NCBI RefSeq assembly: GCF_025685415.1
Contig: NZ_JAGSYB010000001.1
Coordinates: 3,596,001-3,660,000, forward strand
Reading direction: 5' to 3'
Source of the DNA: Terriglobus aquaticus
GTDB lineage: Bacteria; Acidobacteriota; Terriglobia; Terriglobales; Acidobacteriaceae
DNA length: 64,000 nucleotides
Program-made: the position numbers and the translations under genes
Notes under the pieces: model-generated
Seen by the model: only the letters and a program-made list of their open reading frames with translations
What the model was told of the DNA's origin: nothing
The model's database searches: none
Shown: positions 1 through 64,000 of the stretch, piece after piece
How the letters are laid out: every line of letters begins with the position of its first letter
Position numbering within the stretch: position 1 is the first letter of the stretch

Positions 1-458
1 GCCAGGCTGCCCAGAGTGACGAAGCTGGACTGCAGGTTGATGGCCGGCTGCGCCACAGCAGCGGTGCCCAGCGCGCCTTGCAGGAAGGTCACGTGGTTGC
101 GCTCTTCCAGCGCGATCTCGAGACCGTAGGACTGCACCGCTGTGTTGACAAAGGGAACCTTGGGGTTCGCCTTCACCGTCACAGCACCGGCGGTGCTACC
201 GCCCAGGCTGATCGGCTTGTTGGCGGACTTGTCAGCCGTCACGCCCTCGGTTGCCAGCGTGTAGAACTGTGCTTCCAGGTACTCCAGGTTCAACGCAAAG
301 TTCAGGATCTGCGTGTCGTTCAGCGTGGCCGGAACTGCCGCTGCGGCTTTCTTCTCGCCGCCCAGCGCAGCCGTCGCCGCCAAAGCGCCTGCCCCGAGCA
401 ATACGGCCCGGCGGCTGGCAATGATGGAATCAAGCATTTTTGTTTCAGTGGTCGCCAT
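1..458 (-). CDS. Tat-exported ferritin-like protein (C-terminus beyond the window edge)
   Basis: Reading leftward from an ATG at 458, preceded by a GGAG ribosome site, the frame stays open to the left edge, so only about 152 residues are seen. The N-terminus has a twin-Arg type leader (ASRRAVLLGAG then an Ala-rich stretch). The mature part carries NFALNLEYLEAQFY and later LEIALEERNHVTFL, the helix pattern of the ferritin-like fold with paired Glu/His metal ligands. The same NFALNLEYLEA block occurs in the next gene upstream (477-1412), so the two are tandem paralogues, 18 bases apart and surely co-transcribed. Periplasmic location follows from the leader. The substrate or metal role is not known; related proteins in these bacteria are called ferritin-like domain proteins without a tested function. 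Confidence 0.8.
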   Translation of the reverse strand, partial: MATTETKMLDSIIASRRAVLLGAGALAATAALGGEKKAAAAVPATLNDTQILNFALNLEYLEAQFYTLATEGVTADKSANKPISLGGSTAGAVTVKANPKVPFVNTAVQSYGLEIALEERNHVTFLQGALGTAAVAQPAINLQSSFVTLGSL

Positions 459-476
459 GGTATCTCCGGAAAAAGC

Positions 477-1412
477 TTAGGAAGCAGTCGTCTTGATGTT
501 GCCGTTGAGGCCGGCAGGGAAGAATCCGCCCTTCGACAGGCCCGCACCCGTTGCGCCGTACGCAATGTGCAGAACGTTGTCGACAGAACGCGCGTACCCG
601 ACAGACGTGTTCGGATCAGCCTGTACGATCACAGAGGCTTTTCCGGCTCCACCAATGCTGACCTGGGTTTCCGTGCTGCCACCCAAGGTTCCACGTGCCG
701 CAATCAGCTTGTTGTAGTTGCCGATCACAGTCGAGTCGCCCGTGGCAACAATCAGGGTGCGCAGTGACGCGGAGTGATATGCCTCTGCCGCCTGGATGCC
801 GGCAGCCACGTTCAGGTTCTGCGTGTTGGTGAGCAGGGCAGCCGCACCGGTGTACGCTTCCACACCATTGTCTTCAAAGCCCAGAGCCGCGCTGAAGTAG
901 TTCAGCATGCTTGCGAACGGGTTGAAGCCGGTCAGGCCAGCCGCCGTCGCGAGTCCGGTGAAGCCCGTCGTGTAATCCAAGGCCGGCGAGGAGATCGGCG
1001 TTGCACCCGCGGCTGTCAGCGCCGCACGCAGCGTGCGGATGTGCTGCAACTCCTGCTGGGCGAACTCGACCGCAATCTGCTGGTAGAACGCATTGGCGCT
1101 GCTGAAGCCGGCAACCGGTCCCGTGAAGGAGATGTTGACGTTGCTGCCAGCACCACCGTCGGCAGTCGGTACACCCTGTCCTGTGACCGCGCGCAGGTAG
1201 AACTCTGCTTCCAGGTACTCCAGGTTGAGAGCGAAGTTGATCACATCGACGTCGGTCAGTGCGGTCGCTGGCGGAGTGGTTGGCTGGGTCGGGGTTGTGG
1301 TCGTGCTGCCGCCGCAACCGGTCAGGGTCGCCGCGGTGGCCACACCGGCTCCGGCCAGGAAACCGCGCCGGGAGAGTGCTCGATTGACAATCTGATTTGT
1401 GAGTTGATCCAT
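477..1412 (-). CDS. Tat-exported ferritin-like lipoprotein
   Basis: 311 residues. I start it at the ATG at 1412, eight bases after AGGAG; a GTG directly before it is equally possible. The leader has SRRGFLAGAG followed by a hydrophobic stretch and LTGC, so it looks like a Tat substrate that is also lipidated. A Thr/Pro-rich linker (TTTTPTQPTTPP) follows. The body contains NFALNLEYLEAEFY near residue 60 and EFAQQELQHIRTLR near residue 115, the metal-ligand helices of the ferritin-like superfamily, then Ala-rich helices (AAGIQAAEAYHSASLR). It is the first gene of a two-gene unit with its paralogue to the left. The 277 bases between it and the collagen-like gene should hold its promoter; I see no convincing boxes there. 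Confidence 0.82.
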   Translation of the reverse strand: MDQLTNQIVNRALSRRGFLAGAGVATAATLTGCGGSTTTTPTQPTTPPATALTDVDVINFALNLEYLEAEFYLRAVTGQGVPTADGGAGSNVNISFTGPVAGFSSANAFYQQIAVEFAQQELQHIRTLRAALTAAGATPISSPALDYTTGFTGLATAAGLTGFNPFASMLNYFSAALGFEDNGVEAYTGAAALLTNTQNLNVAAGIQAAEAYHSASLRTLIVATGDSTVIGNYNKLIAARGTLGGSTETQVSIGGAGKASVIVQADPNTSVGYARSVDNVLHIAYGATGAGLSKGGFFPAGLNGNIKTTAS

Positions 1413-1689
1413 CACGGGGACTCCTGTGGAAGTGGAACGTTTGAGTACTCGGAAAAGCGTGAAACGTATGAGAACGGGATGTAGGAAGCATCCCTGCTGC
1501 GTTAAGTTGCGTGTCGGCTACGGAATACCTTCAGCAGATGAAAGCCGATGTTCGGTCCTTGCAATACGGCCTTCGTACATCGTCCAGCACAGTAGCTTGA
1601 TCTGAGTGCATCGCGCAAGCCTAGCGTTTAGAGAACGTATGGGAGGCAGGTTTGGATGTATTGCCACGCATTCTCTAGCGCGGCAGATC

Positions 1690-4600
1690 CTACTGCGAGG
1701 CGCAGGTGAACAGCGTGAAGAGAGTACTGCTCGCACCGCCCGACGCCGCACCCAGGTCCACAAACTTGCCGCCCAGATCGACAGACGGGCTGATCGCGCA
1801 GGTTGACGCGCCGGCAGCGATGTTGCTGCAGGTGGCAACCGTTGAAAGGTTTGCCGCGGGATTTGTTCCGGAACGCAGGATCATCGCCGCGCCACGCGCA
1901 CCCGTGTTGTACAGCGTCACCGAACTCACCATGCACGAGCCAGGCATCAGCGTCATCAGCGCCGGCGACTCCGACGCTTGCGTCAGGTTGTTTGCGACGG
2001 AGTAGTACTGCACACCGTTGTCGCTGCTCAACAGGGCATGCGTCGCCGTAAACACGGCTCCGCTGGCGCCACTGCCACCCGTGCCGCCGGAGGGTCCTGC
2101 CGGTCCAGCGGGCCCCTGGGGAATGGCGAAGCTCAACGTGTTCACCGTTCCGCTGGTGCTCAGCGTGACCGACGCTGCTGTTCCCGCAGGCACGGTGGTC
2201 GTGCTACCGACAGCAAAGGTGGGCGTCGCTCCTGTGGGCCCGGTTGCGCCCGCCGACGCCAGCAGCGCCCATGCCGTGCTGCTGTAGGTCCCGCCCACCG
2301 GTTGTGTTCCCGTGCTGGCAGAGAGCGCCACATAGGCCGAGCCGCCGTAGCTGACCGCATCGTTCGCGTTGTAGGCCGTGCCGCTGGCCCACGGCCCTCG
2401 CCACGTGAGTCCTGCGGGGCCTTGCGCTCCGGGTGCGCCCTGCGGAAGGACGAAGTTCAGTCTGGCAGCGGTGGAGGTGCCGACGTTGGTCACGCTGGCG
2501 GTCGTACCGCTCGCCACCGTGCCGATCGTAACGGTCGCCGCACCATTTGCTCCGGTAGCACCCTGCGATGCCAGCAGCGCCCAGTTGCCGCCGTTGGTCT
2601 GAACGTCTGTCTCCGGGTTCGCCAGGTTGTTGCCGACCTGCGAGATGTACGACGACCCATTCAGCGACACGGCATCGCCCTTGCTGTAGCCGGTGCCCGC
2701 CGACCACCCTCCACGGAACGCGATGCCAGCGGGTCCCACCGGACCGACAGCCCCTGTATCTCCCTTGGGCAGCACAAAATCCAGAACCGCAGCCTGTGCG
2801 GTGCCGGCGTTTGTCACGGACGCTGTCGGTCCGCTGGTCACGTTGCGGACTGCAATCGTGGCAGCCGCGCCAGGCGCTCCATTGCTGCCGTTCACGCCGG
2901 CAGCGCCGTTCGTTCCCGCCAACGCAAGCGGTGTCCACTGCGTAACGCCAGCCGCTCCCGGCGTGTTGCCCGTGTTGCCACTCACCAGCGACACGTAACT
3001 GCTGCCCGCGTACGCTACTGCGTCGCGCTGGCTGTACGTGGTGGTCGAGCTATATGAGCCCTGCCAGGTCAGCCCCGGAGCGCCTTGCGGACCGAGGCCT
3101 CCCACCGGGCCTGCAGGACCCTGCGGTCCCGTGGCACCCGTCTGGCCGGGCGTTCCCGCTGCTCCCGCAGATCCCGCCTGCGCCAGCAGCGACCACTGCG
3201 GAGCGCTGCCCGGCGGCGTTCCGCTGATCGCAGACGTGGCGATCCAGGACGACCCGGTGTAGCTGACCGCATCGCCCGTTACGTAAGCGCTAACGCTGTT
3301 CCAGGCACCGCGAAACGCAACCGGCGCGCCTGTCAATCCTTGTGGGCCAGCGGGCCCGGCCGGACCCGCCGGACCGGTTGCACCCTGCGGTCCGGTCGCG
3401 CCCGCATTACCCGGCAGACCCTGTGGTCCCGCTGCACCCGGTGCGCCGGGTGCGGCAATCTGCACCCAGTCCTGCGTGGTTCCGGGCGTATTGCCGTGAT
3501 TGCCTGCGGTCAGCGAAAGCCAGGTGCCGCCCCCGTACGTTGCTGCATCGTGCAGGGCATAGTTTCTCGTGGAGTCGTAGCTGCCCTGGAAGACTATCCC
3601 CGGATCACCCTGCGGCCCGGTTGCGCCGGGCAAGCCCTGTGGGCCCTGCGCTCCAGTCGGCCCCGGCAAGCCTTGCGCGCCTTGCGGCCCAGTCGCGCCC
3701 TGCAGACCCTGCGGCCCGGTCGAGCCCGCGGCAGCCAGCAAAATCCAGTCCGGGGTCGTTCCCGGCGTGTTGCCATGATTGCCTGCCGTTGCCGAGAGCC
3801 AGCTTTGGCCCTGCCAAGCCACCGCGTCGTTCAGAGCGTAGTTGGTTCCGGACGCGTAGATGCCCTGCCACGTAATGCCGACCGGCCCCGGCGCACCCTG
3901 CGGGCCAGGCAGCCCTCTGTCGCCTTGCGGACCCTGCGCCCCATCGCGGCCCGGTGCGCCTTGTGGCCCCGGCGATCCGACCGGTCCCGTAGGTCCCTGT
4001 TGTCCTGCCGGTCCCATGGTTCCCGGCAGGCCTTGCGGCCCCTGCGGCCCAGCCGCTCCGGTCGGTCCTTGCAAGCCCTGCGGCCCCTGGCTGGTCAACA
4101 GACCCCATTGCAGCGGCGACTGGTCCGGCGTGTTGCCATGGTTGCTGTCGGCCAGCGAAGCCCACGATCCGCCCTGCCATAGCACCACGTCGCCGGCGGC
4201 GTAATTGGCCGCGGACTGGTACGGCCCCTGGTAGACGAATCCTGGACGCCCCGTCTGTCCCGACGGTCCTTGCGGCCCGGCCGGCCCCGCTGCTCCCGGC
4301 AGCCCCGGAATGCCTTGCGGTCCCTGCGGCCCAGTCGCCCCGGCTACGCCCTGCGGCCCCTGGATGCCGACCGCCGCAGGCACCAGCGGAGCCCAAGCCG
4401 CCGCGCTCGCGTCGGGCGTGTTGCCGTGATTGCCGTCCACCAGCGAGATCCACGCGGCGGACTGCCATGTGACCACATCGTTGATGGCGTAGTTGGTGCC
4501 GCTGACGTAATTGCCCTGGTACGCCAGGTTCTTCGTGACGACCGTCGTGGTTCCACCGCCTGAACCCGCGGCTGGCACCAGCACGGCCCAACTCGCAGGC

Positions 4601-5991
4601 GACTGGTCCGGGGTGTTGCCCGCATTGCTGCTGGAGATGGAAACCCACGCCGCGGACTGCCACGTCACCACGTCGTTCAGGCCGTAATTGGTGGCGGCGG
4701 CGTACACGCCCTTGTACCCCAGCGAGGGCGTACCCGGGACGGGAGAACCGGTCCCTGTACCCGACGCTGCCGGTACCAGCACCGCCCAGGCTCCCGGCGA
4801 TTGATCCGGTGTGTTCCCCTGATTGGCTGCGGCGATCGAGACCCAGGCGCCGTTGGCCCAGCTCACTACATCGTTCACGCCATAGAGAACCGCCGCGCTA
4901 TACGCTCCCTTGTAGCCGAGGCTCGGCGTGCTGGGAGTGCCGGTCCCAGTGCCTGCCGCCGGCACCAGCACCGCCCAGTACACGCTGCCGCTGACCGGCG
5001 TATTGCCCATGTTGTTGCCCAGCAGCGAAACCCAGGCCGCGCTGTTGTAGCTGACAACCTCGTTCGCGGCATAGCTTGCCGCCGTGCTGAACGTGCCGCG
5101 ATAGACGAGTCCTACGGCCGGGTTCACACCGGTGGCGGAGCTTGCTGCGGGAACAAGGACACTCCACTGGGTGGAGCCCGCCGACGGAACGCTGCCGGTG
5201 TTGCCGTCGGCCATGGACACCCAGGCGCCACCCGCAAACGTGACCACGTCACTGGCCGCATACGTGCTTGCCACGTTGTACGCCCCGCGATAGACCAGGC
5301 CGCCCGCATCGCCTTTGACTCCCGCGATACCTTGAGCGCCCTGTGGGCCTGCCGGTCCGGCAGGGCCTTGTGGTCCGGTCGCACCCTGCGGGCCTGCCGG
5401 GCCGGTTGCGCCAGCTCCAGAGGAGGACGCCAGCATCGTCACATCGAGCGTTGCGGGATGCGCCGTGGTGTCGCTCTCCTTGCTGTCCAGAACCACGTCT
5501 CCGCTGGCCGTCGTGATGGCGAAGCCGAAGTTGGCGGAAGGGTTTGCCGCCCATTGCTTCACCAGCGCCGTCACGTCGAACGCGACGATCTGTCCTTCCG
5601 CGTTCGCGCTCTCCGTATCGACCGCAGATCCCGTAGACGGCAAGGTCTGGTAGGTCACCGCGCCTTCGCGCCAGTCACTCCCGATCGCAGCCACCGCCAG
5701 CGTTCCCGGTGCGTTCACCCGGTTCACGTACACGCGCAGAACCGCGCGGCCAATGGTTGCGGCGGTAGCGTCTGGCGGCAGCGCTGACAAGTCGAAGCGC
5801 AGCAGGGCCGTGCTGTTTGCGTTCACATACAGGTTGGTCAGGCTGCCGTAGTTGGTCGAGGGCCGCAGCGACGTGACATAGGTGTCGGCAAGCAGCGTCG
5901 ACTGCGCAGCATGCGCCGGCAACGCAGCAACAGCGCTCGCAACCGCGCCCAGCGCGATCCGGCAGCAGACAAAATGACGCAAACGACTCAT
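1690..5991 (-). CDS. Secreted collagen-like protein with 12 chitin-binding-like modules and an N-terminal DNRLRE-type domain
   Basis: 1433 residues. A signal peptide ends at about AHA-AQ (residue 29). Residues about 30-185 resemble the DNRLRE domain of surface proteins ([27 protein letters not shown]). The rest alternates Gly-X-Y collagen tracts (GPQGAQG, GPAGPAG, GPTGAQG) with a unit of about 50 residues that I count 12 times. Each unit reads roughly (Y/W)-x-G-x-Y-x(4)-Y-x(2)-D-x-V-x-(Y/W)-x-(G/S)-(S/A)-x-(W/Y)-x-S-x(4)-N-x-G-N-T-P-x(7)-W-x-x-L, the pattern of CBM5/12 carbohydrate-binding modules. The first five units are joined by Thr/Gly/Ser linkers, the later ones by collagen tracts. A globular end of about 120 residues with several Cys may be a trimerisation head. 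It is monocistronic and probably a cell-surface or extracellular fibre. Module repetition makes it prone to recombination and misassembly. Confidence 0.85.
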
Positions 5992-6222
5992 TCGTTCTCT
6001 TCAGGAACGAACACAGACGCAGCTCGAAGCGCACGTGAACACCACAACCATCCAGGCTCACTGGGCACAACGAATCAGGGGAGAACAGAATTGTAGCGAG
6101 TTCCTCAGCGACGTGCCGGTAGCCCTGCGTGCTTCGACTTGCGGGAGATTGATAGCATCAAACCTCGCGAGCACCGAGCGCGAACCTTGCGCCACCAAGC
6201 TCCCCTTAGAGAGAGTCCCAAC

Positions 6223-7905
6223 ATGAGCGTCGATCCCAAAGCGGGCCACCTGCCCGATCCGCACTCGCTAGTCGATCTGTCCCGCCTGGTTTCCGCCTAC
6301 TACACGTTGCATCCCGATCCCGCCAACCCGGCAGAGCAGGTGTCGTTCGGCACCAGCGGCCATCGCGGGTCCAGCCTGAAGTCGGCTTTCAACGAGGACC
6401 ACATCCTCGCCATTACGCAGGCGATCGTGGAGCATCGGGAAGAGAAGGGGATCACCGGTCCACTGTTCCTCGCAATGGACACGCACGCCTTGAGCGAGCC
6501 CGCCTTTCGCAGCGCGCTGGAGGTGCTCGCGGCCTACGGTGTAGAGACGCGCATCGACAACGGTGCAGGCCTGCCCGCGGGTTCGAACACCGAAGGCGGC
6601 AGCTACGGCTACACGCCGACGCCAGCGCTGTCGCACGCCATCCTGAACTACAACGCTGGCCGCAAGAACGGCTTGGCCGATGGCATCGTCATCACGCCGA
6701 GTCACAACCCGCCCGAGGATGGCGGCTTCAAGTACAACCCGCCCAACGGCGGTCCGGCCGACACCGACGTGACCAAGGCCGTGCAGGACCGCGCCAACCA
6801 GATCCTGCGCGACAAGCTGAAGGACGTGAAGCGGATCCGCTTTGCGAAAGCGCTAACGGCCGAGGCGACCCAGAAGCACGACTACGTGGGCGAGTATGTG
6901 GGCGACCTGAAGCTGGTCGTCGATATGGAAGCCATTGCGGCCAGTGGTCTGAAACTCGCGGTCGATCCGCTGGGCGGCGCGGGCGTAGCGTTCTGGCCGC
7001 GCATTGCGGAGCAGTACAAGCTGCCGCTGACGGTGCTTTCAACCGTGGTTGATGCGACCTTTCGCTTCATGCACATCGACTGGGACGGCAAGATCCGCAT
7101 GGACTGCTCGTCGCCGTACGCGATGGCCGGCATGATCGAGAACAAGGACAAGTTCGACGTGAGCTGGGCCTGCGATACGGACCACGACCGCCACGGAGTT
7201 GTGGCCAAGTCGGTCGGGTTGCTGAACCCGAACCACTATCTGTCCGTCGCGATTGAGTACCTGTTCCAGAACCGTTCGCAGTGGTCGAAGGATGCGGCTG
7301 TTGGCAAGACGCTGGTGTCGTCCAGCATGATCGACCGCGTTGCCGCAGGCATCGGCCGCAAGGTGCTGGAGGTGCCGGTCGGCTTCAAGTGGTTTGTGAA
7401 CGGCCTGAGTGACGGCTCGCTTGGTTTTGGTGGCGAGGAGTCCGCAGGCGCGTCGTTCCTGACGCTCGACGGCAAAGCCTGGTCGACCGACAAGGACGGC
7501 CCGATTATGGGTCTGCTGGCGGCGGAGATGACCGCGCGCACTGGCAAGGATCCGGGCGAACTCTACCAGGCGCTGACCGCGAAGTACGGCACACCCGCCT
7601 ACCAGCGCATCGACGCCGCCGCGACCAAGGAGCAGAAAGCGAAGCTAGGCAAGCTGTCGCCCGAGCAGGTGACGACCAAGGAGCTTGCCGGCGAACCGAT
7701 CACGCAGGTGCTGACCAACGCGCCGGGCAACGGCGCGGCAATCGGCGGCCTGAAGGTCGCAACGGCAAACGGCTGGTTTGCCGCTCGGCCTTCCGGAACC
7801 GAGGACGTCTACAAGATCTACGCCGAAAGCTTCCAGGGCGAAGACCACCTGAAGCAGATCCAGGACGAGGCAAAGGCGCTGGTCGATGCCGCTCTGAAGA
7901 GCTAA
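6223..7905 (+). CDS. pgm: Phosphoglucomutase (alpha-D-glucose phosphate-specific)
   Basis: 560 residues, close to the 546 of the E. coli enzyme. It interconverts glucose 1-phosphate and glucose 6-phosphate in the cytoplasm, linking glycolysis to glycogen and sugar-nucleotide synthesis. All four active-site loops are visible: [11 protein letters not shown] with the phospho-Ser near residue 160, DTDHDRHG for the magnesium ion, [10 protein letters not shown] for sugar binding, and [15 protein letters not shown] for the phosphate. The N-terminal GTSGHRG motif is present. I chose the ATG at 6223 (MSVDPKAGH) because GAGAG precedes it; an in-frame upstream start at 6139 would add unconserved residues. 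It is followed directly by a strong terminator and stands alone. Glycogen synthase at 17407 could use glucose 1-phosphate made here after activation to ADP-glucose. Confidence 0.95.
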
Positions 7906-7916
7906 ACGAAGCATAG

Positions 7917-7964
7917 GAACGCAACAAGGCCTCGCATTTGCGAGGCCTTGTTGCGTTCGTGTTT
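7917..7964. terminator. Strong bidirectional terminator between pgm and the convergent gene
   Basis: A perfect 19-base-pair stem (7917-7935 with 7940-7958) closes a 4-base ATTT loop. The arms begin GAACGCAAC and end GTTGCGTTC. It lies 12 bases after the pgm stop and 18 bases from the stop of the convergent gene, so it probably ends both transcripts. Confidence 0.85.
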
Positions 7965-7981
7965 GCGGCTTGCCGTGGCGA

Positions 7982-8716
7982 CTAGCTGGATGCCTTCGCA
8001 TCCTGGTAGTGGCCGATGTGCTCGTAGATCTCCTGCGGGAACTTCAGGTTGCGGTACAGGTTTCCGCTGTCCGGATCGCTCGGGTCGATGAACTGGAACT
8101 CCTGTTCGCTCTGCCACTCCAGCAGGCGTTCGCGGCGCGGCGGCGAGTAGTCGCGGCCCTCCACCTGGTGCAGCATCTGCTGCGCCTGATCGTCGCTGAA
8201 GTCGTTGTCTTTGGTCAGCCAGGCCCTGACTTGCTCATGCGGCAGGAAGTGCCGCGCGACCATCGCAAACACCAGCCGGCCGTAGTGGCCGATGTCGGTT
8301 CCGGCGTCCAGCGAGTCCAGCAGGTGCGCCATCATCGGATCTTTGCGCAGTTCGTCTACGCCGTCGCCCTCTGACATGGCGCGGTTCGCGGAGCCGCGGT
8401 CGAAGCTCCGGTTCCCCGTCGCTCCGTCAGGCGCGTTCTCTGCCGTGTTCGGGCTGGGCGGCTGTTTCAACTCGTCGGTCTGCATCGTGCGCGACTCCGT
8501 GGCTTGCTGCGGAGCGGACTCATGGCGCTCATCACGCGCTTCCGGAGCGCTGGTGGTCTCCGGTCGCGGCGATGTGGACGGATGTTCGCGCTGCTGCGCC
8601 TTCAGCCGCGCCAATTCCATCTCGGCGCGCTCGGCACGGTCGGTGGCCTCGCGCAGGGCGTTAGCAGCTTCGTCGGTGACGACGGGCTGATCCAGTTCCA
8701 CGGTGCGTTCGCTCAT
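7982..8716 (-). CDS. Hypothetical protein, charged and partly disordered N-terminal half
   Basis: 244 residues, family not recognised. I start at the ATG at 8716 (MSERTVELDQP), preceded by GGGAGAG; the frame is open further upstream to 8893 but that part looks non-coding. Residues about 20-120 are Glu/Arg/Ala/Ser/Pro-rich with a short likely coiled coil (REATDRAERAEMELARLKAQ) and then disordered sequence. Residues about 130-244 look folded, with MMAHLLDSLDAGTDIGHYGRL, a VARHFLPHEQV helix and an acidic, aromatic end (EWQSEQEFQFIDPSD). There is no signal peptide or membrane segment, so it is probably cytoplasmic. It diverges from the 2-oxoglutarate dehydrogenase gene across 246 bases that should contain both promoters. 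Confidence 0.75.
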   Translation of the reverse strand: MSERTVELDQPVVTDEAANALREATDRAERAEMELARLKAQQREHPSTSPRPETTSAPEARDERHESAPQQATESRTMQTDELKQPPSPNTAENAPDGATGNRSFDRGSANRAMSEGDGVDELRKDPMMAHLLDSLDAGTDIGHYGRLVFAMVARHFLPHEQVRAWLTKDNDFSDDQAQQMLHQVEGRDYSPPRRERLLEWQSEQEFQFIDPSDPDSGNLYRNLKFPQEIYEHIGHYQDAKASS

Positions 8717-8962
8717 CTTGGTCTCTCCCGGCGCTGTTCTATTCGCCTTATCTTCGCTATAGCTAGACGCGGGAAGCGCGCGCCGCGTTGGTTGCCACCC
8801 TCGGCCTAGGTCAGATGCCTGACACACAGGACCCCACCGAAGGAGCGTTGATCGCATGCTGGTGCGGTAAACGAACAGAGGCGATTGCCGCATCGGCGAC
8901 CTCCTCCGTCAGCGTCTGTCGCTCGAGCGAACCGAGGCATACCATAGACGGGTCGAGGATTC

Positions 8963-11515
8963 ATGGCTACCAGGGCGAAGTCGCAGAGCAAAACTCCAGG
9001 CACAGAAAAAACCGTTTCACCTACGATCGATGCGCTTCCCGAGCGCGAAACCGGTGCGGATCAACTGCGCACGACTGTCTTCGAGATCTTCCGCCGCTGG
9101 GGCTACCTGCAGGCGCAGCTCGACCCGCTACAGCAGTACCTGCCGCCCGAGCCGTTTCCGGTGGAACTGCCCGAAGGCTCTGACAACATTGCTGCCGAGG
9201 CGCGCAAGTTTTACAGCGGCACCATCGCGCTGGAGTTCAGCCACATCGCCTCGCCCGAGCGGCGCGAATGGCTGCAGGCCGCCATGGAGCAGGAGTACCG
9301 CGAAACGCCCGAACAGCAGGCGCACACGCTGACGCAACTGATCAAAGCCGACCTGTTTGAGCAGACGATTCAGCAGCGTTACCTGGGCACCAAGCGCTTT
9401 TCGCTGGAAGGCCTGACGGTGCTGATCCCGTTCCTCGAGCGCATCTTCGAGGTCTCCTCTGGCCTTGGTGTGGAGCGCTGCAACTTTGCGATGAGCCATC
9501 GCGGCCGCCTGAACGTGATGGTGAACACCGTCGGCCGTTCCGCTGCGGACATCTTCACCAAGTTCGAGGACGTTGATCCGCGCTCCCACCTGGGCGGCGG
9601 CGATGTGAAGTACCACCAGGGCGCGACTGGCGTGTACACGTCGCCTGCGGGCAAGGAAGTTCGCCTGCACCTGGCGTCGAACCCGTCGCACCTGGAAGCG
9701 GTCGATCCCGTCATCATGGGCCGTGCTCGCGCCCGCCAGGTTCGACTGGGCAAGGACGGCGAGAGCAAGGTGCTGCCGATGATCATCCACGGCGACGCGG
9801 CGTTTGCAGGACAGGGCATCTTTGCCGAAACGCTCGACCTTGCGACCATCACTGGATACCAGGTGGGCGGAACGATCCAGGTTGTGGTCAACAATCTGCT
9901 CGGCTTTACGGCGGAGCCGCACGAGTCGAACTCCTCGCGCTACTCGACCGACATTGCGAAGCGCCTGCCGATTCCGATCTTCCACGTGAACGCGGAAGAC
10001 CCCGATGCCGTGCTGCGCGTGGCGAAGATCGCAGCGGAGTACCGCGCCAAGTTCGCGAGCGATGTGGTGGTCGACCTGATCGGGTACCGTCGCCACGGCC
10101 ACTCGGAGGTGGACGATCCCACCGTCACGCAGCCGCGTCGCTACGCCCGCATCAAGGAGACGGCGCCGCTGTACAAGAGCTACGCGGAGCGTCTGGGCAT
10201 TGACGCGTCGGCCGAAATCGCGGCGATTCAGCAGCAGTTCCTTGCCGACCAAGCGCACGGTAAAGAAGCGGAGCACGCGCCCTCGCTGAGCGAGCTGCCG
10301 ACGTACTGGAAGAACTATGAAGGCGGCCGCCTGCCCAAGGGCGAGGACGTCGCCACTGGCTTGACCGCGGATGAGGTAAAGGATCTGGTCGCGCAGTTGA
10401 CCACGGCGCCTGCCGACTTCCATGTTCATCCCAAGGTGCAGGCATTGCTGAAGCAGCGCGTGGAGATGGGCGAGGGCAAGCGCCCGTTCGACTACGGCAC
10501 CGCCGAGCTCGTCGCATACGCTTCGCTGTTGAAGGCCGGCACGCCGGTTCGACTGAGCGGACAGGACTCGCAGCGCGGCACCTTCAACCAGCGGCACTCC
10601 GTCTGGGTCGATACGGAAACGGAGCTGCGCTACTCGCCGCTACAACACCTGTCGGACAACCAGGGCCGCTTCGAGGTCTACAACTCCATGCTCAGCGAGG
10701 CCGCCGTGCTTGGCTTTGAGTATGGCTACAGCCGCGACTACCCCGAGGCGCTGGTGCTGTGGGAGGCGCAGTTCGGCGACTTCGCCAACGGCGCGCAGAT
10801 CATCATCGATCAGTTCATCGCGGCGGGCGAAGCCAAGTGGGGCCTGCAGTCGGGCGTTGTCCTCTTGCTGCCGCACGGCTACGAAGGCCAGGGGCCGGAG
10901 CACTCGTCCGCCCGCATCGAGCGGTATCTGCAGCTTTGCGCGACGGACAACATGATTGTGGCGCAGCCATCGAACGCCGCACAGTACTTCCACCTGCTGC
11001 GTCGGCAGGCGCTGTCGCCGTACCGCAAGCCGCTGGTGGTCTTCACGCCCAAGAGCATGCTGCGCCATCCGGATGCGGTCTCGCCCGTTGTCGACTTGGC
11101 CGCACCGCGCTTCCGCAAAGTGCTGGCCGACGGCGAAGCGAAGGACCCGCGTCGCATCCTCGTCTGCTCGGGCAAGATCGGACACAACCTGCGCGTAGAA
11201 CGTGCGAAGCGGGGCGACTTCTCCACTGCGATCGTCTTCGTCGAACAACTGTATCCGTGGCCTGCCGAAGAGCTGGAAGCCGCGCTGGCGCAGTACCCAC
11301 ACGCAGAAGAGATCGTGTGGGTCCAGGAGGAGCCGGCGAACATGGGCCCGCTCACCTATGCGTACCCGCTGCTGAAGCGTTCGGCCGGGAGCCGTCGCGT
11401 GCTTCGCGTGACGCGTTCGGCGTCGGCCAGCCCCGCAACCGGCTCTGCCAAGGCACATGAGCTCGAGGAGAAGGCGCTGATCGAACTCGCGCTGGGCAGG
11501 GGTGGCAAGAAGTAG
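8963..11515 (+). CDS. sucA: 2-oxoglutarate dehydrogenase E1 component
   Basis: 850 residues, somewhat shorter than E. coli SucA (933). It is the thiamine-diphosphate decarboxylase of the 2-oxoglutarate dehydrogenase complex in the TCA cycle. Family blocks are clear: FAMSHRGRLNVMVN, GDVKYHQGATG, HLASNPSHLEAVDPV, IHGDAAFAGQGIFAE, the ThDP/Mg region around VVNNLLGFTAEPHESNSSRYSTD, YRRHGHSEVDDPTVTQP, and in the second half SGQDSQRGTFNQRHS with LWEAQFGDFANGAQ. The ATG at 8963 follows GAGG. The protein lacks the N-terminal acyltransferase domain found in corynebacterial OdhA. No E2 or E3 gene lies in the window, so the complex is encoded in pieces around the genome. A weak terminator follows at 11539. 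Confidence 0.95.
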   Translation: MATRAKSQSKTPGTEKTVSPTIDALPERETGADQLRTTVFEIFRRWGYLQAQLDPLQQYLPPEPFPVELPEGSDNIAAEARKFYSGTIALEFSHIASPERREWLQAAMEQEYRETPEQQAHTLTQLIKADLFEQTIQQRYLGTKRFSLEGLTVLIPFLERIFEVSSGLGVERCNFAMSHRGRLNVMVNTVGRSAADIFTKFEDVDPRSHLGGGDVKYHQGATGVYTSPAGKEVRLHLASNPSHLEAVDPVIMGRARARQVRLGKDGESKVLPMIIHGDAAFAGQGIFAETLDLATITGYQVGGTIQVVVNNLLGFTAEPHESNSSRYSTDIAKRLPIPIFHVNAEDPDAVLRVAKIAAEYRAKFASDVVVDLIGYRRHGHSEVDDPTVTQPRRYARIKETAPLYKSYAERLGIDASAEIAAIQQQFLADQAHGKEAEHAPSLSELPTYWKNYEGGRLPKGEDVATGLTADEVKDLVAQLTTAPADFHVHPKVQALLKQRVEMGEGKRPFDYGTAELVAYASLLKAGTPVRLSGQDSQRGTFNQRHSVWVDTETELRYSPLQHLSDNQGRFEVYNSMLSEAAVLGFEYGYSRDYPEALVLWEAQFGDFANGAQIIIDQFIAAGEAKWGLQSGVVLLLPHGYEGQGPEHSSARIERYLQLCATDNMIVAQPSNAAQYFHLLRRQALSPYRKPLVVFTPKSMLRHPDAVSPVVDLAAPRFRKVLADGEAKDPRRILVCSGKIGHNLRVERAKRGDFSTAIVFVEQLYPWPAEELEAALAQYPHAEEIVWVQEEPANMGPLTYAYPLLKRSAGSRRVLRVTRSASASPATGSAKAHELEEKALIELALGRGGKK

Positions 11516-11538
11516 CGGTAGCGTTTCTCGAACGAAAG

Positions 11539-11576
11539 CGAAGGCGCGCCGATGCTGGTGCGCCTTTCGCATTTTC
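11539..11576 (+). terminator. Probable terminator after sucA
   Basis: An imperfect stem pairs CGAAGGCGCGCC (11539-11550) with GGTGCGCCTTTCG (11556-11568) across a short loop, with one bulge, and is followed by ATTTTCG. Position 24 bases after the stop and the T-run support a terminator. Confidence 0.55.
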
Positions 11577-11708
11577 GCTTGAAGCACGTCGCACGTCGCT
11601 CGTCGCCTGTTCGTTTACACTGCGCTGGCTCTAGCCGCGCAATGCTGTGACGCTGTGTAGCGCGAGCCTCTTCGCACCGGGGCACCTCGCGCGATCATCC
11701 AAAGCGCT

Positions 11709-12782
11709 ATGACTGCATCCACACCTCGCATCGCTCTCATCGCTGGCGCCTCCGGCATTGTCGGCCGCAACCTGGCAGAACTGCTCAGCAGCGATCCAGC
11801 ATGGCGCACCTATGGCCTGGCCCGCCGGCCGGTCCCGCAAGATGGTGTGGAGGCGGTCGCGGCGGACCTGCTCGATCCTGAGTCGCTCAGAACCGCGCTC
11901 GCAGAGGTCAGGCCGACGCACGTCTTCTTCGCGTCCTGGTTGCGGCAGGAGACGGAGGCTGAGAACATCCGCGTCAACAGCGGCATGGTGCGCAACCTGC
12001 TACAGGCCGTGCAGGGCGGCAGCGTGCGGCACGTTGCGCTTGTGACCGGGTTGAAGCACTACCTTGGACCGTTCGAAGCGTACGGAAAGGGCACCCTGCC
12101 GGCGACGCCCTTTCGAGAGGAACAGCCGCGCCTCGATATCCCGAACTTCTACTATGCGCAGGAAGACGAAGTGTTCGCCGCCGCCGCGCAGCAGGGCTTC
12201 ACGTGGAGCGTGCACCGGCCGCACACCATCATCGGCTTCGCCGTGGGCAATGCGATGAACATGGGCGTGACGCTGGCTATGTACGCGACCATCTGCCGCG
12301 AGACCGGTCGCCCGTTCGTCTTTCCGGGCTCGGGTGTGCAGTGGCGCAGCCTGACGGACATGACCGATGCGCGTCTGCTGGCAAAGCACCTGGAGTGGGC
12401 CGCAACCACGCCCGCCGCGGCGAACCAGGCATTCAACGTGGTCAACGGCGACGTCTTCCGCTGGCAGTGGATGTGGTCGCGACTCGCCGATCACTTCGGC
12501 ATTGCCGCGGCTCCGTTCGACGGCGAAGGCATTCCGCTGGAGCAGCAGCTCGCGGGTGCCGAGGACGATTGGCGCCGCATCGCGGAGAAGTACAGCCTCG
12601 CCGAGCCCGATCTTCACCGCCTCACCTCGGCATGGCATACCGACGCCGACCTGGGCCGGCCCGTTGAGGTCCTGACCGACATGAGCAAGAGCCGCCGCAT
12701 GGGCTTCCTGGAGTACCAGCCCACCGATCAAAGCTTTTTCGATCTCTTTGCGCGTCTGCGGCAGGCGCGCCTGATCCCGTAG
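11709..12782 (+). CDS. SDR-family reductase, PRISE / progesterone 5-beta-reductase-like
   Basis: 357 residues. An extended short-chain dehydrogenase with the N-terminal nucleotide motif AGASGIVGRN (residues about 12-21) and a following Arg-rich stretch (LARRP) that suits NADPH. The motif NFYYAQEDEVF near residue 147 matches the NFYYxxED signature of the PRISE enzymes (plant progesterone 5-beta-reductase and iridoid synthase), where this Tyr acts in 1,4-reduction of enones. TGLKHYLGPFEAYGKG also fits this family. Bacterial members are widespread and their substrate is usually unknown; an enone reductase is inference. It lies on the same strand as the next oxidoreductase, 90 bases away, so they may be co-transcribed. 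Confidence 0.8.
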   Translation: MTASTPRIALIAGASGIVGRNLAELLSSDPAWRTYGLARRPVPQDGVEAVAADLLDPESLRTALAEVRPTHVFFASWLRQETEAENIRVNSGMVRNLLQAVQGGSVRHVALVTGLKHYLGPFEAYGKGTLPATPFREEQPRLDIPNFYYAQEDEVFAAAAQQGFTWSVHRPHTIIGFAVGNAMNMGVTLAMYATICRETGRPFVFPGSGVQWRSLTDMTDARLLAKHLEWAATTPAAANQAFNVVNGDVFRWQWMWSRLADHFGIAAAPFDGEGIPLEQQLAGAEDDWRRIAEKYSLAEPDLHRLTSAWHTDADLGRPVEVLTDMSKSRRMGFLEYQPTDQSFFDLFARLRQARLIP

Positions 12783-12872
12783 CCAGCAGAGATGGCCGCA
12801 GTCTAGCGCCACATCGCCTTCTGCAAGCAGGCGCGCGGTGGAGCGACGCACGCGTTTAGCATCAGAGCATCT

Positions 12873-13898
12873 ATGAAGGCCGTTGGATACACTTTGCCCT
12901 CGCCCATTGAGGCACCTGAGGCGTTGCTCGACATTGAAGTGCCGGAGCCGGAGATCGGCCCGCGCGATCTCTTGGTAGAGATCAAGGCCGTTTCGGTCAA
13001 CCCCGTGGACGTGAAGGTGCGCGCCGGCACGCCGCCCGAACCCGGCTCCGAGTACAAGGTGCTAGGGTACGACGCGGCCGGCGTGGTCGTGCGCCGCGGC
13101 CGCGACTGCAGCCTGTTCAAAGTCGGCGACGAGGTCTGGTACGCCGGGTCGATCGCGCGGCAGGGGACGAATGCGCAGTTCCATGCCGTGGACGAGCGCA
13201 TCGTCGGGAGCAAGCCGAAGTCGATCGGCTTTGCCGAAGCCGCTGCACTGCCGTTGACGGCGATCACCGCCTGGGAGCTCTTGTTTGACCGGCTCGGCAT
13301 CGACCAGTTCAAAGGTGCGCAGGCGCACCAGCGAAAAGGCGTGCTGCTGGTCATTGGCGGTGCCGGCGGTGTTGGATCGATCCTGACGCAGATCGCCAGT
13401 AAGCTGACCGCGCTGACCGTGGTCGCAACTGCGTCCCGTGCTGAGACGGTGCAGTGGTGCTACGGCAATGGTGCGCACTTCGTCATCGACCACCATCGGC
13501 CCATGCTGCAGCAGATGGAAGAGTTGAAGTTTCCGCAGGCCGAGTACATTGCCGCGCTCACCGGTACCGAGCAGCACTTTCCGGAGCTGGCGAAGATCGT
13601 CGCGCCGCAGGGCAAGATCGGCATCATCGACGACCCGAAGCATCTGGACGTGAAGCTGTTGAAGCGCAAGTCCGCGTCGCTGCACTGGGAGTTCATGTTC
13701 ACGCGGCCGGTCTTCGGAACGCAGGACATTCTGCGGCAGCATGACCTGCTAACCGAGGTCGCGCGCCTGGTGGACCTGGGCACGTTGCGCACCACGGTCA
13801 CGCAGCACCTGGGCGCCATCAACGCGCAGCACCTGCGCCGCGCCCATGCCATGCAGGAGAGCGGAACCGCCATGGGCAAGACCGTGCTGGGCGTTTAG
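12873..13898 (+). CDS. MDR-superfamily NAD(P)H:quinone-type oxidoreductase (zinc-binding alcohol dehydrogenase family)
   Basis: 341 residues. A medium-chain dehydrogenase/reductase: GroES-like half at the N-terminus (VSVNPVDVKVRAG, LGYDAAGVVV, GDEVWYAG), then the Rossmann domain with VIGGAGGVGSILTQIA near residues 156-170. It looks closest to the TIGR02817-type 'zinc-binding alcohol dehydrogenase family' of about 340 residues. Despite that name I do not see the Cys/His set of a structural or catalytic zinc, so it is more likely a zinc-free quinone or enone reductase using NADPH. It begins 90 bases after the PRISE-like reductase; both could reduce activated double bonds. A terminator follows. 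Confidence 0.82.
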   Translation: MKAVGYTLPSPIEAPEALLDIEVPEPEIGPRDLLVEIKAVSVNPVDVKVRAGTPPEPGSEYKVLGYDAAGVVVRRGRDCSLFKVGDEVWYAGSIARQGTNAQFHAVDERIVGSKPKSIGFAEAAALPLTAITAWELLFDRLGIDQFKGAQAHQRKGVLLVIGGAGGVGSILTQIASKLTALTVVATASRAETVQWCYGNGAHFVIDHHRPMLQQMEELKFPQAEYIAALTGTEQHFPELAKIVAPQGKIGIIDDPKHLDVKLLKRKSASLHWEFMFTRPVFGTQDILRQHDLLTEVARLVDLGTLRTTVTQHLGAINAQHLRRAHAMQESGTAMGKTVLGV

Positions 13899-13933
13899 AA
13901 GAACGAGATCCGAAAGAACAACCGTGCAAACAC

Positions 13934-13974
13934 AAAGCGGGCGCAGGCTCCATAGCGAAGCCTCACCCGCTTTT
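13934..13974 (+). terminator. Terminator after the MDR oxidoreductase
   Basis: AAAGCGGG (13934-13941) pairs with CCCGCTTT (13966-13973), extended inward by AGGCT with AGCCT, and ends in TTTT. It lies between convergent genes and may serve both. Confidence 0.7.
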
Positions 13975-14001
13975 GCACTTCCCGGCTGTTCGGCCAGATT
14001 C

Positions 14002-14520
14002 TTAGGAGCGAGTGCCCGCCGGCAGCAACTGTGCCACCACGTCGGCGAACTTCTCGAGGATCTGGTTCCAGCCTTCCACCTGGCCGCTCTCCTTCGCGCT
14101 CTCCATCGTCTCGTTGCCGATCAGGGTCAGCCGGGTCTTCCCGTTTCCAAGATCCTCAAACAGAACCACGTCATGAGCGCCTTCGATCGCCTCGTGCTCG
14201 ATGCCGTACACGGCGGGATCCACCTTGTTGCCTTCGGCGTCGACGGGGTACAGCGAGAGGACAATCTTCTCGTGCGGCACAATCTCGTAGTACTCGCCGC
14301 CTGTCCAGTACTCCTGTCCTTCGGGCGACCGCATGCAGAAGCGGTACTTGCCGCCCACGCGGAAATCGATCTCGCAAAACGGCGCGGTAAAGCCCTTGGG
14401 CCCCCACCATTGAGCCGCATACTCCTGGCTTGTCCATGCCTTCCACACCAGTTCGCGCGGAGCATCGAACACCCGCGTTACCGTCATCCGTTGCGGCTCA
14501 GTTGCCGTTCCGTTTGCCAT
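14002..14520 (-). CDS. SRPBCC / AHSA1-domain protein
   Basis: 172 residues. Start ATG at 14520 with GGAGG six bases upstream. The protein has the activator-of-Hsp90 ATPase homologue 1-like pattern: RVFDAPRELVWKAWT at the N-terminus, then QWWGPKGFTAPFCEIDFRVGGKYRF, YEIVPHEKIV and a C-terminal helix GWNQILEKFADVV. These are helix-grip proteins that bind hydrophobic ligands; function is rarely known. Its first bases overlap the end of the ArsR gene by 23 bases, the standard ArsR-SRPBCC pairing, so it is translated as the second gene of that unit and probably regulated by the partner. Confidence 0.88.
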   Translation of the reverse strand: MANGTATEPQRMTVTRVFDAPRELVWKAWTSQEYAAQWWGPKGFTAPFCEIDFRVGGKYRFCMRSPEGQEYWTGGEYYEIVPHEKIVLSLYPVDAEGNKVDPAVYGIEHEAIEGAHDVVLFEDLGNGKTRLTLIGNETMESAKESGQVEGWNQILEKFADVVAQLLPAGTRS

Positions 14521-14905
14521 CACCTGCCTCCTTCTTCATTTGGGTTACTACCGCGTCCAGCTTGTCGAAACTCTCTTCCCAGAACTGGCGATAGTTCATC
14601 GTCCAGTCGTTGACGGCCTTGAGTGCCTCTGGCCTCAGGGTGCAGACGCTCTCCCGGCCGCGCTTGGTCTTCTTCACGATCCGAGCCCGCACCAGGGAGG
14701 CCACGTGCTTTGAAACCATCTGCTGCGAGATGGCAAAGCCCTCCGTGAACCCATGCACGGTGACAGGCCCGTGCGAGAGTCGTTCAACCATCGCACGGCG
14801 GGTCCGATCGGAAAGTGCCGAGAACGTCGCGTCCAGAACATCCACAACCACATGGTTGTGGATTGAGCCGTGTCTGTCAAGAGGAATCTTTGCGTTTGAC
14901 CACAC
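14498..14905 (-). CDS. ArsR-family winged-helix transcriptional regulator
   Basis: Up to 135 residues. The winged helix is clear: FSALSDRTRRAMVERLSHGPVTV, then the recognition helix ISQQMVSKHVASLVRARIVKK and a wing GRESVCTLRPEAL. It lacks obvious metal-binding Cys pairs and belongs to the group partnered with SRPBCC proteins. The start is uncertain. A GTG at 14905 sits directly on the stop of the upstream gene (TAG then GTG) without a good ribosome site. Homologues usually begin just before VVDVLDATFSALSD, which points to a GTG at 14851. That GTG lies inside a perfect palindrome (14841-14862), so binding there would block its own expression. Overlaps the SRPBCC gene by 23 bases. Confidence 0.85.
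   Translation of the reverse strand: MWSNAKIPLDRHGSIHNHVVVDVLDATFSALSDRTRRAMVERLSHGPVTVHGFTEGFAISQQMVSKHVASLVRARIVKKTKRGRESVCTLRPEALKAVNDWTMNYRQFWEESFDKLDAVVTQMKKEAGDGKRNGN
14841..14862. promoter_or_regulatory. Palindromic candidate operator at the start of the ArsR gene
   Basis: TCCACAACCA (14841-14850) and TGGTTGTGGA (14853-14862) form a perfect 10+10 inverted repeat around CA. Size and symmetry fit a dimeric winged-helix binding site. It covers the likely GTG start at 14851 of the regulator, which suggests autorepression. Regulation is inferred, not shown. Confidence 0.55.
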
Positions 14906-15949
14906 CTACTTGTCGCCGGCTTGCAACTCGTATCGAATCGACCAGTCCTGCTGACCACCCACGGGCACGTGAATGGACGTGTACAGCTCCGGGCAAATGG
15001 TCTTTGCCGTGGACCAGAAGTATGCTTTGGTGACAGGAGAGTCTGAGGTCTGCAGTATCGCGGTCTTCGTCTCTGTGTTGGTGACCTGAACGCGGTACTC
15101 ACCCGGTGTGCCGGCGAAGCCGCTGAATGCGCCCTGGGCAACGTGCGCAGCGTCGGGAGTAGCCAGGAACTGAATCGTGTTCCCTTGCACCCGCAGTGCA
15201 GAGGGTGTGGCTGGATCAAAGGTCGGCGCAAAGCCAAGCTTCACCACATCCTGCGGCCCGGTCGTCGCGTGGTCCAGCATGAAGAAGTCGTGATTGTAGA
15301 TCTGCGTCGTAATGTCTTTCTGACCCAGGTTGACCAGTGTGTGGCGCAGGCGAAAGATGGGCTGGCGCGGGTCAAGTTCGACGGTCTTGGTGTACCGGTA
15401 GGAGTAGCCCAGCTTGGACCGCAGCACCTGCGTAAACGTCACGGAACGCTGCGTCACCTTCGTCGTCCACGTGCCGTGGTCCACGATCGGATACACAGTC
15501 CCGAACCGGTAAGGCACATCGCCAACCCTCTGCAGAACACCGACGCCCGGCTTGATGAACTCGCCTGTCGCACCCGCCTCTGCGTACCCCAGCTCCATCC
15601 CATCGGCCGCGCGAAACTCTTCTGCCGGCCCGGTGACCGCATCGTTCGTCATCGGATCGTACTGGTTGAACCATTCTCCGAAGTACGTGCGTCCGCGATA
15701 GCTTGCACACGCGATGATGCCCGACCAATCGAAGCGTGATGAACGGTAATAGCCGTTGGTCGCGTCTGGCAGATACAGGACCAGGTCGACAGCGCCGTTC
15801 GTCAGATATGCGCTGGGATGGTCGGCATGCGGAATGGCGGCACAGGGAGACGTAGCCGGGATCCGAGACTGTGCTTGCGCGTTGATAGCGGCGATAGAAA
15901 GCGCGAGTGCGGCCAATCCCGCCGCAGTGCATGAGTGAGCAGCCGGCAT
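14906..15949 (-). CDS. Secreted protein with mutarotase-like fold, function unknown
   Basis: 347 residues. ATG at 15949 with a strong GGAGAAGG site. A signal peptide ends near NAQAQS (residue about 27). The mature part is beta-rich and contains DLVLYLPDATNGYYRSSRFDWSG broken over several strands, FGEWFNQYDP, PVGGQQDWSIRY and a central NHDFFMLD. This layout (aromatic, His and Asp in a long beta-sandwich that can hold a sugar) resembles galactose-mutarotase-like proteins common in acidobacteria; I cannot name a tested family. Neighbours include an alpha-galactosidase just upstream on the same strand, so a role in handling released sugars is plausible inference. Its stop codon abuts the first possible start of the ArsR gene. 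Confidence 0.75.
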   Translation of the reverse strand: MPAAHSCTAAGLAALALSIAAINAQAQSRIPATSPCAAIPHADHPSAYLTNGAVDLVLYLPDATNGYYRSSRFDWSGIIACASYRGRTYFGEWFNQYDPMTNDAVTGPAEEFRAADGMELGYAEAGATGEFIKPGVGVLQRVGDVPYRFGTVYPIVDHGTWTTKVTQRSVTFTQVLRSKLGYSYRYTKTVELDPRQPIFRLRHTLVNLGQKDITTQIYNHDFFMLDHATTGPQDVVKLGFAPTFDPATPSALRVQGNTIQFLATPDAAHVAQGAFSGFAGTPGEYRVQVTNTETKTAILQTSDSPVTKAYFWSTAKTICPELYTSIHVPVGGQQDWSIRYELQAGDK

Positions 15950-16064
15950 ACCTTCTCCTTACGAACTGCGTGGCAGCGGAACCTTGCTAAGAGTTGAGCG
16001 GGCAGGACGCCGCACGACGTCCTGCTCTAATGCAACTTCACCGATGGAGCTTTCGCGACCCGGC

Positions 16065-17246
16065 CTACTTCGACAAGATCAGCAGCAGCACGCCGTGTCC
16101 CGGGACCACGCCCGTGAAGACGCCGCTTTGCCGGCCCAGGTCTTTGCCGTCCCACACGTCGCGCACGCTTGCGCCGTTTGGAAAGCCGACCTCTGCCAGG
16201 TTGAACTGCATCCTGCGCTCGCCCCACGACGACGTTACCAGCGCCACCGCAACCCGGCCACCGCTCAGCGGCTTCGTCCACACGCTCATGTCGGCGTGCT
16301 CGTACTGGCGTGTGGCCTGCTTGCCAAGCGGGTCCTGATCGATCGCGATCACCTCACGATTCGTCAGGATGGACCGGTCCACGTCCGACATCTTGGTCAG
16401 GTCGTTGCCGGCCAGCAGAGGCGCCGCCAGCATGGCCCACAGGCTCATGTGCTGGCGGTACTCGTCGGGCTTCATTCCACCGTTGCCGATCTCCAGCATG
16501 TCGGGGTCGTTCCAGTGACCGGGACCGGCGTATTGCGCGATGTCGGCCTGCTCCTGGCCGATGATGAACATGCGCGGCCAGGTGTCGTTGATGTCGTCCG
16601 TGGTGCGCCACATCGACGCTCCGACCGACGGTCCCCACTTCCACGGATCGGCGAACCCGTACTGGCAGAGGCTGTACAGGATCGGGCGTCCGGTTGCGCG
16701 CAGGGCATCGCCCATTTTCTTGTACGCCGCAATCATCAGCTTCTCGCCTGCCTGCGGATCGTCGGGGTGCGCCTTGCGTTCCGCGGACATCTGATCGCCG
16801 AACGAGCACAGGTCGTACTTGAGGAAGTCAACGCCCCATGCGGCGTAGGTCTGTGCGTCCTGCGCCTCGTGCCCGTAGCTGCCAGCGTAGCCTGCGCAGG
16901 TCTTCTCGCCGGGCGAGGAGTAAATGCCGAGCTTTAGGCCCTTGCTGTGCACGTAGTCGGCCAGCGCTTTCATGTCCGGAAACTTCTCGTTGCCGCGTAT
17001 TGCGCCGTTCGCATCGCGCTTGCCTTGCCATGTGTCGTCGATGTTCACGTACACGTAACCGGCGTCGCGCATCCCGGTGCTGACCAACTGGTCGGCCGTG
17101 GCACGCACGTCGGCGTCGGTGACTTTTCCGGCAAAGTGGTTCCAGCTATTCCATCCCATGGGTGGTGTTGGCGCGGGCGAGGTTTGTGCGTGAAGCGCAG
17201 GCGCGAACAGAACAGCGAAGGAGGCGAGGAGCAATCGAACGTTCAT
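16065..17246 (-). CDS. Secreted alpha-galactosidase, glycoside hydrolase family 27
   Basis: 393 residues. Start ATG at 17246 after AAGGA; a signal peptide ends at LHA-QT (residue about 20). It hydrolyses terminal alpha-galactosides from plant galactomannan or raffinose-type sugars in the periplasm or outside. GH27 marks are complete: PPMGWNSWN near residue 29, NIDDTWQ, GIYSSPGEKTC, the nucleophile in FLKYDLCS (Asp145), the acid/base region WNDPDM (residues 245-250), and SLWAMLAAPLLAGNDL. A beta-sandwich C-terminal domain follows (VWTKPLSGGRVAVAL). It diverges from glycogen synthase across 160 bases. Confidence 0.94.
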   Translation of the reverse strand: MNVRLLLASFAVLFAPALHAQTSPAPTPPMGWNSWNHFAGKVTDADVRATADQLVSTGMRDAGYVYVNIDDTWQGKRDANGAIRGNEKFPDMKALADYVHSKGLKLGIYSSPGEKTCAGYAGSYGHEAQDAQTYAAWGVDFLKYDLCSFGDQMSAERKAHPDDPQAGEKLMIAAYKKMGDALRATGRPILYSLCQYGFADPWKWGPSVGASMWRTTDDINDTWPRMFIIGQEQADIAQYAGPGHWNDPDMLEIGNGGMKPDEYRQHMSLWAMLAAPLLAGNDLTKMSDVDRSILTNREVIAIDQDPLGKQATRQYEHADMSVWTKPLSGGRVAVALVTSSWGERRMQFNLAEVGFPNGASVRDVWDGKDLGRQSGVFTGVVPGHGVLLLILSK

Positions 17247-17406
17247 GGAGGTCCTTGGGATGAGCAGCATTCACCGCGCTAAGAAGGGTAAGGCATCGAA
17301 CGCGTGCCCGGCTACGAGCATCATCGCTCTTCCTCGGGCCGGGCGTGGGCGCACGGTATCATGAGCACGCGCCCAGAACCATGCAGCGGCCCAAAGGAGC
17401 ACACCC

Positions 17407-18621
17407 ATGCGTATCGGCATCATGACTCGCGAGTATCCGCCCCATGTGTACGGCGGTGCCGGTGTCCACGTGGAGTACCTGAGCCGCGAGCTCGCGAAAC
17501 GCGCAGAGGTCGAGGTGTACTGCTGGGGCGAGCAGGAGTCGCCCGAAACGAATCCGAATGTGCATGGTCAGCAGCCGTGGAGCGAGATCACGGAAGGCAC
17601 CGAAGGCAAGTTCAAAGCCGCGCTCGAAGCGCTGAGCCTGAATCTGACCCAGGTGAAGGCGCTGGAAGGCATCGACGTCGTCCACACGCATACCTGGTAC
17701 GTGAGCATGGCGGGCTTTCTGGCGCGCAAGCTCTACAACATTCCCTTTGTGCTCACGACCCATTCCTTGGAACCGCTGCGCGCCTGGAAGGCCGAGCAAC
17801 TGGGCACCGGCTATGCCATGAGCAGTTGGATGGAGCGCACCGCGATCCTGGACGCGGATGCCGTGATCGCTGTGAGCGAAGGCACCAAGAAAGACATCCT
17901 GAAGGCGTATCCGGAGATTCACCCTGAGCGCATTCACGTGATCTACAACGGCATCGATCTGGACGAGTACCAGAAGACCGAGGCCAAGGATGCGCTGATC
18001 AAGCACGGCGTCGATCCGGATGTGCCCTACGTGCTGTTTGTGGGCCGCATCACCCGGCAAAAGGGAGTCACGCACCTGGTCGATGCGATCCAGTACCTGC
18101 CCAAGGACACGCAGGTCGTCCTGTGCGCCGGCGCGCCCGATACACCGGAGATTGCGCAGGAGATGCGGGAGCTGGTCGCCAAGGCGAAAAGCATCAATCC
18201 GCGCGTGACATGGATCGAAGCCATGGTCGCGAAGCAGGAGGCGATCCAGCTTTACAGCAACTGCGCCGTGTTCTGCTGCCCCAGCGTGTACGAGCCGTTC
18301 GGCATCATCAACCTGGAAGCGATGGCCTGCCGCGCGCCCGTGGTGGCCAGCGCCACGGGCGGCATTCTTGAGGTGGTGGTCGATGACGAAACCGGCTACC
18401 TGGTTCCGTTTGCGCAGGACCCGACGACCAGCTTCCCGGAGCATCCGGAACAGTTTGCGAAGGACCTTGCAGCCAAGCTGAACGATCTGCTGGCGGATCC
18501 TGACAAGGCCAAGCGCTTCGGCGAAGCCGGCCGCAAACGCGTAGAAGCCAAATTCAGTTGGAGTGCCATCGCCGAACAGACGCTGGCACTGTACGAAAAG
18601 CTAGTTGCCGTTCGAAGCTAG
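17407..18621 (+). CDS. glgA: Glycogen synthase / ADP-glucose glycosyltransferase, GT4 actinobacterial type
   Basis: 404 residues with AAAGGAG ahead of the ATG. A GT-B glycosyltransferase of the actinobacterial glgA/glgM group: N-terminus TREYPPHVYGGAGVHVEYL, VDVVHTHTWY-like segment near residue 95, VGRITRQKGVTHL at the start of the second Rossmann domain, and the E-x7-E element in YEPFGIINLEAM with CRAPVVASATGGILEVV. It is shorter than the GT5 enzyme of E. coli. In mycobacteria the homologue uses ADP-glucose to make maltose 1-phosphate for the GlgE route, so the acceptor (glycogen or glucose 1-phosphate) is open. No other glg gene is in the window. Confidence 0.88.
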   Translation: MRIGIMTREYPPHVYGGAGVHVEYLSRELAKRAEVEVYCWGEQESPETNPNVHGQQPWSEITEGTEGKFKAALEALSLNLTQVKALEGIDVVHTHTWYVSMAGFLARKLYNIPFVLTTHSLEPLRAWKAEQLGTGYAMSSWMERTAILDADAVIAVSEGTKKDILKAYPEIHPERIHVIYNGIDLDEYQKTEAKDALIKHGVDPDVPYVLFVGRITRQKGVTHLVDAIQYLPKDTQVVLCAGAPDTPEIAQEMRELVAKAKSINPRVTWIEAMVAKQEAIQLYSNCAVFCCPSVYEPFGIINLEAMACRAPVVASATGGILEVVVDDETGYLVPFAQDPTTSFPEHPEQFAKDLAAKLNDLLADPDKAKRFGEAGRKRVEAKFSWSAIAEQTLALYEKLVAVRS

Positions 18622-18726
18622 ACGGCTAGCGGACTCACGATCCGCTTCCGCCACCTTAGTGATCAGTGAAGACGGTGCATCGCGTAGAAGCACGGCCGCG
18701 ACCCGATTTCGCTGAGCTGAGAAGCT

Positions 18727-19848
18727 TCAATGCCGCGGTGCGTAGCCCTGCCACACGTATTCCAGCGCTTCGGGCAGCGTCTGTTCGCGCACGGCCCGGT
18801 CCACGTGGACGGCGTTCTGTGCAAACACGAACTGGTAGTGGTAGCCCTTTGCAGCCAGGGCGCGCGCTAGATTTTCGTTGGCCAGAACCCAGTCGTGCAT
18901 GCCGTCGCGCATCGCGTTCGGGTTCAGCAGGTCGCGATCGCCAACCTCCATCCAGATGCGGATAGGCTTGCGCGGCGTGTCCGCAATCAGGTGTTCGGGG
19001 AAGGCCCAGGCGCCGTGGGGCGTTCGCGGATTGCTCGGCCACTGCTGGTTGATCCATGTGCCGGAGTAGCTGAGCACGCGGTGGTACCACTCCGGGTGAT
19101 ACCACGCCATGATCAGCGCGGCCGCCCCGCCGGAGCTGTTCCCCATGGTCACCCGACCATTCGGATCGCGAGTCAATCGCACGTGGAAGCGCTTCTCCAC
19201 CTCGGGCACGACCTCGTGCTCAATGAACTCGGCGTACTTCCCGCTCATGGTGTCGTACTCCAGGCCGCGCTCGCTGCCCTGCGCGTCTCCACCGCCGTTC
19301 TGGATCGAAACGGCGGCGACGGCGGGAATGCGGTGCTGCGCGATGAGCGAGTCCAGCGCGGGAAATAAGAGGCGGTCCGGGCCGTCCGCGGTCACGATCC
19401 ACGGCAGTTCCGTACCAGGCTTGTAGTTCGCCGGCAGATACACCGTGACGCTGCGCGTGTACGGCGCGGGGTGACTCGTCGTCACCACCAGCTTGGCCGG
19501 ATCAGAAGGATTTGGCTTGCCAAACGTTCCCGGCTCGCGCGCAATGCCGGGGTAGAACTTGCTGTCGGCCGAGTTCATGGTGAACTCCTGCACCGTGCCG
19601 CGTGGAACCGCCGGCCCGGGCTTCATCTCCGGCGCGGCAGGGTGCGTCGGACCGATGATGAAATTGCCATCCACGCGCGGAGAGGGGAATGTACCGTCGG
19701 GCAGATCGCGTGCCTGCACGTACCCCGCCGCATGTGGTTGGCGCGCTGGTGGCGTAGACGGCGCTGCTGCCGGAGCAGGCGCCTGGGCCTGCACCACCGC
19801 GGCAAAACACAGCGACACCCAAGGAAGCACACGGCGCAAACGGATCAT
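18727..19848 (-). CDS. Secreted esterase (esterase D / feruloyl esterase-like alpha/beta hydrolase)
   Basis: 373 residues. A signal peptide ends near VQAQA; an Ala/Pro linker follows. The hydrolase fold shows the nucleophile elbow GNSSGG, a likely acid in EVGDRDLLNPN and the catalytic His in NAVHVDRAV. YTRSVTVYLPANYKPGTELPW is typical of PF00756 esterases such as feruloyl or enterochelin esterases. Acting outside the cytoplasm, it could remove ester groups from plant polysaccharides, in line with nearby glycosidases. It converges with glgA and lies 84 bases downstream of the MFS gene on the same strand. Confidence 0.82.
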   Translation of the reverse strand: MIRLRRVLPWVSLCFAAVVQAQAPAPAAAPSTPPARQPHAAGYVQARDLPDGTFPSPRVDGNFIIGPTHPAAPEMKPGPAVPRGTVQEFTMNSADSKFYPGIAREPGTFGKPNPSDPAKLVVTTSHPAPYTRSVTVYLPANYKPGTELPWIVTADGPDRLLFPALDSLIAQHRIPAVAAVSIQNGGGDAQGSERGLEYDTMSGKYAEFIEHEVVPEVEKRFHVRLTRDPNGRVTMGNSSGGAAALIMAWYHPEWYHRVLSYSGTWINQQWPSNPRTPHGAWAFPEHLIADTPRKPIRIWMEVGDRDLLNPNAMRDGMHDWVLANENLARALAAKGYHYQFVFAQNAVHVDRAVREQTLPEALEYVWQGYAPRH

Positions 19849-19932
19849 GAAACCTCTCGTTCGCGAAGTATACGAGTACCGAGCAGGCCTCGTGCGCAGC
19901 GTACGGGAGCCCTCGCTCCACGAGTGGCGCGA

Positions 19933-21648
19933 TCAGGACGCGGCTTGCACTTCTTTGGCGTACACCTGGTGTGTGACACGTGGCGACTCGTCGCCTTTGT
20001 GCATCGAGCGCACAGTCTGCAGGAGCGTGGCATCGGCGGTGGTCATGCGCTCGCGGCTGCGCAGGTACTCCAGCCAGCTTTCCATCACGAAGCTTTCTTC
20101 CAGCCGCTCCGGGTCGTTGCCGTCGCGGAAGACGCCCCACCGGATCGCGCCCGACCGCAGCCGAACGTCGCGCAACTGGTGAATCGCGTGCACGAACTCG
20201 TTGTAGCGCTCGGTGGGCACGGAGTAATCCACCAGGATGCGCACCGGCCCATCCTCCGGCTGCGGCTCCAGCTCCAGGTGCGGCACCGGCCGCTTCCACT
20301 GGTAGGGCGACAGGTCCGGAACCGTGCCACGCATCACGTGCAGGCGCAAGGTCAGCGGCAGCGATACGGCCATCGTGGCAGCGCTGGCGCACATGGCAAC
20401 CTTCACCGACGAATGTTCGGCAACGTAACCCCACACCACCGAACCGATCGCCAGCCCGCCCTGGAACACCATCTGGTACATGCCGAGAGCGCGCGCCTGC
20501 ACCCACCCCGGCGCGTTCAACTGCACACTCACGTTTAGCGAGCTCATGGTGCACACCCACGCAAAGCCGCCTGCAATCAGAAACAGGATGATAGGCCAGG
20601 TGGTGCGCGCGAAGGCCAGCACCAGCAGCGTGCTGATGTACTGCGCGCTGGATGCCGCAAGAATCTGGTCATAGGTGAATCGTGCCCGCACCCTGGGCAG
20701 CAGAAACGCCGCAAGCACCGCGCCCAGCCCCATGGATCCGTTCAAAATGCCGTAGCCCAGCGCGCCCTGCCCCAGGTGACGGTGCGCAACCACCGCTAGC
20801 AGCGACCAGACCGCGGCCACTGAAAACGTGAACAGAAACGCGCGAACAAACGTCGCCTGCAGCACCGGCGAGTAGCGCAGGAACCGGAAGCCTGTTTCCA
20901 CCGATCCCATCAGCCGTTCCGCTGGCAGCGCCGACCGGAACAGCGGCTGCCGCTTCCACACGTACAGCACCCAGATCACCGCCGCGAACGAGGCCGCGTT
21001 CAAGGCAAAGGTCCACCCAGCCCCGGTCGTTTCGTGGATGAAGGCTGCCATCAGCAGGCCGCCGAGCGCCGGACCCACCGCACGCGCCAGGTTGTTGCTG
21101 GCGCTGGCCAGCGCCACCGCATTCGGCAGTTCGCTACGCGGAATCAGCTCCGGCACAATCGCCTGCCAGGCAGGATTGTTCATCGCCGACCCGATATTCA
21201 TCAGGAACGTGAGCAGCAACAACCACACCGGACCAATTACGCCCGTGAAGGCAAGTACCGCCAGCAGCGCCACCGCGGCCATTTGCCATGCCTGCCAGAA
21301 CAGCAGCAGGCGGCGCCGGTCAAAGATGTCGGCGGTCGCTCCGGCAAAGATGCCGAGCAACAGCACTGGAGCGCTTGCCGCGGTTTGCATCAGCGCGATC
21401 AGCAGTGGCGATCCCGTGAGCGCGGTCATCAGCCACGTGCCGCTGGTGTCCTGCATCCACGTGCCTAGGTTTGACACGGTGGACGCGATCCAGCGATCGC
21501 GAAAAAGCGGATACCGCAGCGGAGCGAAACCGCTGGCCCGCGTCGTGGCGGGTGAAACAGACGGCGTTGCCTCCGGAGCGGATGGATTCGGCGAGATTGC
21601 AGCGGAACTCTGCCCCTGCTCCACGGTCTGATCGGAAGAGTTCACCAC
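19933..21648 (-). CDS. MFS exporter (MFS_3 / EntS-like) with C-terminal monooxygenase-like domain
   Basis: 571 residues; GTG start at 21648 or 21645, no strong ribosome site. After about 45 disordered Ser/Pro residues come 12 predicted membrane segments with FRDRWIASTVSNLGTWMQ and TADIFDRRRLL, the pattern of the PF05977 family (enterobactin exporter EntS and relatives). The last 110 residues (from about 460) are soluble: VRILVDYSVPTERYNEFVHAIHQL and ESFVMESWLEYLRSRERMT look like the dimeric alpha-beta barrel of antibiotic-biosynthesis monooxygenases. Such fusions are known in this family and their purpose is unclear. Substrate unknown; drug or siderophore export is a family-level guess. Confidence 0.85.
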   Translation of the reverse strand: MVNSSDQTVEQGQSSAAISPNPSAPEATPSVSPATTRASGFAPLRYPLFRDRWIASTVSNLGTWMQDTSGTWLMTALTGSPLLIALMQTAASAPVLLLGIFAGATADIFDRRRLLLFWQAWQMAAVALLAVLAFTGVIGPVWLLLLTFLMNIGSAMNNPAWQAIVPELIPRSELPNAVALASASNNLARAVGPALGGLLMAAFIHETTGAGWTFALNAASFAAVIWVLYVWKRQPLFRSALPAERLMGSVETGFRFLRYSPVLQATFVRAFLFTFSVAAVWSLLAVVAHRHLGQGALGYGILNGSMGLGAVLAAFLLPRVRARFTYDQILAASSAQYISTLLVLAFARTTWPIILFLIAGGFAWVCTMSSLNVSVQLNAPGWVQARALGMYQMVFQGGLAIGSVVWGYVAEHSSVKVAMCASAATMAVSLPLTLRLHVMRGTVPDLSPYQWKRPVPHLELEPQPEDGPVRILVDYSVPTERYNEFVHAIHQLRDVRLRSGAIRWGVFRDGNDPERLEESFVMESWLEYLRSRERMTTADATLLQTVRSMHKGDESPRVTHQVYAKEVQAAS

Positions 21649-21826
21649 TCACAGGGTAGCAACCGGCTCCTACGGGTCAGCCCAGCCCCGCAAAGGCGCG
21701 AGAAGTGCGCGCTGCCTATTGACGAAGCAGGTCTGCCATCCTGCGACGCCATGCCCGCACCTGGGGAAAACACCAGGGACAAAGCATCGATCTATGTTCC
21801 ATGTTCTTGCTGGGAGCGCGGGAGCC

Positions 21827-22192
21827 ATGCACAACACGCCGGAGCAGATAGCGAGAGACCGGAACGTTCTTCGCGAACGGGCAAGCGGCAGTAACTTTGG
21901 ATCGCAGCCACGGCTTGAACGGCCTGTGTTGCACGGGAACGTGGACCGGGTTCATCCACCGACGAACTTCCATTTCCCCTATTGGGTGAGCCGGCCCACA
22001 CCGTACCAGGCCTGCGACGAGAACGGCCGCGAGCACTTCTGCGGAGGGGTTCTACAGGCCGATCAGGTCGTCTGGCTGCAGCAGCCCCTGCACGAGGCCA
22101 AAGCCTCGCGCCGCGTGATGGCGTTCACGCCGTCGGCTGGTCTCATCCGGCTGGAGTCTCGGCGCCTCGCCGGGATCCGCCGACCGGTCTGA
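21827..22192 (+). CDS. Small hypothetical protein
   Basis: 121 residues if started at the ATG at 21827 (GGGAG lies 11 bases ahead); the frame is open from 21719 and another ATG lies at 21794. No family recognised. The product has RERASGSNFGSQPRLERPV, a Cys in YQACDENGREHFCGG and an ordinary-looking end with SRRVMAFTPSAGLIRLESR. It has no signal peptide or membrane segment. The bases from 21649 to 21826 between it and the MFS gene hold nothing else I can name. A competing frame on the other strand (21716-22036) looks less protein-like. Moderate confidence that it is expressed. Confidence 0.45.
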   Translation: MHNTPEQIARDRNVLRERASGSNFGSQPRLERPVLHGNVDRVHPPTNFHFPYWVSRPTPYQACDENGREHFCGGVLQADQVVWLQQPLHEAKASRRVMAFTPSAGLIRLESRRLAGIRRPV

Positions 22193-22271
22193 CCTTCGTT
22201 ACCTTAAGCCAGACCTCGAACCCGCGCGTAAGGCGGCCAAGGCTGCCCAGCCCGCCGCGTCCGCTCCGGCC

Positions 22272-23072
22272 TTATTGGATCGGGCGCGCTTGCATCGCCA
22301 GCAGGGAATCGATCCGATGCGACACGGCCTGGAGCTCCGCGGAAGCCTGCCGCAGGTGCTCGCTTCCGCCACTGCGACACGCGCGGATGCCTGCTTCCAG
22401 ATGCTGCTGAACCTCGTACAGAGGGAGCTGAACCTGTTCCAGCAGCGTGTCCAGCAGCGCCTGCGAGGTGCTGACAAACACTTCATGGTGCCAGCTCTCC
22501 TGTTCCGACAGGTTGAGAAATGCGCTTCCAACCAGGGTGGCAAGCACCAGCAGCGTTCTGTACTTCGACACGCCGATGATCCCCGCGTCGCTGTGGTTCA
22601 GGATCCAAAGCGTTCCCCGAAGCTTGCCCGCGGACCACGGCGCGGTGATCCCGTGGGCAAAGCTTTCGCCGCCGGATCCCGCCGGAAGCCAACTGTTGGG
22701 CACCTGGAACAGTTTCGGGCGGTCGTCCGCAATCGCCACCGCGCAGGCGCTCTGCGCACGTGGCACGTCGACACCAGATAGCGCCTCGCAGGTGCCAGAC
22801 GCGACGACCACGGGCAGGCAGTCCGCCGGAACCAGCTCTCCATCACGCTCCATGCAGATGCCGGCGGCGTCCGCGCCGCACAGGTGCCGCGCCACGTCCG
22901 TCAGCGGCCGCAGGAGCCGCCCGGGGTCGGTGGCCATCCGGTTCGCCATAAACCGAAGCAGCGACAGGATGCTGGTGAGAGACGGATCCGAATCGAAGCT
23001 GGAGGTGGTGAGGTGCTCCTGAACTTCGCGCACAACGAAATGGGGGGTAGGTTCGCTGGGGAGGATTCGCAT
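22272..23072 (-). CDS. GAF-domain protein
   Basis: 266 residues, ATG at 23072 after GGAAG. Residues about 45-190 resemble a GAF sensor domain: a helix (LLRFMANRMATDPGRLLRPLTDV), ARHLCGADAAGICMERDGELVPA, and a strand-rich part ending RGTLWILNHSDAG with FDSDP-like acidic segments. The C-terminal 60 residues are helical and Gln/Leu-rich (LLDTLLEQVQLPLYEVQQHLEAG), likely a coiled coil. There is no histidine kinase ATPase or GGDEF domain after it, so it is a stand-alone sensor or adaptor. It diverges from the GT87 gene across 293 bases, which should contain both promoters; I see no other feature there. Confidence 0.7.
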   Translation of the reverse strand: MRILPSEPTPHFVVREVQEHLTTSSFDSDPSLTSILSLLRFMANRMATDPGRLLRPLTDVARHLCGADAAGICMERDGELVPADCLPVVVASGTCEALSGVDVPRAQSACAVAIADDRPKLFQVPNSWLPAGSGGESFAHGITAPWSAGKLRGTLWILNHSDAGIIGVSKYRTLLVLATLVGSAFLNLSEQESWHHEVFVSTSQALLDTLLEQVQLPLYEVQQHLEAGIRACRSGGSEHLRQASAELQAVSHRIDSLLAMQARPIQ

Positions 23073-23365
23073 AGCACTTCCGTGGTATGCACGAAGACTT
23101 CCAGCGCGGCTTAGCGGGTTCTAATGTCGGGCGGTACCGCTCTCATCGTGTCGCAACGTGATTGAGCTCCAATTAGCAACGCGCGCTCCCGCTGCGCCAA
23201 AGCATCCCAACTGTATGGTTCGGTGTGCGAGAATCCCCAGATGGTTCCGCGCGCAGCCGCAAGACCCAAGCCCGGTCAACTCGCCCCGGAGGCGACGATG
23301 AGAGCTGGTGGACTTCCGTGGCCGCACGCGTCTCGAAACGAACCTACCCGCGGGCGTAACAAAGC

Positions 23366-24718
23366 ATGACAGTCAACAATGGTCAGCAGCATCTCGCAGG
23401 TTCAGCCGTATCTCCCAAGGTAAAGCGGAGCCGCGAGCTTCAGGTAGCACTCGTGTTGCTTCTCTTCACGCTCTTCGGGGTGGTGCGGCACCTGCACTAC
23501 ACGGCCATTGGCGAAGACCTGTCTTCGTCCTATGTGGGCTGCCGCCTGCTGGCCGAAGGACAGGGCTCTCATCTGTATAGCCACGATCCCCAGGTCTTCA
23601 GCAAAGTCCTTGACCCCGTTTGGAACGAAACGGCGGACAGGGCGCAGTTTGCACCCCTTTCACGGCTTCATCCCTATGTTCAAACGCCGCTCTGGGCATG
23701 GTCGCTGGAACCCCTGTGCATGCACACGACGTTCCCGCAGTTCTGCGACGTGTTCCTGGTTCTGGTGATGCTCTCGCTTGCGGGCATGATCTGGCTGGTG
23801 GTGCGCTACTGGGCACCAAGCCTGTTCCACCCCGGCTGGGTCGCGTTGCTGTGCGTGGCCTGGATCCTGACCGAGCCGTTCAAATACGCTCTGTTCCTGA
23901 CCCAGACGCACCCGCTCTACCTCTTCCTCACGGTGCTCGCGCTGGTTCTGGCGCGCCGCGGCTTCCCAGTGTGGGCGGGCATCTGCCTGGCCGTTGCCGC
24001 CGCTGTAAAGATCACGCCCGCTTTCCTGCTGCTGTACTGGCTGATGGTCCGGCAGCGCAGGGCGGCGGTGAGCTTTGTGGCGGCTTCAGCGGTGCTCACG
24101 ATACTGATCGTGGTGACTACCGGGCCGTCGATGTTTTTTATGTACCTGCAGGAGTTGTCGTGGGTGTCGAACGTGCTGCTGGTCGCGTTCAACAACCAGT
24201 CGCTCGCCGCTTTCCTTGCCACGGTCATGCATCCCGAGCTGCGGAACGAGGTGATCGACTGGCGCATCCACGCGCTGGCGCCATGGGTCAAATGGATCTC
24301 CCTGCTGTTGAGCGTGGGCATCACCGTGCTGGGTGGATGGCTGGATCGTCGCAACGGCCTCATTGCTTTGCGACCGCACGGCGAGTCGGAACCGCCGCCA
24401 TACGGGGCCGTGCTGGCGATGCTGGCAGCTACGCTGCTGGCACCCATCGCATGGAGCCACTACTACATCGTTCTGCTGGTGCCGGCGGCGTTGCTGCTGG
24501 ACCAGAGAAGGGCGCAGCGCGCGCCGCTGTACCTGGCGTGTGCCGCTGCCATCTTCGTCCTGAACGTGTATCCGGTGGCCTACCGGGCTATCGCTAACCA
24601 GGCAAGTTCGTTTTCGATTCTGCGGGCTCAGTTCGATGCAGGCCTAATTGCGATGGGGGCCATGGTGCTGCTGAGCACGCAGGCGCGAGCTTTCGACCAT
24701 GCGCGGAGTTCAGGCTGA
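23366..24718 (+). CDS. GT87-family membrane glycosyltransferase
   Basis: 450 residues. An integral membrane protein with about ten hydrophobic segments. The pattern fits GT-C glycosyltransferases of family 87 (PF09594): an Asp early in the first outer loop (AIGEDLSSSYVG), YVQTPLWAWSLEP, QTHPLYLFLTVLALVLARRGFPVWAGICLAVAAAVKITP broken over helices, FNNQSLAAF and a late SHYYIVLLVPA. Such enzymes use polyprenyl-phosphate sugars, for example mannose, in cell-surface glycan assembly. No other glycan genes are adjacent, so the substrate cannot be told from context. Confidence 0.82.
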   Translation: MTVNNGQQHLAGSAVSPKVKRSRELQVALVLLLFTLFGVVRHLHYTAIGEDLSSSYVGCRLLAEGQGSHLYSHDPQVFSKVLDPVWNETADRAQFAPLSRLHPYVQTPLWAWSLEPLCMHTTFPQFCDVFLVLVMLSLAGMIWLVVRYWAPSLFHPGWVALLCVAWILTEPFKYALFLTQTHPLYLFLTVLALVLARRGFPVWAGICLAVAAAVKITPAFLLLYWLMVRQRRAAVSFVAASAVLTILIVVTTGPSMFFMYLQELSWVSNVLLVAFNNQSLAAFLATVMHPELRNEVIDWRIHALAPWVKWISLLLSVGITVLGGWLDRRNGLIALRPHGESEPPPYGAVLAMLAATLLAPIAWSHYYIVLLVPAALLLDQRRAQRAPLYLACAAAIFVLNVYPVAYRAIANQASSFSILRAQFDAGLIAMGAMVLLSTQARAFDHARSSG

Positions 24719-24745
24719 CGTACACTCCTTGCACCCCTAGCTGTC

Positions 24746-25339
24746 TCAGCCGCGGGCGCGCTCGTAGTGGAAGTGCAGTTCCTGCGCGCTTTGAACGGGC
24801 GTGCCGTTGCGTTTGGCTGGTTGGAAAGTCCAGGTCTGGACCTTGGCGAGGACCTCCTGGTCAATTGCCGGGGTGAGGCCTTCCATTAGTGTCAGCTTGG
24901 AGATCTTCCCCGCTTCGTCAATCACCGCTTCCAGAACAACGTCGCCCTGCTGCCCGGGAGAGAGGGTGCTGAGGTCCGGCTGCGGCGACGGGTAGAAGCG
25001 AACGAGCGCGATAGAGATGTCGCCCTGGCCCAGCCCGCTAAGCTGGCTGGAGCCGGTGCCTTTCTCCGCGCTGGTCTGGTCGGTGCTGGGCTTCGTCGTT
25101 GGGATGGGTGGCCTGGGCTTAGTCACGTTCGGCTTCTTCGCTTCCACGGGCCGCGTCGTCTGCGCGCGCTGGTCCGCCGCGGAGCCGGGGCTGTAATACG
25201 TGAGCAGGTGCAGACCGGATGCGGTGCCCGGAAGTTTGTAGGGCGCGATCGACGGGGCGTGCTGGATGGTGACCAACAATAGCGCGGCCGCGCTGAGGTG
25301 CGCTGCAAGGGAGAGAATCATTCCGCGCGGCTGTTGCAT
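24746..25339 (-). CDS. TonB-family protein (C-terminal TonB domain)
   Basis: 197 residues, GGAGG seven bases ahead of the ATG at 25339. An N-terminal membrane helix (LSLAAHLSAAALLLVTI), a Lys/Pro/Thr-rich spacer (KPNVTKPRPPIPTTKPS) and a C-terminal TonB-like domain (GDVVLEAVIDEAGKISKLTLMEG, VLAKVQTWTFQPAKRNGTPV). The protein should span the periplasm and pass energy to outer-membrane receptors, or act in another TonB-like role. No exbB, exbD or TonB-dependent receptor is nearby. It lies 172 bases downstream of a second TonB-like gene on the same strand; the gap lacks a clear terminator. Confidence 0.85.
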   Translation of the reverse strand: MQQPRGMILSLAAHLSAAALLLVTIQHAPSIAPYKLPGTASGLHLLTYYSPGSAADQRAQTTRPVEAKKPNVTKPRPPIPTTKPSTDQTSAEKGTGSSQLSGLGQGDISIALVRFYPSPQPDLSTLSPGQQGDVVLEAVIDEAGKISKLTLMEGLTPAIDQEVLAKVQTWTFQPAKRNGTPVQSAQELHFHYERARG

Positions 25340-25511
25340 TGCTGCACACCTCCAGATGGGACAAGTATCTGACGATCTGGTATTGCATTGGTGAAATCTT
25401 GCCAGAGGCTTCGGATCGACCTCTTACAGGTGATTCAACCGACCAGTGACCCGAAGCGAAGCCAGCCGTGATGGCAGGCGTCGTGGAGGCTCCGCGTGAA
25501 TCGGGAATGGC

Positions 25512-26246
25512 TCAACCGCCGAAGGTGAAGTTGACCGTGACGGTCGTCTCCACCTCGGTGGGTTCACCGTTCAGCAGGTAGGGGTGGTAGCGCCACTGGC
25601 GGACGGCGTCCAGTGCGCTGGCGCGCAGCATTTCTGGACCGGAGACGACCTGCAGGCCCTCGCTGGTGCCTGCCTTGGAGATGATTGCGCGCAGCACAAC
25701 CGATCCGGAGACGTGTGCGGCCTTTGCGATTGCCGGGTAGGCAGGCGTTGTCTTGTTCAGCAGCGCACCGGCGGCGACGCCCGCCGAGATCGGGATGCGG
25801 GCCGGCTTCGGCTTCGGAGTGACAGGCGTGACCGCGACGGGGACGCTGGCGGTGTTCAGAGCGCTCATGACGCCGCCGTCGGAGCCGCTGCCGCCGCCCG
25901 TGGTTGAGCCCACGATGCCGGAGGTTGCGAATGTGGGTGGTGGCGGCTCGCGGTCGGTGCTGATCCTGGTTGGGATCTTGGGCGGCGCGACCATTGGGTT
26001 CAGCGGTGCGATGGTTTTGGCTGCTCGCACGGCCTGCACCGGTGCTGGTGGCGGGGCGGCGGGTGGTGGCGGCGGGGCGATCAGGGTTGCGGTGAGCGCG
26101 GTTCGGGGCAGCGCTTCCGGGTGCAGCAGAGGGATGAGGATGAGGGCGGTGAGGATGAGGAGGTTGAAGGCGAGCGTGGCAAACATCCAGTACCTGGACT
26201 TCGACTTCAGCTTGCCGGCGGACTCGACCAGCGCGGTTTCAAACAC
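25512..26246 (-). CDS. TonB-family energy transducer
   Basis: 244 residues, probably with a GTG start at 26246. One membrane helix near residues 20-42 (YWMFATLAFNLLILTALIL), a Pro-rich run (APPPPPAAPPPAP) and a flexible Gly/Ser section, then the TonB C-terminal domain (YPAIAKAAHVSGSVVLRAII, ALDAVRQWRYHPYLLNGEP, ending TVTVNFTFGG). The AVRQWRY..P pattern is the hallmark of these acidobacterial TonB proteins. With the shorter paralogue downstream it makes an orphan pair without ExbBD. Upstream lies a hairpin and three TAAGTTCT repeats that may be part of its leader. Confidence 0.87.
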   Translation of the reverse strand: MFETALVESAGKLKSKSRYWMFATLAFNLLILTALILIPLLHPEALPRTALTATLIAPPPPPAAPPPAPVQAVRAAKTIAPLNPMVAPPKIPTRISTDREPPPPTFATSGIVGSTTGGGSGSDGGVMSALNTASVPVAVTPVTPKPKPARIPISAGVAAGALLNKTTPAYPAIAKAAHVSGSVVLRAIISKAGTSEGLQVVSGPEMLRASALDAVRQWRYHPYLLNGEPTEVETTVTVNFTFGG

Positions 26247-26332
26247 GATGCAGACTCAATTCTGCGAGAGCAGGTGAGGCTAAGTTCTAGACACCGTAAG
26301 GATTGCTGTTGTTCCCCCCTCCCCCTACTGTT

Positions 26333-26359
26333 CTAAGTTCTTCTCGCAGAAGAACTTAG
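26333..26359. repeat. Perfect 12-base inverted repeat upstream of the TonB genes
   Basis: CTAAGTTCTTCT (26333-26344) and AGAAGAACTTAG (26348-26359) pair around CGC. The word TAAGTTCT also occurs at about 26281 and 26363, and a C/T-rich run (26310-26328) precedes. In the minus direction it lies 87 bases ahead of the TonB start, so it could be a leader hairpin, an operator, or the terminator of the gene to the right. Confidence 0.5.
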
Positions 26360-26404
26360 GTGTAAGTTCTTCTTTCCATTCAGGTTCCGCGCCAAAATCA
26401 GAAA

Positions 26405-26425
26405 AGCCAGCCGGGATGGCTGGCT
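26405..26425 (-). terminator. Probable terminator of the acyl-carrier-like gene
   Basis: AGCCAGCC (26405-26412) and GGCTGGCT (26418-26425) form a perfect 8-base stem with a 5-base loop. Read on the minus strand it is followed by TTTTCTGATTTT, a T-rich tail, about 120 bases after the stop of the gene at 26547. Confidence 0.6.
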
Positions 26426-26546
26426 CTGGGCTCTGCTTCTATTTTAGTTGATCGGGGTAAATAGGGCGCCAACTCTATCTTGTTCGGATTGAAAGACTTG
26501 GATGAGGTGACGCTTGACAGGTTTCGGGCATAGCGGAATCGAAGTG

Positions 26547-26921
26547 CTAGTCGCAGCCGAGTCCTTCAAGGAAGGTCACGTCCTCGGTGATCTCGTGGGG
26601 TTGGACTTGAAGGTGATCCTGAATGACTGCTTTCAGGGTCAGCCAGACTTCAGGCGCAGTCCACGGCACCACTGCTGGATCAGGCTCAATGGGAAATTCG
26701 ATTGTCTTGTGGAACATGCGCCGCGTGGATGAGCGAAAGCGAGAGAAGACGACCGTTGACGGCTCAATCTGCTTGGTCGGGATATAACCAAGTCCAAGTT
26801 TGTCGAGCACGAGTCGGTAGAGGTCGCCCACGGTTCTCACCTGCGCGCAATCGCTGTCCGGCAGCGAGATGCCGAACACCTCCTCCGTACGCAGGATGAT
26901 CTCGATGGTGTCTAGGCCCAT
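26547..26921 (-). CDS. Acyl-carrier-like protein with circularly permuted halves and no phosphopantetheine Ser
   Basis: 124 residues. The start reads MGLDTIEIILRTEEVFGI and then LPDSDCAQVRTVGDLYRLV, which matches the second half of an acyl carrier protein (SLDTVELVMALEEEF, EIPDEEAEKITTV). The last 33 residues (VWLTLKAVIQDHLQV, then EITEDVTFLEGLGCD) match the first half of an ACP, which normally ends LGAD just before the modified Ser. So the order is reversed and the cut lies exactly at the DSL site: the protein ends on Asp, and Gly2 sits where Ser should be. A middle segment (residues about 50-88) with Arg, Phe and Pro is not ACP-like. An in-frame TGA lies directly before the ATG, so no normal N-terminus has been missed. 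Probably cytoplasmic; function unknown. Confidence 0.7.
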   Translation of the reverse strand: MGLDTIEIILRTEEVFGISLPDSDCAQVRTVGDLYRLVLDKLGLGYIPTKQIEPSTVVFSRFRSSTRRMFHKTIEFPIEPDPAVVPWTAPEVWLTLKAVIQDHLQVQPHEITEDVTFLEGLGCD

Positions 26922-26950
26922 TCACGTGCAGGGTAGCAGGTGAAGGTGTG

Positions 26951-26977
26951 TGCCCCACGTCCGTTGCGGACGCGCTA
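26951..26977. repeat. REP-like palindrome on the 5' side of the transposase relic
   Basis: CGTCCG (26958-26963) pairs with CGGACG (26967-26972) across TTG, preceded by TGCCCCA. This matches, in the opposite orientation, the two 3' palindromes whose tails read GGACATGGGGCAC. Inverted REPs on both sides are typical for REP-associated transposases. Confidence 0.55.
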
Positions 26978-26987
26978 GGTGGAGGGC

Positions 26988-27516
26988 ATGACTCGAGGCT
27001 TAGTGCGGTGACACGTAAGAGAGACCTGCACTTCCTTACATTCAGTTGCTGGCAGAGCTCCCCTTCCTACACGACGCTTTCGCTCTTGCCGAAGAGGCGC
27101 TGGAGCGGGTGCGAGTTCGCTACAGAATGAATGTGGTCGGGTGTGTTTATGCCGGAGCATGTGCATCTGCTGGTGGATGAACCCGAGGTGGGCGTGTTAG
27201 GGGACGCGATCAAGATGTACAAGCTTTCGGTGACCCTGCGGCAAAAGAAACGACCTTTTTGCAGAAGCGGTACTACGACCGGAACCTTTGCACGCACGAC
27301 GACATGGTTGAGGTGCTCCGGTATATCCATCGAAACCCGATCAAGCGTGGTTTGGTCGTGAAGCCTGAAGATTGGCGCTGGTCGAGTTACCGGAACTATG
27401 CGTTCGGAAAGACCGGCCGGGTTGGTGTGGATTCGAAGTGGGCCCGTGAGGAGCCTCGATGGAAGCCTGCAACTCCAGAGATTAAATCGGGCGATGGTGG
27501 CTCGTTTGAGATGTAG
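26988..27516 (+). pseudogene. Degenerate REP-associated tyrosine transposase (RAYT, Y1_Tnp)
   Basis: Pieces of one transposase lie in order but in different frames. MTRGLVR stops at once; a shifted frame gives DLHFLTFSCWQ; another gives EALERVRVRYRMNVVG; another MPEHVHLLVDEPEVG to LRQKKRPF with the catalytic HxH (HVH); and the last QKRYYDRNLCTHDDMVEVLRYIHRNP to WRWSSYRNYAFG, stopping at 27516. At least four frameshifts or stops make it non-functional as one protein. These HUH enzymes move or maintain REP palindromes. Palindromes flank it at 26951 and 27537, and its 3' end is duplicated downstream. Confidence 0.8.
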
Positions 27517-27536
27517 GGCGAAATCGGAGTACCGAA

Positions 27537-27562
27537 CCCATGTCCGAAAATCCGGACATGGG
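27537..27562. repeat. REP palindrome copy 1
   Basis: CCCATGTCCG (27537-27546), loop AAAATC, CGGACATGGG (27553-27562): perfect 10-base stem, followed by GCAC. It lies 21 bases after the end of the transposase relic. An identical hairpin occurs at 27768. Confidence 0.8.
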
Positions 27563-27576
27563 GCACCCGGCACCCG

Positions 27577-27748
27577 GCGTGGTTTGGTCGTTGAGCCTGA
27601 GGATTGGTTCTGGTCGAGTTACCGGAACTATGCACTCGGAGAGACCGGCCGGGTTGGTGTGGATTCGAAGTGGGCCCGTGAGGAGCCTCGGTGGAAGCCG
27701 TCGATTCCGAGCCTTGATCTGAGTGAAGATGGGTCGTTTGAGATGTAG
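27577..27748 (+). pseudogene. Duplicated 3' fragment of the RAYT gene
   Basis: From GCGTGGTTTGGTCG at 27577 the sequence repeats that at 27345 at an offset of 232 bases. It would encode RGLVVEPEDWFWSSYRNYALG to the end SEDGSFEM and stop at 27748, closely matching the last 57 residues of the relic. The homology runs on through the palindrome (27537 and 27768), so a unit of about 217 bases, gene end plus REP, was duplicated in tandem and has since diverged near the 3' part. The fragment has no start or catalytic motif. Confidence 0.75.
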
Positions 27749-27767
27749 GTGGTATGGAGCTTCGAAG

Positions 27768-27793
27768 CCCATGTCCGAAAATCCGGACATGGG
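27768..27793. repeat. REP palindrome copy 2
   Basis: Same 10-base stem and AAAATC loop as copy 1 (CCCATGTCCG / CGGACATGGG), followed by GGCACTC. Second half of the tandem duplication; it lies 48 bases before the start of the DUF4238 gene. Confidence 0.8.
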
Positions 27794-27841
27794 GCACTCT
27801 GCCCTGTCTGGTTTAATGCAGTGGAGGTTCAGGATCTCGAC

Positions 27842-28891
27842 ATGACGTTTCGAGCTCTCAATCACTTCGTCCCTGAGTTATACCTAAAGCGTTTCTCTGA
27901 AGATGGCATAAAGGTCTTCGAATACAGAACTGTCGTGAAACATGAGAAAGTTCCGATTTGGAATCCAGTGGCAATTCGGAAATTAGCAAGGCTAAAGCAT
28001 TTGTATAGCTTCGTTGATGAAGATGCCGACGGCGTTATCGATAGGAGCGATCACCTCGAGAAGTTTTTCGACAGTCAGTTTGAGGCACCTGCTGAGGAGG
28101 CAATACAGAGGGCGGTTTGCGGTGATTGTATGACCCCAGATCATTGGCGCAAGCTCGCATGGTTTTTTGGACTGCAGCTACTTCGAACCCCGGCACACTA
28201 CATACATACTCGCAATTGGTGGTCTTCAAATATGAAGCAAGCCACCGAATCTTATACCGAGGCTCTCAAACAGATGTTCCCTTCGTCTCCTCCGCCACCT
28301 GAGGTGCTGAGAGAGGTGGAAAAGCAGTTCCTAACAGAGCTCGGCATTCCTCTGACCGTCATCGATGAAAGTAAGCCCGATGAAAATCAGATTAGGTTGC
28401 GCTTCAACTCTGTTATCGGCCGTAGAGCGTGGCTCGTAGAGCTGAAGCGACAATTAGCCGCGAATGGAATAGCGAGAGGACTCGCAGATCATAAGTGGAC
28501 CGTACTCCGTGCGCCCGCTGGCGAAATGTTTGTAACAAGCGACAGGCCTGCCGTAAACATCCACAAGGTGGGGCCGAAGAGTTGGGAGTTTGGAGCGGGG
28601 TGGTATCAGCCTGGAGCTGTGCTTTACATGCCTCTCAGTCCACATTGTCTGTTATTTACTCAGGTTGGCCAGCCCCGAATCTCACGAGACTTTGTACTCA
28701 CGACCGAAAAGCTCCGAGAGGTAAATCGCACGATGGTAGCGGGAGCAATGCGCAGCATTCTTGCATTGCGGCCACTTGACTACGTAGAGGCAATTAGGCC
28801 CCGGCAAGTGAACTTTGAAAAAGCGACGCGAGAGGAGTTGGATTTTGCGAATTGGGATGAGGCACAGACGCTCGGCGATCTAAATCGATGA
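27842..28891 (+). CDS. DUF4238-domain protein, probably acquired
   Basis: 349 residues. I start at the ATG at 27842 (MTFRALNHFVPELYLKRF) with AGGA seven bases ahead; the open frame reaches back to 27749 only through the REP palindrome. The N-terminal HFVPELYLKRFS is the signature of DUF4238, a family of unknown function. Later segments include NPVAIRKLARLKHLYSF, WRKLAWFFGLQLLRTP, HKWTVLRAPAGEMFVTSDRP and PLSPHCLLFTQVG. It is soluble, with no signal peptide. Base use is clearly AT-richer than the neighbours and codon choice is unlike them, and it sits beside a transposase relic, so horizontal transfer is likely. It converges on relA with one base between the stops. Confidence 0.8.
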   Translation: MTFRALNHFVPELYLKRFSEDGIKVFEYRTVVKHEKVPIWNPVAIRKLARLKHLYSFVDEDADGVIDRSDHLEKFFDSQFEAPAEEAIQRAVCGDCMTPDHWRKLAWFFGLQLLRTPAHYIHTRNWWSSNMKQATESYTEALKQMFPSSPPPPEVLREVEKQFLTELGIPLTVIDESKPDENQIRLRFNSVIGRRAWLVELKRQLAANGIARGLADHKWTVLRAPAGEMFVTSDRPAVNIHKVGPKSWEFGAGWYQPGAVLYMPLSPHCLLFTQVGQPRISRDFVLTTEKLREVNRTMVAGAMRSILALRPLDYVEAIRPRQVNFEKATREELDFANWDEAQTLGDLNR

Positions 28892-28892
28892 T

Positions 28893-31742
28893 TTAAATCT
28901 TGCTGACGCGGTGGACTTCTCGGACGCCTGGGACTTGGCGAAGGTTTGTTGTTAGGCGGGTGAGGTGGCGTAGGTCGAGGGTTTCTACGACGAACTCTAC
29001 ATTGGCTGTGGTGCCGTCGGGGTTTTGCTGGGTGTCCACGGAGCGGATGTTGGTGTCGTCGTCGGAGATGGTGGCGGTGAGCTCCTTGAGCATGCCGGAG
29101 CGGTCTTCGCAGGTGACGACGATACGGACGGGGTAGCGGGTGGCGCGTTGCGCCGAGGGAGCAGGGCTCAGGGCAGAGGGAACAGGGTTCTTGCCGGTTC
29201 CCTGCTTGCCGGGTTTGCCAGAGGCGGCCGAGGCCGGGTTGGGATCGGTTCCCGCAGTGGAGCTTAGAGGGGTACCGTTCTTTTCCGCGTCGCGGGCGGC
29301 CTGGGCGGCGAGGTCTTCGGGGGTGGGGGACCATTCGACGTTGATGCGGCGGTCCGACTCGTAGAGCAGGTTCTGGACGTTGCTACAGGTGCGGGCGTGG
29401 ACGGCGACGCCTTTGCCGCGGGTGACGTAGCCGATGATCTCTTCGCCACGGATGGGGTTACAACAGCGTGCGCGGTAGATGAGCAGGTCGTTCTGGCCCT
29501 CGACCTGGAGCGACTCGGTGCCCTTGGAGAAGTAGATACGGCGGGCGTCGTCGGTGAGTTTGCCGATCTGGTTGCCGGGCAGGCCGGCCTTGGCGGGGTC
29601 GAAGTTAGTGGGCTGGCCGGTGGTGTTCGTGGCAGCGCCGGAGTTCAACGTGGAAGAGCTTTGAGTGAGAGGTGAGCTCTCGGTTGCGGTCTCCGGCTGG
29701 GTGGTCGAGCCGGGGATGAGGCGGTTGAGGATCTGGCGCGAGGAGAGCTTGCCGAAGCCGATGGCGGAGAGCAGGTCGTTTTCGACGCCGTTGGGGCCGC
29801 CCAGGCCGTACTCGGTGGCGACGCGGGTGTAGTCGGCCTCGGTGGCTTTCTTGAGCGATGCGCCGAACTTGCGGGCTTCGCGCTCGAGCAGTTTGCGGCC
29901 GATTTCGATGGCGCGTTCGCGCTGGTGCTCGTTGAGCCAGTGCTTGATCTTGTTGCGGGCGCGGCTGGACTTGGTGAAGGTGAGCCAGTCGCGCGAGGGC
30001 GTGTGGCCGGCCTGGGTGGTGATCTCGACGATGTCGCCGTTGCGCAGGCGGTGGCGGAGCGGGACGATGCGGCCGTTGACCTTGGCGCCGGTGGTGGAGT
30101 GGCCGACCTCGGTGTGGATGGTGTAGGCGAAGTCGATGGGGCTGGCGTCCTTGGGCAGGACGATGACTTTGCCTTTGGGGGTGAAGGTGTAGACCTCCTC
30201 GGGGTACAGGTCGATTTTGAGGGTCGACATGAACTCGTTGGGGTCGGTCATCTCGCGCTGCCACTCCATAAGCTGGCGGACCCAGGCGAGGCGCTGCTCG
30301 TCCTTCGCGGAGACGGATTCGTTGGCCTTGTACTTCCAGTGGGCGGCGATGCCGTCTTCGGCGATGCGGTGCATCTCCTCGGTGCGGATCTGGACTTCGA
30401 ACTGGTGGCCGCCCTCGGCGACGAGGGTGGTGTGCAGCGACTGGTAGAGGTTGGGCCGCGGCATGGCGATGAAGTCCTTGATGCGGCCGGGGACGGGGCG
30501 CCAGAGCGAGTGCAGCAGGCCGAGGATCGCGTAGCAGTCCTGCATGGTGCTGGTGATGACGCGGACGGCGTAGAGGTCGTGGACCTGCGCGATGTCGGGC
30601 GAGCCGCCGTGGGTGATGTGCGCCTGCACTTTTTGCTGGATGGAGTAGAGGCGCTTGATGCGGAACTCCACGCGGCCGGGCAGGCCGTGGCGGTGGAGTT
30701 GCGCGGTGATCTGCTCGGCGATGGTTTCGAGAAGCTGTTCGCCGCCACGGTTGCGGATCTGCTCGACCTCCTGCGCGAGGCGCAGGTAGGCGTTGGGATC
30801 GACGTACTGGAACGCGAGGTCTTCGAATTCGCCGCGCAGTTTGCCCATGCCGAGGCGATGGGCGAGCGGGGCGAAGATGTCGAGGGTTTCGCGGGCGATC
30901 TTTTGCTGCTTTTCTGGCCGCAGGTGCGCGAGGGTGCGCATGTTGTGCAGGCGGTCGGCCATCTTGATGATGACGACGCGGATGTCGGTGACCATGGCGA
31001 GCAGCATCTTGCGGATGTTCTCGGCCTGGTGGTCTTCCTTGTTCGCGAACTTGATGCGGTCGAGCTTGGTGACGCCTTCGACGATGTGCGCGACCTGGGG
31101 GCCGAAGCGTCGGGCGATCTCGGCGGAGGTGACGGGCGTGTCTTCGACGGCGTCGTGGAGGAGGCCGGCGGCAATGGCGGTGGCGTCCATCTTCATTTCG
31201 GCGAGGATCTGGCCGACTTCGAGGGGATGGATGACGTAGGGTTCGCCGGAGGCGCGCTTCTGACCGGTGTGCTGCTGCAGGCAGAACTGCCAGGCGTCGC
31301 GGATAACGCCGAGGTCATCGCCGGGGCGGTTCGCGTGCAGGGTGTCGAGCAGGCGCTGGAAGTCCGTGTCGATCTTCGTGGTGAGCTCGGCGGGAAAGCC
31401 GGCGAGGTAGGTGGCGGAGGTAGGGTTCTGAGCGGCGCAGGTGGCACCGTGCTCGGGCTCCGGGTCTGCTGCTTCAGAGCCGGGAGGCAACGGGTCGAGC
31501 AGGCCGCTGGGTTCCGCCAGCGAATCGGCTGGTTCGGCGGGCAGAGTGGATGCAGCCGTGGTCAGGTCTTCCAGCGCAGGTGCCAGCGGGGCGGCGAGCA
31601 CACCGGGCCGGCGCACGGAGTTGGCCGGCTGCATGGGTGCGGGCGCAGGCAGAGCCGCCTCCAGATTCCTGCCGGAATCGGAGGTGGGAATGGCGCCGAT
31701 GACCTGATTAGCGGACGGAATGGCCGTCCGGGGAACGCCCAT
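28893..31742 (-). CDS. relA: Bifunctional (p)ppGpp synthetase/hydrolase, RelA/SpoT family
   Basis: 949 residues, well over the usual 700-750. It makes and degrades (p)ppGpp in the stringent response. Order: an unconserved Ala/Pro-rich extension of about 115 residues; HD hydrolase domain (YVIHPLEVGQILAEM, LLHDAVEDTP with His196-Asp197, and the later DRLHNMRTLAHL); synthetase domain (RIKDFIAMPRPNLYQSLHTT, FEVQIRTEEMHRIAEDGIAAHW); TGS domain (VYTFTPKGKVIVLPKDASPIDFAYTIHTEVG, split); a conserved Cys region (IYRARCCNPIRGEEIIGYVT); and a C-terminal ACT domain (RIVVTCEDRSGMLKELTATI). Two low-complexity linkers interrupt the second half. With an intact HD domain it is a Rel/SpoT-type enzyme. The start is uncertain, as no ribosome site precedes the ATG at 31742. 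Confidence 0.93.
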   Translation of the reverse strand: MGVPRTAIPSANQVIGAIPTSDSGRNLEAALPAPAPMQPANSVRRPGVLAAPLAPALEDLTTAASTLPAEPADSLAEPSGLLDPLPPGSEAADPEPEHGATCAAQNPTSATYLAGFPAELTTKIDTDFQRLLDTLHANRPGDDLGVIRDAWQFCLQQHTGQKRASGEPYVIHPLEVGQILAEMKMDATAIAAGLLHDAVEDTPVTSAEIARRFGPQVAHIVEGVTKLDRIKFANKEDHQAENIRKMLLAMVTDIRVVIIKMADRLHNMRTLAHLRPEKQQKIARETLDIFAPLAHRLGMGKLRGEFEDLAFQYVDPNAYLRLAQEVEQIRNRGGEQLLETIAEQITAQLHRHGLPGRVEFRIKRLYSIQQKVQAHITHGGSPDIAQVHDLYAVRVITSTMQDCYAILGLLHSLWRPVPGRIKDFIAMPRPNLYQSLHTTLVAEGGHQFEVQIRTEEMHRIAEDGIAAHWKYKANESVSAKDEQRLAWVRQLMEWQREMTDPNEFMSTLKIDLYPEEVYTFTPKGKVIVLPKDASPIDFAYTIHTEVGHSTTGAKVNGRIVPLRHRLRNGDIVEITTQAGHTPSRDWLTFTKSSRARNKIKHWLNEHQRERAIEIGRKLLEREARKFGASLKKATEADYTRVATEYGLGGPNGVENDLLSAIGFGKLSSRQILNRLIPGSTTQPETATESSPLTQSSSTLNSGAATNTTGQPTNFDPAKAGLPGNQIGKLTDDARRIYFSKGTESLQVEGQNDLLIYRARCCNPIRGEEIIGYVTRGKGVAVHARTCSNVQNLLYESDRRINVEWSPTPEDLAAQAARDAEKNGTPLSSTAGTDPNPASAASGKPGKQGTGKNPVPSALSPAPSAQRATRYPVRIVVTCEDRSGMLKELTATISDDDTNIRSVDTQQNPDGTTANVEFVVETLDLRHLTRLTTNLRQVPGVREVHRVSKI

Positions 31743-31812
31743 AGGCCATTTTAGCGTGTGAATGCAAGGTTTCGGTGAGAGCGGTTCTACCCGAGGGAAG
31801 AGGTCGGCGCGA

Positions 31813-32772
31813 TTAGAAGCGGTAGCCTACGCCGAAGTTGAAGATCGGGATGAATTTGGCGTAGGTGAGGTTGTGCTCCTGGCGGGCGCGGAAGGCGTTC
31901 AGGCTGGTCTGGAAGTCGGCATTGTCCTGGACTTTTTGGCAGGCGAACTGTGGCGGCTCGTTGGCGACGCAGGCAGTGCCGGTGAAGTCGATCTGCAGCT
32001 TTGGAACGTCGTTGTAGTACGCGCCCATTTCGACCGGAAAGGTCCAGTGTCCGCGGCCGTGCGTGATGTTGCCCCAGCCGATGGTGAGACCGGGCGAGAC
32101 TTTGCGCAGGTCGATGCGGCCTGTGCCGTGCAGCGGGTCAGAGGCCGAGCCGTAGAAGGTGTTGCCGCCCAGGTCGAAGTTGGTGTTGGGCGCTACGGTC
32201 ACATTGGCCTGGACGTGAGTCTGGTTGGCGACGATCACCGTTGGGCTGATGTGGAAGCGGCGATGACGCGCGGGGAAGAAGTCGAGCGTGGCGCGCGCAT
32301 CCCCGAGCGTCATGTTGGCCGCGATGTTGGCAGCCTCGTACTGGTAGGAGCCGGTGTAGCGGATGTAGTCTCCGCCCACGCGCAGCGCGACGTGAGGGAC
32401 GAGCGGGATGCCGAACTGGATGCCACCACCACCGGTGCCGATGGTCGCAAGCACGCCGAAGTGGTAGCGGTCGTCGAACATGGAGTGACGCGCGGCGAGA
32501 GCTGCCTTGCGCTCGGCCTTGGTGGGCGGCGGGTCGGGCTGCGTGGTCGGCGGCGTGGTGGTCAGGTACACGGGGATGCGCTTACCCGTAGCCGGATCGA
32601 TGGTGTAGATGAGCGTGTCGGTGATGGGCTTGGCCGTGTTGGGGTCAACGGCAGGAGCGGTCTGCTGTTGCGAGGACGAGGCTTGCGCGGGCTGCGCATC
32701 GGATTGAGCAAGAGCGAACGAAGGCAGAGCAACTGCAACAGCCGTGACGAGGCACAGGGGGAGTGAGCGCAC
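31813..32772 (-). CDS. Outer-membrane beta-barrel protein
   Basis: 319 residues; GTG start at 32772 with GGAG eight bases ahead. A signal peptide ends at ALA-QS (residue about 22). After a Gln/Pro/Thr-rich linker (residues about 25-80) the protein consists of alternating amphipathic strands (HFGVLATIGTGGGGIQFGIP, LRVGGDYIRYTGSY) and ends in GVGYRF, the terminal Phe expected of barrel proteins inserted by Bam. No specific family recognised. It lies 70 bases upstream of relA on the same strand. Confidence 0.78.
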   Translation of the reverse strand: MRSLPLCLVTAVAVALPSFALAQSDAQPAQASSSQQQTAPAVDPNTAKPITDTLIYTIDPATGKRIPVYLTTTPPTTQPDPPPTKAERKAALAARHSMFDDRYHFGVLATIGTGGGGIQFGIPLVPHVALRVGGDYIRYTGSYQYEAANIAANMTLGDARATLDFFPARHRRFHISPTVIVANQTHVQANVTVAPNTNFDLGGNTFYGSASDPLHGTGRIDLRKVSPGLTIGWGNITHGRGHWTFPVEMGAYYNDVPKLQIDFTGTACVANEPPQFACQKVQDNADFQTSLNAFRARQEHNLTYAKFIPIFNFGVGYRF

Positions 32773-32876
32773 GTTTTGACTCCAGTGGATCAGGGGACTT
32801 ACGTGTTTGATGGTAGTTGGTAGCCCACAGTGCGAACATCACCAGAAGGTTGCAGCCTGACAGAGATGCGGTGAAC

Positions 32877-33863
32877 CTATCTGTTTACTCGCAGAAAGCG
32901 CGCGGCGTTGTTGTAGAAGATGTCGCGCTTCTGTTGCTCGGTGAGCCCCGGTGCGTTCTGAATGGTGTCGATGGCCGCGTTGATGGCTTCAGGCCAAACC
33001 ATCTGGTCAGACCCGAACATGATGCGGTCGCCGAAGCCGGCATCGATCAGCTTCTTGAGATAGGCATAGAAGGCGGCGCGCGGAAAGGCGTAGTCGATGA
33101 TGCCGGTATCGACGTAGAGCTGCGGGTGCGCGTACATGGCGGCGATGGCGTCGTCGCCGAGCGGGTAGCCGGCGTGCATGGCCCAGATGCGCAGCTTGGG
33201 ATGCCGCACCAGAACGTCTTCCAGCAACAGCATGCTGCTGAAGCGCATGCGGTAGCCCGGCTCGTAGAAGTAGGGTGTGCCCGGCGGCCCGGGTCCCACA
33301 TGCATGCCGATGGGGATGTCGAGTTCTTCGGTGAGGGCGTATTACGGCTCCATGCGCGGATCGTCCGCGCCGATGCCGAGGTACTGGTTGTCGATCTCGG
33401 CAAAGGCGACCTGGTGCGTTTGCTTGACGAGTTCGCGAAGCTGCTCGACGGTAGGCTTGCCGGTCTTGACATTGAAATAGAGCGTGGGCAGGGCGCGCTG
33501 CGGGTCGGCCTGATTCCAGCGAGCGACGTCGGCGCGTGGACCGCTGACGAGTGCGGTGATGTTGCGCGCTTTCAGGATTTGTAGCGTCTGCTGCATGAGT
33601 TCGGCGTCAGTCCTGGGCGAGAGCAGCGGCTTGGCGCAGGGCGGGTGCACAGCCACGACGCCTGCGTAGTTCTGCATGCCGTCTTTGGGGTCCCACGCGG
33701 GCCAGCGGTCGTACGGAGCGCAGATGGCGGAGGGTGGCGGGCCCGCAGAGTCGACGGGGTTGGCGTGCACGTGGACGTCGATGATGGGCGCTGGCTGCTG
33801 CGCGAAGACTGTGGCGCAAACAAGAAGGGCCAGGCTGGCGAAACGCTGGTGTTTCCAGGACAT
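32877..33863 (-). pseudogene. Secreted amidohydrolase-family gene interrupted by one in-frame stop
   Basis: One continuous frame of 329 codons broken only by TAA at codon 174 (33342-33344). The first part has a signal peptide (LLVCATVFAQQ), the metal motif IIDVHVHANP and AIDNQYLG-like barrel sequence; the part after the stop continues YALTEELDIPIGMHVGPGPPG, MHAGYPLGDDAIA and FGSDQMVWPEAI with the late His and Asp ligands of the metal-dependent TIM-barrel hydrolases (amidohydrolase-2 type). TAA is one change from TAC, and Tyr fits there, so a single nonsense change or a base-calling error explains it. If real, the enzyme is lost, since both halves carry metal ligands. Confidence 0.82.
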
Positions 33864-34097
33864 GCGTGCTCCTGAAGTGTTTAGAAAATGAGAATGCCGG
33901 TGATGCAGTCAGCGTACATGCTGCGGGTGGGAAGAAGTAGCACTTTGTTTGGAGTGGTGTCTGCGAAGCGCAACGGTTGTGAGGCATGGGCGCCGAATGC
34001 CGCGCGGGAAGCAGCGACGGAGTGAGCATCGGCACGTAGACGCAAGCATCCAAACGTGTGCCGCGTATGGCAACAACATCTGTTGAAGGGACTACGT

Positions 34098-34892
34098 ATG
34101 AACGCATCGGGCAACGTCATCTTGATCACGGGCGGTGGTACCGGCATTGGCCGTGGGCTGGCGGAAGCATTTCAGAAGGATGGCAACGAGGTCATCATCG
34201 CGGGACGCCGCCAGTCGGTGCTGGAAGACACGGTGAAAGCGAACCCTGGCATGCACTTTGTCACGCTGGACGTAGAGGACGCCGCTGACGTGCAGCGCTT
34301 TGCCGCCGAGGTGAAGGAGCGCTTTCCCAGGCTGAACGTGTTGATCAACAACGCCGGCATTATGAAGACCGAAGACTTGACGGCGGGCGAAAAAGATCTG
34401 GCTACGGCGGAGCAGACGGTTGCGATCAACCTGCTGGGAACGTTTCGTGTGACGGCGGCGCTCATGCCCTTACTGCTGCAACAGGGCCAGGCGACCATCA
34501 TGACGGTCACGTCGGGCCTGGCGTTTATGCCGATCCATCCCAACCCGTCGTATTGCGCGACCAAGGCGGCGATCCACTCGTGGTCGCAGTCGCTGCGCTA
34601 CCAGTTGCGCGACAAAGGTGTCGAGGTGCTGGAGATTGTGCCGCCGTATGTGCAGACGGAGCTGACCGGACCGTTCCAGGCTGCGGACCCGAATGCGATG
34701 CCGCTGGCGGAGTACATCAGCGAGACGATGGAGCTGCTGAAGAACCCGCCGGCGAGTGGAGAGATCCTCGTGGAGCGGGTGCGTGGCCGTCGCTTTGCGG
34801 AGCAAAGTGGAACGTACGATCAGTTGTTTGCCGAGTGGAACGACTATGCGGCGAAGCGGCTGATTGAGCGGGCGAAGGCCGGGCAGGAGTAA
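34098..34892 (+). CDS. SDR-family oxidoreductase (DltE-like)
   Basis: 264 residues. ATG at 34098 with GAAGGG eight bases ahead; upstream in-frame starts are not supported. Classical short-chain dehydrogenase: ILITGGGTGIGRGLAEAF at residues 6-23, LDVEDAADV, NVLINNAGIM, and the catalytic YCATKAAIHSW. It resembles the DltE/COG3967 group with EIVPPYVQTELTG. Soluble and cytoplasmic; substrate unknown. Its neighbours do not suggest a pathway. A terminator follows between it and convergent ppc. Confidence 0.87.
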   Translation: MNASGNVILITGGGTGIGRGLAEAFQKDGNEVIIAGRRQSVLEDTVKANPGMHFVTLDVEDAADVQRFAAEVKERFPRLNVLINNAGIMKTEDLTAGEKDLATAEQTVAINLLGTFRVTAALMPLLLQQGQATIMTVTSGLAFMPIHPNPSYCATKAAIHSWSQSLRYQLRDKGVEVLEIVPPYVQTELTGPFQAADPNAMPLAEYISETMELLKNPPASGEILVERVRGRRFAEQSGTYDQLFAEWNDYAAKRLIERAKAGQE

Positions 34893-34895
34893 GCG

Positions 34896-34934
34896 AGGGG
34901 GCGGAGTCTATCGGTACGGAGCTCCGCCTCTTTT
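34896..34934. terminator. Terminator between the SDR gene and ppc
   Basis: GGCGGAG (34900-34906) pairs with CTCCGCC (34922-34928), followed by TCTTTT. It lies just after the SDR stop and 8 bases from the ppc stop; it may work both ways, with the better T-run on the plus strand. Confidence 0.7.
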
Positions 34935-34941
34935 CGTTGAC

Positions 34942-37803
34942 TCAGCCGGTGTTGCGCAGGCCGGCGGAGATGCCGTTGATCGTCGCGGTGATGGCGCGGT
35001 TCAGGGCGGCCTCGTCTTCTCCGTTGATGCTGCCGGGCTTGCCCGCGGCTGCTTCGTGTTTGCGGCGCAGCAGTTCCACTTGGATCCAGCTCATAGGGTC
35101 GACATAGGGATTGCGCAGCCGGATGGAACGAGCGAGGACCTGATTCTGCTCCATCAACTCGCTTTGACCGGTGATGAGCAGGACCATGGAGCGGGCGCGT
35201 TCGAACTCGGCCTGCAGCATGGTGAAGACGCGGTCGGCCAGCGCGCGGTCAGGCACCAGCGAGGCATAGAGGCGGGCGATGCCGAAGTCGGACTTGGCGA
35301 GCGCCATCTCGACGTTGCGCAGCATGTCAATGAACAGCGGGAAGTCGCGCAGCATGGTGCGGAGCTGGTCGAGGCCGCCGGTGTTGTCGCGCGCGAAACC
35401 TTCCAGCGCGGTGCCCACGCCGTACCAGGCGGGGACGAGGTGGCGCGATTGCATCCATCCGAAGACCCACGGGATCGCGCGCAGGTCGGCGAGCGAGCGC
35501 TTGCCGCTGCGCTTGGCGGGGCGTGAGCCGATCTTGGCGTGCTCAAGTTCGGCAACGGGCGTGCCCTGCTGGAAATAATCGAAGGTGTCGGGATTGTCGA
35601 GGATGTCTTCGCGGTAGCGGTGGAAGCTGACCACGGCCAGGTGGTCGAGTGTCTGCTCCCACTCGGGCAGCATCTCGCCGGTCAGGTGGCCGGTGCAGTC
35701 GCCGCAGGACTGATGTGCGCGCAGATCGGGGCGCGCCACGGCGTCAAGCGAGGCCGCGATCATGAGTTCGAGCGAGCGCTCGGCGAGCACGACGTCCGAG
35801 TACTTCCAGTTCAGGACTTCGCCCTGCTCAGTGATGCGGTACTGGCCGTTGAAGCTGTTCAGCGGCTGCGCGTAGATGGCGCGATGCGTGGGCCCGCCGC
35901 CACGGCCCACGGTGCCGCCGCGACCATGGAAGAGGCGCAGCTTCACATTGCACTCGCGCGCCACATCGTGCAGGGCGCGGTGTGCCTTGTAAATCTCCCA
36001 GGTGGAGGCGATCATGCCGCCGTCCTTGTTGGAGTCGGAGTAGCCGAGCATGACTTCCTGGCGGCGGCCCGCAGCGTCCAGCAGCGGAGCGTAGGCGGGG
36101 CTGGTCCACAGCGCGCGGCAGATGACGGGTGCGTTCTGCAGGTCTTCGATGGACTCGAAGAGCGGCGCGATGAGCATGCCTGGGTCTTTGCGCTTCGGAT
36201 TGCCGGCAACGGGAACGCCACCGAGGCGGGCGAGCCACAGGACGCGGAAGACGTCTTCGGCAGAGGTGGCGCCGGAGATGATGTACTGCTGGATCGTGGT
36301 GGGGTCACCGTGCAGTTTCAGGTCGGCGATGGCGCGGAACGTATCGACCACGTCGGTCGTCTGCGGCGTGAGCGGCTTCTCTTCAATGAGCGGCGAATCG
36401 GGCGCAGTGCCGGGGATGGCTTGCGTGATCTCTTCAACGGCCTGCAGGTGGAGCTTGGCGTGCTGGCGGATATCGAGCGTTTGCAGGTGCAGGCCGTAGG
36501 TGCGGACCTCGATGATGAGCGGGTCGATCCACATCTCCGCAAGGCGGATGCCGTGATGCGTGATGAGCGCATTGCGCACGAGTTGGAGGTCGCGCTCCAG
36601 ATCGTCTGCGCAATCGTACTGCGGCAGGCGTTCGGAGTGCTTGGAGGCGTAGCTGATCTGCGGTGTGCCGCCGAGGCGAAGCAGGATGCAGGCGAGCATG
36701 AGGCGCACCTGCTCAAAGCGGAAGCGCGCGATGAGGTTCTTTGCCTCGCTGGGCAGCATGCGCAGGTAGCGCTCGATGGCGGCCTGCAGCTCCGGCGAAC
36801 TGCCGACCTGTTGCGTGCTGGCTGCGATCTGCTGCAGCGCTTCGGAGAGGCGCTGGCGGTAGTGCTTCTCGAGCAGCGAGCGCGACATCTCGAGCGACTC
36901 GCGCGTCACCTCGGGCGTGACGAAGGGATTGCCGTCTCGGTCGCCGCCGATCCAGGAGCCGAAGCGGACGAGTGTCGGCAGATCGAGCAGCGACAGGTCG
37001 CGGCCGTACTCCTTGCGCAGAGCGTTCTGTACTTCGGTGTAGAGCGTGGGGATGGTGTCGAAGATGCTGGCGTCGTAGAAGTCGAGCGCCATGCGGATTT
37101 CGTCGCGCACTTCGGGGCGCTCGTTGCGCACGTCGTCGGTCTGCCAGAGCGCCGTGATCTCGGTGAGCACGTCGGACTGCAAACGGTTCAGCGCGTCTTC
37201 GGTGTTCGGTACGCGGTCGAGCTGCTCGAGCAGCTCTGCGATGCGATGCCGCTTGAACATGACGGAGCGGCGCGCGACCTCCGTTGGGTGCGCGGTGAAG
37301 ACGGGCGTGATGCAGATGTCGCGAAGCAAGGTGAGTGCTTCGTCGGCGGTGTAGCCGGCTTCGCGCATGCGGCGCAGCGTGCCCTGCAGCGATCCGCGCT
37401 GCGGTGGGCGCGCGGTGTCGAGAAGGCCGGCGAGGCGGCGGCGCTTGCGGTGATTGGTCTCGGCTAGGTTGATCAGTTCGAAGTAAAAGCCGAAGGCGCG
37501 CGCGAGCTGGTAGGCCGTTGCGGTGTCCAGGTCACGGACAAGCGCGAGAGCTTCGTCCAGCTTGGCCTGTGCGGCTTCGTGCTGGTGGTTGAACTCGGCT
37601 TCGCGGCGTTCGGTCGCGAGACGGCGAAGCTGCTCGACCAGGTCGAAGAGCCGGTCGCCCGATTGCTCGCGCAGAACTTCACCAAGAAGCGCGCCGAGCG
37701 AGCGGACGTCACGGCGCAGTGGCGCTTCCTTGGTGTGGGTGTCGGTCGCGCGCAGTTCGGCGAGGCGGCTGGACCAGTCAGAGGGCTGCCAGAGCGACGG
37801 CAT
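34942..37803 (-). CDS. ppc: Phosphoenolpyruvate carboxylase
   Basis: 953 residues, the expected length (E. coli 883). It carboxylates phosphoenolpyruvate to oxaloacetate to refill the TCA cycle. Marks in order: [12 protein letters not shown] with the catalytic His, [37 protein letters not shown] with the mobile loop, [19 protein letters not shown], and the extreme C-terminus [12 protein letters not shown] that is conserved in the family. Stand-alone gene on the minus strand. Confidence 0.97.
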
Positions 37804-37839
37804 GGGTCTAGTGTGGCACGAGTGAGCGCAGGTGTTGCA

Positions 37840-38928
37840 TCAGCGTGCGACTGTGTCGTTCGGCGTCCAGTTGGGATCAGCGTAAGAGCCGGGCTCGGCC
37901 GGCAGCGCGAAGTAGATCACGAGCACGGTGAGAACGATCTCGCCGAGGTCGAAGATGCTGCCTTCGGGGCCGGTGAGGCCGCCGCTCAGCAACACGGTGC
38001 CGATGGAGTGGCAGCTGAGGAAGTGGTTCTGCATCATCAGGCCGCTGTCGGGCGTGCCGAAGAGAAACGATTGCGCCCAATCCCACGCGGCGTGGTATCC
38101 GATCGCCCACCAGAGCGAGCCGGTGCGCCACAGCGAGTAGACAAAGACGAACGCGATGATCACAGTGGACGCGATGCCGAACGGTGACTCGCCGGAGTTG
38201 CTGGTGTGCCCCAGGCCGAAGACTGCGGCGAAGATGGCGGCAGCGACCCAGAAGCCGACCGCAACACTGCGGCGGTACGGCAGGCCGGCGGAGCGCGCCA
38301 GCCCCGCCAGGCCGCGCGTCACGGTGAACTGGACGAAGCCGCGGGTGAGGAACTCCTCCATCAGGCCGACGCCGACGAACGCCACGAACCACAGCAGGCC
38401 GTACTGTAGCACCGCCGGGCCGTGCATCTGCACGCCGTCAAACGCGAGGTGACCGGTCTTCCATAGAACGAGGACGAGCAGCGAGAGAGCGCCGAGGCCG
38501 AGAGCGCTGCCGAGCAGAAACTGCTTTATGCGGTGAGCCGTGGGAAGACCGATGCCGTAGCGACCGAAGCGGCGGCGCTCCACGCGCGAGACGATAAAGG
38601 CGGCCAGAGCGGCCAAGGCGAAGCCGCCGTAGTCGCCGGCCAGAACGCTGCTGACCGTGGTGAGCTTCGGGTGAGCCTGGTGGGGCGCGCCAGGGTGCAG
38701 CGCGTGCACGATCCGGTTTGCTGCAAAGGCAAGTGCAGCGGTGATCGCAACGAACAGCAGCAGGGACCAGCCGGCGCGCAGGCCGTCTTCACCAAAGAAG
38801 ATGGCGCGGACATTTTGCTGGCGAGGCGGGTCGGTCGCGGCATTGCTGTCGTCTGCGGCGCTGGGCGCCCACTCGGGGGCGCCACTCTGCGGGATAGGAT
38901 CGGCGTGCGGTTCGATCGGCTCGGGCAT
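37840..38928 (-). CDS. CPBP-family intramembrane metalloprotease
   Basis: 362 residues. About eight membrane segments after a disordered 45-residue start. The CPBP (Abi, PF02517; Rce1-like) motifs are present: EEFLTRG with Glu191-Glu192 and Arg196, FGLGHTSN for the second motif and IGYHAAWDW for the third. These are glutamate-type membrane proteases or chaperones; in bacteria some give bacteriocin immunity, most are untested. Located in the inner membrane. It lies 36 bases upstream of ppc on the complementary strand side without obvious coupling and diverges from the secreted protein at 39271. Confidence 0.85.
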   Translation of the reverse strand: MPEPIEPHADPIPQSGAPEWAPSAADDSNAATDPPRQQNVRAIFFGEDGLRAGWSLLLFVAITAALAFAANRIVHALHPGAPHQAHPKLTTVSSVLAGDYGGFALAALAAFIVSRVERRRFGRYGIGLPTAHRIKQFLLGSALGLGALSLLVLVLWKTGHLAFDGVQMHGPAVLQYGLLWFVAFVGVGLMEEFLTRGFVQFTVTRGLAGLARSAGLPYRRSVAVGFWVAAAIFAAVFGLGHTSNSGESPFGIASTVIIAFVFVYSLWRTGSLWWAIGYHAAWDWAQSFLFGTPDSGLMMQNHFLSCHSIGTVLLSGGLTGPEGSIFDLGEIVLTVLVIYFALPAEPGSYADPNWTPNDTVAR

Positions 38929-39270
38929 GCTTGCAACCTTACGCTAGAGCTTCGGCCGGTGTTGCTGAGGCTGTGGCGATGCCATGCAACTGGTCTGCGG
39001 AAGTGGTGTGCTGGCGCGAAAAGATGCAGACGCGCTCCGCAACTTCTGAAAGGCTCCCGTGTTGCCGGAAAATATTTCGTTTTCCACAGTGCTGACGGGG
39101 AGAAAAGCTCGGGACCGCTAGCTTATAGTTCGACGCAAGCACACCTGCCTGTACGTCCCGCACGACCCTTTCGAGCCGCTCTCATCGGTGAGACGGATCG
39201 GAAAAAGATTTGTTTCGCAGCGCGCTTCTACCCATGCCTGGACGCGGCGGCGACTTTTGGAGGTTTACCC
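38929..39270. other. Intergenic region between divergent genes
   Basis: 342 bases between the CPBP protease and the secreted protein. It must contain both promoters. AT-rich patches occur at 39070-39085 (AAAATATTTCG) and around TTATAGT at 39122-39128, the latter a possible -10 box for the plus-strand gene, without a convincing -35. No gene, palindrome or repeat seen. Confidence 0.4.
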
Positions 39271-40146
39271 ATGAAGCGCACCCTTGCCGCTCTGCTGGTG
39301 GCTGTCGCCGCCACAGCGCCCGCGTTGGCGGAAAAGCTGATCCCCGCGGGATCGATCATTCAATGCACCATCTCAGAACCCAAGGTCTCCTCAAAGACGC
39401 TGGACCGTGGCGACCCGGTGCTGTGCCGGCTGAGCCACATGGAGTATTACGGCCGCTCCGTGTTCCCGTATGGTGCGTACCTTGAAGGACGTTTCGTCGA
39501 CTACAAGGACCCGGGCCACCTGGTGGGCAAGGGCTGGATGGAGCTGGACTTCGACAAGCTCGTCATCAACCAGACCGACGACGTGATCCCGATCAGCGCC
39601 AAGGTCGTTGCACTGCCGAACTCCAAGATGCCGGTGGACAAGGAAGGCAAGATCCACGGCACGGGCCACCCGGTAAAGGACACGGTGGAGTGGATGATTC
39701 CGGTGCTGTGGCCGATCGACCTGATCAACCTGCCGCGGCGCGGACCCACGCCCACGCTGAAGGCGGAGCAGCGCCTGACGCTGAAGGTGATGGATGACTT
39801 CGGCATTCCGACCAAGGACGAGATCCAGCAGGAGCTGCACCCGAACGGGCCGGCGCTGATCCCGCGTGCGGACTATGCCGCGCCGATCGAGCGGCAGCCG
39901 GCGTACTATGCGCCGTCTGCGCAGACCTACGCCCCGCCGGTCTACCAGCAACCGCAGCAGACCGCGCCGACCACGGTGATCTACAACAACGTGTACGGCT
40001 CGCAACAGCAGCCCTACTATCAGCAGCCGCGGCCGCAGGTGGTGCGTGTGCCGCAGCCGTACCCGGTGCGTGTGCCGTACCCGGTGTATCCGCCGGTGGT
40101 TGCGGTGGGACCGCCGCCTCCGCCACCGGGATACTACGGCTACTAA
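39271..40146 (+). CDS. Secreted protein with Pro/Gln/Tyr-rich tail
   Basis: 291 residues. Start fixed by GGAGG seven bases ahead of the ATG at 39271; the frame is open far upstream but that is non-coding. A signal peptide ends at ALA-EK (residue 20). The folded part (about 21-190) has LIPAGSIIQCTISEPKVSS, GDPVLCRLSH, YLEGRFVDYKDPGH and VINQTDDVIPISAKVVALP, a beta-rich pattern resembling the TrbI/VirB10-type OB-like domains. The last 90 residues are low complexity (YAPPVYQQPQQTAP, PPPPPPGYYGY), reminiscent of wall-spanning or sticky tails. Function unknown. Confidence 0.72.
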   Translation: MKRTLAALLVAVAATAPALAEKLIPAGSIIQCTISEPKVSSKTLDRGDPVLCRLSHMEYYGRSVFPYGAYLEGRFVDYKDPGHLVGKGWMELDFDKLVINQTDDVIPISAKVVALPNSKMPVDKEGKIHGTGHPVKDTVEWMIPVLWPIDLINLPRRGPTPTLKAEQRLTLKVMDDFGIPTKDEIQQELHPNGPALIPRADYAAPIERQPAYYAPSAQTYAPPVYQQPQQTAPTTVIYNNVYGSQQQPYYQQPRPQVVRVPQPYPVRVPYPVYPPVVAVGPPPPPPGYYGY

Positions 40147-40179
40147 CGCCCCACCTCTGGTTCTCTTTCGGGTTGAGAG

Positions 40180-40211
40180 ACGGGATCGTGCTTCGTGCAC
40201 GATCCCGTTTC
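40180..40211 (+). terminator. Strong terminator
   Basis: ACGGGATCGTGC (40180-40191) and GCACGATCCCGT (40197-40208) form a perfect 12-base stem with a TTCGT loop, then TTTC. It ends the secreted-protein transcript, and may also serve the convergent gene. Confidence 0.85.
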
Positions 40212-40235
40212 TGCTTGCGCCGGCATTGGCTGCGG

Positions 40236-41168
40236 CTAGTCGTGGTAGCGCTTTTCGCCTGCAGGAATGGTCACGTTGAGTTGGTTCTGTTTCGGTGGCA
40301 GCGGACAGGAAGTGTGCTCGGAAAAGGCACAGAGCGGGTTGCGCGCGAGATTGAAGTCGAGCACGACGGTGCCGGGCGCGGAAAGGCCGTGGTCGGGCAT
40401 GGACGCGTTGAGGAAGCGACCGCCCTGGTAGGTGTCGGTACGGCTAGTCAGGTCGCGGAAGACGAAGAAGAGCGGTTCGTTTGCGCCTTGCTCGATGGTG
40501 GGTTCGAGTTGGTAGCTGTGGCCGTTGAGCGTGAACTGCGCGACGCCGTAAGAGGGATCGTTCGAGACCTGGCCGATGCGGTTGACGATGCGCACCGTGC
40601 GAGGCGCGGGGTAGGGCTGCCATTGCGCGGTGACTCGGTAGCGGGCGTCCGGCGCGTACCAGCGCAGGCCGTGAAAGGCGAGCAGTTCCGGCGCCTGTGT
40701 GTCGCGCGCGACGATGAAGTAGCCGTCCTTGTGGCGCAGGACGAAGTTGACGCTGCCCTGCACGAATTTCTGCGACGTGCCATCGGCGTCGAAGCTGACG
40801 GGCTGCGCCGTCGCGGGTTTGCCGTTGATGGTGAGCGCGGGCTGGCTTGCAGGGCCGGGCGTGAAGGTGAGGGTGTCGCCGCTCCGGTGAACGGTGCCGA
40901 GCAGAGCGCTGGCGTGGTCCAGGCGGATTTTGCTCGACGGAGCCGAGCCGATCGTCATGTCGCCTTCGGGAATGCGGTCGAGCGCGACCATGCCAAGCGC
41001 GCTCATGGGGCTGCGCAGGATGGCGGTCTGATGATCGCGGAAGGCCTGGATGGATTGGAGTTGTTGAGGAGTGAGCGGCGCTGGTTTGCTTCGGAGCGGT
41101 GCCTGCGCGGGGAGCGCGGCGGAGGCGGCGAGTACGACGAGGCTGGCCGCGGCGCGGGTGCGATGCAT
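40236..41168 (-). CDS. DUF1684-domain secreted protein
   Basis: 310 residues with a signal peptide (AASLVVLAASAALPAQA). The C-terminal half carries the DUF1684 (PF07920) hallmarks: FVFRDLTSRTDTYQGGRFL, LDFNLARNPLCAFSEHTSCPLPP and the end NQLNVTIPAGEKRY. The N-terminal part contains a segment (GSAPSSKIRLDHASALLGTV) that looks like an FHA-type beta fold, which is usual in this family. Function untested. Bounded downstream by a terminator hairpin. Confidence 0.85.
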   Translation of the reverse strand: MHRTRAAASLVVLAASAALPAQAPLRSKPAPLTPQQLQSIQAFRDHQTAILRSPMSALGMVALDRIPEGDMTIGSAPSSKIRLDHASALLGTVHRSGDTLTFTPGPASQPALTINGKPATAQPVSFDADGTSQKFVQGSVNFVLRHKDGYFIVARDTQAPELLAFHGLRWYAPDARYRVTAQWQPYPAPRTVRIVNRIGQVSNDPSYGVAQFTLNGHSYQLEPTIEQGANEPLFFVFRDLTSRTDTYQGGRFLNASMPDHGLSAPGTVVLDFNLARNPLCAFSEHTSCPLPPKQNQLNVTIPAGEKRYHD

Positions 41169-41307
41169 TTGGTTCGGTCCTTCTGCACTGCCGACAGGAG
41201 ACGTGGCTCGAGTTCAGCGTGCGGGTGAAAGAGTTGGCAGATCGACGAGGGTTTTGGGTGAGTTGTTCAGGCGATGCGAAGGCTGGATGGAATAGCTGGC
41301 TGGTTCT

Positions 41308-42282
41308 TTACCTGCGAACGATGCCGTCTCCAACGGGCCCGCTGTGCTGCAACGTGTCGTTGAGCCACTCGGTCAGCTCGCGCTCCCAGTGCGGGATGTT
41401 CGGCATGGTCCATTGGTACGTTCCGTGGCGGCCGTTGGGGATGGGGATGAGCTCGACGCGGACGCCGGCCGAGGCAAGGGCGTTTGCGAGTTCGAGCGAT
41501 TGCACAAACGGCACCGCCTCGTCCTGCTCGCCGTGGATGAGGAGGAAGGGCGGAGCGTCGCGCCGTATGTGCGCGATGGGGGAAGCGGCGAGGAGTGCGG
41601 CGGGTGTTGCGGGTGCGCCGAGCAACTGGTCGAAGAGCCTGGGTGCTCCGGGCGAAGGTGCGTCGGGAACCGGGATCTCATTCAGGCAGCAATGGCCGTA
41701 TAGCGTGACCACCGCGGCGATGTTGTCCGATTCGCGGTCGACCGCGTCTCCGGTGGAGAGAGCTGTGGGTGGCAACAGGCCGACCATGTTGCTCAGGTAC
41801 CCACCGGCCGAGCCGCCAAGCAGGACGATCTTTTGGGGATCGACCGCGTAGGCGGCGGCGTTGTGGCGCACGAAGCGGATGGAGCGCTCGACGTCCGCGA
41901 TCATGTCGGCAAAGGTGCTGGGCGCGAGGCGGTAATTGATGGAGAAGACGGCGTACCCGGCGGGCGCGAGGAAGTCGGCGGCGTAGGCCTCTGAGCCGTT
42001 GCGGCTGGTGCCGCCAACCCAGCCACCACCATGCAGGATGATGACGGCGGGGTGCGGGCCGGGGCCGTTTGGCTGGTAGAAGTCGAGCGTGAGCGGATGC
42101 GCGTCGGTGCCGCCGTAGCGCACCGTTGCCGTGATGCGGGCGTCGCGCGGGTTGGGCTTGGCGGGCGCTGCCGGCGTTTGCGCGAACGTCTGCCGGCCAC
42201 CCAAGAGCAACGCGAGGCCGCACACCGCGGCGCGTATCGCGCCGCTGCGGAAGAGGAGACTTGCCGTGCGGTTTCGCTGCAT
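41308..42282 (-). CDS. Secreted alpha/beta hydrolase (BD-FAE / carboxylesterase type)
   Basis: 324 residues. An Arg-containing start then a hydrophobic helix (AAVCGLALLLGGRQTFAQ) suggests export. Hydrolase motifs: oxyanion VIILHGGGW, nucleophile elbow LLGGSAGGYLSN, acid in LIHGEQDEAVPF and His in NGRHGTYQW. It belongs to the esterase/lipase group that includes bifunctional feruloyl and acetylxylan esterases (COG0657). The ATG lies three bases after the stop of asnS, so it is read as the second gene of an asnS operon, though the functions are unrelated. Confidence 0.87.
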   Translation of the reverse strand: MQRNRTASLLFRSGAIRAAVCGLALLLGGRQTFAQTPAAPAKPNPRDARITATVRYGGTDAHPLTLDFYQPNGPGPHPAVIILHGGGWVGGTSRNGSEAYAADFLAPAGYAVFSINYRLAPSTFADMIADVERSIRFVRHNAAAYAVDPQKIVLLGGSAGGYLSNMVGLLPPTALSTGDAVDRESDNIAAVVTLYGHCCLNEIPVPDAPSPGAPRLFDQLLGAPATPAALLAASPIAHIRRDAPPFLLIHGEQDEAVPFVQSLELANALASAGVRVELIPIPNGRHGTYQWTMPNIPHWERELTEWLNDTLQHSGPVGDGIVRR

Positions 42283-42285
42283 GGG

Positions 42286-43650
42286 CTACGGGTAGATGCG
42301 GTTCAGGGTGCGGGCGAAGGGGATGGTTTCGCGGACGTGTTCCAGGCCGCAGACCCAGGCCACGCAGCGCTCGATGCCCATGCCGAATCCCGAGTGCGGG
42401 ACCGAGCCGTACTTGCGCAGGTCCAGGTACCACTCGAACGATTCGAGCGGCAGGTTGTGGTCGAGGATGCGCTGCTTGAGCAAGTCGTACGAATCGATGC
42501 GCTGCGATCCGCCGATGATCTCGCCGTAGCCTTCGGGCGCGAGCACGTCGACGCAGAGGGCCTTGGTCGGGTCCTGCGGATCGGGCTGCATGTAGAAGGC
42601 TTTCACCTCGGCCGGGTAGCGGTGGACCATGACCGGGCGGTCGAACTGGTTGGAGATGTAGGTCTCGTCGGGCGCGCCGAAGTCGTCGCCGTAGGTGTGC
42701 GGGTTTTCGATGAGGCCCTTCGCGTGCGCCTCTTCAAGCATCTTGTGCGCGTCGTCGTAGCTGAGGCGCGGGAACGGTGCCTGGATTTTTTCGAGGCGCG
42801 CGGCCTTGTCGTCGCTCCCGGTGATGGTCTTCAGGTCGCCGCGGTGCGTTTCCAGAACGCGCGTGACGATGTGCGCCAGGAAGTTCTCAGCCAGCTGCAT
42901 CAGGTCGTCCAGACCGGCGTAGGCGACCTCGGGCTCGATCATCCAGAACTCGGTCAGGTGGCGGCGCGTCTTGGACTTCTCGGCGCGGAAGGTGGGGCCG
43001 AAGCTGTAGACCTTACCCAGCGCGAGCGCGGTCGCTTCGATGTAGAGCTGGCCCGACTGCGTGAGGTAGGCGTTGCCCTCGTCGAAGTACTTCATCTCGA
43101 AGAGCTCGCTGGTGCCCTCGCAGGCGGCAGGCGTGAGGATAGGCGGGTCGGTGCGAACGAAGTCCTGGGTGTCGAAGAACTCCTGCGCGGCGCGCATGAT
43201 GGTGGCGCGGATGCGGAGGATCGCGGACTGGCGCGGCGTGCGCATCCACAGATGGCGGCGCTCCATGAGGAAGTCGGGGCCGTGTTCCTTGAGCGTGATG
43301 GGGAAGGGCTGGTCGTCGGGGACGCGCTGGGTGACGTCGATGTTTTCGACGTCGAGCTCGTAGCCGCTGGGCGCGCGCTTGTCCGCGCGGACCTTGCCCG
43401 TGACGGTTACGCTGGACTCGAGCGTGAGATTTTTGATCGTCTCGAAGACCTCAGGCGGTACCGCCGCCTTGGGAACGATGCCCTGAATAGTGCCGCTGCC
43501 GTCGCGAAAGATGGGGAACAGCAGCTTGCCGGACTCGCGCAGATTGTACAGCCAGCCGCGGAGCTGGACGGACTCGCCCTCGTGCTGGCCGATGTCGCGG
43601 ATGGTGGTGAGCGGGGCGGCGGATTCAGGGTTCGGCGCGGTGGTGGACAT
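42286..43650 (-). CDS. asnS: Asparaginyl-tRNA synthetase
   Basis: 454 residues, class II synthetase. Start at 43650 ([10 protein letters not shown]); the frame is open 29 codons further but that lies in a palindromic intergenic repeat. An N-terminal OB-fold anticodon-binding domain ([30 protein letters not shown]) precedes the catalytic core. Motif 2 [15 protein letters not shown], then [10 protein letters not shown], and motif 3 [13 protein letters not shown] are seen. The IEPEV..A and HTYGDDF features fit AsnRS and not AspRS. It attaches Asn to tRNA-Asn directly. Confidence 0.94.
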
Positions 43651-43697
43651 ACGTTTCAAGTGTATGCCGATGCTGCACCGCAACGCGCAATGCGAAA

Positions 43698-43734
43698 CCC
43701 CACCCTTCGCGCACACAGCGCACGAAGGATGGGG
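43698..43734. repeat. REP-like palindrome
   Basis: CCCCACCCTTCG (43698-43709) pairs with CGAAGGATGGGG (43723-43734), one mismatch, 13-base loop, followed by CAC. The ATGGGGCAC end is shared with the REP copies at 27537 and 27768. It lies between the asnS start and the sugar porter stop and could also act as the porter's terminator. Confidence 0.65.
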
Positions 43735-43756
43735 CACGGAGATGTGTTGCTGAGCG

Positions 43757-45085
43757 TTAGCGCTCCAACTGGGCTTGAAGCTGTTCGAGCGTCTTGCCTT
43801 TCGTCTCCGGGTACATGGCGAGCACGACGACGAACTGCACGACCATCATGGCGGCGAAGAAGTAGAACGGCACCGCGCGCGAGAGTTTGACGGCGGCGAT
43901 GGGGAAGAGCGCCGCGATGATCGCGTTCATCACCCAGTGCGTCGTGGCGCCCAGGCCCTGCCCCTTGTTGCGGACGCGGGTGGGGAAGACCTCGGCCAGG
44001 TAGACCCAGATGACCGCTCCCTGCGAGACGGCGAAGAAGCCGATAAAGCCCACGAGGCACCACACCAGCAGGTCCGTGTGCGAATGCGTGGAGTAGATGA
44101 GGCCAACGCACGCGAGCGAAATGCACGTGCCGACCGCGCCCAGCAGCAGCAGCGTCTTGCGGCCCAGCTTGTCGATCAGCAGCATGCCAAGCACCGTGCC
44201 GACCAGGTTGGCCAGGCCGATGTAGATGGACTGCGAAAAGCCGCTCAGGCGGTCCAGGCCGGCCGAGGTAAAGATGGAATTCGTGTAGTACAGGATCGCG
44301 TTGATACCGCTGAGCTGGTTGAACATGCCGATTGAAATCGCGAGGAAGATCGGGATGCGGTACTTGGATTGAAAGAGCGGTTCGCTCTTTTCCAGCGACT
44401 CGGCGTGAATGGAGCGGCGAATGTCTTCCAGTTCGCCCTCGGGGTTCAGCGCGCCCATCTGGCGCAGCACGGTCAGCGCGTCGCCAAGGCTGTTTTGTGT
44501 GATGAGGAAGCGCGAGCTCTGCGGCACGGTGTATAGCAGCACCAGGAACGCGATGGCGGGCAGCACCGCAACGCCAAGTTGCCACTGCCATTCGCGCGCG
44601 CCCAGGCCGAGCCGGTCGATGTACCAGTTGCTGACGTAGGCGATGAGGATGCCGATGACGACCATCATCTGGAACGTGGCGACCAGGCGGCCTCGCCACG
44701 CCGCCGGTGCAAGCTCCGAGATGTAGACCGGGCCCAGAACGCTTGAGCCGCCGATGCCCAGACCGCCGATGAAGCGGAAGATCATGAGCATGGGCCAGTT
44801 CAGCGCCAGCGCGCAGCCCAGGGCGCTGACCACGTACAGCGCGGCCATCACGCGCAGAGCGTTGCGCCCGCCCATTCTTGCGCCCAGCGAACCGGCACCC
44901 AACGCTCCGGCCACCGTGCCCCACAGGGCGATCGATACCGTCTGCCCCCAGGCCGCGGGCGACAGGTGGAAGATGTGCATGAGCTGCTCTTGCGTGCCGC
45001 TGATGACGACCGTGTCAAAGCCAAAAAGCATGCCGCCGAGTGCGCCTACAGCGGTGGAAAGCAAGAGTTTACCGGTGATCGTCAT
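43757..45085 (-). CDS. Sugar porter family MFS transporter
   Basis: 442 residues, 12 predicted membrane helices. Start ATG at 45085 after GGAGA. Sugar porter signatures: [19 protein letters not shown] in helix 1, [34 protein letters not shown] in helix 4, [10 protein letters not shown] between helices 8 and 9, and the end [13 protein letters not shown]. It resembles XylE/GalP/AraE proton symporters; hexose or pentose import is expected. The usual PESPR after helix 6 is replaced by PQSSRFL. The DUF3863-like gene lies upstream on the same strand, 109 bases away. Confidence 0.92.
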
Positions 45086-45194
45086 GGGTCTCCAGAAAGG
45101 CAGAAATGCAAGTGGTGCTGCCGCAGCAGTGTAGAGGGTTGAACTCACAACTGGCGAATGTTTCACGTGGAAGCAGTCCCGCCTTCGCCTCTTG

Positions 45195-46592
45195 CTAGAC
45201 GCGCGATTGCAGTTGGGGCAAGGTGTTGAGAACGAACTGCAGGTCATCCGCGTTCAGGTCGCGCAGACGGCGCGGCTTGTCCTGCGGCCGCAGGCCTTTC
45301 TGGTTGATGCGGTTCATCAGGCTCCAGTTCTTCGCAGGGTGCGCGGGGCTGGGATCGGCAGGCTCTTGCGCGGGCAGGTCGTAGCGGGTCAGGTCGATCA
45401 CCTGCCACGGCGTCTCAAAGTGCCAGTCGCGCTGCAGCGCCAGCCGGAAGTGCTGGTTCATAAACCACTCCAGCTCGATGTTGTTGTAACTGTCGCCCAG
45501 GCCGGAGCCGCGCTCGAGAAAGCTGACCGCCATGGTGCTGTTGGTGCGGTGCTCGTTGCGCCAGCGTGTGCCGTACTCGCCAAAGGTGATGAAGTGCACG
45601 TCAGGCCAGCGCTCGAGCGTGCCGGTGACCCATAGGCGCATGGCGGAGCAGATGAGGTCCTGGCCGAACTCGTGCGTGAGCTGAGCCTCCCAAATGTTGG
45701 TGACCCAGCCGAAGCCGTTGCGCCGAAAGCCCTCGTCGAAGTGGATGCTTTCGGTATGGAGCACTTCGCGCTGGCCCAGGTCCAGGCCCCAGCCCAGGTA
45801 CGTCTCAATGGGGCCGACGCCGCGTCGGCTGTTGTAGCCGGTGATGGCGTGATCGGTTTGTCCGCTGCGGCGGGTGCAGATGAAGTCCATCGTCCAGCCG
45901 TCCAGGTTGGTGCAGTCGATGAAGTCGCGCGTGTCCTGCGCGGGCTTGCAGAAGTGCTCCGTGGAAGGGAAGAACGGGTACGACGGTGAGCCGTCGGCAC
46001 CACCGCCGTCAATGGCGTGCTGGCTCCAGATGACCGCGTGCGCGGCGTGGATGTGTTCGTGTTCGGCAAGGTACTGCAGGTTGTTCGCCGAAAGAAAGCC
46101 GCCCATGATGCACTCGGGCCGGTAGCCATTGCCGGCGAACGAGGTGATGATCTGGATCGCCTCGGTCATCTCGCGGTTGATGCGTTCGCGCGGCAGGTAC
46201 ATGGCCGGAAAGTAGCCGGGGAAGTACGAGATCTCATCGCCGTAGCGCTGGTGGCACTCGACTGCGTAGGCGCGAATCTCCTCGTAATTCTTCCGCTTGT
46301 CTTCCAGCGCATTCAGCGTAAAGCCCCACGTCAGGCGTCCATGTGGGTTGCCAGTGGCGAAGGCTTCGCGCAGAGCGCGCACGCCGGCGAGCGTGTGCCA
46401 GGTGGACTCGTCGCGCGGGTGCAGCTTCACGTCGCGCGACACCTCCCACGGCGTGGTGCGAATCATGATGCAGAGCGTGACAAAGCGTCCGCCCCGCACG
46501 CCCTGGGGCGAGGGTGATGCGGCGAGGCCGACCCTGCCCGCGGCGGCGGTCAGCAGGGATGCCTTGAGAAGTTCGCGACGGTTGAGCGGCAT
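45195..46592 (-). CDS. Tat-exported DUF3863-like protein
   Basis: 465 residues. Start at 46592 (MPLNRRELLKASLLTAAAG), a twin-Arg leader; a longer frame to 46643 lacks support. The mature protein has FVTLCIMIRTTPWEVSRDVK, RLTWGFTLNALED, YGDEISYFPGYFPA, GFLSANNLQYLAEHEHIHAA split over a barrel, WSQHAIDGGGADGSPSYPF and HFDEGFRRNGFGWVTNIWEAQ. This looks like the DUF3863 family seen in Bacteroidota and Acidobacteriota, apparently a TIM-barrel related to polysaccharide deacetylases; I am moderately sure of the name. A role in carbohydrate use is inferred from the sugar porter next to it. Confidence 0.7.
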   Translation of the reverse strand: MPLNRRELLKASLLTAAAGRVGLAASPSPQGVRGGRFVTLCIMIRTTPWEVSRDVKLHPRDESTWHTLAGVRALREAFATGNPHGRLTWGFTLNALEDKRKNYEEIRAYAVECHQRYGDEISYFPGYFPAMYLPRERINREMTEAIQIITSFAGNGYRPECIMGGFLSANNLQYLAEHEHIHAAHAVIWSQHAIDGGGADGSPSYPFFPSTEHFCKPAQDTRDFIDCTNLDGWTMDFICTRRSGQTDHAITGYNSRRGVGPIETYLGWGLDLGQREVLHTESIHFDEGFRRNGFGWVTNIWEAQLTHEFGQDLICSAMRLWVTGTLERWPDVHFITFGEYGTRWRNEHRTNSTMAVSFLERGSGLGDSYNNIELEWFMNQHFRLALQRDWHFETPWQVIDLTRYDLPAQEPADPSPAHPAKNWSLMNRINQKGLRPQDKPRRLRDLNADDLQFVLNTLPQLQSRV

Positions 46593-46883
46593 GCTAACGG
46601 CCACCCGCGACGATGCGGGCGCCCTCGGAGAGGGCGATCTCAATGTGCATGCAAAAGCTGCAGGGCAAAGAGAGCCGTTTGCCTGCCTTCATCCAAGCGC
46701 CTCCGTCATTCATAGGCAAACCCGAAGCAAGTGTAGAGACGATGCGCCTGATTTGGCTACGAGGCTGTCGAGGGCATTCGGCGGCTAGAGATCAGCTTCG
46801 GACTGCCAACGGCTTCCGAAACACGTCGGCTTGGGGCGGACATCGATACGCAGCGGCGGGGTGTCTGTAAGCTTGGTCCACAT

Positions 46884-48764
46884 ATGCGTTTCAAGTCGTG
46901 GTTGCTTGCAGATCTGGATGTGCCCAGCGCGAGGGATGCGGAAGAGCAGCCTGAGGCGCAAAGCCCGTGGTGGCAGGTGATGTGCCTGACGGGCGTCGAT
47001 TACTTTTCGACGCTCGGCTACCAGCCCGGCATCGCGTTCCTGGCGGCCGGCCTGCTGTCTCCGCTGGCTACGTTGATCCTGGTGCTGGTCACGCTGTTTG
47101 CGGCGCTGCCGGTGTATCGGCGTGTCTGCCAGCAGAGCCCGTATGGACAGGGCTCCATCGCCATGCTGCAGAAGATCTTTCCCGAATGGGGCGGCAAGCT
47201 TTTCGTGCTGATGCTTCTGGGCTTTGCCACGACCGATTTCGTGATCACGATGACGCTGTCCGCGGCGGACGGCGCGGCTCACCTGATCGGCAACCCGATC
47301 ATGCCGCACTGGGTGGACCACCAGATCCTCGTCACTCTGCTCATCCTGGCAACGCTGAGTGCGATCTTCCTGAAGGGCTTCAAGGAGGCAATCGGCATTG
47401 CGACCGTGCTGGTCGTGTCGTACCTCCTGCTGAATGCGGTGGTGGTGGTCGTGTGCTTTCGAGAGATCGCGCTGCACCCGGCCATGATGACCCACTGGAA
47501 AGAAGGCCTGGTCAACCTGCACGAGAGCCCGTGGAAGATGCTCGCAGTCTCCGTGCTGTTGTTTCCGCGGCTGGCGCTCGGCTTGTCTGGGTTTGAGACG
47601 GGCGTCGCCGTGATGCCGCTGATCCGCGCTGATTCCACGGAGAAGCGCATCCGCAATGCTCGCTATCTGCTGCTGACAGCGGCTCTGATCATGAGCGTGT
47701 TCCTGATGGCGACCAGCATCGCTAGCACGGTGCTGATCCCGGCGAAGCAGTTTGGCCCTGGCGGCGAGGCCAACGGCCGCGCCATGGCCTACCTGGCGCA
47801 TCACTATCTCGGCAATGCACTCGGAACGGCATACGACATCAGCACCATTCTGATCCTCGGCTTCGCGGGTGCGTCCGCAATGGCGGGGCTGCTGAATCTG
47901 ATCCCGCGCTACCTGCCAAGATTCGGCATGGCGCCGGAGTGGGCGCGGGCGTCGCGGCCGCTGGTGCTTGTCTTCATGGGCATTGCAACGTTGGTGACGG
48001 TCGCGTTCAAAGCGGATGTCGACGCCCAGGGTGGAGCCTACGCAACCGGCGTGCTGGTGCTGATCACGTCGGCGTCGGTCGCGGTGCTGCTGAGTGTGTG
48101 GAGAAAGCCCGCGCTGCGTGTGATCTTCCTGCTGACCACCGCGATCTTCGTGTACACCACCGCGGTCAACATGGTGGAGCGGCCTGAGGGCTTGAAGATC
48201 TCGTCCATGTTCATTGGCGGCATCCTGGCAGTGTCGCTCCTTTCGCGCGCCTTGCGTTCCGTCGAATTGCGGATCACGGAAATCAGCCTGGACGAAGAAT
48301 CGGAAGGCATTCTCGCGGAGGACAGTGACCAGGTCATCCGGCTGATTGCGCGCGGTCCTGAGAAAGGCGATGCCGTCGAGTTGCTGGACAAGGCCGATGC
48401 GCAAACGCGACGGTTCCACAACCTGAGTGCCGACGAATGCCTGATCTTCTTCGAAGTCGTGCGCGGCGACGCGTCCGACTTCTCTGAGACGCTGTGCGTC
48501 AAGGGCCGCCGAGTCGGCCGCCACTCTATCCTCTCCGCAACGAGCCCTGTGGTTGCGAACTCGATTGCAGGCCTACTGGTGTACCTGGAGCGGCGTACCG
48601 GCCGCACGCCTCACGTGTACTTCCGCTGGACGGAGGCAAGCCCGATGAAGAATCTGTTCCGCTTCTTGTTCCTGGGCGAGGGGGACACGGCTCCGTTGAC
48701 GCAAGAGGTGCTGCGGCGTGCCATTCCGGATCCGAAGCGCCGCCCGATTGTGCACGTCAGCTAA
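46884..48764 (+). CDS. APC-superfamily permease with C-terminal cytoplasmic domain
   Basis: 626 residues. Twelve predicted membrane helices up to about residue 460, then a soluble domain of about 160 residues (SDQVIRLIARGPEKGDAVELL, LIFFEVVRGDASDFSE, TPHVYFRWTEASPMKN). The first helix has LTGVDYFSTLGYQPGIAF, a variant of the APC start. Length and the soluble tail recall the KimA/KUP-like potassium importers as much as amino-acid permeases, so the substrate is open. No ribosome site is obvious before the ATG. It converges with ggt, 11 bases between stops. Confidence 0.78.
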   Translation: MRFKSWLLADLDVPSARDAEEQPEAQSPWWQVMCLTGVDYFSTLGYQPGIAFLAAGLLSPLATLILVLVTLFAALPVYRRVCQQSPYGQGSIAMLQKIFPEWGGKLFVLMLLGFATTDFVITMTLSAADGAAHLIGNPIMPHWVDHQILVTLLILATLSAIFLKGFKEAIGIATVLVVSYLLLNAVVVVVCFREIALHPAMMTHWKEGLVNLHESPWKMLAVSVLLFPRLALGLSGFETGVAVMPLIRADSTEKRIRNARYLLLTAALIMSVFLMATSIASTVLIPAKQFGPGGEANGRAMAYLAHHYLGNALGTAYDISTILILGFAGASAMAGLLNLIPRYLPRFGMAPEWARASRPLVLVFMGIATLVTVAFKADVDAQGGAYATGVLVLITSASVAVLLSVWRKPALRVIFLLTTAIFVYTTAVNMVERPEGLKISSMFIGGILAVSLLSRALRSVELRITEISLDEESEGILAEDSDQVIRLIARGPEKGDAVELLDKADAQTRRFHNLSADECLIFFEVVRGDASDFSETLCVKGRRVGRHSILSATSPVVANSIAGLLVYLERRTGRTPHVYFRWTEASPMKNLFRFLFLGEGDTAPLTQEVLRRAIPDPKRRPIVHVS

Positions 48765-48775
48765 CGTCTGCCGCT

Positions 48776-50566
48776 TTAGTAGCCCGCAGCCTTGCCGAAG
48801 CTGCGGCGTGTGTCGTGACCGCCCAAGAGGTCGCCCGTCGCTGGGTCGACGGCGATGAGTTCGTTGTCGCCCCACACGCCGGGATTATGCTCGTCGAACT
48901 CGCCGGAGCGCTTGATCGTATAGCCGCGCTGCTTCAGAACGTCGGCCACGTCGACCGGGAAGCGCTTTTCCACCTCAAGCTGGTCGGGCAGGTACTGGTG
49001 GTGAAAGCGCGGCGCATCCGCGGCCTGCTGAATGTTCAGGCCGTTGTCGATCAGCGAGACCAGGTCGTTGACCACAGTGGTGATGATGGTGGGACCGCCG
49101 GGCGAGCCCAGAACGTAGCGCAGCCTGCCGTCCTTGGTAACGATGGTGGGCGTCATCGCGCTCAGCGGGCGCTTGTTGGGCGCAATCGCATTGGCCGGCC
49201 CCTGGATCAGACCGAAGCCGTTCGGCACGCCCATCTTGCTCGCGAAGTCGTCCATCTCGTCGTTCATCACAATGCCGGTGCCCGGGATGGTCACGCCGCT
49301 GCCAAATAGGAAGTTGAGCGTGTAGGTATTGCTGACGGCGTTGCCATCTGCATCCACGATGCTGAAGTGCGTGGTCTGCGGTGACTCGTGCACGGGCCCG
49401 GGCAGTTGAGGTGGTGGAGGCATGAAACCGGCGGGACGCACCAGGTCTTTGCTCGGCGTCGCGTTCGTCGGATCGATCGTCTTGCGCCAGGCCGCGGCGT
49501 ATTTTGGATTCGCCATCTCCGCCAGTGGCATGTGCATGAAATCGGGATCGCCCAGGTAGTCGCCGCGATCCATGAACGCACGGCGGAACGCCTCGGTGAT
49601 CAGATGGACCTGCGCAGGCGAGCGGTCGGCACCGAGCTTCGGCAGATCGTAGCCGTCGAGGATGTTGAGCGCCTCAATCAGAACAATGCCGCCCGAAGAC
49701 GGCGGCGGCGCGGTGATGATGTCGTACCCGTGATAGGTGGTGGTCAGCGGAGTGCGCTCTTTCACTTCGTAGTGCGCCATGTCGTCCGCCGTGATCAGAC
49801 CGCCGCCGGCCTGCATGGCATCGGCGATTTGTTTCGCCAGCTTGCCGTGGTAAAAGTCCGCAGGGTCGGCGGCGATGCGCTCGAGCGTGGCCGCCAGCTC
49901 AGGGTTCTTGAACGTCTCCCCGCCGCGGTAGAAGTTGCCGTCGCGCTGGAACAGGCGGCGCGATTCGGGGAACTGCGCCAGCGTCTTGGACTGCCACGTG
50001 CGCACCTCTTCGTCCGTCAACTGGAAGCCGTCGCGTGCCAGTCGGATGGCCGGCTGCATGACTGCGCGCAGACCCAGGCGGCCGAAGTGCTGCTCTGCGT
50101 AGACCAGTCCTGCCACCGTGCCGGGCACGCCGGAGGCCTTGTAGCCCACCATGCTCATGCCCTTGATCACGTTGCCGTCCTTGTCCTGGTACATGGTCGC
50201 GCTGGCGGCTGCGGGAGCCTTCTCTCGGTAGTCCAGAAAGTGCGGCTTGCCGTCGCCCAGTTTGTGCGGGCCGGAGCTGTGCGCCGGGCGGATCAGCATG
50301 AAGCCACCACCCGCAATGTTGCCCGCCTGCGGAAAGACCACCGCCAGCGCGAAGCCCACGGCAACAGCGGCATCCACGGCGTTGCCGCCCTTCTGCAGGA
50401 TCTCGACGCCCGCATCCGTTGCGTTGTGCTGGATGGTAACGACCATGGCGTGCTTTGCGCGAACGGGTGCAGGTGTAGGCATTTGCTGTGCGAGCGTCGT
50501 GCCTGCAACGGTGAGGGCGGTGGCGAGTGCGGCGAAGCGGCGGGGCAGGGCCAAGCGGGACCTCAC
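48776..50566 (-). CDS. ggt: Gamma-glutamyltransferase
   Basis: 596 residues; GTG start at 50566 and a signal peptide ending near LAQQ (residue about 27), so it is periplasmic. It cleaves or transfers the gamma-glutamyl group of glutathione and related peptides. Blocks: GGNAVDAAVAVGFALAVV, GNIAGGGFMLIR, the autoprocessing site before TTHFSIVDADGNAVSNTYTL with the nucleophile Thr at about residue 398, FGSGVTIPGTGIVMNDEMDDF, and LGSPGGPTIITTV. Length and order match the heterodimer made by self-cleavage. Stand-alone gene. Confidence 0.95.
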   Translation of the reverse strand: MRSRLALPRRFAALATALTVAGTTLAQQMPTPAPVRAKHAMVVTIQHNATDAGVEILQKGGNAVDAAVAVGFALAVVFPQAGNIAGGGFMLIRPAHSSGPHKLGDGKPHFLDYREKAPAAASATMYQDKDGNVIKGMSMVGYKASGVPGTVAGLVYAEQHFGRLGLRAVMQPAIRLARDGFQLTDEEVRTWQSKTLAQFPESRRLFQRDGNFYRGGETFKNPELAATLERIAADPADFYHGKLAKQIADAMQAGGGLITADDMAHYEVKERTPLTTTYHGYDIITAPPPSSGGIVLIEALNILDGYDLPKLGADRSPAQVHLITEAFRRAFMDRGDYLGDPDFMHMPLAEMANPKYAAAWRKTIDPTNATPSKDLVRPAGFMPPPPQLPGPVHESPQTTHFSIVDADGNAVSNTYTLNFLFGSGVTIPGTGIVMNDEMDDFASKMGVPNGFGLIQGPANAIAPNKRPLSAMTPTIVTKDGRLRYVLGSPGGPTIITTVVNDLVSLIDNGLNIQQAADAPRFHHQYLPDQLEVEKRFPVDVADVLKQRGYTIKRSGEFDEHNPGVWGDNELIAVDPATGDLLGGHDTRRSFGKAAGY

Positions 50567-50685
50567 GGATGCAGGTGGAGTTACCGCAGCATACCGCAGA
50601 GGTCCGTAGACCAGGGCGTTGGCTCGTTCATAGCGGCCCCGCCTGGCTCGACGTTAGAGAGAAGAGCCAGGTTGGCGGGTATTCA

Positions 50686-51303
50686 TCAAAGCCGCCTGCG
50701 TCGACGCAAAACAGAACCGACTCCAATCACACCGGTGCTGAGCAGGCCGAAGGATGCGGGTTCTGGTGTGACTGCGACAGGGAGCGTAGGAGTGACAGGT
50801 AGGGTCGGATCGGTCACCTGTGATTGAGTGACGACGATCTTAAAGGTGTCGGTGAATTCTCTTGTGCCGAAAGCTTCCACATAGCAGTTTTTGTTAAAGC
50901 CTGTAATTACCCCGGGGCTGAAGTAAGGCGCAGCGTCGCTTAGAACCAAACCTTGGGTTATCCAGCCGCCAGCCGCGCAGCCTACCAGAACGGCCCCGTC
51001 TGCACTGCGCAAACCAAACTCTCCGTCCGTCTCCCCATACGAGAAGGAATAGAGGGTTGCCGGATCGTCGTTAATCACAAGGCCGTCGTAGACAATGGTG
51101 GAGTACATCACGCCGTAGGGACTCAAGTGGCTTTTGGGCGAAAGTGGCTGGAGGCTGTCGATGCTGAAGTCGAGGGTGGTCGAGACCTCCCCGGAGTAGG
51201 GTGTCGGGACTGTGTATTGCATGGAGAAGTTCGTGATGGTTTCAGCGTGGAGGACGGTTGCAGGAGAGAGGGCAAGGACAGAGATCAAGACGAGGCGACG
51301 CAC
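50686..51303 (-). CDS. PEP-CTERM sorting-domain protein
   Basis: 205 residues; GTG start at 51303, eight bases after GGAGG. A signal peptide ends near LHAE (residue about 20). The body is beta-rich without a family I know (Ser, Thr, Tyr and Gly common, two Cys). The C-terminus reads TPEPASFGLLSTGVIGVGSVL then RRRRR: the PEP motif, membrane helix and basic end that mark substrates of exosortase. This implies an exosortase elsewhere in the genome and export to the surface or extracellular matrix. Confidence 0.85.
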   Translation of the reverse strand: MRRLVLISVLALSPATVLHAETITNFSMQYTVPTPYSGEVSTTLDFSIDSLQPLSPKSHLSPYGVMYSTIVYDGLVINDDPATLYSFSYGETDGEFGLRSADGAVLVGCAAGGWITQGLVLSDAAPYFSPGVITGFNKNCYVEAFGTREFTDTFKIVVTQSQVTDPTLPVTPTLPVAVTPEPASFGLLSTGVIGVGSVLRRRRRL

Positions 51304-51390
51304 TGGGAGAACCTCCGGGGGATATTGGCTTAACTAGGTAAGCGACAACCGGGGAGAAACTCCTTCATCGGCCCCGATAGACGAAGGCTC

Positions 51391-52704
51391 GTGCAATGCG
51401 TCATGCTCCTCAGCATGCGGATGGCTATGTTGAAGGCTTGTCTTTGGGGCGGTTGTGTTGCGGCGGCGCCGGGATTGCTGGCGCAAACGGTTTGCAACGT
51501 GCGCAGCCTGGGGGCGAAGGGCGACGGCGTCACGAAGGATACGGCCGCAATCCAGAAGGCCATCGACCAGTGCGCGCCAAGCCATGGCGTGGTGCTGCTG
51601 GAGGGCGGCACGTTCCTGACCGCTCCGCTCCAGTTGCGCAGCGGGCTCACCCTGCGCATCGCGTCCGGCTCCACGCTGCTGGGTTCGCGCGACGTGAACG
51701 ACTACCCGATCCGCGACGATGCGAAGTGGCGCCGCGTGGCGCTGCTGCACGGCGATCACCTGCAGAACGTGACGATCGAAGGGCCGGAAGATCGCAACCA
51801 CGGCTCCGGTCCGGCCGTCATCGACGGCTCGGGCGAGGTGTTCTGGAAGCTTGCCCACGAGCACAAGGTGGCGGGCGACACGCTGGGCTCCGCCGGCTTC
51901 GCGCGGCCCATGCTGATCGACATCACGGAGTCACAGCACCTCACGTTCCGCAACCTGCGCGTGCAGAACTCGCCCATGTACAACTTCACCTTCTTCTTCT
52001 GCGACGGCATTCAGATCCGCAATGTCGTGATCCGCAACCCGCAGCGCGACGCGCCCAACACCGACGGCATCGACCCGTTCTCCTCGCGCAACATCGAGAT
52101 CAGCGGCGTCGACATCTCGACCGGCGACGACGACATTGCGCTGAAGAGCGGCCTGGTTGAGCGCGACGCGAAGATTGCGCCGGTCGAACACGTCTGGATT
52201 CACGACAGCATCTTCCGCGCGGGTCACGGGCTAAGCGTAGGCAGCGAACTGGCGGGTGGCATCAACGACGTTCGCGTGGAGAACGTGGAGATGGTCGGCA
52301 CCGACGCAGGCGTGCGCATCAAGAGCAATCGCACCCGCGGCAACGACATTCATGACCTGCACTACCGCAACATCACCATGACGAACGTGGGCCAGCCGGT
52401 GCAGATCACGGAGTACTACCCGCGCATCCCGGAGACCGACACACCGCAGAAGATGGACGCGCACACGCCGCGCTTCCACGACATCTCGCTCGACAACATT
52501 CATGCGACCGGCGCGAAAGACGCGGTAATCGTCGGCCTGCCCGAGTCACCGATCGAGAGGCTGACCCTGACCGACGTGTCGATCAACGCGGCCAAGGGCC
52601 TGCGCATCCGCAACGCTGACGTGACGATGCACAACGTGGTCGTGAACGCCACAGACGGGCCAGGAATCGTCGAAGAGACCGGCGCGAAGATCACGCAGAA
52701 GTAG
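51391..52704 (+). CDS. Secreted glycoside hydrolase family 28 (polygalacturonase-like)
   Basis: Up to 437 residues. The start is unclear: GTG at 51391 with GAAGG close by, or one of the ATGs at 51403, 51415, 51421 and 51427; all give a signal peptide ending near LLAQT. The N-terminus VCNVRSLGAKGDGVTKDTAAIQ is the typical pectin-lyase-fold cap. Catalytic blocks of GH28 are present: PNTDGIDPFSS, STGDDDIALKSG (paired Asp), GHGLSVGSE with the His, and GVRIKSNRTRG. It should hydrolyse galacturonan or rhamnogalacturonan outside the cytoplasm. It pairs with GH27 at 16065 as plant-polysaccharide enzymes. Confidence 0.92.
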   Translation: MQCVMLLSMRMAMLKACLWGGCVAAAPGLLAQTVCNVRSLGAKGDGVTKDTAAIQKAIDQCAPSHGVVLLEGGTFLTAPLQLRSGLTLRIASGSTLLGSRDVNDYPIRDDAKWRRVALLHGDHLQNVTIEGPEDRNHGSGPAVIDGSGEVFWKLAHEHKVAGDTLGSAGFARPMLIDITESQHLTFRNLRVQNSPMYNFTFFFCDGIQIRNVVIRNPQRDAPNTDGIDPFSSRNIEISGVDISTGDDDIALKSGLVERDAKIAPVEHVWIHDSIFRAGHGLSVGSELAGGINDVRVENVEMVGTDAGVRIKSNRTRGNDIHDLHYRNITMTNVGQPVQITEYYPRIPETDTPQKMDAHTPRFHDISLDNIHATGAKDAVIVGLPESPIERLTLTDVSINAAKGLRIRNADVTMHNVVVNATDGPGIVEETGAKITQK

Positions 52705-52749
52705 CGTGCGCGTTTGTTGCTGCCAGGTCGAAGACACCAGCCAGAGCCC

Positions 52750-55158
52750 TCAGAAGCGCAGCAGGTAGCTGGCTTTCACGAACAGCTCACGGCCTGTCGC
52801 GAGGTATTGCGGCGAGTACGGAACGTCCGTGTTGTTCGGGTCGCATGCGCCGCTCAGGTTGCGGTAGCAAAGCGAGCGGTCCAGATTTTCCAGGGCGTTG
52901 TTATAGCCCACATACACCGCGGTGCCGGGGTGTGGCAGCCAGGTGAAGAGCACCTGTGAACTGACCTGCTTGGTGCGCGCAAGCGTGGTGACCAGCGGAT
53001 TCGCCAGAACCGAGTCGTACTCCACGATGGCGCGCAGGCTGAACGATCGTGTGAACTGGTAGTTCACCTTGGTGCGCAGCGTTTGCGACTCGTAGGCCAG
53101 ATTGCCCGCACGGAACATGCTGCTGCCGGGTGCGGGCGTGGGAGTGTTCTGCAACTGCGGATCGTTGTGCGCCGCGGTGGTGCGGTCCAGCAGGTACGTG
53201 TTGTCGATGGTGAGCGGACCCACGGGCTGCAGCGTCAGGTAGCCGCGAAGCTGATCCTCATGCAGCAGCTCCGGGATGCCCGCGCCGGCAGGGTTGTAGT
53301 TCACCGTGGCGCCGTGCACATACGTGAGGCGCGTGTTGAACTGCGGAATCGGCGCCAGGCGCACCAGGGCGCCGGTGTAGTTCTCCGTAAAGTTCGTGTA
53401 GTGCTGCAGCGCAGGATAACTGGCCGGCGACAACGTGTCGGAGTTATTACCGACAAACGGCACAACCAGGCCGTTGCGTGGCAACGTCAGGATCAGGTCG
53501 TTCTCGTTGTAGTGGAAGACGCGATTGCCCGCGCGGTCGAAGGCAGTATTGAACTGCGGCTGGATCTGCACGCTCTGAATGCCGTGCCGGTTCGGGTACC
53601 ACGAATAGCTGGCATTGCTATTCACCTGGCGCACCTGCGGAATCGTGGTGAAGCCTGCGTCGGCTTCATAGCCCTGGCTGAAGTCGCGGTAGCGGATGTT
53701 GAGATTGAAGCTGCGGCCGCTGCGATACAAGCCCAGGCGGTTCGCTGGACCGGCGGAGTAGGTTCCGTCCTGCTGCTGTGTGCTGGACTCGACCCACATG
53801 CCGTTTAGCGTCCAGTGCTTGTTCAGGTAGGCGTTGAAGTCGATGCCGCCCACGCGATTGGCCTTGCCGTTGAGCACACGCTGCGCATAGCTCACACCGA
53901 TGCTGGACTGCTTGCCGATGTCCTGCGAGACGCGAAGCATGGTGGTCAGCGATCGTTTGCCGTGCAGCGGGTCGTCCTGCGCCACGAACTCACCCGGCGC
54001 GCGGTCGTCAATCGTAAGAAAGCCGATGTTGGTGCGGCCGATCTTCCCGGTCGCACGTGCGCCGAACTCGGGGTGGATGATGGTGCGCGTGTAGAGCAAC
54101 GTAATCGGCGCGTCGAAGAAGCTGCTGTTTTCCAGGAAGAACGGGCGCAGCTCCGGATAGTAGACGGCGAAGCGTTGATTGACACGGAACTGCGGCTGGT
54201 CGGATTCCACCTGGCTGAAGTCGGGATTGATCGTGCCGTCCAGCACGATGGAATCCTTCACGATCGCCTTGATGTCGCCACCCGCGGTTCCGGCGAAGTT
54301 GCGATTGCTGAAGTAGGGCTTCAGCGGATCGTCGTCGTTCAGTTCGCGGATGCGATGCGCCAGCGCGTACGGATTGATCTGGATGTTGTGCGACGTGGCG
54401 CCTTCCAGCCCGTGCGCCGTGCCCTCCTGGCTCAGCGTGCCACTGACCTGCTGCGAGATGTGCGGCCAGTAATCCTGCTCGCTCAGCCGGGGCATGTTGC
54501 GGCCCACGATGATGCCCCAATCGGGTGCCGTGGCCCGCGAGCGGATGCTGCGGAACGGAATCGCCATCACCGCAATCCATCCCTTCGGTGTGCGGCGCGC
54601 GCTCGAGTCCCAGATCTGGTCGTAGCTGAAGTCAGGATCGTTGTTCTCGGTCCAGTTCGCGTCCGCCTGCACGCCCAGCGGATTGACTTCAAAGAGGATG
54701 CCGCGCCGCCGGTCCTGAAACGGGTCGACTAGCAGCGAGACGTAGTCGTCCTGGTCGATGTTCTCGCGGCGGGCCAGGTGCGCCCGCATCAGATTGGGCC
54801 GCGAGTCGTAGCAGACGAAGACGGCAAACAGCGTCGTATGCGTGCGGCCCAGCCACACCTCGGTTTTCTCGCTGGCGGGCTTGGTGTCGAAAGGTTGGTT
54901 TTGCGAAAGCTCCGCGATGTGCGCCAGCTTGTCGCGCAGGGCCGGCGAGGGCTGCATGTCCTGAAAGTCGGCCAGCGACAGGTCGTGTTCCAGCAGCGGG
55001 ATCTGCAGCGTTTGCGCGGGCGTCAGGTGGGTGGGCGCGTTGGGACCAAGTTGCGAGTTCCCGGGGCTGGCTTGGTTTTGCTGCCCACCATAGAGGGTCG
55101 CGGAGCACGCCAGCAGAAGGCACACGGGAGCAAGACGGGTTAAAGCACGCGAAAGCAA
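52750..55158 (-). CDS. DUF5916-like outer-membrane protein with carbohydrate-binding family 9-like domain
   Basis: 802 residues from a TTG at 55158 (CTG and ATT are the only alternatives before a TAG at 55177-55179). A signal peptide ends near LYGGQQ. Residues about 95-260 look like a CBM9-like sandwich (EVWLGRTHTTLFAVFVCYD, DDYVSLLVDPFQDRRRGILFEVNPLG). The remainder is a long series of beta strands of a 16-18-strand barrel (GTINPDFSQVESDQPQFRVNQRF, RPFFLENSSFFDAP) ending ASYLLRF with a terminal Phe. These match DUF5916-type surface proteins abundant in acidobacteria. Role unknown; carbohydrate contact at the surface is a fair guess beside GH28. Confidence 0.85.
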   Translation of the reverse strand: MLSRALTRLAPVCLLLACSATLYGGQQNQASPGNSQLGPNAPTHLTPAQTLQIPLLEHDLSLADFQDMQPSPALRDKLAHIAELSQNQPFDTKPASEKTEVWLGRTHTTLFAVFVCYDSRPNLMRAHLARRENIDQDDYVSLLVDPFQDRRRGILFEVNPLGVQADANWTENNDPDFSYDQIWDSSARRTPKGWIAVMAIPFRSIRSRATAPDWGIIVGRNMPRLSEQDYWPHISQQVSGTLSQEGTAHGLEGATSHNIQINPYALAHRIRELNDDDPLKPYFSNRNFAGTAGGDIKAIVKDSIVLDGTINPDFSQVESDQPQFRVNQRFAVYYPELRPFFLENSSFFDAPITLLYTRTIIHPEFGARATGKIGRTNIGFLTIDDRAPGEFVAQDDPLHGKRSLTTMLRVSQDIGKQSSIGVSYAQRVLNGKANRVGGIDFNAYLNKHWTLNGMWVESSTQQQDGTYSAGPANRLGLYRSGRSFNLNIRYRDFSQGYEADAGFTTIPQVRQVNSNASYSWYPNRHGIQSVQIQPQFNTAFDRAGNRVFHYNENDLILTLPRNGLVVPFVGNNSDTLSPASYPALQHYTNFTENYTGALVRLAPIPQFNTRLTYVHGATVNYNPAGAGIPELLHEDQLRGYLTLQPVGPLTIDNTYLLDRTTAAHNDPQLQNTPTPAPGSSMFRAGNLAYESQTLRTKVNYQFTRSFSLRAIVEYDSVLANPLVTTLARTKQVSSQVLFTWLPHPGTAVYVGYNNALENLDRSLCYRNLSGACDPNNTDVPYSPQYLATGRELFVKASYLLRF

Positions 55159-55353
55159 ACGGGGAGCCAGAATGAACTACGCAGAAGAATCGAGGAAGGA
55201 AGCGGGAAAGTCTCCAGAAGAAAGGCGCGGGTGCGCCCTTGTCAGAGTACGCAAGGAAGTTGTGGACGGTTCCGCGCCCCGTGTACCAGGCTGGTTCTCG
55301 CCGTGTGTGTCCGCGAAAAAGATGAACTTCATGCGGCAGCTACACTCGGGACT

Positions 55354-56448
55354 ATGCCCCCCACCGTTGTTCGCTCGTATTCCAAGATCAACCTTGGGCT
55401 GCGCATCGGGCCGCCGCGAGCGGACGGCTTCCACCACCTGACCACCCTGTACCAGACGGTAGACCTGTACGACCTGGTCACAGTAGAGGCTGCCGAGGCG
55501 GCTGCGACCGAGATCACCATGTCCGCCAGCGACGTCCGGGTGCCGTGCGACGCCCGCAACACGGCGCATCGCATGGTCAGTGCGGCGCTGCAGCAGCTAG
55601 GGCTCGCGGCACGTGTCCACATCCACCTGGAGAAGCGGCTGCCACCGCAGGGCGGCATGGGCGCGGGATCGGCGAATGCCGCCGCCGCGCTCATCGGGCT
55701 GGAGCGACAGCTCGGCGTCGCGCTGCCGGGGCCGGCCCGGCTGCGCATCGCAGAGAGCGTCGGTTCCGACGTCCCGCTATTCCTCCTCGGCGGAACCGTG
55801 TACGGCCACAACCGTGGCGAGCGCGTCGTCCCGTACCCGGACCTGCCGGAGACGCCGTGCCTGGTGGTCGCGCCGCGGCAGGGGTCCAGCACACCGCTGG
55901 CGTTCCGCGTCTGGGACGAGCAGGTGACGCGATTGACCCCGGAGGCCGCGCACGATAGACTCGATGAGTTGAGCCGCGTCTATGCCTCGGTGTTCGCACC
56001 GGCAGGGCAGGGTGGTCCGGGCAGTCTGCCGGGCGACCTTCCTTCTCAGGATACGACCGGCGCCCTTGGTGTCTCCGGGGCTCGCAGCGGGGCAGATGCC
56101 GCGCTGGGGCAAGCTGGAGACCTGGCCGGGAATCCGCTTCTCGAGCTTGTCCGCACCGGGATCGAAAACGACTTTGAAGAGGTCGTCTTTCAGCAGCACC
56201 CCTCCCTGCGCGAAATCAAGCAAGCCCTTGTCGAACCGACACGGGGCGAGACCGGTGAACCGGAGATCAGCGGCGCGCTGTGCGCCATGCTGTCTGGCTC
56301 CGGGTCGTCCATCTTCGGTCTGTTTCGGACCGATGAGCAGGCCAGGGCCGCGGAGCAACGGGTTTTAGCCCTGGGGAGCGGCGCGCGAACCTTTGTGACG
56401 CGCACGCTTGGCCGGGAGCGCTACTGGCGCGAGATGTTCGCGGGCTAG
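55354..56448 (+). CDS. ispE: 4-diphosphocytidyl-2-C-methyl-D-erythritol kinase
   Basis: 364 residues, longer than the usual 280-310. It phosphorylates CDP-ME in the non-mevalonate isoprenoid pathway. GHMP kinase motifs: N-terminal SYSKINLGLRIGPPRADGFH, the ATP loop LPPQGGMGAGSANAAAAL, and the C-terminal AMLSGSGSSIFGLF. The start at 55354 (MPPTVVRSYSKIN) fits the family. An insert of about 50 residues (from about 210: AGQGGPGSLPGDLPSQDTTG to GQAGDLAG) is low complexity and absent in standard enzymes. First gene of the plus-strand housekeeping run. Confidence 0.92.
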   Translation: MPPTVVRSYSKINLGLRIGPPRADGFHHLTTLYQTVDLYDLVTVEAAEAAATEITMSASDVRVPCDARNTAHRMVSAALQQLGLAARVHIHLEKRLPPQGGMGAGSANAAAALIGLERQLGVALPGPARLRIAESVGSDVPLFLLGGTVYGHNRGERVVPYPDLPETPCLVVAPRQGSSTPLAFRVWDEQVTRLTPEAAHDRLDELSRVYASVFAPAGQGGPGSLPGDLPSQDTTGALGVSGARSGADAALGQAGDLAGNPLLELVRTGIENDFEEVVFQQHPSLREIKQALVEPTRGETGEPEISGALCAMLSGSGSSIFGLFRTDEQARAAEQRVLALGSGARTFVTRTLGRERYWREMFAG

Positions 56449-56506
56449 GGCAGGTACACTGGCAGTGGCAGTCTTCTTCTGGCGGCAGTTGGCCGTGGGA
56501 CGAAGT

Positions 56507-56580
56507 TGGGCGATCGACTAACGGTAGGTCAAGTGCCTTTGGAGCACTTTGTCCAGGTTCGAATCCTGGTCGCCCAGCCA
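56507..56580 (+). tRNA. tRNA-Gln (anticodon TTG)
   Basis: 74 bases with encoded CCA. Acceptor stem TGGGCGA pairs with TCGCCCA; D-arm GAC..GTC; anticodon stem AAGTGC/GCACTT around loop CTTTGGA giving anticodon TTG; T-arm CCAGG TTCGAAT CCTGG; discriminator G. It lies between ispE and prs. Confidence 0.95.
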
Positions 56581-56703
56581 ACAAACAGGGCCGGTCTCCT
56601 TTCGCGCGACGTTGCACGAGATTGTTGGAAGGGGGGACAGGCAGGACATTTACGGCAGTAGATCTCGCCAGGCTAACCGGCCGGAAGGATTCTCCCACCG
56701 CAC

Positions 56704-57807
56704 ATGACACCGCAGCAGGATATGCCTACGCTCGCGCCCACCGCTCCCACTGAATCCACGCAACAGGCCACGGCCGCACCGTCGCAGCCGATTACGGGCG
56801 CTCCGACTGCGTCCAAGGCACCGTCTGCGCCGTCGCCGGAGCGCAAGCGTTCCTCGCGCCTGGCCGACGACAAGCGCTTCAAGATTTTCTGCGGCTCGGC
56901 CAACAAGCCGCTGTGCGAAGAGGTGTGCAGCTTCCTTGGCGTGCCCATGGGCCAGACCAAGCTGCAGAACTTCTCCGACGGCGAGATCCACTTCCAGCTG
57001 CTGGAAAATGTGCGCGGCGCCGATGTGTTCGTCCTGCAGCCCACCAGCGCTCCAGTGGAAAAGAACCTGGTCGAGCTGATGATCATGATCGACGCCCTGA
57101 AGCGGGCGTCGGCCGGCCGCATCACGGTGGTCATGCCGTACTACGGCTACGCCCGGCAGGACCGCAAGGACCGCCCCCGCGTCGCCATTACCAGCAAGCT
57201 GATCGCGGACGTGCTGCAGACCGCGGGTGCGAACCGCGCCCTGCTGGTAGATCTCCACGCAGCGCAGATCCAGGGCTTCTTCAACATCCCGGTGGACCAC
57301 CTGTTCGCGTCACCGGTGCTGGTCGGCTACTTCCGCGACCTGAACCTGCCCAACCTGACCGTGGTCTCGCCGGACGCGGGTGGCGTGGAGCGGGCGCGCT
57401 TTTTCGCTCAGAAACTTTCCGTGCCGCTGGCGATTGTGGACAAGCGCCGCACCGACATCAACGTGACGGAAGTGATGAACGTGATCGGCGACGTGCGCGG
57501 CCGCACCTGCATCATCCTCGACGACATCGTCGACACTGCCGGAACGCTGACCAAGACGGTCGACGCCCTACTCGACAACGGTGCCGAAGAGGTCTACGCC
57601 TGCGCTTCGCACGCCGTGCTGAGCGGCCCGGCTGTGGAGCGCCTGACCGCAAGTCGCTTGAAGGAGCTGGTGGTCACCAACACGATTCCGCTGCGGCCCG
57701 ATGCGGCGGCGTTGAGCAAGATCAAGGTTCTTTCGGTTGCCGGTCTGTTGGGCCGCGCCATCGAAAGCATTCACATGGAAACGAGTGTGAGCACGCTGTT
57801 CTCGTAA
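56704..57807 (+). CDS. prs: Ribose-phosphate pyrophosphokinase
   Basis: 367 residues. It makes PRPP from ribose 5-phosphate and ATP for nucleotide, His and Trp synthesis. The class I core begins near residue 58 (FKIFCGSANKPL). Motifs: NFSDGEIHFQLLENVRG, TSAPVEKNLVELMIMIDALKRAS split, MPYYGYARQDRKDRPR, DLHAAQIQGFFNIPVDHL, VVSPDAGGVERAR, and the PRPP loop CIILDDIVDTAGTL. The first 55 residues are a Thr/Ala/Pro/Ser-rich extension not found in standard Prs; the next in-frame Met is M7, so a later start would need a non-ATG codon. The element at 57809 follows its stop by one base. Confidence 0.95.
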   Translation: MTPQQDMPTLAPTAPTESTQQATAAPSQPITGAPTASKAPSAPSPERKRSSRLADDKRFKIFCGSANKPLCEEVCSFLGVPMGQTKLQNFSDGEIHFQLLENVRGADVFVLQPTSAPVEKNLVELMIMIDALKRASAGRITVVMPYYGYARQDRKDRPRVAITSKLIADVLQTAGANRALLVDLHAAQIQGFFNIPVDHLFASPVLVGYFRDLNLPNLTVVSPDAGGVERARFFAQKLSVPLAIVDKRRTDINVTEVMNVIGDVRGRTCIILDDIVDTAGTLTKTVDALLDNGAEEVYACASHAVLSGPAVERLTASRLKELVVTNTIPLRPDAAALSKIKVLSVAGLLGRAIESIHMETSVSTLFS

Positions 57808-57808
57808 A

Positions 57809-57980
57809 GGGAACAGGGCACGGGGAACAGGCAGCAGTTGACCTGTTCCGCAACGAAACGAATGGCCGATTCCACGGTCAACATCCAGCGGCGGTGATAA
57901 CGCCGCAGAAAAGGGAGCGAGGAAAGGAAGCATCGCGACGGAGAGACGGACACCGGTCCTGTTCCCTTCGCCCTGTTCCC
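57809..57980. repeat. 172-base element bounded by 23-base inverted repeats
   Basis: Left arm (57809-57831) has GGGAACAGGGC then GGGAACAGG; right arm (57958-57980) has CCTGTTCCC then GCCCTGTTCCC. The arms match at 20 of 23 positions when inverted. A short hairpin GCGGCG/CGCCGC lies inside near 57890. It fills almost the whole gap between prs and rplY and encodes nothing visible. It looks like a small non-coding repeat or MITE-like insertion. Confidence 0.6.
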
Positions 57981-58007
57981 TCCACTTCGTGCCCGAAAGG
58001 AAAAACA

Positions 58008-58676
58008 ATGGCAAACACAGAAGCAGTTCAGGCAACGGTTCGCACCGGCAAGTTCAACAAGAATGCGGCTCGCCGCGTTCGCGCCGCGGGCATGATCCCG
58101 GCGGTCGTTTACGGCGCGGGCCAGGAGCCGGTCGCAATCACGCTCGACCCCAAGGTCATCACCAAGATCCTGCACTCTGACTCCGGCCACAACACGATCT
58201 TCGACCTGAACGTGGCCGACGGTGCAGCGACCAAGGCGATGATCATCGACTGGCAGTACGAGCCCATCAAGGGCAAGCTGCTGCACATCGACCTGAAGCG
58301 CATCGCCATGGACAAGGCCATGAAGGTCTCCGTGCCGGTATTCCTCACAGGCACCGCGCGCGGCGTGAAGGCCGAGGGCGGCGTTCTGGACCAGGTTCTG
58401 CGCGAGGTTCAGGTGGAGTGCCTGCCGGGCGACATCCCGACCAGCCTCGACGTCGACATCTCCGACCTGGGCATCAACGGCGCGATCCACATCAAGGACC
58501 TGCCGCACTCGGGTTCGCTGAAGTTCCTGGAAGACGAGAACGCGGTTGTCGCGCACGTAACCAGCATCAAGGAAGACGTGGCCGAGACGGCGGGCGAAGG
58601 TTCCGCTGCGGGCGAGCCCGAAGTCACCAAGGGCAAGGGCAAGCCGGAAGCACAGGCGGCCGCACCGAAGAAGTAG
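58008..58676 (+). CDS. rplY: 50S ribosomal protein L25 (CTC/TL5 type)
   Basis: 222 residues, the long form with a C-terminal domain. ATG at 58008 after GAAAGG. L25 N-terminal domain binds 5S rRNA (FNKNAARRVRAAGMIPAVVYG, LLHIDLKRI); the C-terminal TL5-type beta domain carries VPVFLTGTARGVKAEGGVLDQVLREVQVECLP split and LGINGAIHIKDL. A flexible tail (EGSAAGEPEVTKGKGKPEAQ) ends the protein. Standard neighbour order prs-rplY-pth. Confidence 0.95.
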   Translation: MANTEAVQATVRTGKFNKNAARRVRAAGMIPAVVYGAGQEPVAITLDPKVITKILHSDSGHNTIFDLNVADGAATKAMIIDWQYEPIKGKLLHIDLKRIAMDKAMKVSVPVFLTGTARGVKAEGGVLDQVLREVQVECLPGDIPTSLDVDISDLGINGAIHIKDLPHSGSLKFLEDENAVVAHVTSIKEDVAETAGEGSAAGEPEVTKGKGKPEAQAAAPKK

Positions 58677-58682
58677 CTGTGA

Positions 58683-58762
58683 GTTGAGAGTGAGGAGTGT
58701 TGCGTTGCGAGCCGTCTGTTGTTCCATGTTTCCCTCGCAACTCCTCGCTCCGCACTCGCAAC
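58683..58762. repeat. Imperfect 29-base inverted repeat between rplY and pth
   Basis: The left arm (58683-58711, GTTGAGAGTGAGG to GTTGCGAG) and right arm (58734-58762, CTCGCAACTCC to CTCGCAAC) pair at 23 of 29 positions around a 22-base loop. It ends 13 bases before the pth start. It may be a dispersed repeat, a weak terminator for rplY or a leader hairpin. Confidence 0.5.
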
Positions 58763-58775
58763 CGCGGAGTATCTC

Positions 58776-59369
58776 GTGAAGCTGATCGTGGGACTCGGCA
58801 ATCCCGGTCCTGAGTACACCTTCACACCGCACAACGCCGGCTTTCTCGCCATCGATCGCATCGCAGAGGATCGCGGTGCGGTGGTGGCAAACCGCCGGGG
58901 ACGCGCGCTGACCGGCAAAGCCGTTATCGCAGGCGAAGAGTGTCTGCTGGCAAAGCCGGAAACGTTTATGAACCTGAGCGGGCTTGCAGTGGCCGCCCTG
59001 GTTGGGGAACTCGGTCTCGATCCGAAGAGCGATGTCATCGTGCTCTACGACGAACTGGCTTTCCCGCTCGGCACGGTGCGTTTGGCCGCGCGGGGCAGCA
59101 GCAACGGGCACAACGGTGTGAAGTCGGTCACCGGGTCGCTCGGCAGTGAGGATTGGATCCGCGTTCGGATCGGTGTCGGTCGAGGGACCGCGCCGGACGG
59201 CCGCGCGATCCGCGCAGGTGGCACCGACTACCTGCTGCAACCGCTTCGCAAGGGCGACCTGGCGAAGCTGGACGAAGCTCTCGACCGTGCCGCAAAGGCG
59301 GTCGAAACCGTTGTGGCCCAGGGCATCAGCGAGGCCATGAACCAGTTCAATCGTCGCGACGAGTTGTAG
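58776..59369 (+). CDS. pth: Peptidyl-tRNA hydrolase
   Basis: 197 residues. The GTG at 58776 (read MKLIVGLGNPG) has GGAG seven bases ahead; the frame is open further upstream only through the inverted repeat. Pth recycles peptidyl-tRNA that drops off the ribosome. Motifs: LIVGLGNPGPEY, TPHNAGFLAID with the catalytic His, KPETFMNLSG with Asn, VLYDELAFPLGTVRL with Asp, and GSSNGHNGVKSV. Located between rplY and rpsF in the conserved order. Confidence 0.94.
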   Translation: MKLIVGLGNPGPEYTFTPHNAGFLAIDRIAEDRGAVVANRRGRALTGKAVIAGEECLLAKPETFMNLSGLAVAALVGELGLDPKSDVIVLYDELAFPLGTVRLAARGSSNGHNGVKSVTGSLGSEDWIRVRIGVGRGTAPDGRAIRAGGTDYLLQPLRKGDLAKLDEALDRAAKAVETVVAQGISEAMNQFNRRDEL

Positions 59370-59409
59370 GCGTCGCAACGGCTTGAGTGCAACACAACGT
59401 AACTTCCAT

Positions 59410-59427
59410 ACCCTCCAGCGCGAGGGT
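59410..59427 (+). promoter_or_regulatory. Small hairpin in the rpsF leader
   Basis: ACCCTC (59410-59415) pairs with GAGGGT (59422-59427). It lies 32 bases ahead of rpsF. Many bacteria have an S6:S18-binding leader here, but I cannot confirm the conserved internal loop, so the role is a suggestion. Confidence 0.35.
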
Positions 59428-59459
59428 GCGAGCCGCAAAGCCCGCAAGAAAGAAGATCT

Positions 59460-59882
59460 ATGAACCGTACGTATGAAGTCATGTTTATCGTCCGGCCGGA
59501 CCTGGAAGAGGCCGACCTGGACAAGCTGATCGAGGGCTTCTCGACTGTCGTCACCAACGGCAAGGGTGAAGTGAAGCAGGTGGAGAAGCTGGGCCGCCGT
59601 CGTCTCGCCTACATCGTCCGCAAGTTCCAGGACGGCCTCTACGTCCTGCTGCACATCTCCGCCGACGGCCCGCTGGTCGCCGAGCTGGAGCGCCGCCTCC
59701 GCGTGACCGAGCAGGTGATCAAGTTCATCACCGTTCGCACCGACGAAGAGAACAAGCGCCTCGCCAAGATCAAGGCCATCCGCGACAGCAAGGTGAAGAC
59801 CAGCACGCAGCAGACCGCCAACGTGGAGGCCAGCGAAGCCCCGGCTGCACCGGCCGTTGCCGCCGAGCCTGCCGTCGCCTAA
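59460..59882 (+). CDS. rpsF: 30S ribosomal protein S6
   Basis: 140 residues. Starts MNRTYEVMFIVRPDLEEADL and contains LGRRRLAYIVRKFQDGLYVL and TEQVIKFITVRTDEEN, the complete S6 fold of about 100 residues. A C-terminal Ala/Glu/Pro-rich tail of 35 residues (QQTANVEASEAPAAPAVAAE) is an extension. S6 pairs with S18 on the 30S platform; the two genes are neighbours here with rplI. Confidence 0.96.
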   Translation: MNRTYEVMFIVRPDLEEADLDKLIEGFSTVVTNGKGEVKQVEKLGRRRLAYIVRKFQDGLYVLLHISADGPLVAELERRLRVTEQVIKFITVRTDEENKRLAKIKAIRDSKVKTSTQQTANVEASEAPAAPAVAAEPAVA

Positions 59883-59887
59883 GTTTC

Positions 59888-59913
59888 TTCCGCTGCCCTG
59901 ACCCGCAGCGGAA
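59888..59913 (+). other. Hairpin between rpsF and rpsR
   Basis: TTCCGCTGC (59888-59896) and GCAGCGGAA (59905-59913) form a perfect 9-base stem with an 8-base loop, without a T-run. It may be an RNA-processing or attenuation structure inside the ribosomal operon. Confidence 0.45.
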
Positions 59914-60045
59914 CAGGAAAGACCCGCGACGCTCTGCTTCCCGCTTTGCCATGCAAAGTGGTTCATAGGTTCCCGAGCGAACCTGGAGCACGAGATCGCC
60001 GAACGGAGCCGGGCCAACGCCCCGCTCGAAAGGAAAGCATCAGCC

Positions 60046-60414
60046 ATGGCTGACGAAACCACCGGCACCACCGCGGCTCCCGCCGCATCCGCGCCAGCAC
60101 CTGCACAGGGCGGCTACCAGGGTTCCAACTCGGGCGAGCGCAGCTCCGGCCCGCGTCCTCCGCGTCCCGGCGGCGGACCCGGCGGCGGCGGTCGCAAGTT
60201 CTTCCGCCGCAAGAAGGTTTGCAAGTTCTGCGTCGAGAAGATCGACCAGATCAGCTACCGCGACGTTCGCCTGCTGCAGCAGTTCGTCGCCGAGCGCGGC
60301 AAGATCACGCCGCGCCGCCTGACAGGTGTTTGCACCACGCACCAGCGCCAGCTTTCGCAGGCCATCAAGCAGGCCCGCAACATCGCCCTGCTGCCGTTTG
60401 CCGCGAAGTACTAA
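60046..60414 (+). CDS. rpsR: 30S ribosomal protein S18
   Basis: 122 residues, much longer than the usual 75-80. The conserved part begins near residue 50: [39 protein letters not shown] and [19 protein letters not shown]. The CxxC near the start of the core is part of the zinc-type S18. The first 48 residues (Thr, Ala, Ser, Gly, Pro, Arg; [17 protein letters not shown]) are an added flexible, basic extension. AAAGGA lies ahead of the ATG. Partner of S6. Confidence 0.95.
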
Positions 60415-60462
60415 CCCGGGATCGATGGGCGCGCCAGACGCGCACGCCCGAGGAGAAAAGAC

Positions 60463-61014
60463 ATGGAAGTCATTCTGAAGGAAGACGTCGACAGCCTGGG
60501 TCACCGTGGCGACGTGGTCAAGGTAGCCAACGGCTACGGTCGCAACTACCTCCTGCCGCAGCGCCTCGCCATTGAGGCGACCGCGGCCAACAAGGCTGTG
60601 ATCGTGCAGATGAAGGAATCGGCAATCCGCAAGGCTGCCAAGGACAAGGCTGCCGCGACGGAGCAGGCCGACAAGCTGAACGCGGTGGAGATGACGTTTG
60701 AGCGCAAGGTTGGCGCAAACGACGTTCTGTTCGGTTCGGTCACCGCTGCCGACATCGCCGCCGAGTTCGCCAAGCAGGGCTACGAGATCGATCGTCGCAA
60801 GATCCTGCTGGACGAGCCGCTGAAGCAGCTCGGCGAGTTCCACGTGCCGGTCAAGCTGTTCCGCGAGATCAACGCCCACGTAAAGGTCACCGTCAAGTCC
60901 GACGACCCGAACTACGTCCCCGGTCAGAAGCCGGAGATCGTCAGTGACGAGGATCCGATCGAGCGCTACGGCCAGGACGAGGACGACGACGATTACCGCG
61001 ACCGCCGCTACTAA
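60463..61014 (+). CDS. rplI: 50S ribosomal protein L9
   Basis: 183 residues (family about 148). N-terminal MEVILKEDVDSLGHRGDVVKV and NGYGRNYLLPQRLAIEAT are the L9 signature; a helical linker follows, then the C-terminal domain with FGSVTAADIAAEF and ILLDEPLKQLGEFHVPVKL split. The last 25 residues are acidic and extra (SDEDPIERYGQDEDDDDY). Third gene of rpsF-rpsR-rplI, 48 bases after rpsR, ended by the terminator at 61035. Confidence 0.95.
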   Translation: MEVILKEDVDSLGHRGDVVKVANGYGRNYLLPQRLAIEATAANKAVIVQMKESAIRKAAKDKAAATEQADKLNAVEMTFERKVGANDVLFGSVTAADIAAEFAKQGYEIDRRKILLDEPLKQLGEFHVPVKLFREINAHVKVTVKSDDPNYVPGQKPEIVSDEDPIERYGQDEDDDDYRDRRY

Positions 61015-61034
61015 GCTGGCGCGACGCACTAGCA

Positions 61035-61068
61035 GCAAGGCGCACCTTCGGGTGCGCCTTGCCTTTTG
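61035..61068 (+). terminator. Terminator of the ribosomal-protein operon
   Basis: GCAAGGCGCACC (61035-61046) and GGTGCGCCTTGC (61051-61062) pair perfectly with a TTCG tetraloop, then CTTTTG. Twenty bases after the rplI stop. Confidence 0.9.
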
Positions 61069-61093
61069 CGCGGATTTGGCATCCCATGCGGAC

Positions 61094-62431
61094 ATGCGCT
61101 CGTGGGCTATCCTCCCGATGTTTGCATTGCTCCTGCTTGGCGGCTGTAAGCAGCACCGCTCCGCCGGTTCTGGTGCGCAGCCGGTACCCCTGTCGGCGCA
61201 AGGTCTGCAGGCGGATCAATCCGCCGCGGCCGCGCAGCAGGCAAAGCTGGTCGCTCTGCAAGCACCTGAGATGGAAACGGATGTCCCCGCAGACGTCCAG
61301 CGCGCAATCCCGGCCTTCAAGGATGCTCTGGTAAAGCTCACTGACGATGTGGTGGCGGGGCAGCCCGTCGCCGCAACGGCCGCGCAGCTTCAGCAAGCCT
61401 TGTCCGCCGTCTTGCCATCCTCCGCAGAGTCCCACCCGGCGGAGCAGGCATCGTCCGCCAAGCCGGACGCCGCAAATCGGCAGGCCGCCCATCCCGGTGA
61501 GTACGGAGGCGAAGTCAAGGCGCAGGTCACGGCTCCACAGCCCCGAACCCTGCTGGTCGACGTGAGCTTTGCGATCGAGTGCGGCGACGACCATGTCCTG
61601 CTCGGATATCAGAACGACGGCAGCCGTTGGAAGCGCATCCTCCGCTGGCAAGCGCCTCCCTACAGCAAGGTGAGCGGCGCCTTCGGAGACATCTTCGAAC
61701 CGCTGTTGCTGCGGCCCACGCGCACGGGCCACCCGGTCTTGCTCGTCGTGCACGGCACGCCGTGGTGTACCTCCACGGAAAGCAGCCTCGCCATGGACAC
61801 GATGGAGCTCGATCCAAAGGCTGAAACCGAGAAGCCCTTCTGGCACGGCCAACACGGCTATCGGCGCGCCGACGATGTTCCGCCACTCGTCTATTCGCTC
61901 AGGACCACACCGGACGGCTTCGAGATCCGCGCGAGCGTAAACGAGTGGATCGGCGATGCCGTCGCCCGGGTCGGCGTCATGCGCTACGCTCTGGTTGGCA
62001 ACACCATGCGCCGAGCTTTTCCAACCGCGATGAACGTGCGCGAGTCCGTCTCCGAGTGGCTCAGCATGCCCGTCGAAGAGGCCCGCCTCTTCAGCGACGC
62101 GCAGCCGGGTTCCGGCGCCTGGCAGATGTGGGATTCTCTCTCGTACGTAGACAAGACTCCCGAGCAGGCTTCCCACGTTCTCGCTGCTTCGTACGGCGAC
62201 ACGCGATCGTGCTCCGATCCCAAGCACTACCAGGTGGAACTTCACACGCGAGCGAACACGCCGGGCACCCAGGGCAGCTCCGCCGGCCCTACTTACTACG
62301 TGCAGATGGAGCAGATCGCGGACGGCTATTCTGTGCGCGAGGCAATGCCACAGCCCGATCCCACCTGCGAGGGCCCAGTGATCGCTATCGATCCAAGCGG
62401 CCACGAAGCCTCCACATCTGCTCGCCCATGA
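61094..62431 (+). CDS. Lipoprotein of unknown function
   Basis: 445 residues from the ATG at 61094. The leader MRSWAILPMFALLLLGGC has a lipobox (LGGC), so it should be anchored in a membrane facing the periplasm. A Gln/Ala/Ser-rich, likely helical and disordered region follows to about residue 150. The rest looks folded: DVSFAIECGDDHVLLGYQNDG, LLLRPTRTGHPVLLVVHGTP, HGYRRADDVPPLVYSL, ASVNEWIGDAVARVGVMRY, and a late pair of Cys (SCSDPKHYQ, DPTCEGP). No family recognised. It overlaps the next gene by ATGA, so the two are translationally coupled. No clear ribosome site at the start. Confidence 0.75.
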   Translation: MRSWAILPMFALLLLGGCKQHRSAGSGAQPVPLSAQGLQADQSAAAAQQAKLVALQAPEMETDVPADVQRAIPAFKDALVKLTDDVVAGQPVAATAAQLQQALSAVLPSSAESHPAEQASSAKPDAANRQAAHPGEYGGEVKAQVTAPQPRTLLVDVSFAIECGDDHVLLGYQNDGSRWKRILRWQAPPYSKVSGAFGDIFEPLLLRPTRTGHPVLLVVHGTPWCTSTESSLAMDTMELDPKAETEKPFWHGQHGYRRADDVPPLVYSLRTTPDGFEIRASVNEWIGDAVARVGVMRYALVGNTMRRAFPTAMNVRESVSEWLSMPVEEARLFSDAQPGSGAWQMWDSLSYVDKTPEQASHVLAASYGDTRSCSDPKHYQVELHTRANTPGTQGSSAGPTYYVQMEQIADGYSVREAMPQPDPTCEGPVIAIDPSGHEASTSARP

Positions 62432-63174
62432 TTCTTCCGCGTCGAAAAAGACGAAGCGGTCCTGCGCCGCTGCACCCGTTCGATCTGCTGCACGGCACTG
62501 AAACGGGAGCACTGATCCCCGGTGACGATCTGGCCACAGGGCACCGGCACGATCGCCACATCACGGCCTATCACGGCACCGCGCCCTCTCTCTTCCGCAA
62601 ACTTATGGCCCAGTGGCAGCCGCATCGTCGCCACCCCTTGCAGCAGACCGCGTTTGTCGACGTTGGCGCGGGCAAGGGCCGCGCCATGCTGCTTGCGGCA
62701 GAGCTGCCCTTCCGGCGCATCCTCGGCATTGAACTCCATCCGGCTCTCGCGGCATCCGCGCGCCGCAACCTGGAACGCTTCCAGCGGCAGCAGACCCGAA
62801 AGACAGAGGATCGTCCGTCCATCCCCATGCGGTTGGAAGAGGCAGACGTGATGCGTCTCCGTATGCCCGCCGGACCGTGCTGCGTCTTCCTGTTCAACCC
62901 GTTCGACCTGGTGTTGATGGATCGCTTTCTCGACAAGCTGACGCGCGACTTCCAGGGCCGCGAAGACGATCTGGATCTGCTGTATGTGAACGACGAGCAG
63001 CGCGACCTGATGCTTCAAGAGCACCCGCAATTCCAGGAGGTCTGGCGTGGCCGCATTCACCTCTCGCGCGAGGATCGTGACGCCGACAAGGCCATCATCG
63101 GCTACTGGGCCCAGGGCCTCTACGTGACCAGCGGATACGAGGATTGCGGCATCTGGCGATTGCGTAAGAAGTAA
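62428..63174 (+). CDS. SAM-dependent methyltransferase, class I
   Basis: 248 residues. Its ATG overlaps the stop of the lipoprotein gene (ATGA). Motif I AFVDVGAGKGRAMLLAAE with the following acidic GIELHPALAASARRNLERF is the SAM-binding Rossmann fold. PAGPCCVFLFNPFD occupies the position of the catalytic motif IV. The first 60 residues are basic and His-rich. No membrane segment. Substrate unknown; the tight coupling with a lipoprotein suggests a shared pathway, which I cannot name. A terminator follows. Confidence 0.8.
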   Translation: MILPRRKRRSGPAPLHPFDLLHGTETGALIPGDDLATGHRHDRHITAYHGTAPSLFRKLMAQWQPHRRHPLQQTAFVDVGAGKGRAMLLAAELPFRRILGIELHPALAASARRNLERFQRQQTRKTEDRPSIPMRLEEADVMRLRMPAGPCCVFLFNPFDLVLMDRFLDKLTRDFQGREDDLDLLYVNDEQRDLMLQEHPQFQEVWRGRIHLSREDRDADKAIIGYWAQGLYVTSGYEDCGIWRLRKK

Positions 63175-63197
63175 AGCGGCGCGCACCTGTACGCAAA

Positions 63198-63234
63198 AGC
63201 AAAGGAGCCGAGTAACTCGGCTCCTCTGCTTTCG
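63198..63234. terminator. Bidirectional terminator
   Basis: GGAGCCGAG (63204-63212) and CTCGGCTCC (63216-63224) form a perfect 9-base stem with a TAA loop, extended by AGCA/TGCT and a T-run on the plus side. It lies between convergent genes. Confidence 0.8.
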
Positions 63235-63246
63235 ATACAACCGTAC

Positions 63247-64000
63247 TCAGGCTACCTTCGTGCGCACCTTCTCGATGCCCGTTTCGCGGAACGGATCAAT
63301 CACGATCTTGGTCACGTTGTCCTTCTTGTCGCGCCACGTCTTGTACATGTTCGGCACATCGTTGATGCCGATGCGGTGCGAAATCAGGAACGTCGGGTCG
63401 ATCTGGCCGGCGTACACGCGCTCCAGCAGCGGCTGCAGGTACTTGTGCATGTTGGTCTGGCCCATCTTCATCGTGATGCCCTTGCCAAACGCAGCACCGA
63501 AGTTCAGCTTGTCCAAGTCGCCGCCATACACGCCCGGGATCGACACCGTGCCGCCCTTGCGCACCGCCTGGATGCACTGGCGCAGCGCCGTGGGGCGATC
63601 CGTCTCCAGCATGAGGGCCTGGTCCACTTTGTCATACAAAGCGGTCACGTCGGTGCCGTGCGCTTCCATGCCGACACAGTCGATCACAGAGTCGGGCCCG
63701 ATGCCGCTCGAAAAGTCGCGCAGCGCTTCCAGGACGCTCATGTCCTTCTCGGCATAGTTCAGCACCGTGGCGCCGCAGTAATCGCGCGCCAGCGCAAGGC
63801 GTTCCGGGAAGCGGTCGATCGCGATCACGCGACCCGCGCCCAGCATGTAGGCACTGGCAATCGCAAACAGGCCCACGGGACCGCAGCCAAACACGGCGAC
63901 AGTATCGCCCGGCTCGATCTGCGCATTCTCCGCACCCTGGTAGCCGGTGGGGTAGATGTCCGAAAGGAAGAGAACCTTCTCGTCGTCGATGTCGCTCTCG
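63247..64000 (-). CDS. Zinc-dependent alcohol dehydrogenase, formaldehyde dehydrogenase-like (N-terminus beyond the window)
   Basis: The C-terminal 250 residues, open to the right edge. MDR-superfamily Rossmann domain: DTVAVFGCGPVGLFAIASAYMLGAGRVIAIDRFPERLALA over residues about 32-71 of the visible part, then DSVIDCVGMEAHGTD. The last part KGGTVSIPGVYGGDLDKLNFGAAFGKGITMKMGQTNMHKYL and ISHRIGINDVPNMYKTW match the FDH-like group (cd08283). The zinc-ligand N-terminal half lies outside. Likely NAD-dependent oxidation of alcohols or of an aldehyde adduct. Confidence 0.85.
   Translation of the reverse strand, partial: ESDIDDEKVLFLSDIYPTGYQGAENAQIEPGDTVAVFGCGPVGLFAIASAYMLGAGRVIAIDRFPERLALARDYCGATVLNYAEKDMSVLEALRDFSSGIGPDSVIDCVGMEAHGTDVTALYDKVDQALMLETDRPTALRQCIQAVRKGGTVSIPGVYGGDLDKLNFGAAFGKGITMKMGQTNMHKYLQPLLERVYAGQIDPTFLISHRIGINDVPNMYKTWRDKKDNVTKIVIDPFRETGIEKVRTKVA

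Follow-up and report, generated by a model that had tools for sequence, protein, structure and literature searches.

A circularly permuted relative of acyl carrier protein without its serine, in Terriglobus aquaticus and in nine bacterial phyla

A solitary gene with the halves of an acyl carrier protein exchanged

The DNA analysed here (the window) is a stretch of 64,000 nucleotides from the Terriglobus aquaticus genome (contig NZ_JAGSYB010000001.1, positions 3,596,001 to 3,660,000 of the forward strand). On its minus strand, an orientation that the earlier note on this DNA did not give, an open reading frame encodes P0001, a protein of 124 residues that begins MGLD and ends LGCD (Table 1). 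Stops bound the frame at both ends, as had been reported, and it cannot be extended without crossing one of them. The gene is solitary. Downstream on the same strand lie two adjoining genes for TonB_C proteins (24746-26246, minus strand), and upstream are apparent transposase remnants (27131-27802), which we take to be REP-associated and RAYT-like. Within these remnants, a 173-nt stretch at 27345-27517 has a second copy at 27577-27749 (84%), and a palindromic 35-nt repeat comes after each copy (at 27537 and 27768, 94% alike). A search for promoter patterns at the P0001 gene found none. The terminator pattern gave two overlapping matches near the gene, compared with a mean of 0.9 in shuffled sequences.

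Table 1. Features of the permuted gene in the window (positions are those of the window)
Feature	Position	Strand	Basis
Permuted, Ser-less ACP-like gene (P0001)	26547..26921	-	Open reading frame; two-piece match to ACP
In-frame TGA directly 5' of the P0001 ATG	26922..26924	-	Sequence reading
Gly2 codon, at the place of the ACP phosphopantetheine Ser	26916..26918	-	Alignment with 1x3o; Gly in 11/11 independently recovered relatives
Residues 3-43, corresponding to ACP helices II-IV	26793..26915	-	Match to 1x3o 40-80
Residues 44-87, linker; place of the middle domain in long relatives	26661..26792	-	Comparison with relatives
Residues 88-124, corresponding to ACP helix I up to the Asp before Ser	26550..26660	-	Match to 1x3o 2-38
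TAG stop directly 3' of Asp124	26547..26549	-	Sequence reading
Terminator-like hairpin with T-rich tail, 3' of the P0001 gene	26403..26427	-	Pattern match only

P0001 matches acyl carrier protein (ACP) in two pieces whose order is exchanged. Against the ACP chain of PDB entry 1x3o the E value is 7.3e-11 for the whole sequence and about 1e-3 for either half alone. Against 2ehs the C-terminal piece is weak by itself (i-Evalue 16) and the other piece reaches 2.7e-6. A profile of P0001 and 35 relatives (A2, 36 proteins) sharpens both pieces: profile positions 57-88 align with 2ehs residues 3-34 (i-Evalue 8e-6) and positions 3-42 with residues 36-75 (1.7e-12), for a whole-sequence E value of 4.7e-22. 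The phosphopantetheine Ser is the only ACP residue left out between these two pieces. Both Met1 and the last residue take the D35 position, and Gly2 takes that of the Ser. The claims of swapped halves, of a cut exactly at the Ser and of Gly2 in its place are thus borne out, and the half lengths first given, 42 and 33 residues, were right within a few residues.

Standard models recognise the protein unevenly. The Pfam PP-binding family (PF00550) scores 26.8 bits, over its cut-off of 20.8, in two stretches, and P0001 stays below the cut-off of every listed NCBIfam ACP model (for TIGR00517, 41.4 against 70.45 bits, again in two stretches). One long relative, L044, exceeds the cut-offs of both TIGR00517 (73.6) and NF002148 (80.5, cut-off 71), so permuted proteins can be given an ACP name.

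At the sequence level, P0001 is a circular permutation of ACP that has lost its Ser. The single-chain order of helix I, DSL and helices II, III and IV is absent, since the halves are swapped, and so is the phosphopantetheine Ser of the DSL motif. The two-piece match is not due to chance, and both chain ends recur among relatives. The protein would be expected to fold as the four-helix bundle of ACP.

Relatives, chain ends and descent

Relatives were gathered by scanning a genome collection with an alignment of four members (A1), from which the best 80 of 90 loci were kept. The matched frame begins MGLD in 79 of the 80; the match at the exception, L076, is an ordinary ACP, and its contig carries a permuted gene ~3 kb beyond. 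The collecting rule, which demanded MGLD, yielded 89 distinct open reading frames over all retained loci. Four were dropped as incomplete: the broken copies L032 (in genome G212, head and tail in different frames) and L079 (stop after 26 residues), L057, whose frame lacks the conserved end, and L077, whose frame runs into the contig end. This leaves 85 complete distinct relatives, or 90 with five later members (L237-L240 and L235, a copy on a Gemmatirosa plasmid).

The chain stops exactly at the D35 place, one residue before that of the Ser, in 83 of the 85 relatives, and one residue later in the other two (L074 and L106). The end was part of neither the search pattern nor the collecting rule, which makes this count a genuine test. 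At this place 66 relatives have D, nine have G and four have N, and the rest have other residues. For the start, MGLD in 85/85 and ATG in 76/76 are no evidence, because pattern and rule demanded them. Whole genomes were instead searched with profiles from which the four N-terminal residues and the final one had been removed (A3 and A7), and frames were classified with the A3 profile. Among the frames of the loci returned, 28 are swapped in order with no DSL ahead of them, and each has MGLD at that place; many are genes of the genome on which a search was centred, loci used to build the models, or duplicates. Among the recoveries outside the models, MGLD is found in 11 of 11, all with the identical end place (L144, L145, L206, L209, L210, L216, L219, L237, L238, L239 and L240; L206 and L210 are genes seen before as L031 and L037). 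Six frames went unclassified, including L120 (a locus behind the models, with MGLD), both frames of the broken L032 and a degraded copy at L144. At the last locus, the intact permuted gene has beside it two reverse-strand frames, beginning at 839 and 970, that match a head (starting MGME) and a tail, probably a degraded second copy.

None of the permuted relatives recovered has Ser at position 2. Ordinary ACPs have DSLD in 123 of 123 distinct sequences, even though the rule for collecting them would have accepted A, G, T or N at the Ser site. The arrangement that would have spoken against a permuted family, helix I first with DSL following, occurs only in these ordinary ACPs and is absent from the permuted set.

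The reading frame itself leaves some room at the start. In the A1 set, no possible start codon (ATG, GTG or TTG) lies between MGLD and the stop before it in 51 of 76 complete frames, and in 25 this interval is at most five codons long. Nine have an upstream in-frame ATG (L034, L054, L062, L069, L078, L082, L084, L091 and L106), where the N-terminus may be longer, so in some relatives the start is not forced by sequence. Patterns resembling Shine-Dalgarno sites precede only 24 of the 76.

Could the cut itself be the working part of the protein? The alpha-amino group of Gly2 and the last alpha-carboxylate would then meet where the pantetheine arm starts in ACP, an arrangement that we consider quite unlikely to be functional, and it seems just as doubtful that one chain end does the work of the serine, as attachment point or catalytic group, in a carrier without one. 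For such a carrier of a new sort, either the Gly2 amino group, after removal of Met1, or the C-terminal carboxylate would be acylated or otherwise loaded. Gly2 was present in all 11 recoveries made blind to it, and the end place is fixed in 83 of 85 relatives while its side chain varies. Ala, Ser or Thr at position 2 would likewise permit Met removal, and that Gly is kept all the same leaves some room for reactive ends. However, no modifying enzyme recurs nearby, we know of no such chain-end chemistry for ACP, and the Gly might be fixed merely by the geometry of the chain start against the chain end. We give a carrier of this kind a slim chance.

The permuted genes are under purifying selection. 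Non-synonymous changes per site are fewer than synonymous ones in 13 of 13 gene pairs, with P0001 and its relative L030 (61% identical) at dN 0.34 and dS 1.73, and the weakest case, L048 with L050, at 0.019 against 0.030. These values bear on whether P0001 is an artefact or debris, whether from reading through two ACP genes in tandem, from a frameshift in an ACP or from a copy in decay. Tandem ordinary ACP genes do exist in the window's family, and the permuted profile bridges such pairs over an intervening stop (in all nine hits of this kind checked); four of the 89 collected frames are incomplete, and a degraded second copy adjoins the permuted gene at L144. However, the window holds a clean single frame, the same ends recur in 85 complete relatives that include unrelated genomes, and selection acts on all 13 pairs. 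Read-through, frameshift and decay are rejected on the conserved ends and on dN below dS, leaving an artefact barely credible, and the earlier judgement that P0001 is no truncated or frameshifted ACP holds.

The tandem genes suggest a route by which permutation may have arisen. Several Acidobacteriaceae carry tandem ordinary acpP genes (L207, L208, L211-L215, L217 and L218), and the A3 profile spans each of the nine pairs, matching the C half of the first gene, passing the stop and continuing into the N half of the second. Duplication of an ACP gene in tandem, followed by trimming, could produce a permuted gene. Two contigs carry both a permuted gene and an ordinary acpP, some 3-4 kb or less apart (L076:2147-5930 and L056:757-5258); the permuted gene comes directly after what we assume is a trpB-like gene in L076, and after a presumed guanylate kinase-like gene in L056.

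In a tree of the 85 permuted proteins, rearranged to ACP order, and 52 ordinary ACPs, the two sets separate except for L044, which the free tree places among ordinary ACPs; the tree has few columns and many open forks. Holding all 85 together gives a likelihood 19.27 log units higher (p-AU 0.709). The data allow a single origin with later loss and transfer.

Conserved residues, size forms and distribution

Among the 85 permuted relatives, D38, E41 and E47 are kept in all, D31 in 83, F50 in 80 and D56 in 78. The D35 position has become the end of the chain, and 66 relatives have D there. These counts differ in weight: D38 and E41 were demanded by both the search pattern and the collecting rule, the rule loosely asked for E, D or N near E47 and for F, Y, L or M at F50, and D31, D56 and the chain end were asked for by neither. 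Hydrophobic core positions are also kept, and the other surface positions of helices I, III and IV drift. P0001 has the acidic residues of recognition helix II, with D4, E7, E13 and Asp124 at the places of D38, E41, E47 and D35. PMC8024396 describes FabB as contacting ACP via Asp35, Asp38 and Glu47. In ordinary ACPs, D38, E41 and E47 are fixed in 123 of 123, so their conservation in the permuted proteins could be an inherited folding or metal-site constraint.

This ambiguity leaves room for a reading in which the ACP fold was co-opted for an unrelated task, such as holding a metal or a lipid in its cavity, and docking on partners was lost. The drift of the helix I, III and IV surfaces agrees with it. 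PMC12469350 places two metal sites in ACP, A (Glu30/Asp35/Asp38) and B (Glu47/Asp51/Glu53/Asp56), and the acidic residues kept in the permuted proteins include members of both. Weighing slightly against it, E41, which lies outside both sites as listed there, is kept in 85/85, a weak point because E41 was in the search pattern and rule. We regard co-option as unlikely.

The family comes in several sizes. Short forms of 85-92 residues, in which only a linker joins the halves, make up 32 of the 85; a further 12 have 107-124 residues, of which 11 are from the window's family, P0001's own, and one (L084) is from Verrucomicrobiota. One relative has 168 residues. The other 40 are long forms of 192-257 residues with a middle domain (L044:5127-5603 is an example; L240 carries a short version). 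Strongly hydrophobic stretches occur in the middle domain of 28 of these 40 and probably span a membrane; the other 12 have none. This further domain, mostly with hydrophobic stretches, and the strictly kept chain-end place are findings beyond those of the earlier note.

An alignment of 22 middle domains shows the motifs C-(S/T), an FY-x-x-R helix, W, P-x-L and TV-x-D-L. The domain resembles ACP in a profile comparison with ordinary ACPs (P 0.0044, against 0.82-0.99 for the reversed and five shuffled controls), in a register that pairs helix I with helix I, the W-helix with helix II and TV-D-L with helix IV and puts the hydrophobic part where helix III would be; HH-suite's own probability for this match is only 3%. 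We suggest that the middle domain may be a second, degenerate ACP-like domain. Among Pfam families at E up to 0.1, six matched the middle domain, each in only 1 of 33 members, and a PDB search gave no convincing match (best E 3).

Record titles and lineages place the permuted family in nine phyla: Acidobacteriota, Planctomycetota, Verrucomicrobiota, Bacteroidota, Pseudomonadota, Chloroflexota, Thermodesulfobacteriota, Myxococcota and, via the Gemmatirosa plasmid copy, Gemmatimonadota. Many host assemblies are metagenome bins, and single phylum assignments may be wrong. Similar short proteins in other bacteria had been mentioned in the earlier note, correctly.

The gene is distributed sporadically. 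With P0001 as query, full-length matches were found in 2 of 19 genomes of the window's genus, its own included, and in 4 of 297 genomes of its phylum, counting its own and the broken L032; a fifth match in the phylum, L033, is an ordinary ACP. The A3 profile recovered the gene in 6 of 150 genomes of the window's family (L205, L206, L209, L210, L216 and L219), in 1 of 398 Pseudomonadota genomes (the one on which the search was centred) and in 2 of 240 from Verrucomicrobiota. It also gave matches in 33 of 246 Planctomycetota and 38 of 247 Bacteroidota genomes, where among the loci returned only the centre's own (L119) was permuted. The long-form profile A7 found 2 of 169 genomes in Planctomycetota and 4 of 164 in Verrucomicrobiota, one of them in each case the centre. 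These genome counts are lower bounds, given strict limits and, in most searches, the scoring of part of each genome's candidates. Ordinary ACP is also present in all 10 permuted-gene genomes checked (nine by match rows, L123 by its DSLD), and the window's genome likewise holds an ordinary ACP with DSLD (L002).

Gene neighbourhoods are as variable. When 799 naively called frames around the loci were clustered, the top cluster was the family itself (MGLD in 64 of 65 members), and the others that recurred were ABC-transporter ATPases (7 loci), Hymenobacter syntenic genes (4-7) and short-chain dehydrogenases (4). An operon partner was sought among these clusters and rejected, as all are generic or come from close kin. 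In two sets of neighbouring frames scanned against Pfam (117 and 111, together 228 of the 274 listed), no family occurred in more than three members of either set. Close same-strand neighbours vary by locus and include accA, tilS, UbiA, MutS_V, YbjQ and SIMPL. Beyond generic genes and synteny within Hymenobacter and other close kin, no neighbour family is conserved among the relatives, which fits a partner encoded elsewhere.

We also considered whether the gene is cargo of phages or other mobile elements. Among viral contigs, the pattern MGLD[TA]VE[LI] had eight matches, none encoding a relative, and phage records gave three half matches only; with no complete relative in either, this reading was rejected. 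For plasmids, 1 of 10 records matched by a short-form query holds at least 80 percent of it (Gemmatirosa), as do 0 of 7 matched by a long-form query, of which Persicobacter covers 38 percent.

Mitochondrial ACP has a structural role in complex I, and a permuted ACP might likewise be a dedicated structural subunit, a fixed and never-loaded block of one complex that would not compete with ordinary ACP. The loss of the Ser with retention of the helix II face is consistent with this, and in 28 of the 40 long forms the hydrophobic stretches of the middle domain would provide a fixed site. Against these points stand the lack of any complex gene accompanying the permuted gene and a distribution that is sporadic even in the window's genus (2 of 19 genomes), which would be unusual for a subunit of a core complex. 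We consider a structural subunit rather unlikely.

A possible apo mimic of acyl carrier protein

What, then, might the protein do? The reading that we favour, tentatively and with somewhat less than even confidence, is that it is a natural circularly permuted ACP acting as a permanently apo mimic that docks on ACP-binding enzymes. An ACP-like chain without its Ser, encoded by an accessory gene with no local partner, suggests docking on enzymes or regulators common to many bacteria. A decoy, regulator or structural partner, as opposed to a carrier, had been proposed from the sequence of P0001 at the outset; the kept docking residues and the missing Ser fit that proposal, no partner was found for it, and it stays a conjecture.

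As an apo mimic, the protein, open between the Asp and Ser of DSL and with Gly in place of the Ser, would keep the docking face and lack the residue that can be loaded. Helix II (D38, E41 and E47), together with the C-terminal residue, usually Asp, at the D35 place, would dock on enzymes or regulators that recognise ACP, and the docked mimic would compete for them or tether them, as a decoy or adaptor. From the residues retained, the permuted protein may bind ACP partners. There is a precedent of sorts for an effect of unloaded carrier: a review (PMC3896788), in a passage whose gene names look mixed up, states that apo-ACP inhibits glycerol-3-phosphate acyltransferase more strongly than holo-ACP does.

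The plainest account of the exact ends is that they keep the surface round the Ser place like that of a nicked ACP, in which the new N-terminus lies opposite the new C-terminus. The natural N- and C-termini of ACP lie at the same end of the bundle. Once joined, they would give room for a linker or an extra domain away from the docking site, and in the long forms the extra domain, mostly with hydrophobic stretches, could hold the docking face at the membrane. Set against the mimic reading are a gene neighbourhood that hints at no partner and the fact that a point change of the Ser is a simpler route to an unloadable ACP, so that the idea of a decoy by itself leaves the permutation and the fixed ends unexplained.

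ACP is among the best studied of bacterial proteins, and yet here is a family, spread over nine phyla, in which the two halves have traded places at the active serine and that serine is gone. It is a clear natural circular permutation with an active site as its break point. A search of the literature on permuted ACPs, ACPs without the serine and ACP decoys, with most subscription papers outside its scope, found no such protein. If the protein is a natural unloadable ACP, it would be a ready-made probe for enzymes governed by ACP docking alone and may reveal a control layer of lipid synthesis. Should the work be done at its chain ends, it would represent a carrier of a new kind.

Among known systems, the permuted family can be compared with the ACP chains of mitochondrial complexes (PDB 7a23, 6gcs and 8e73), which its profile matches, with the best stretch covering their C half; we take these chains to have the normal order and the Ser. 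The closest comparison is with AcpP itself (TIGR00517, PF00550). Both halves match it over nearly the whole length, and the acidic residues of helix II, the hydrophobic core and the TV at the start of helix IV are kept. Unlike AcpP, P0001 has its halves swapped, lacks the Ser and ends its chain at the former Ser site, and the permuted family carries a linker or an extra domain where ACP has its ends.
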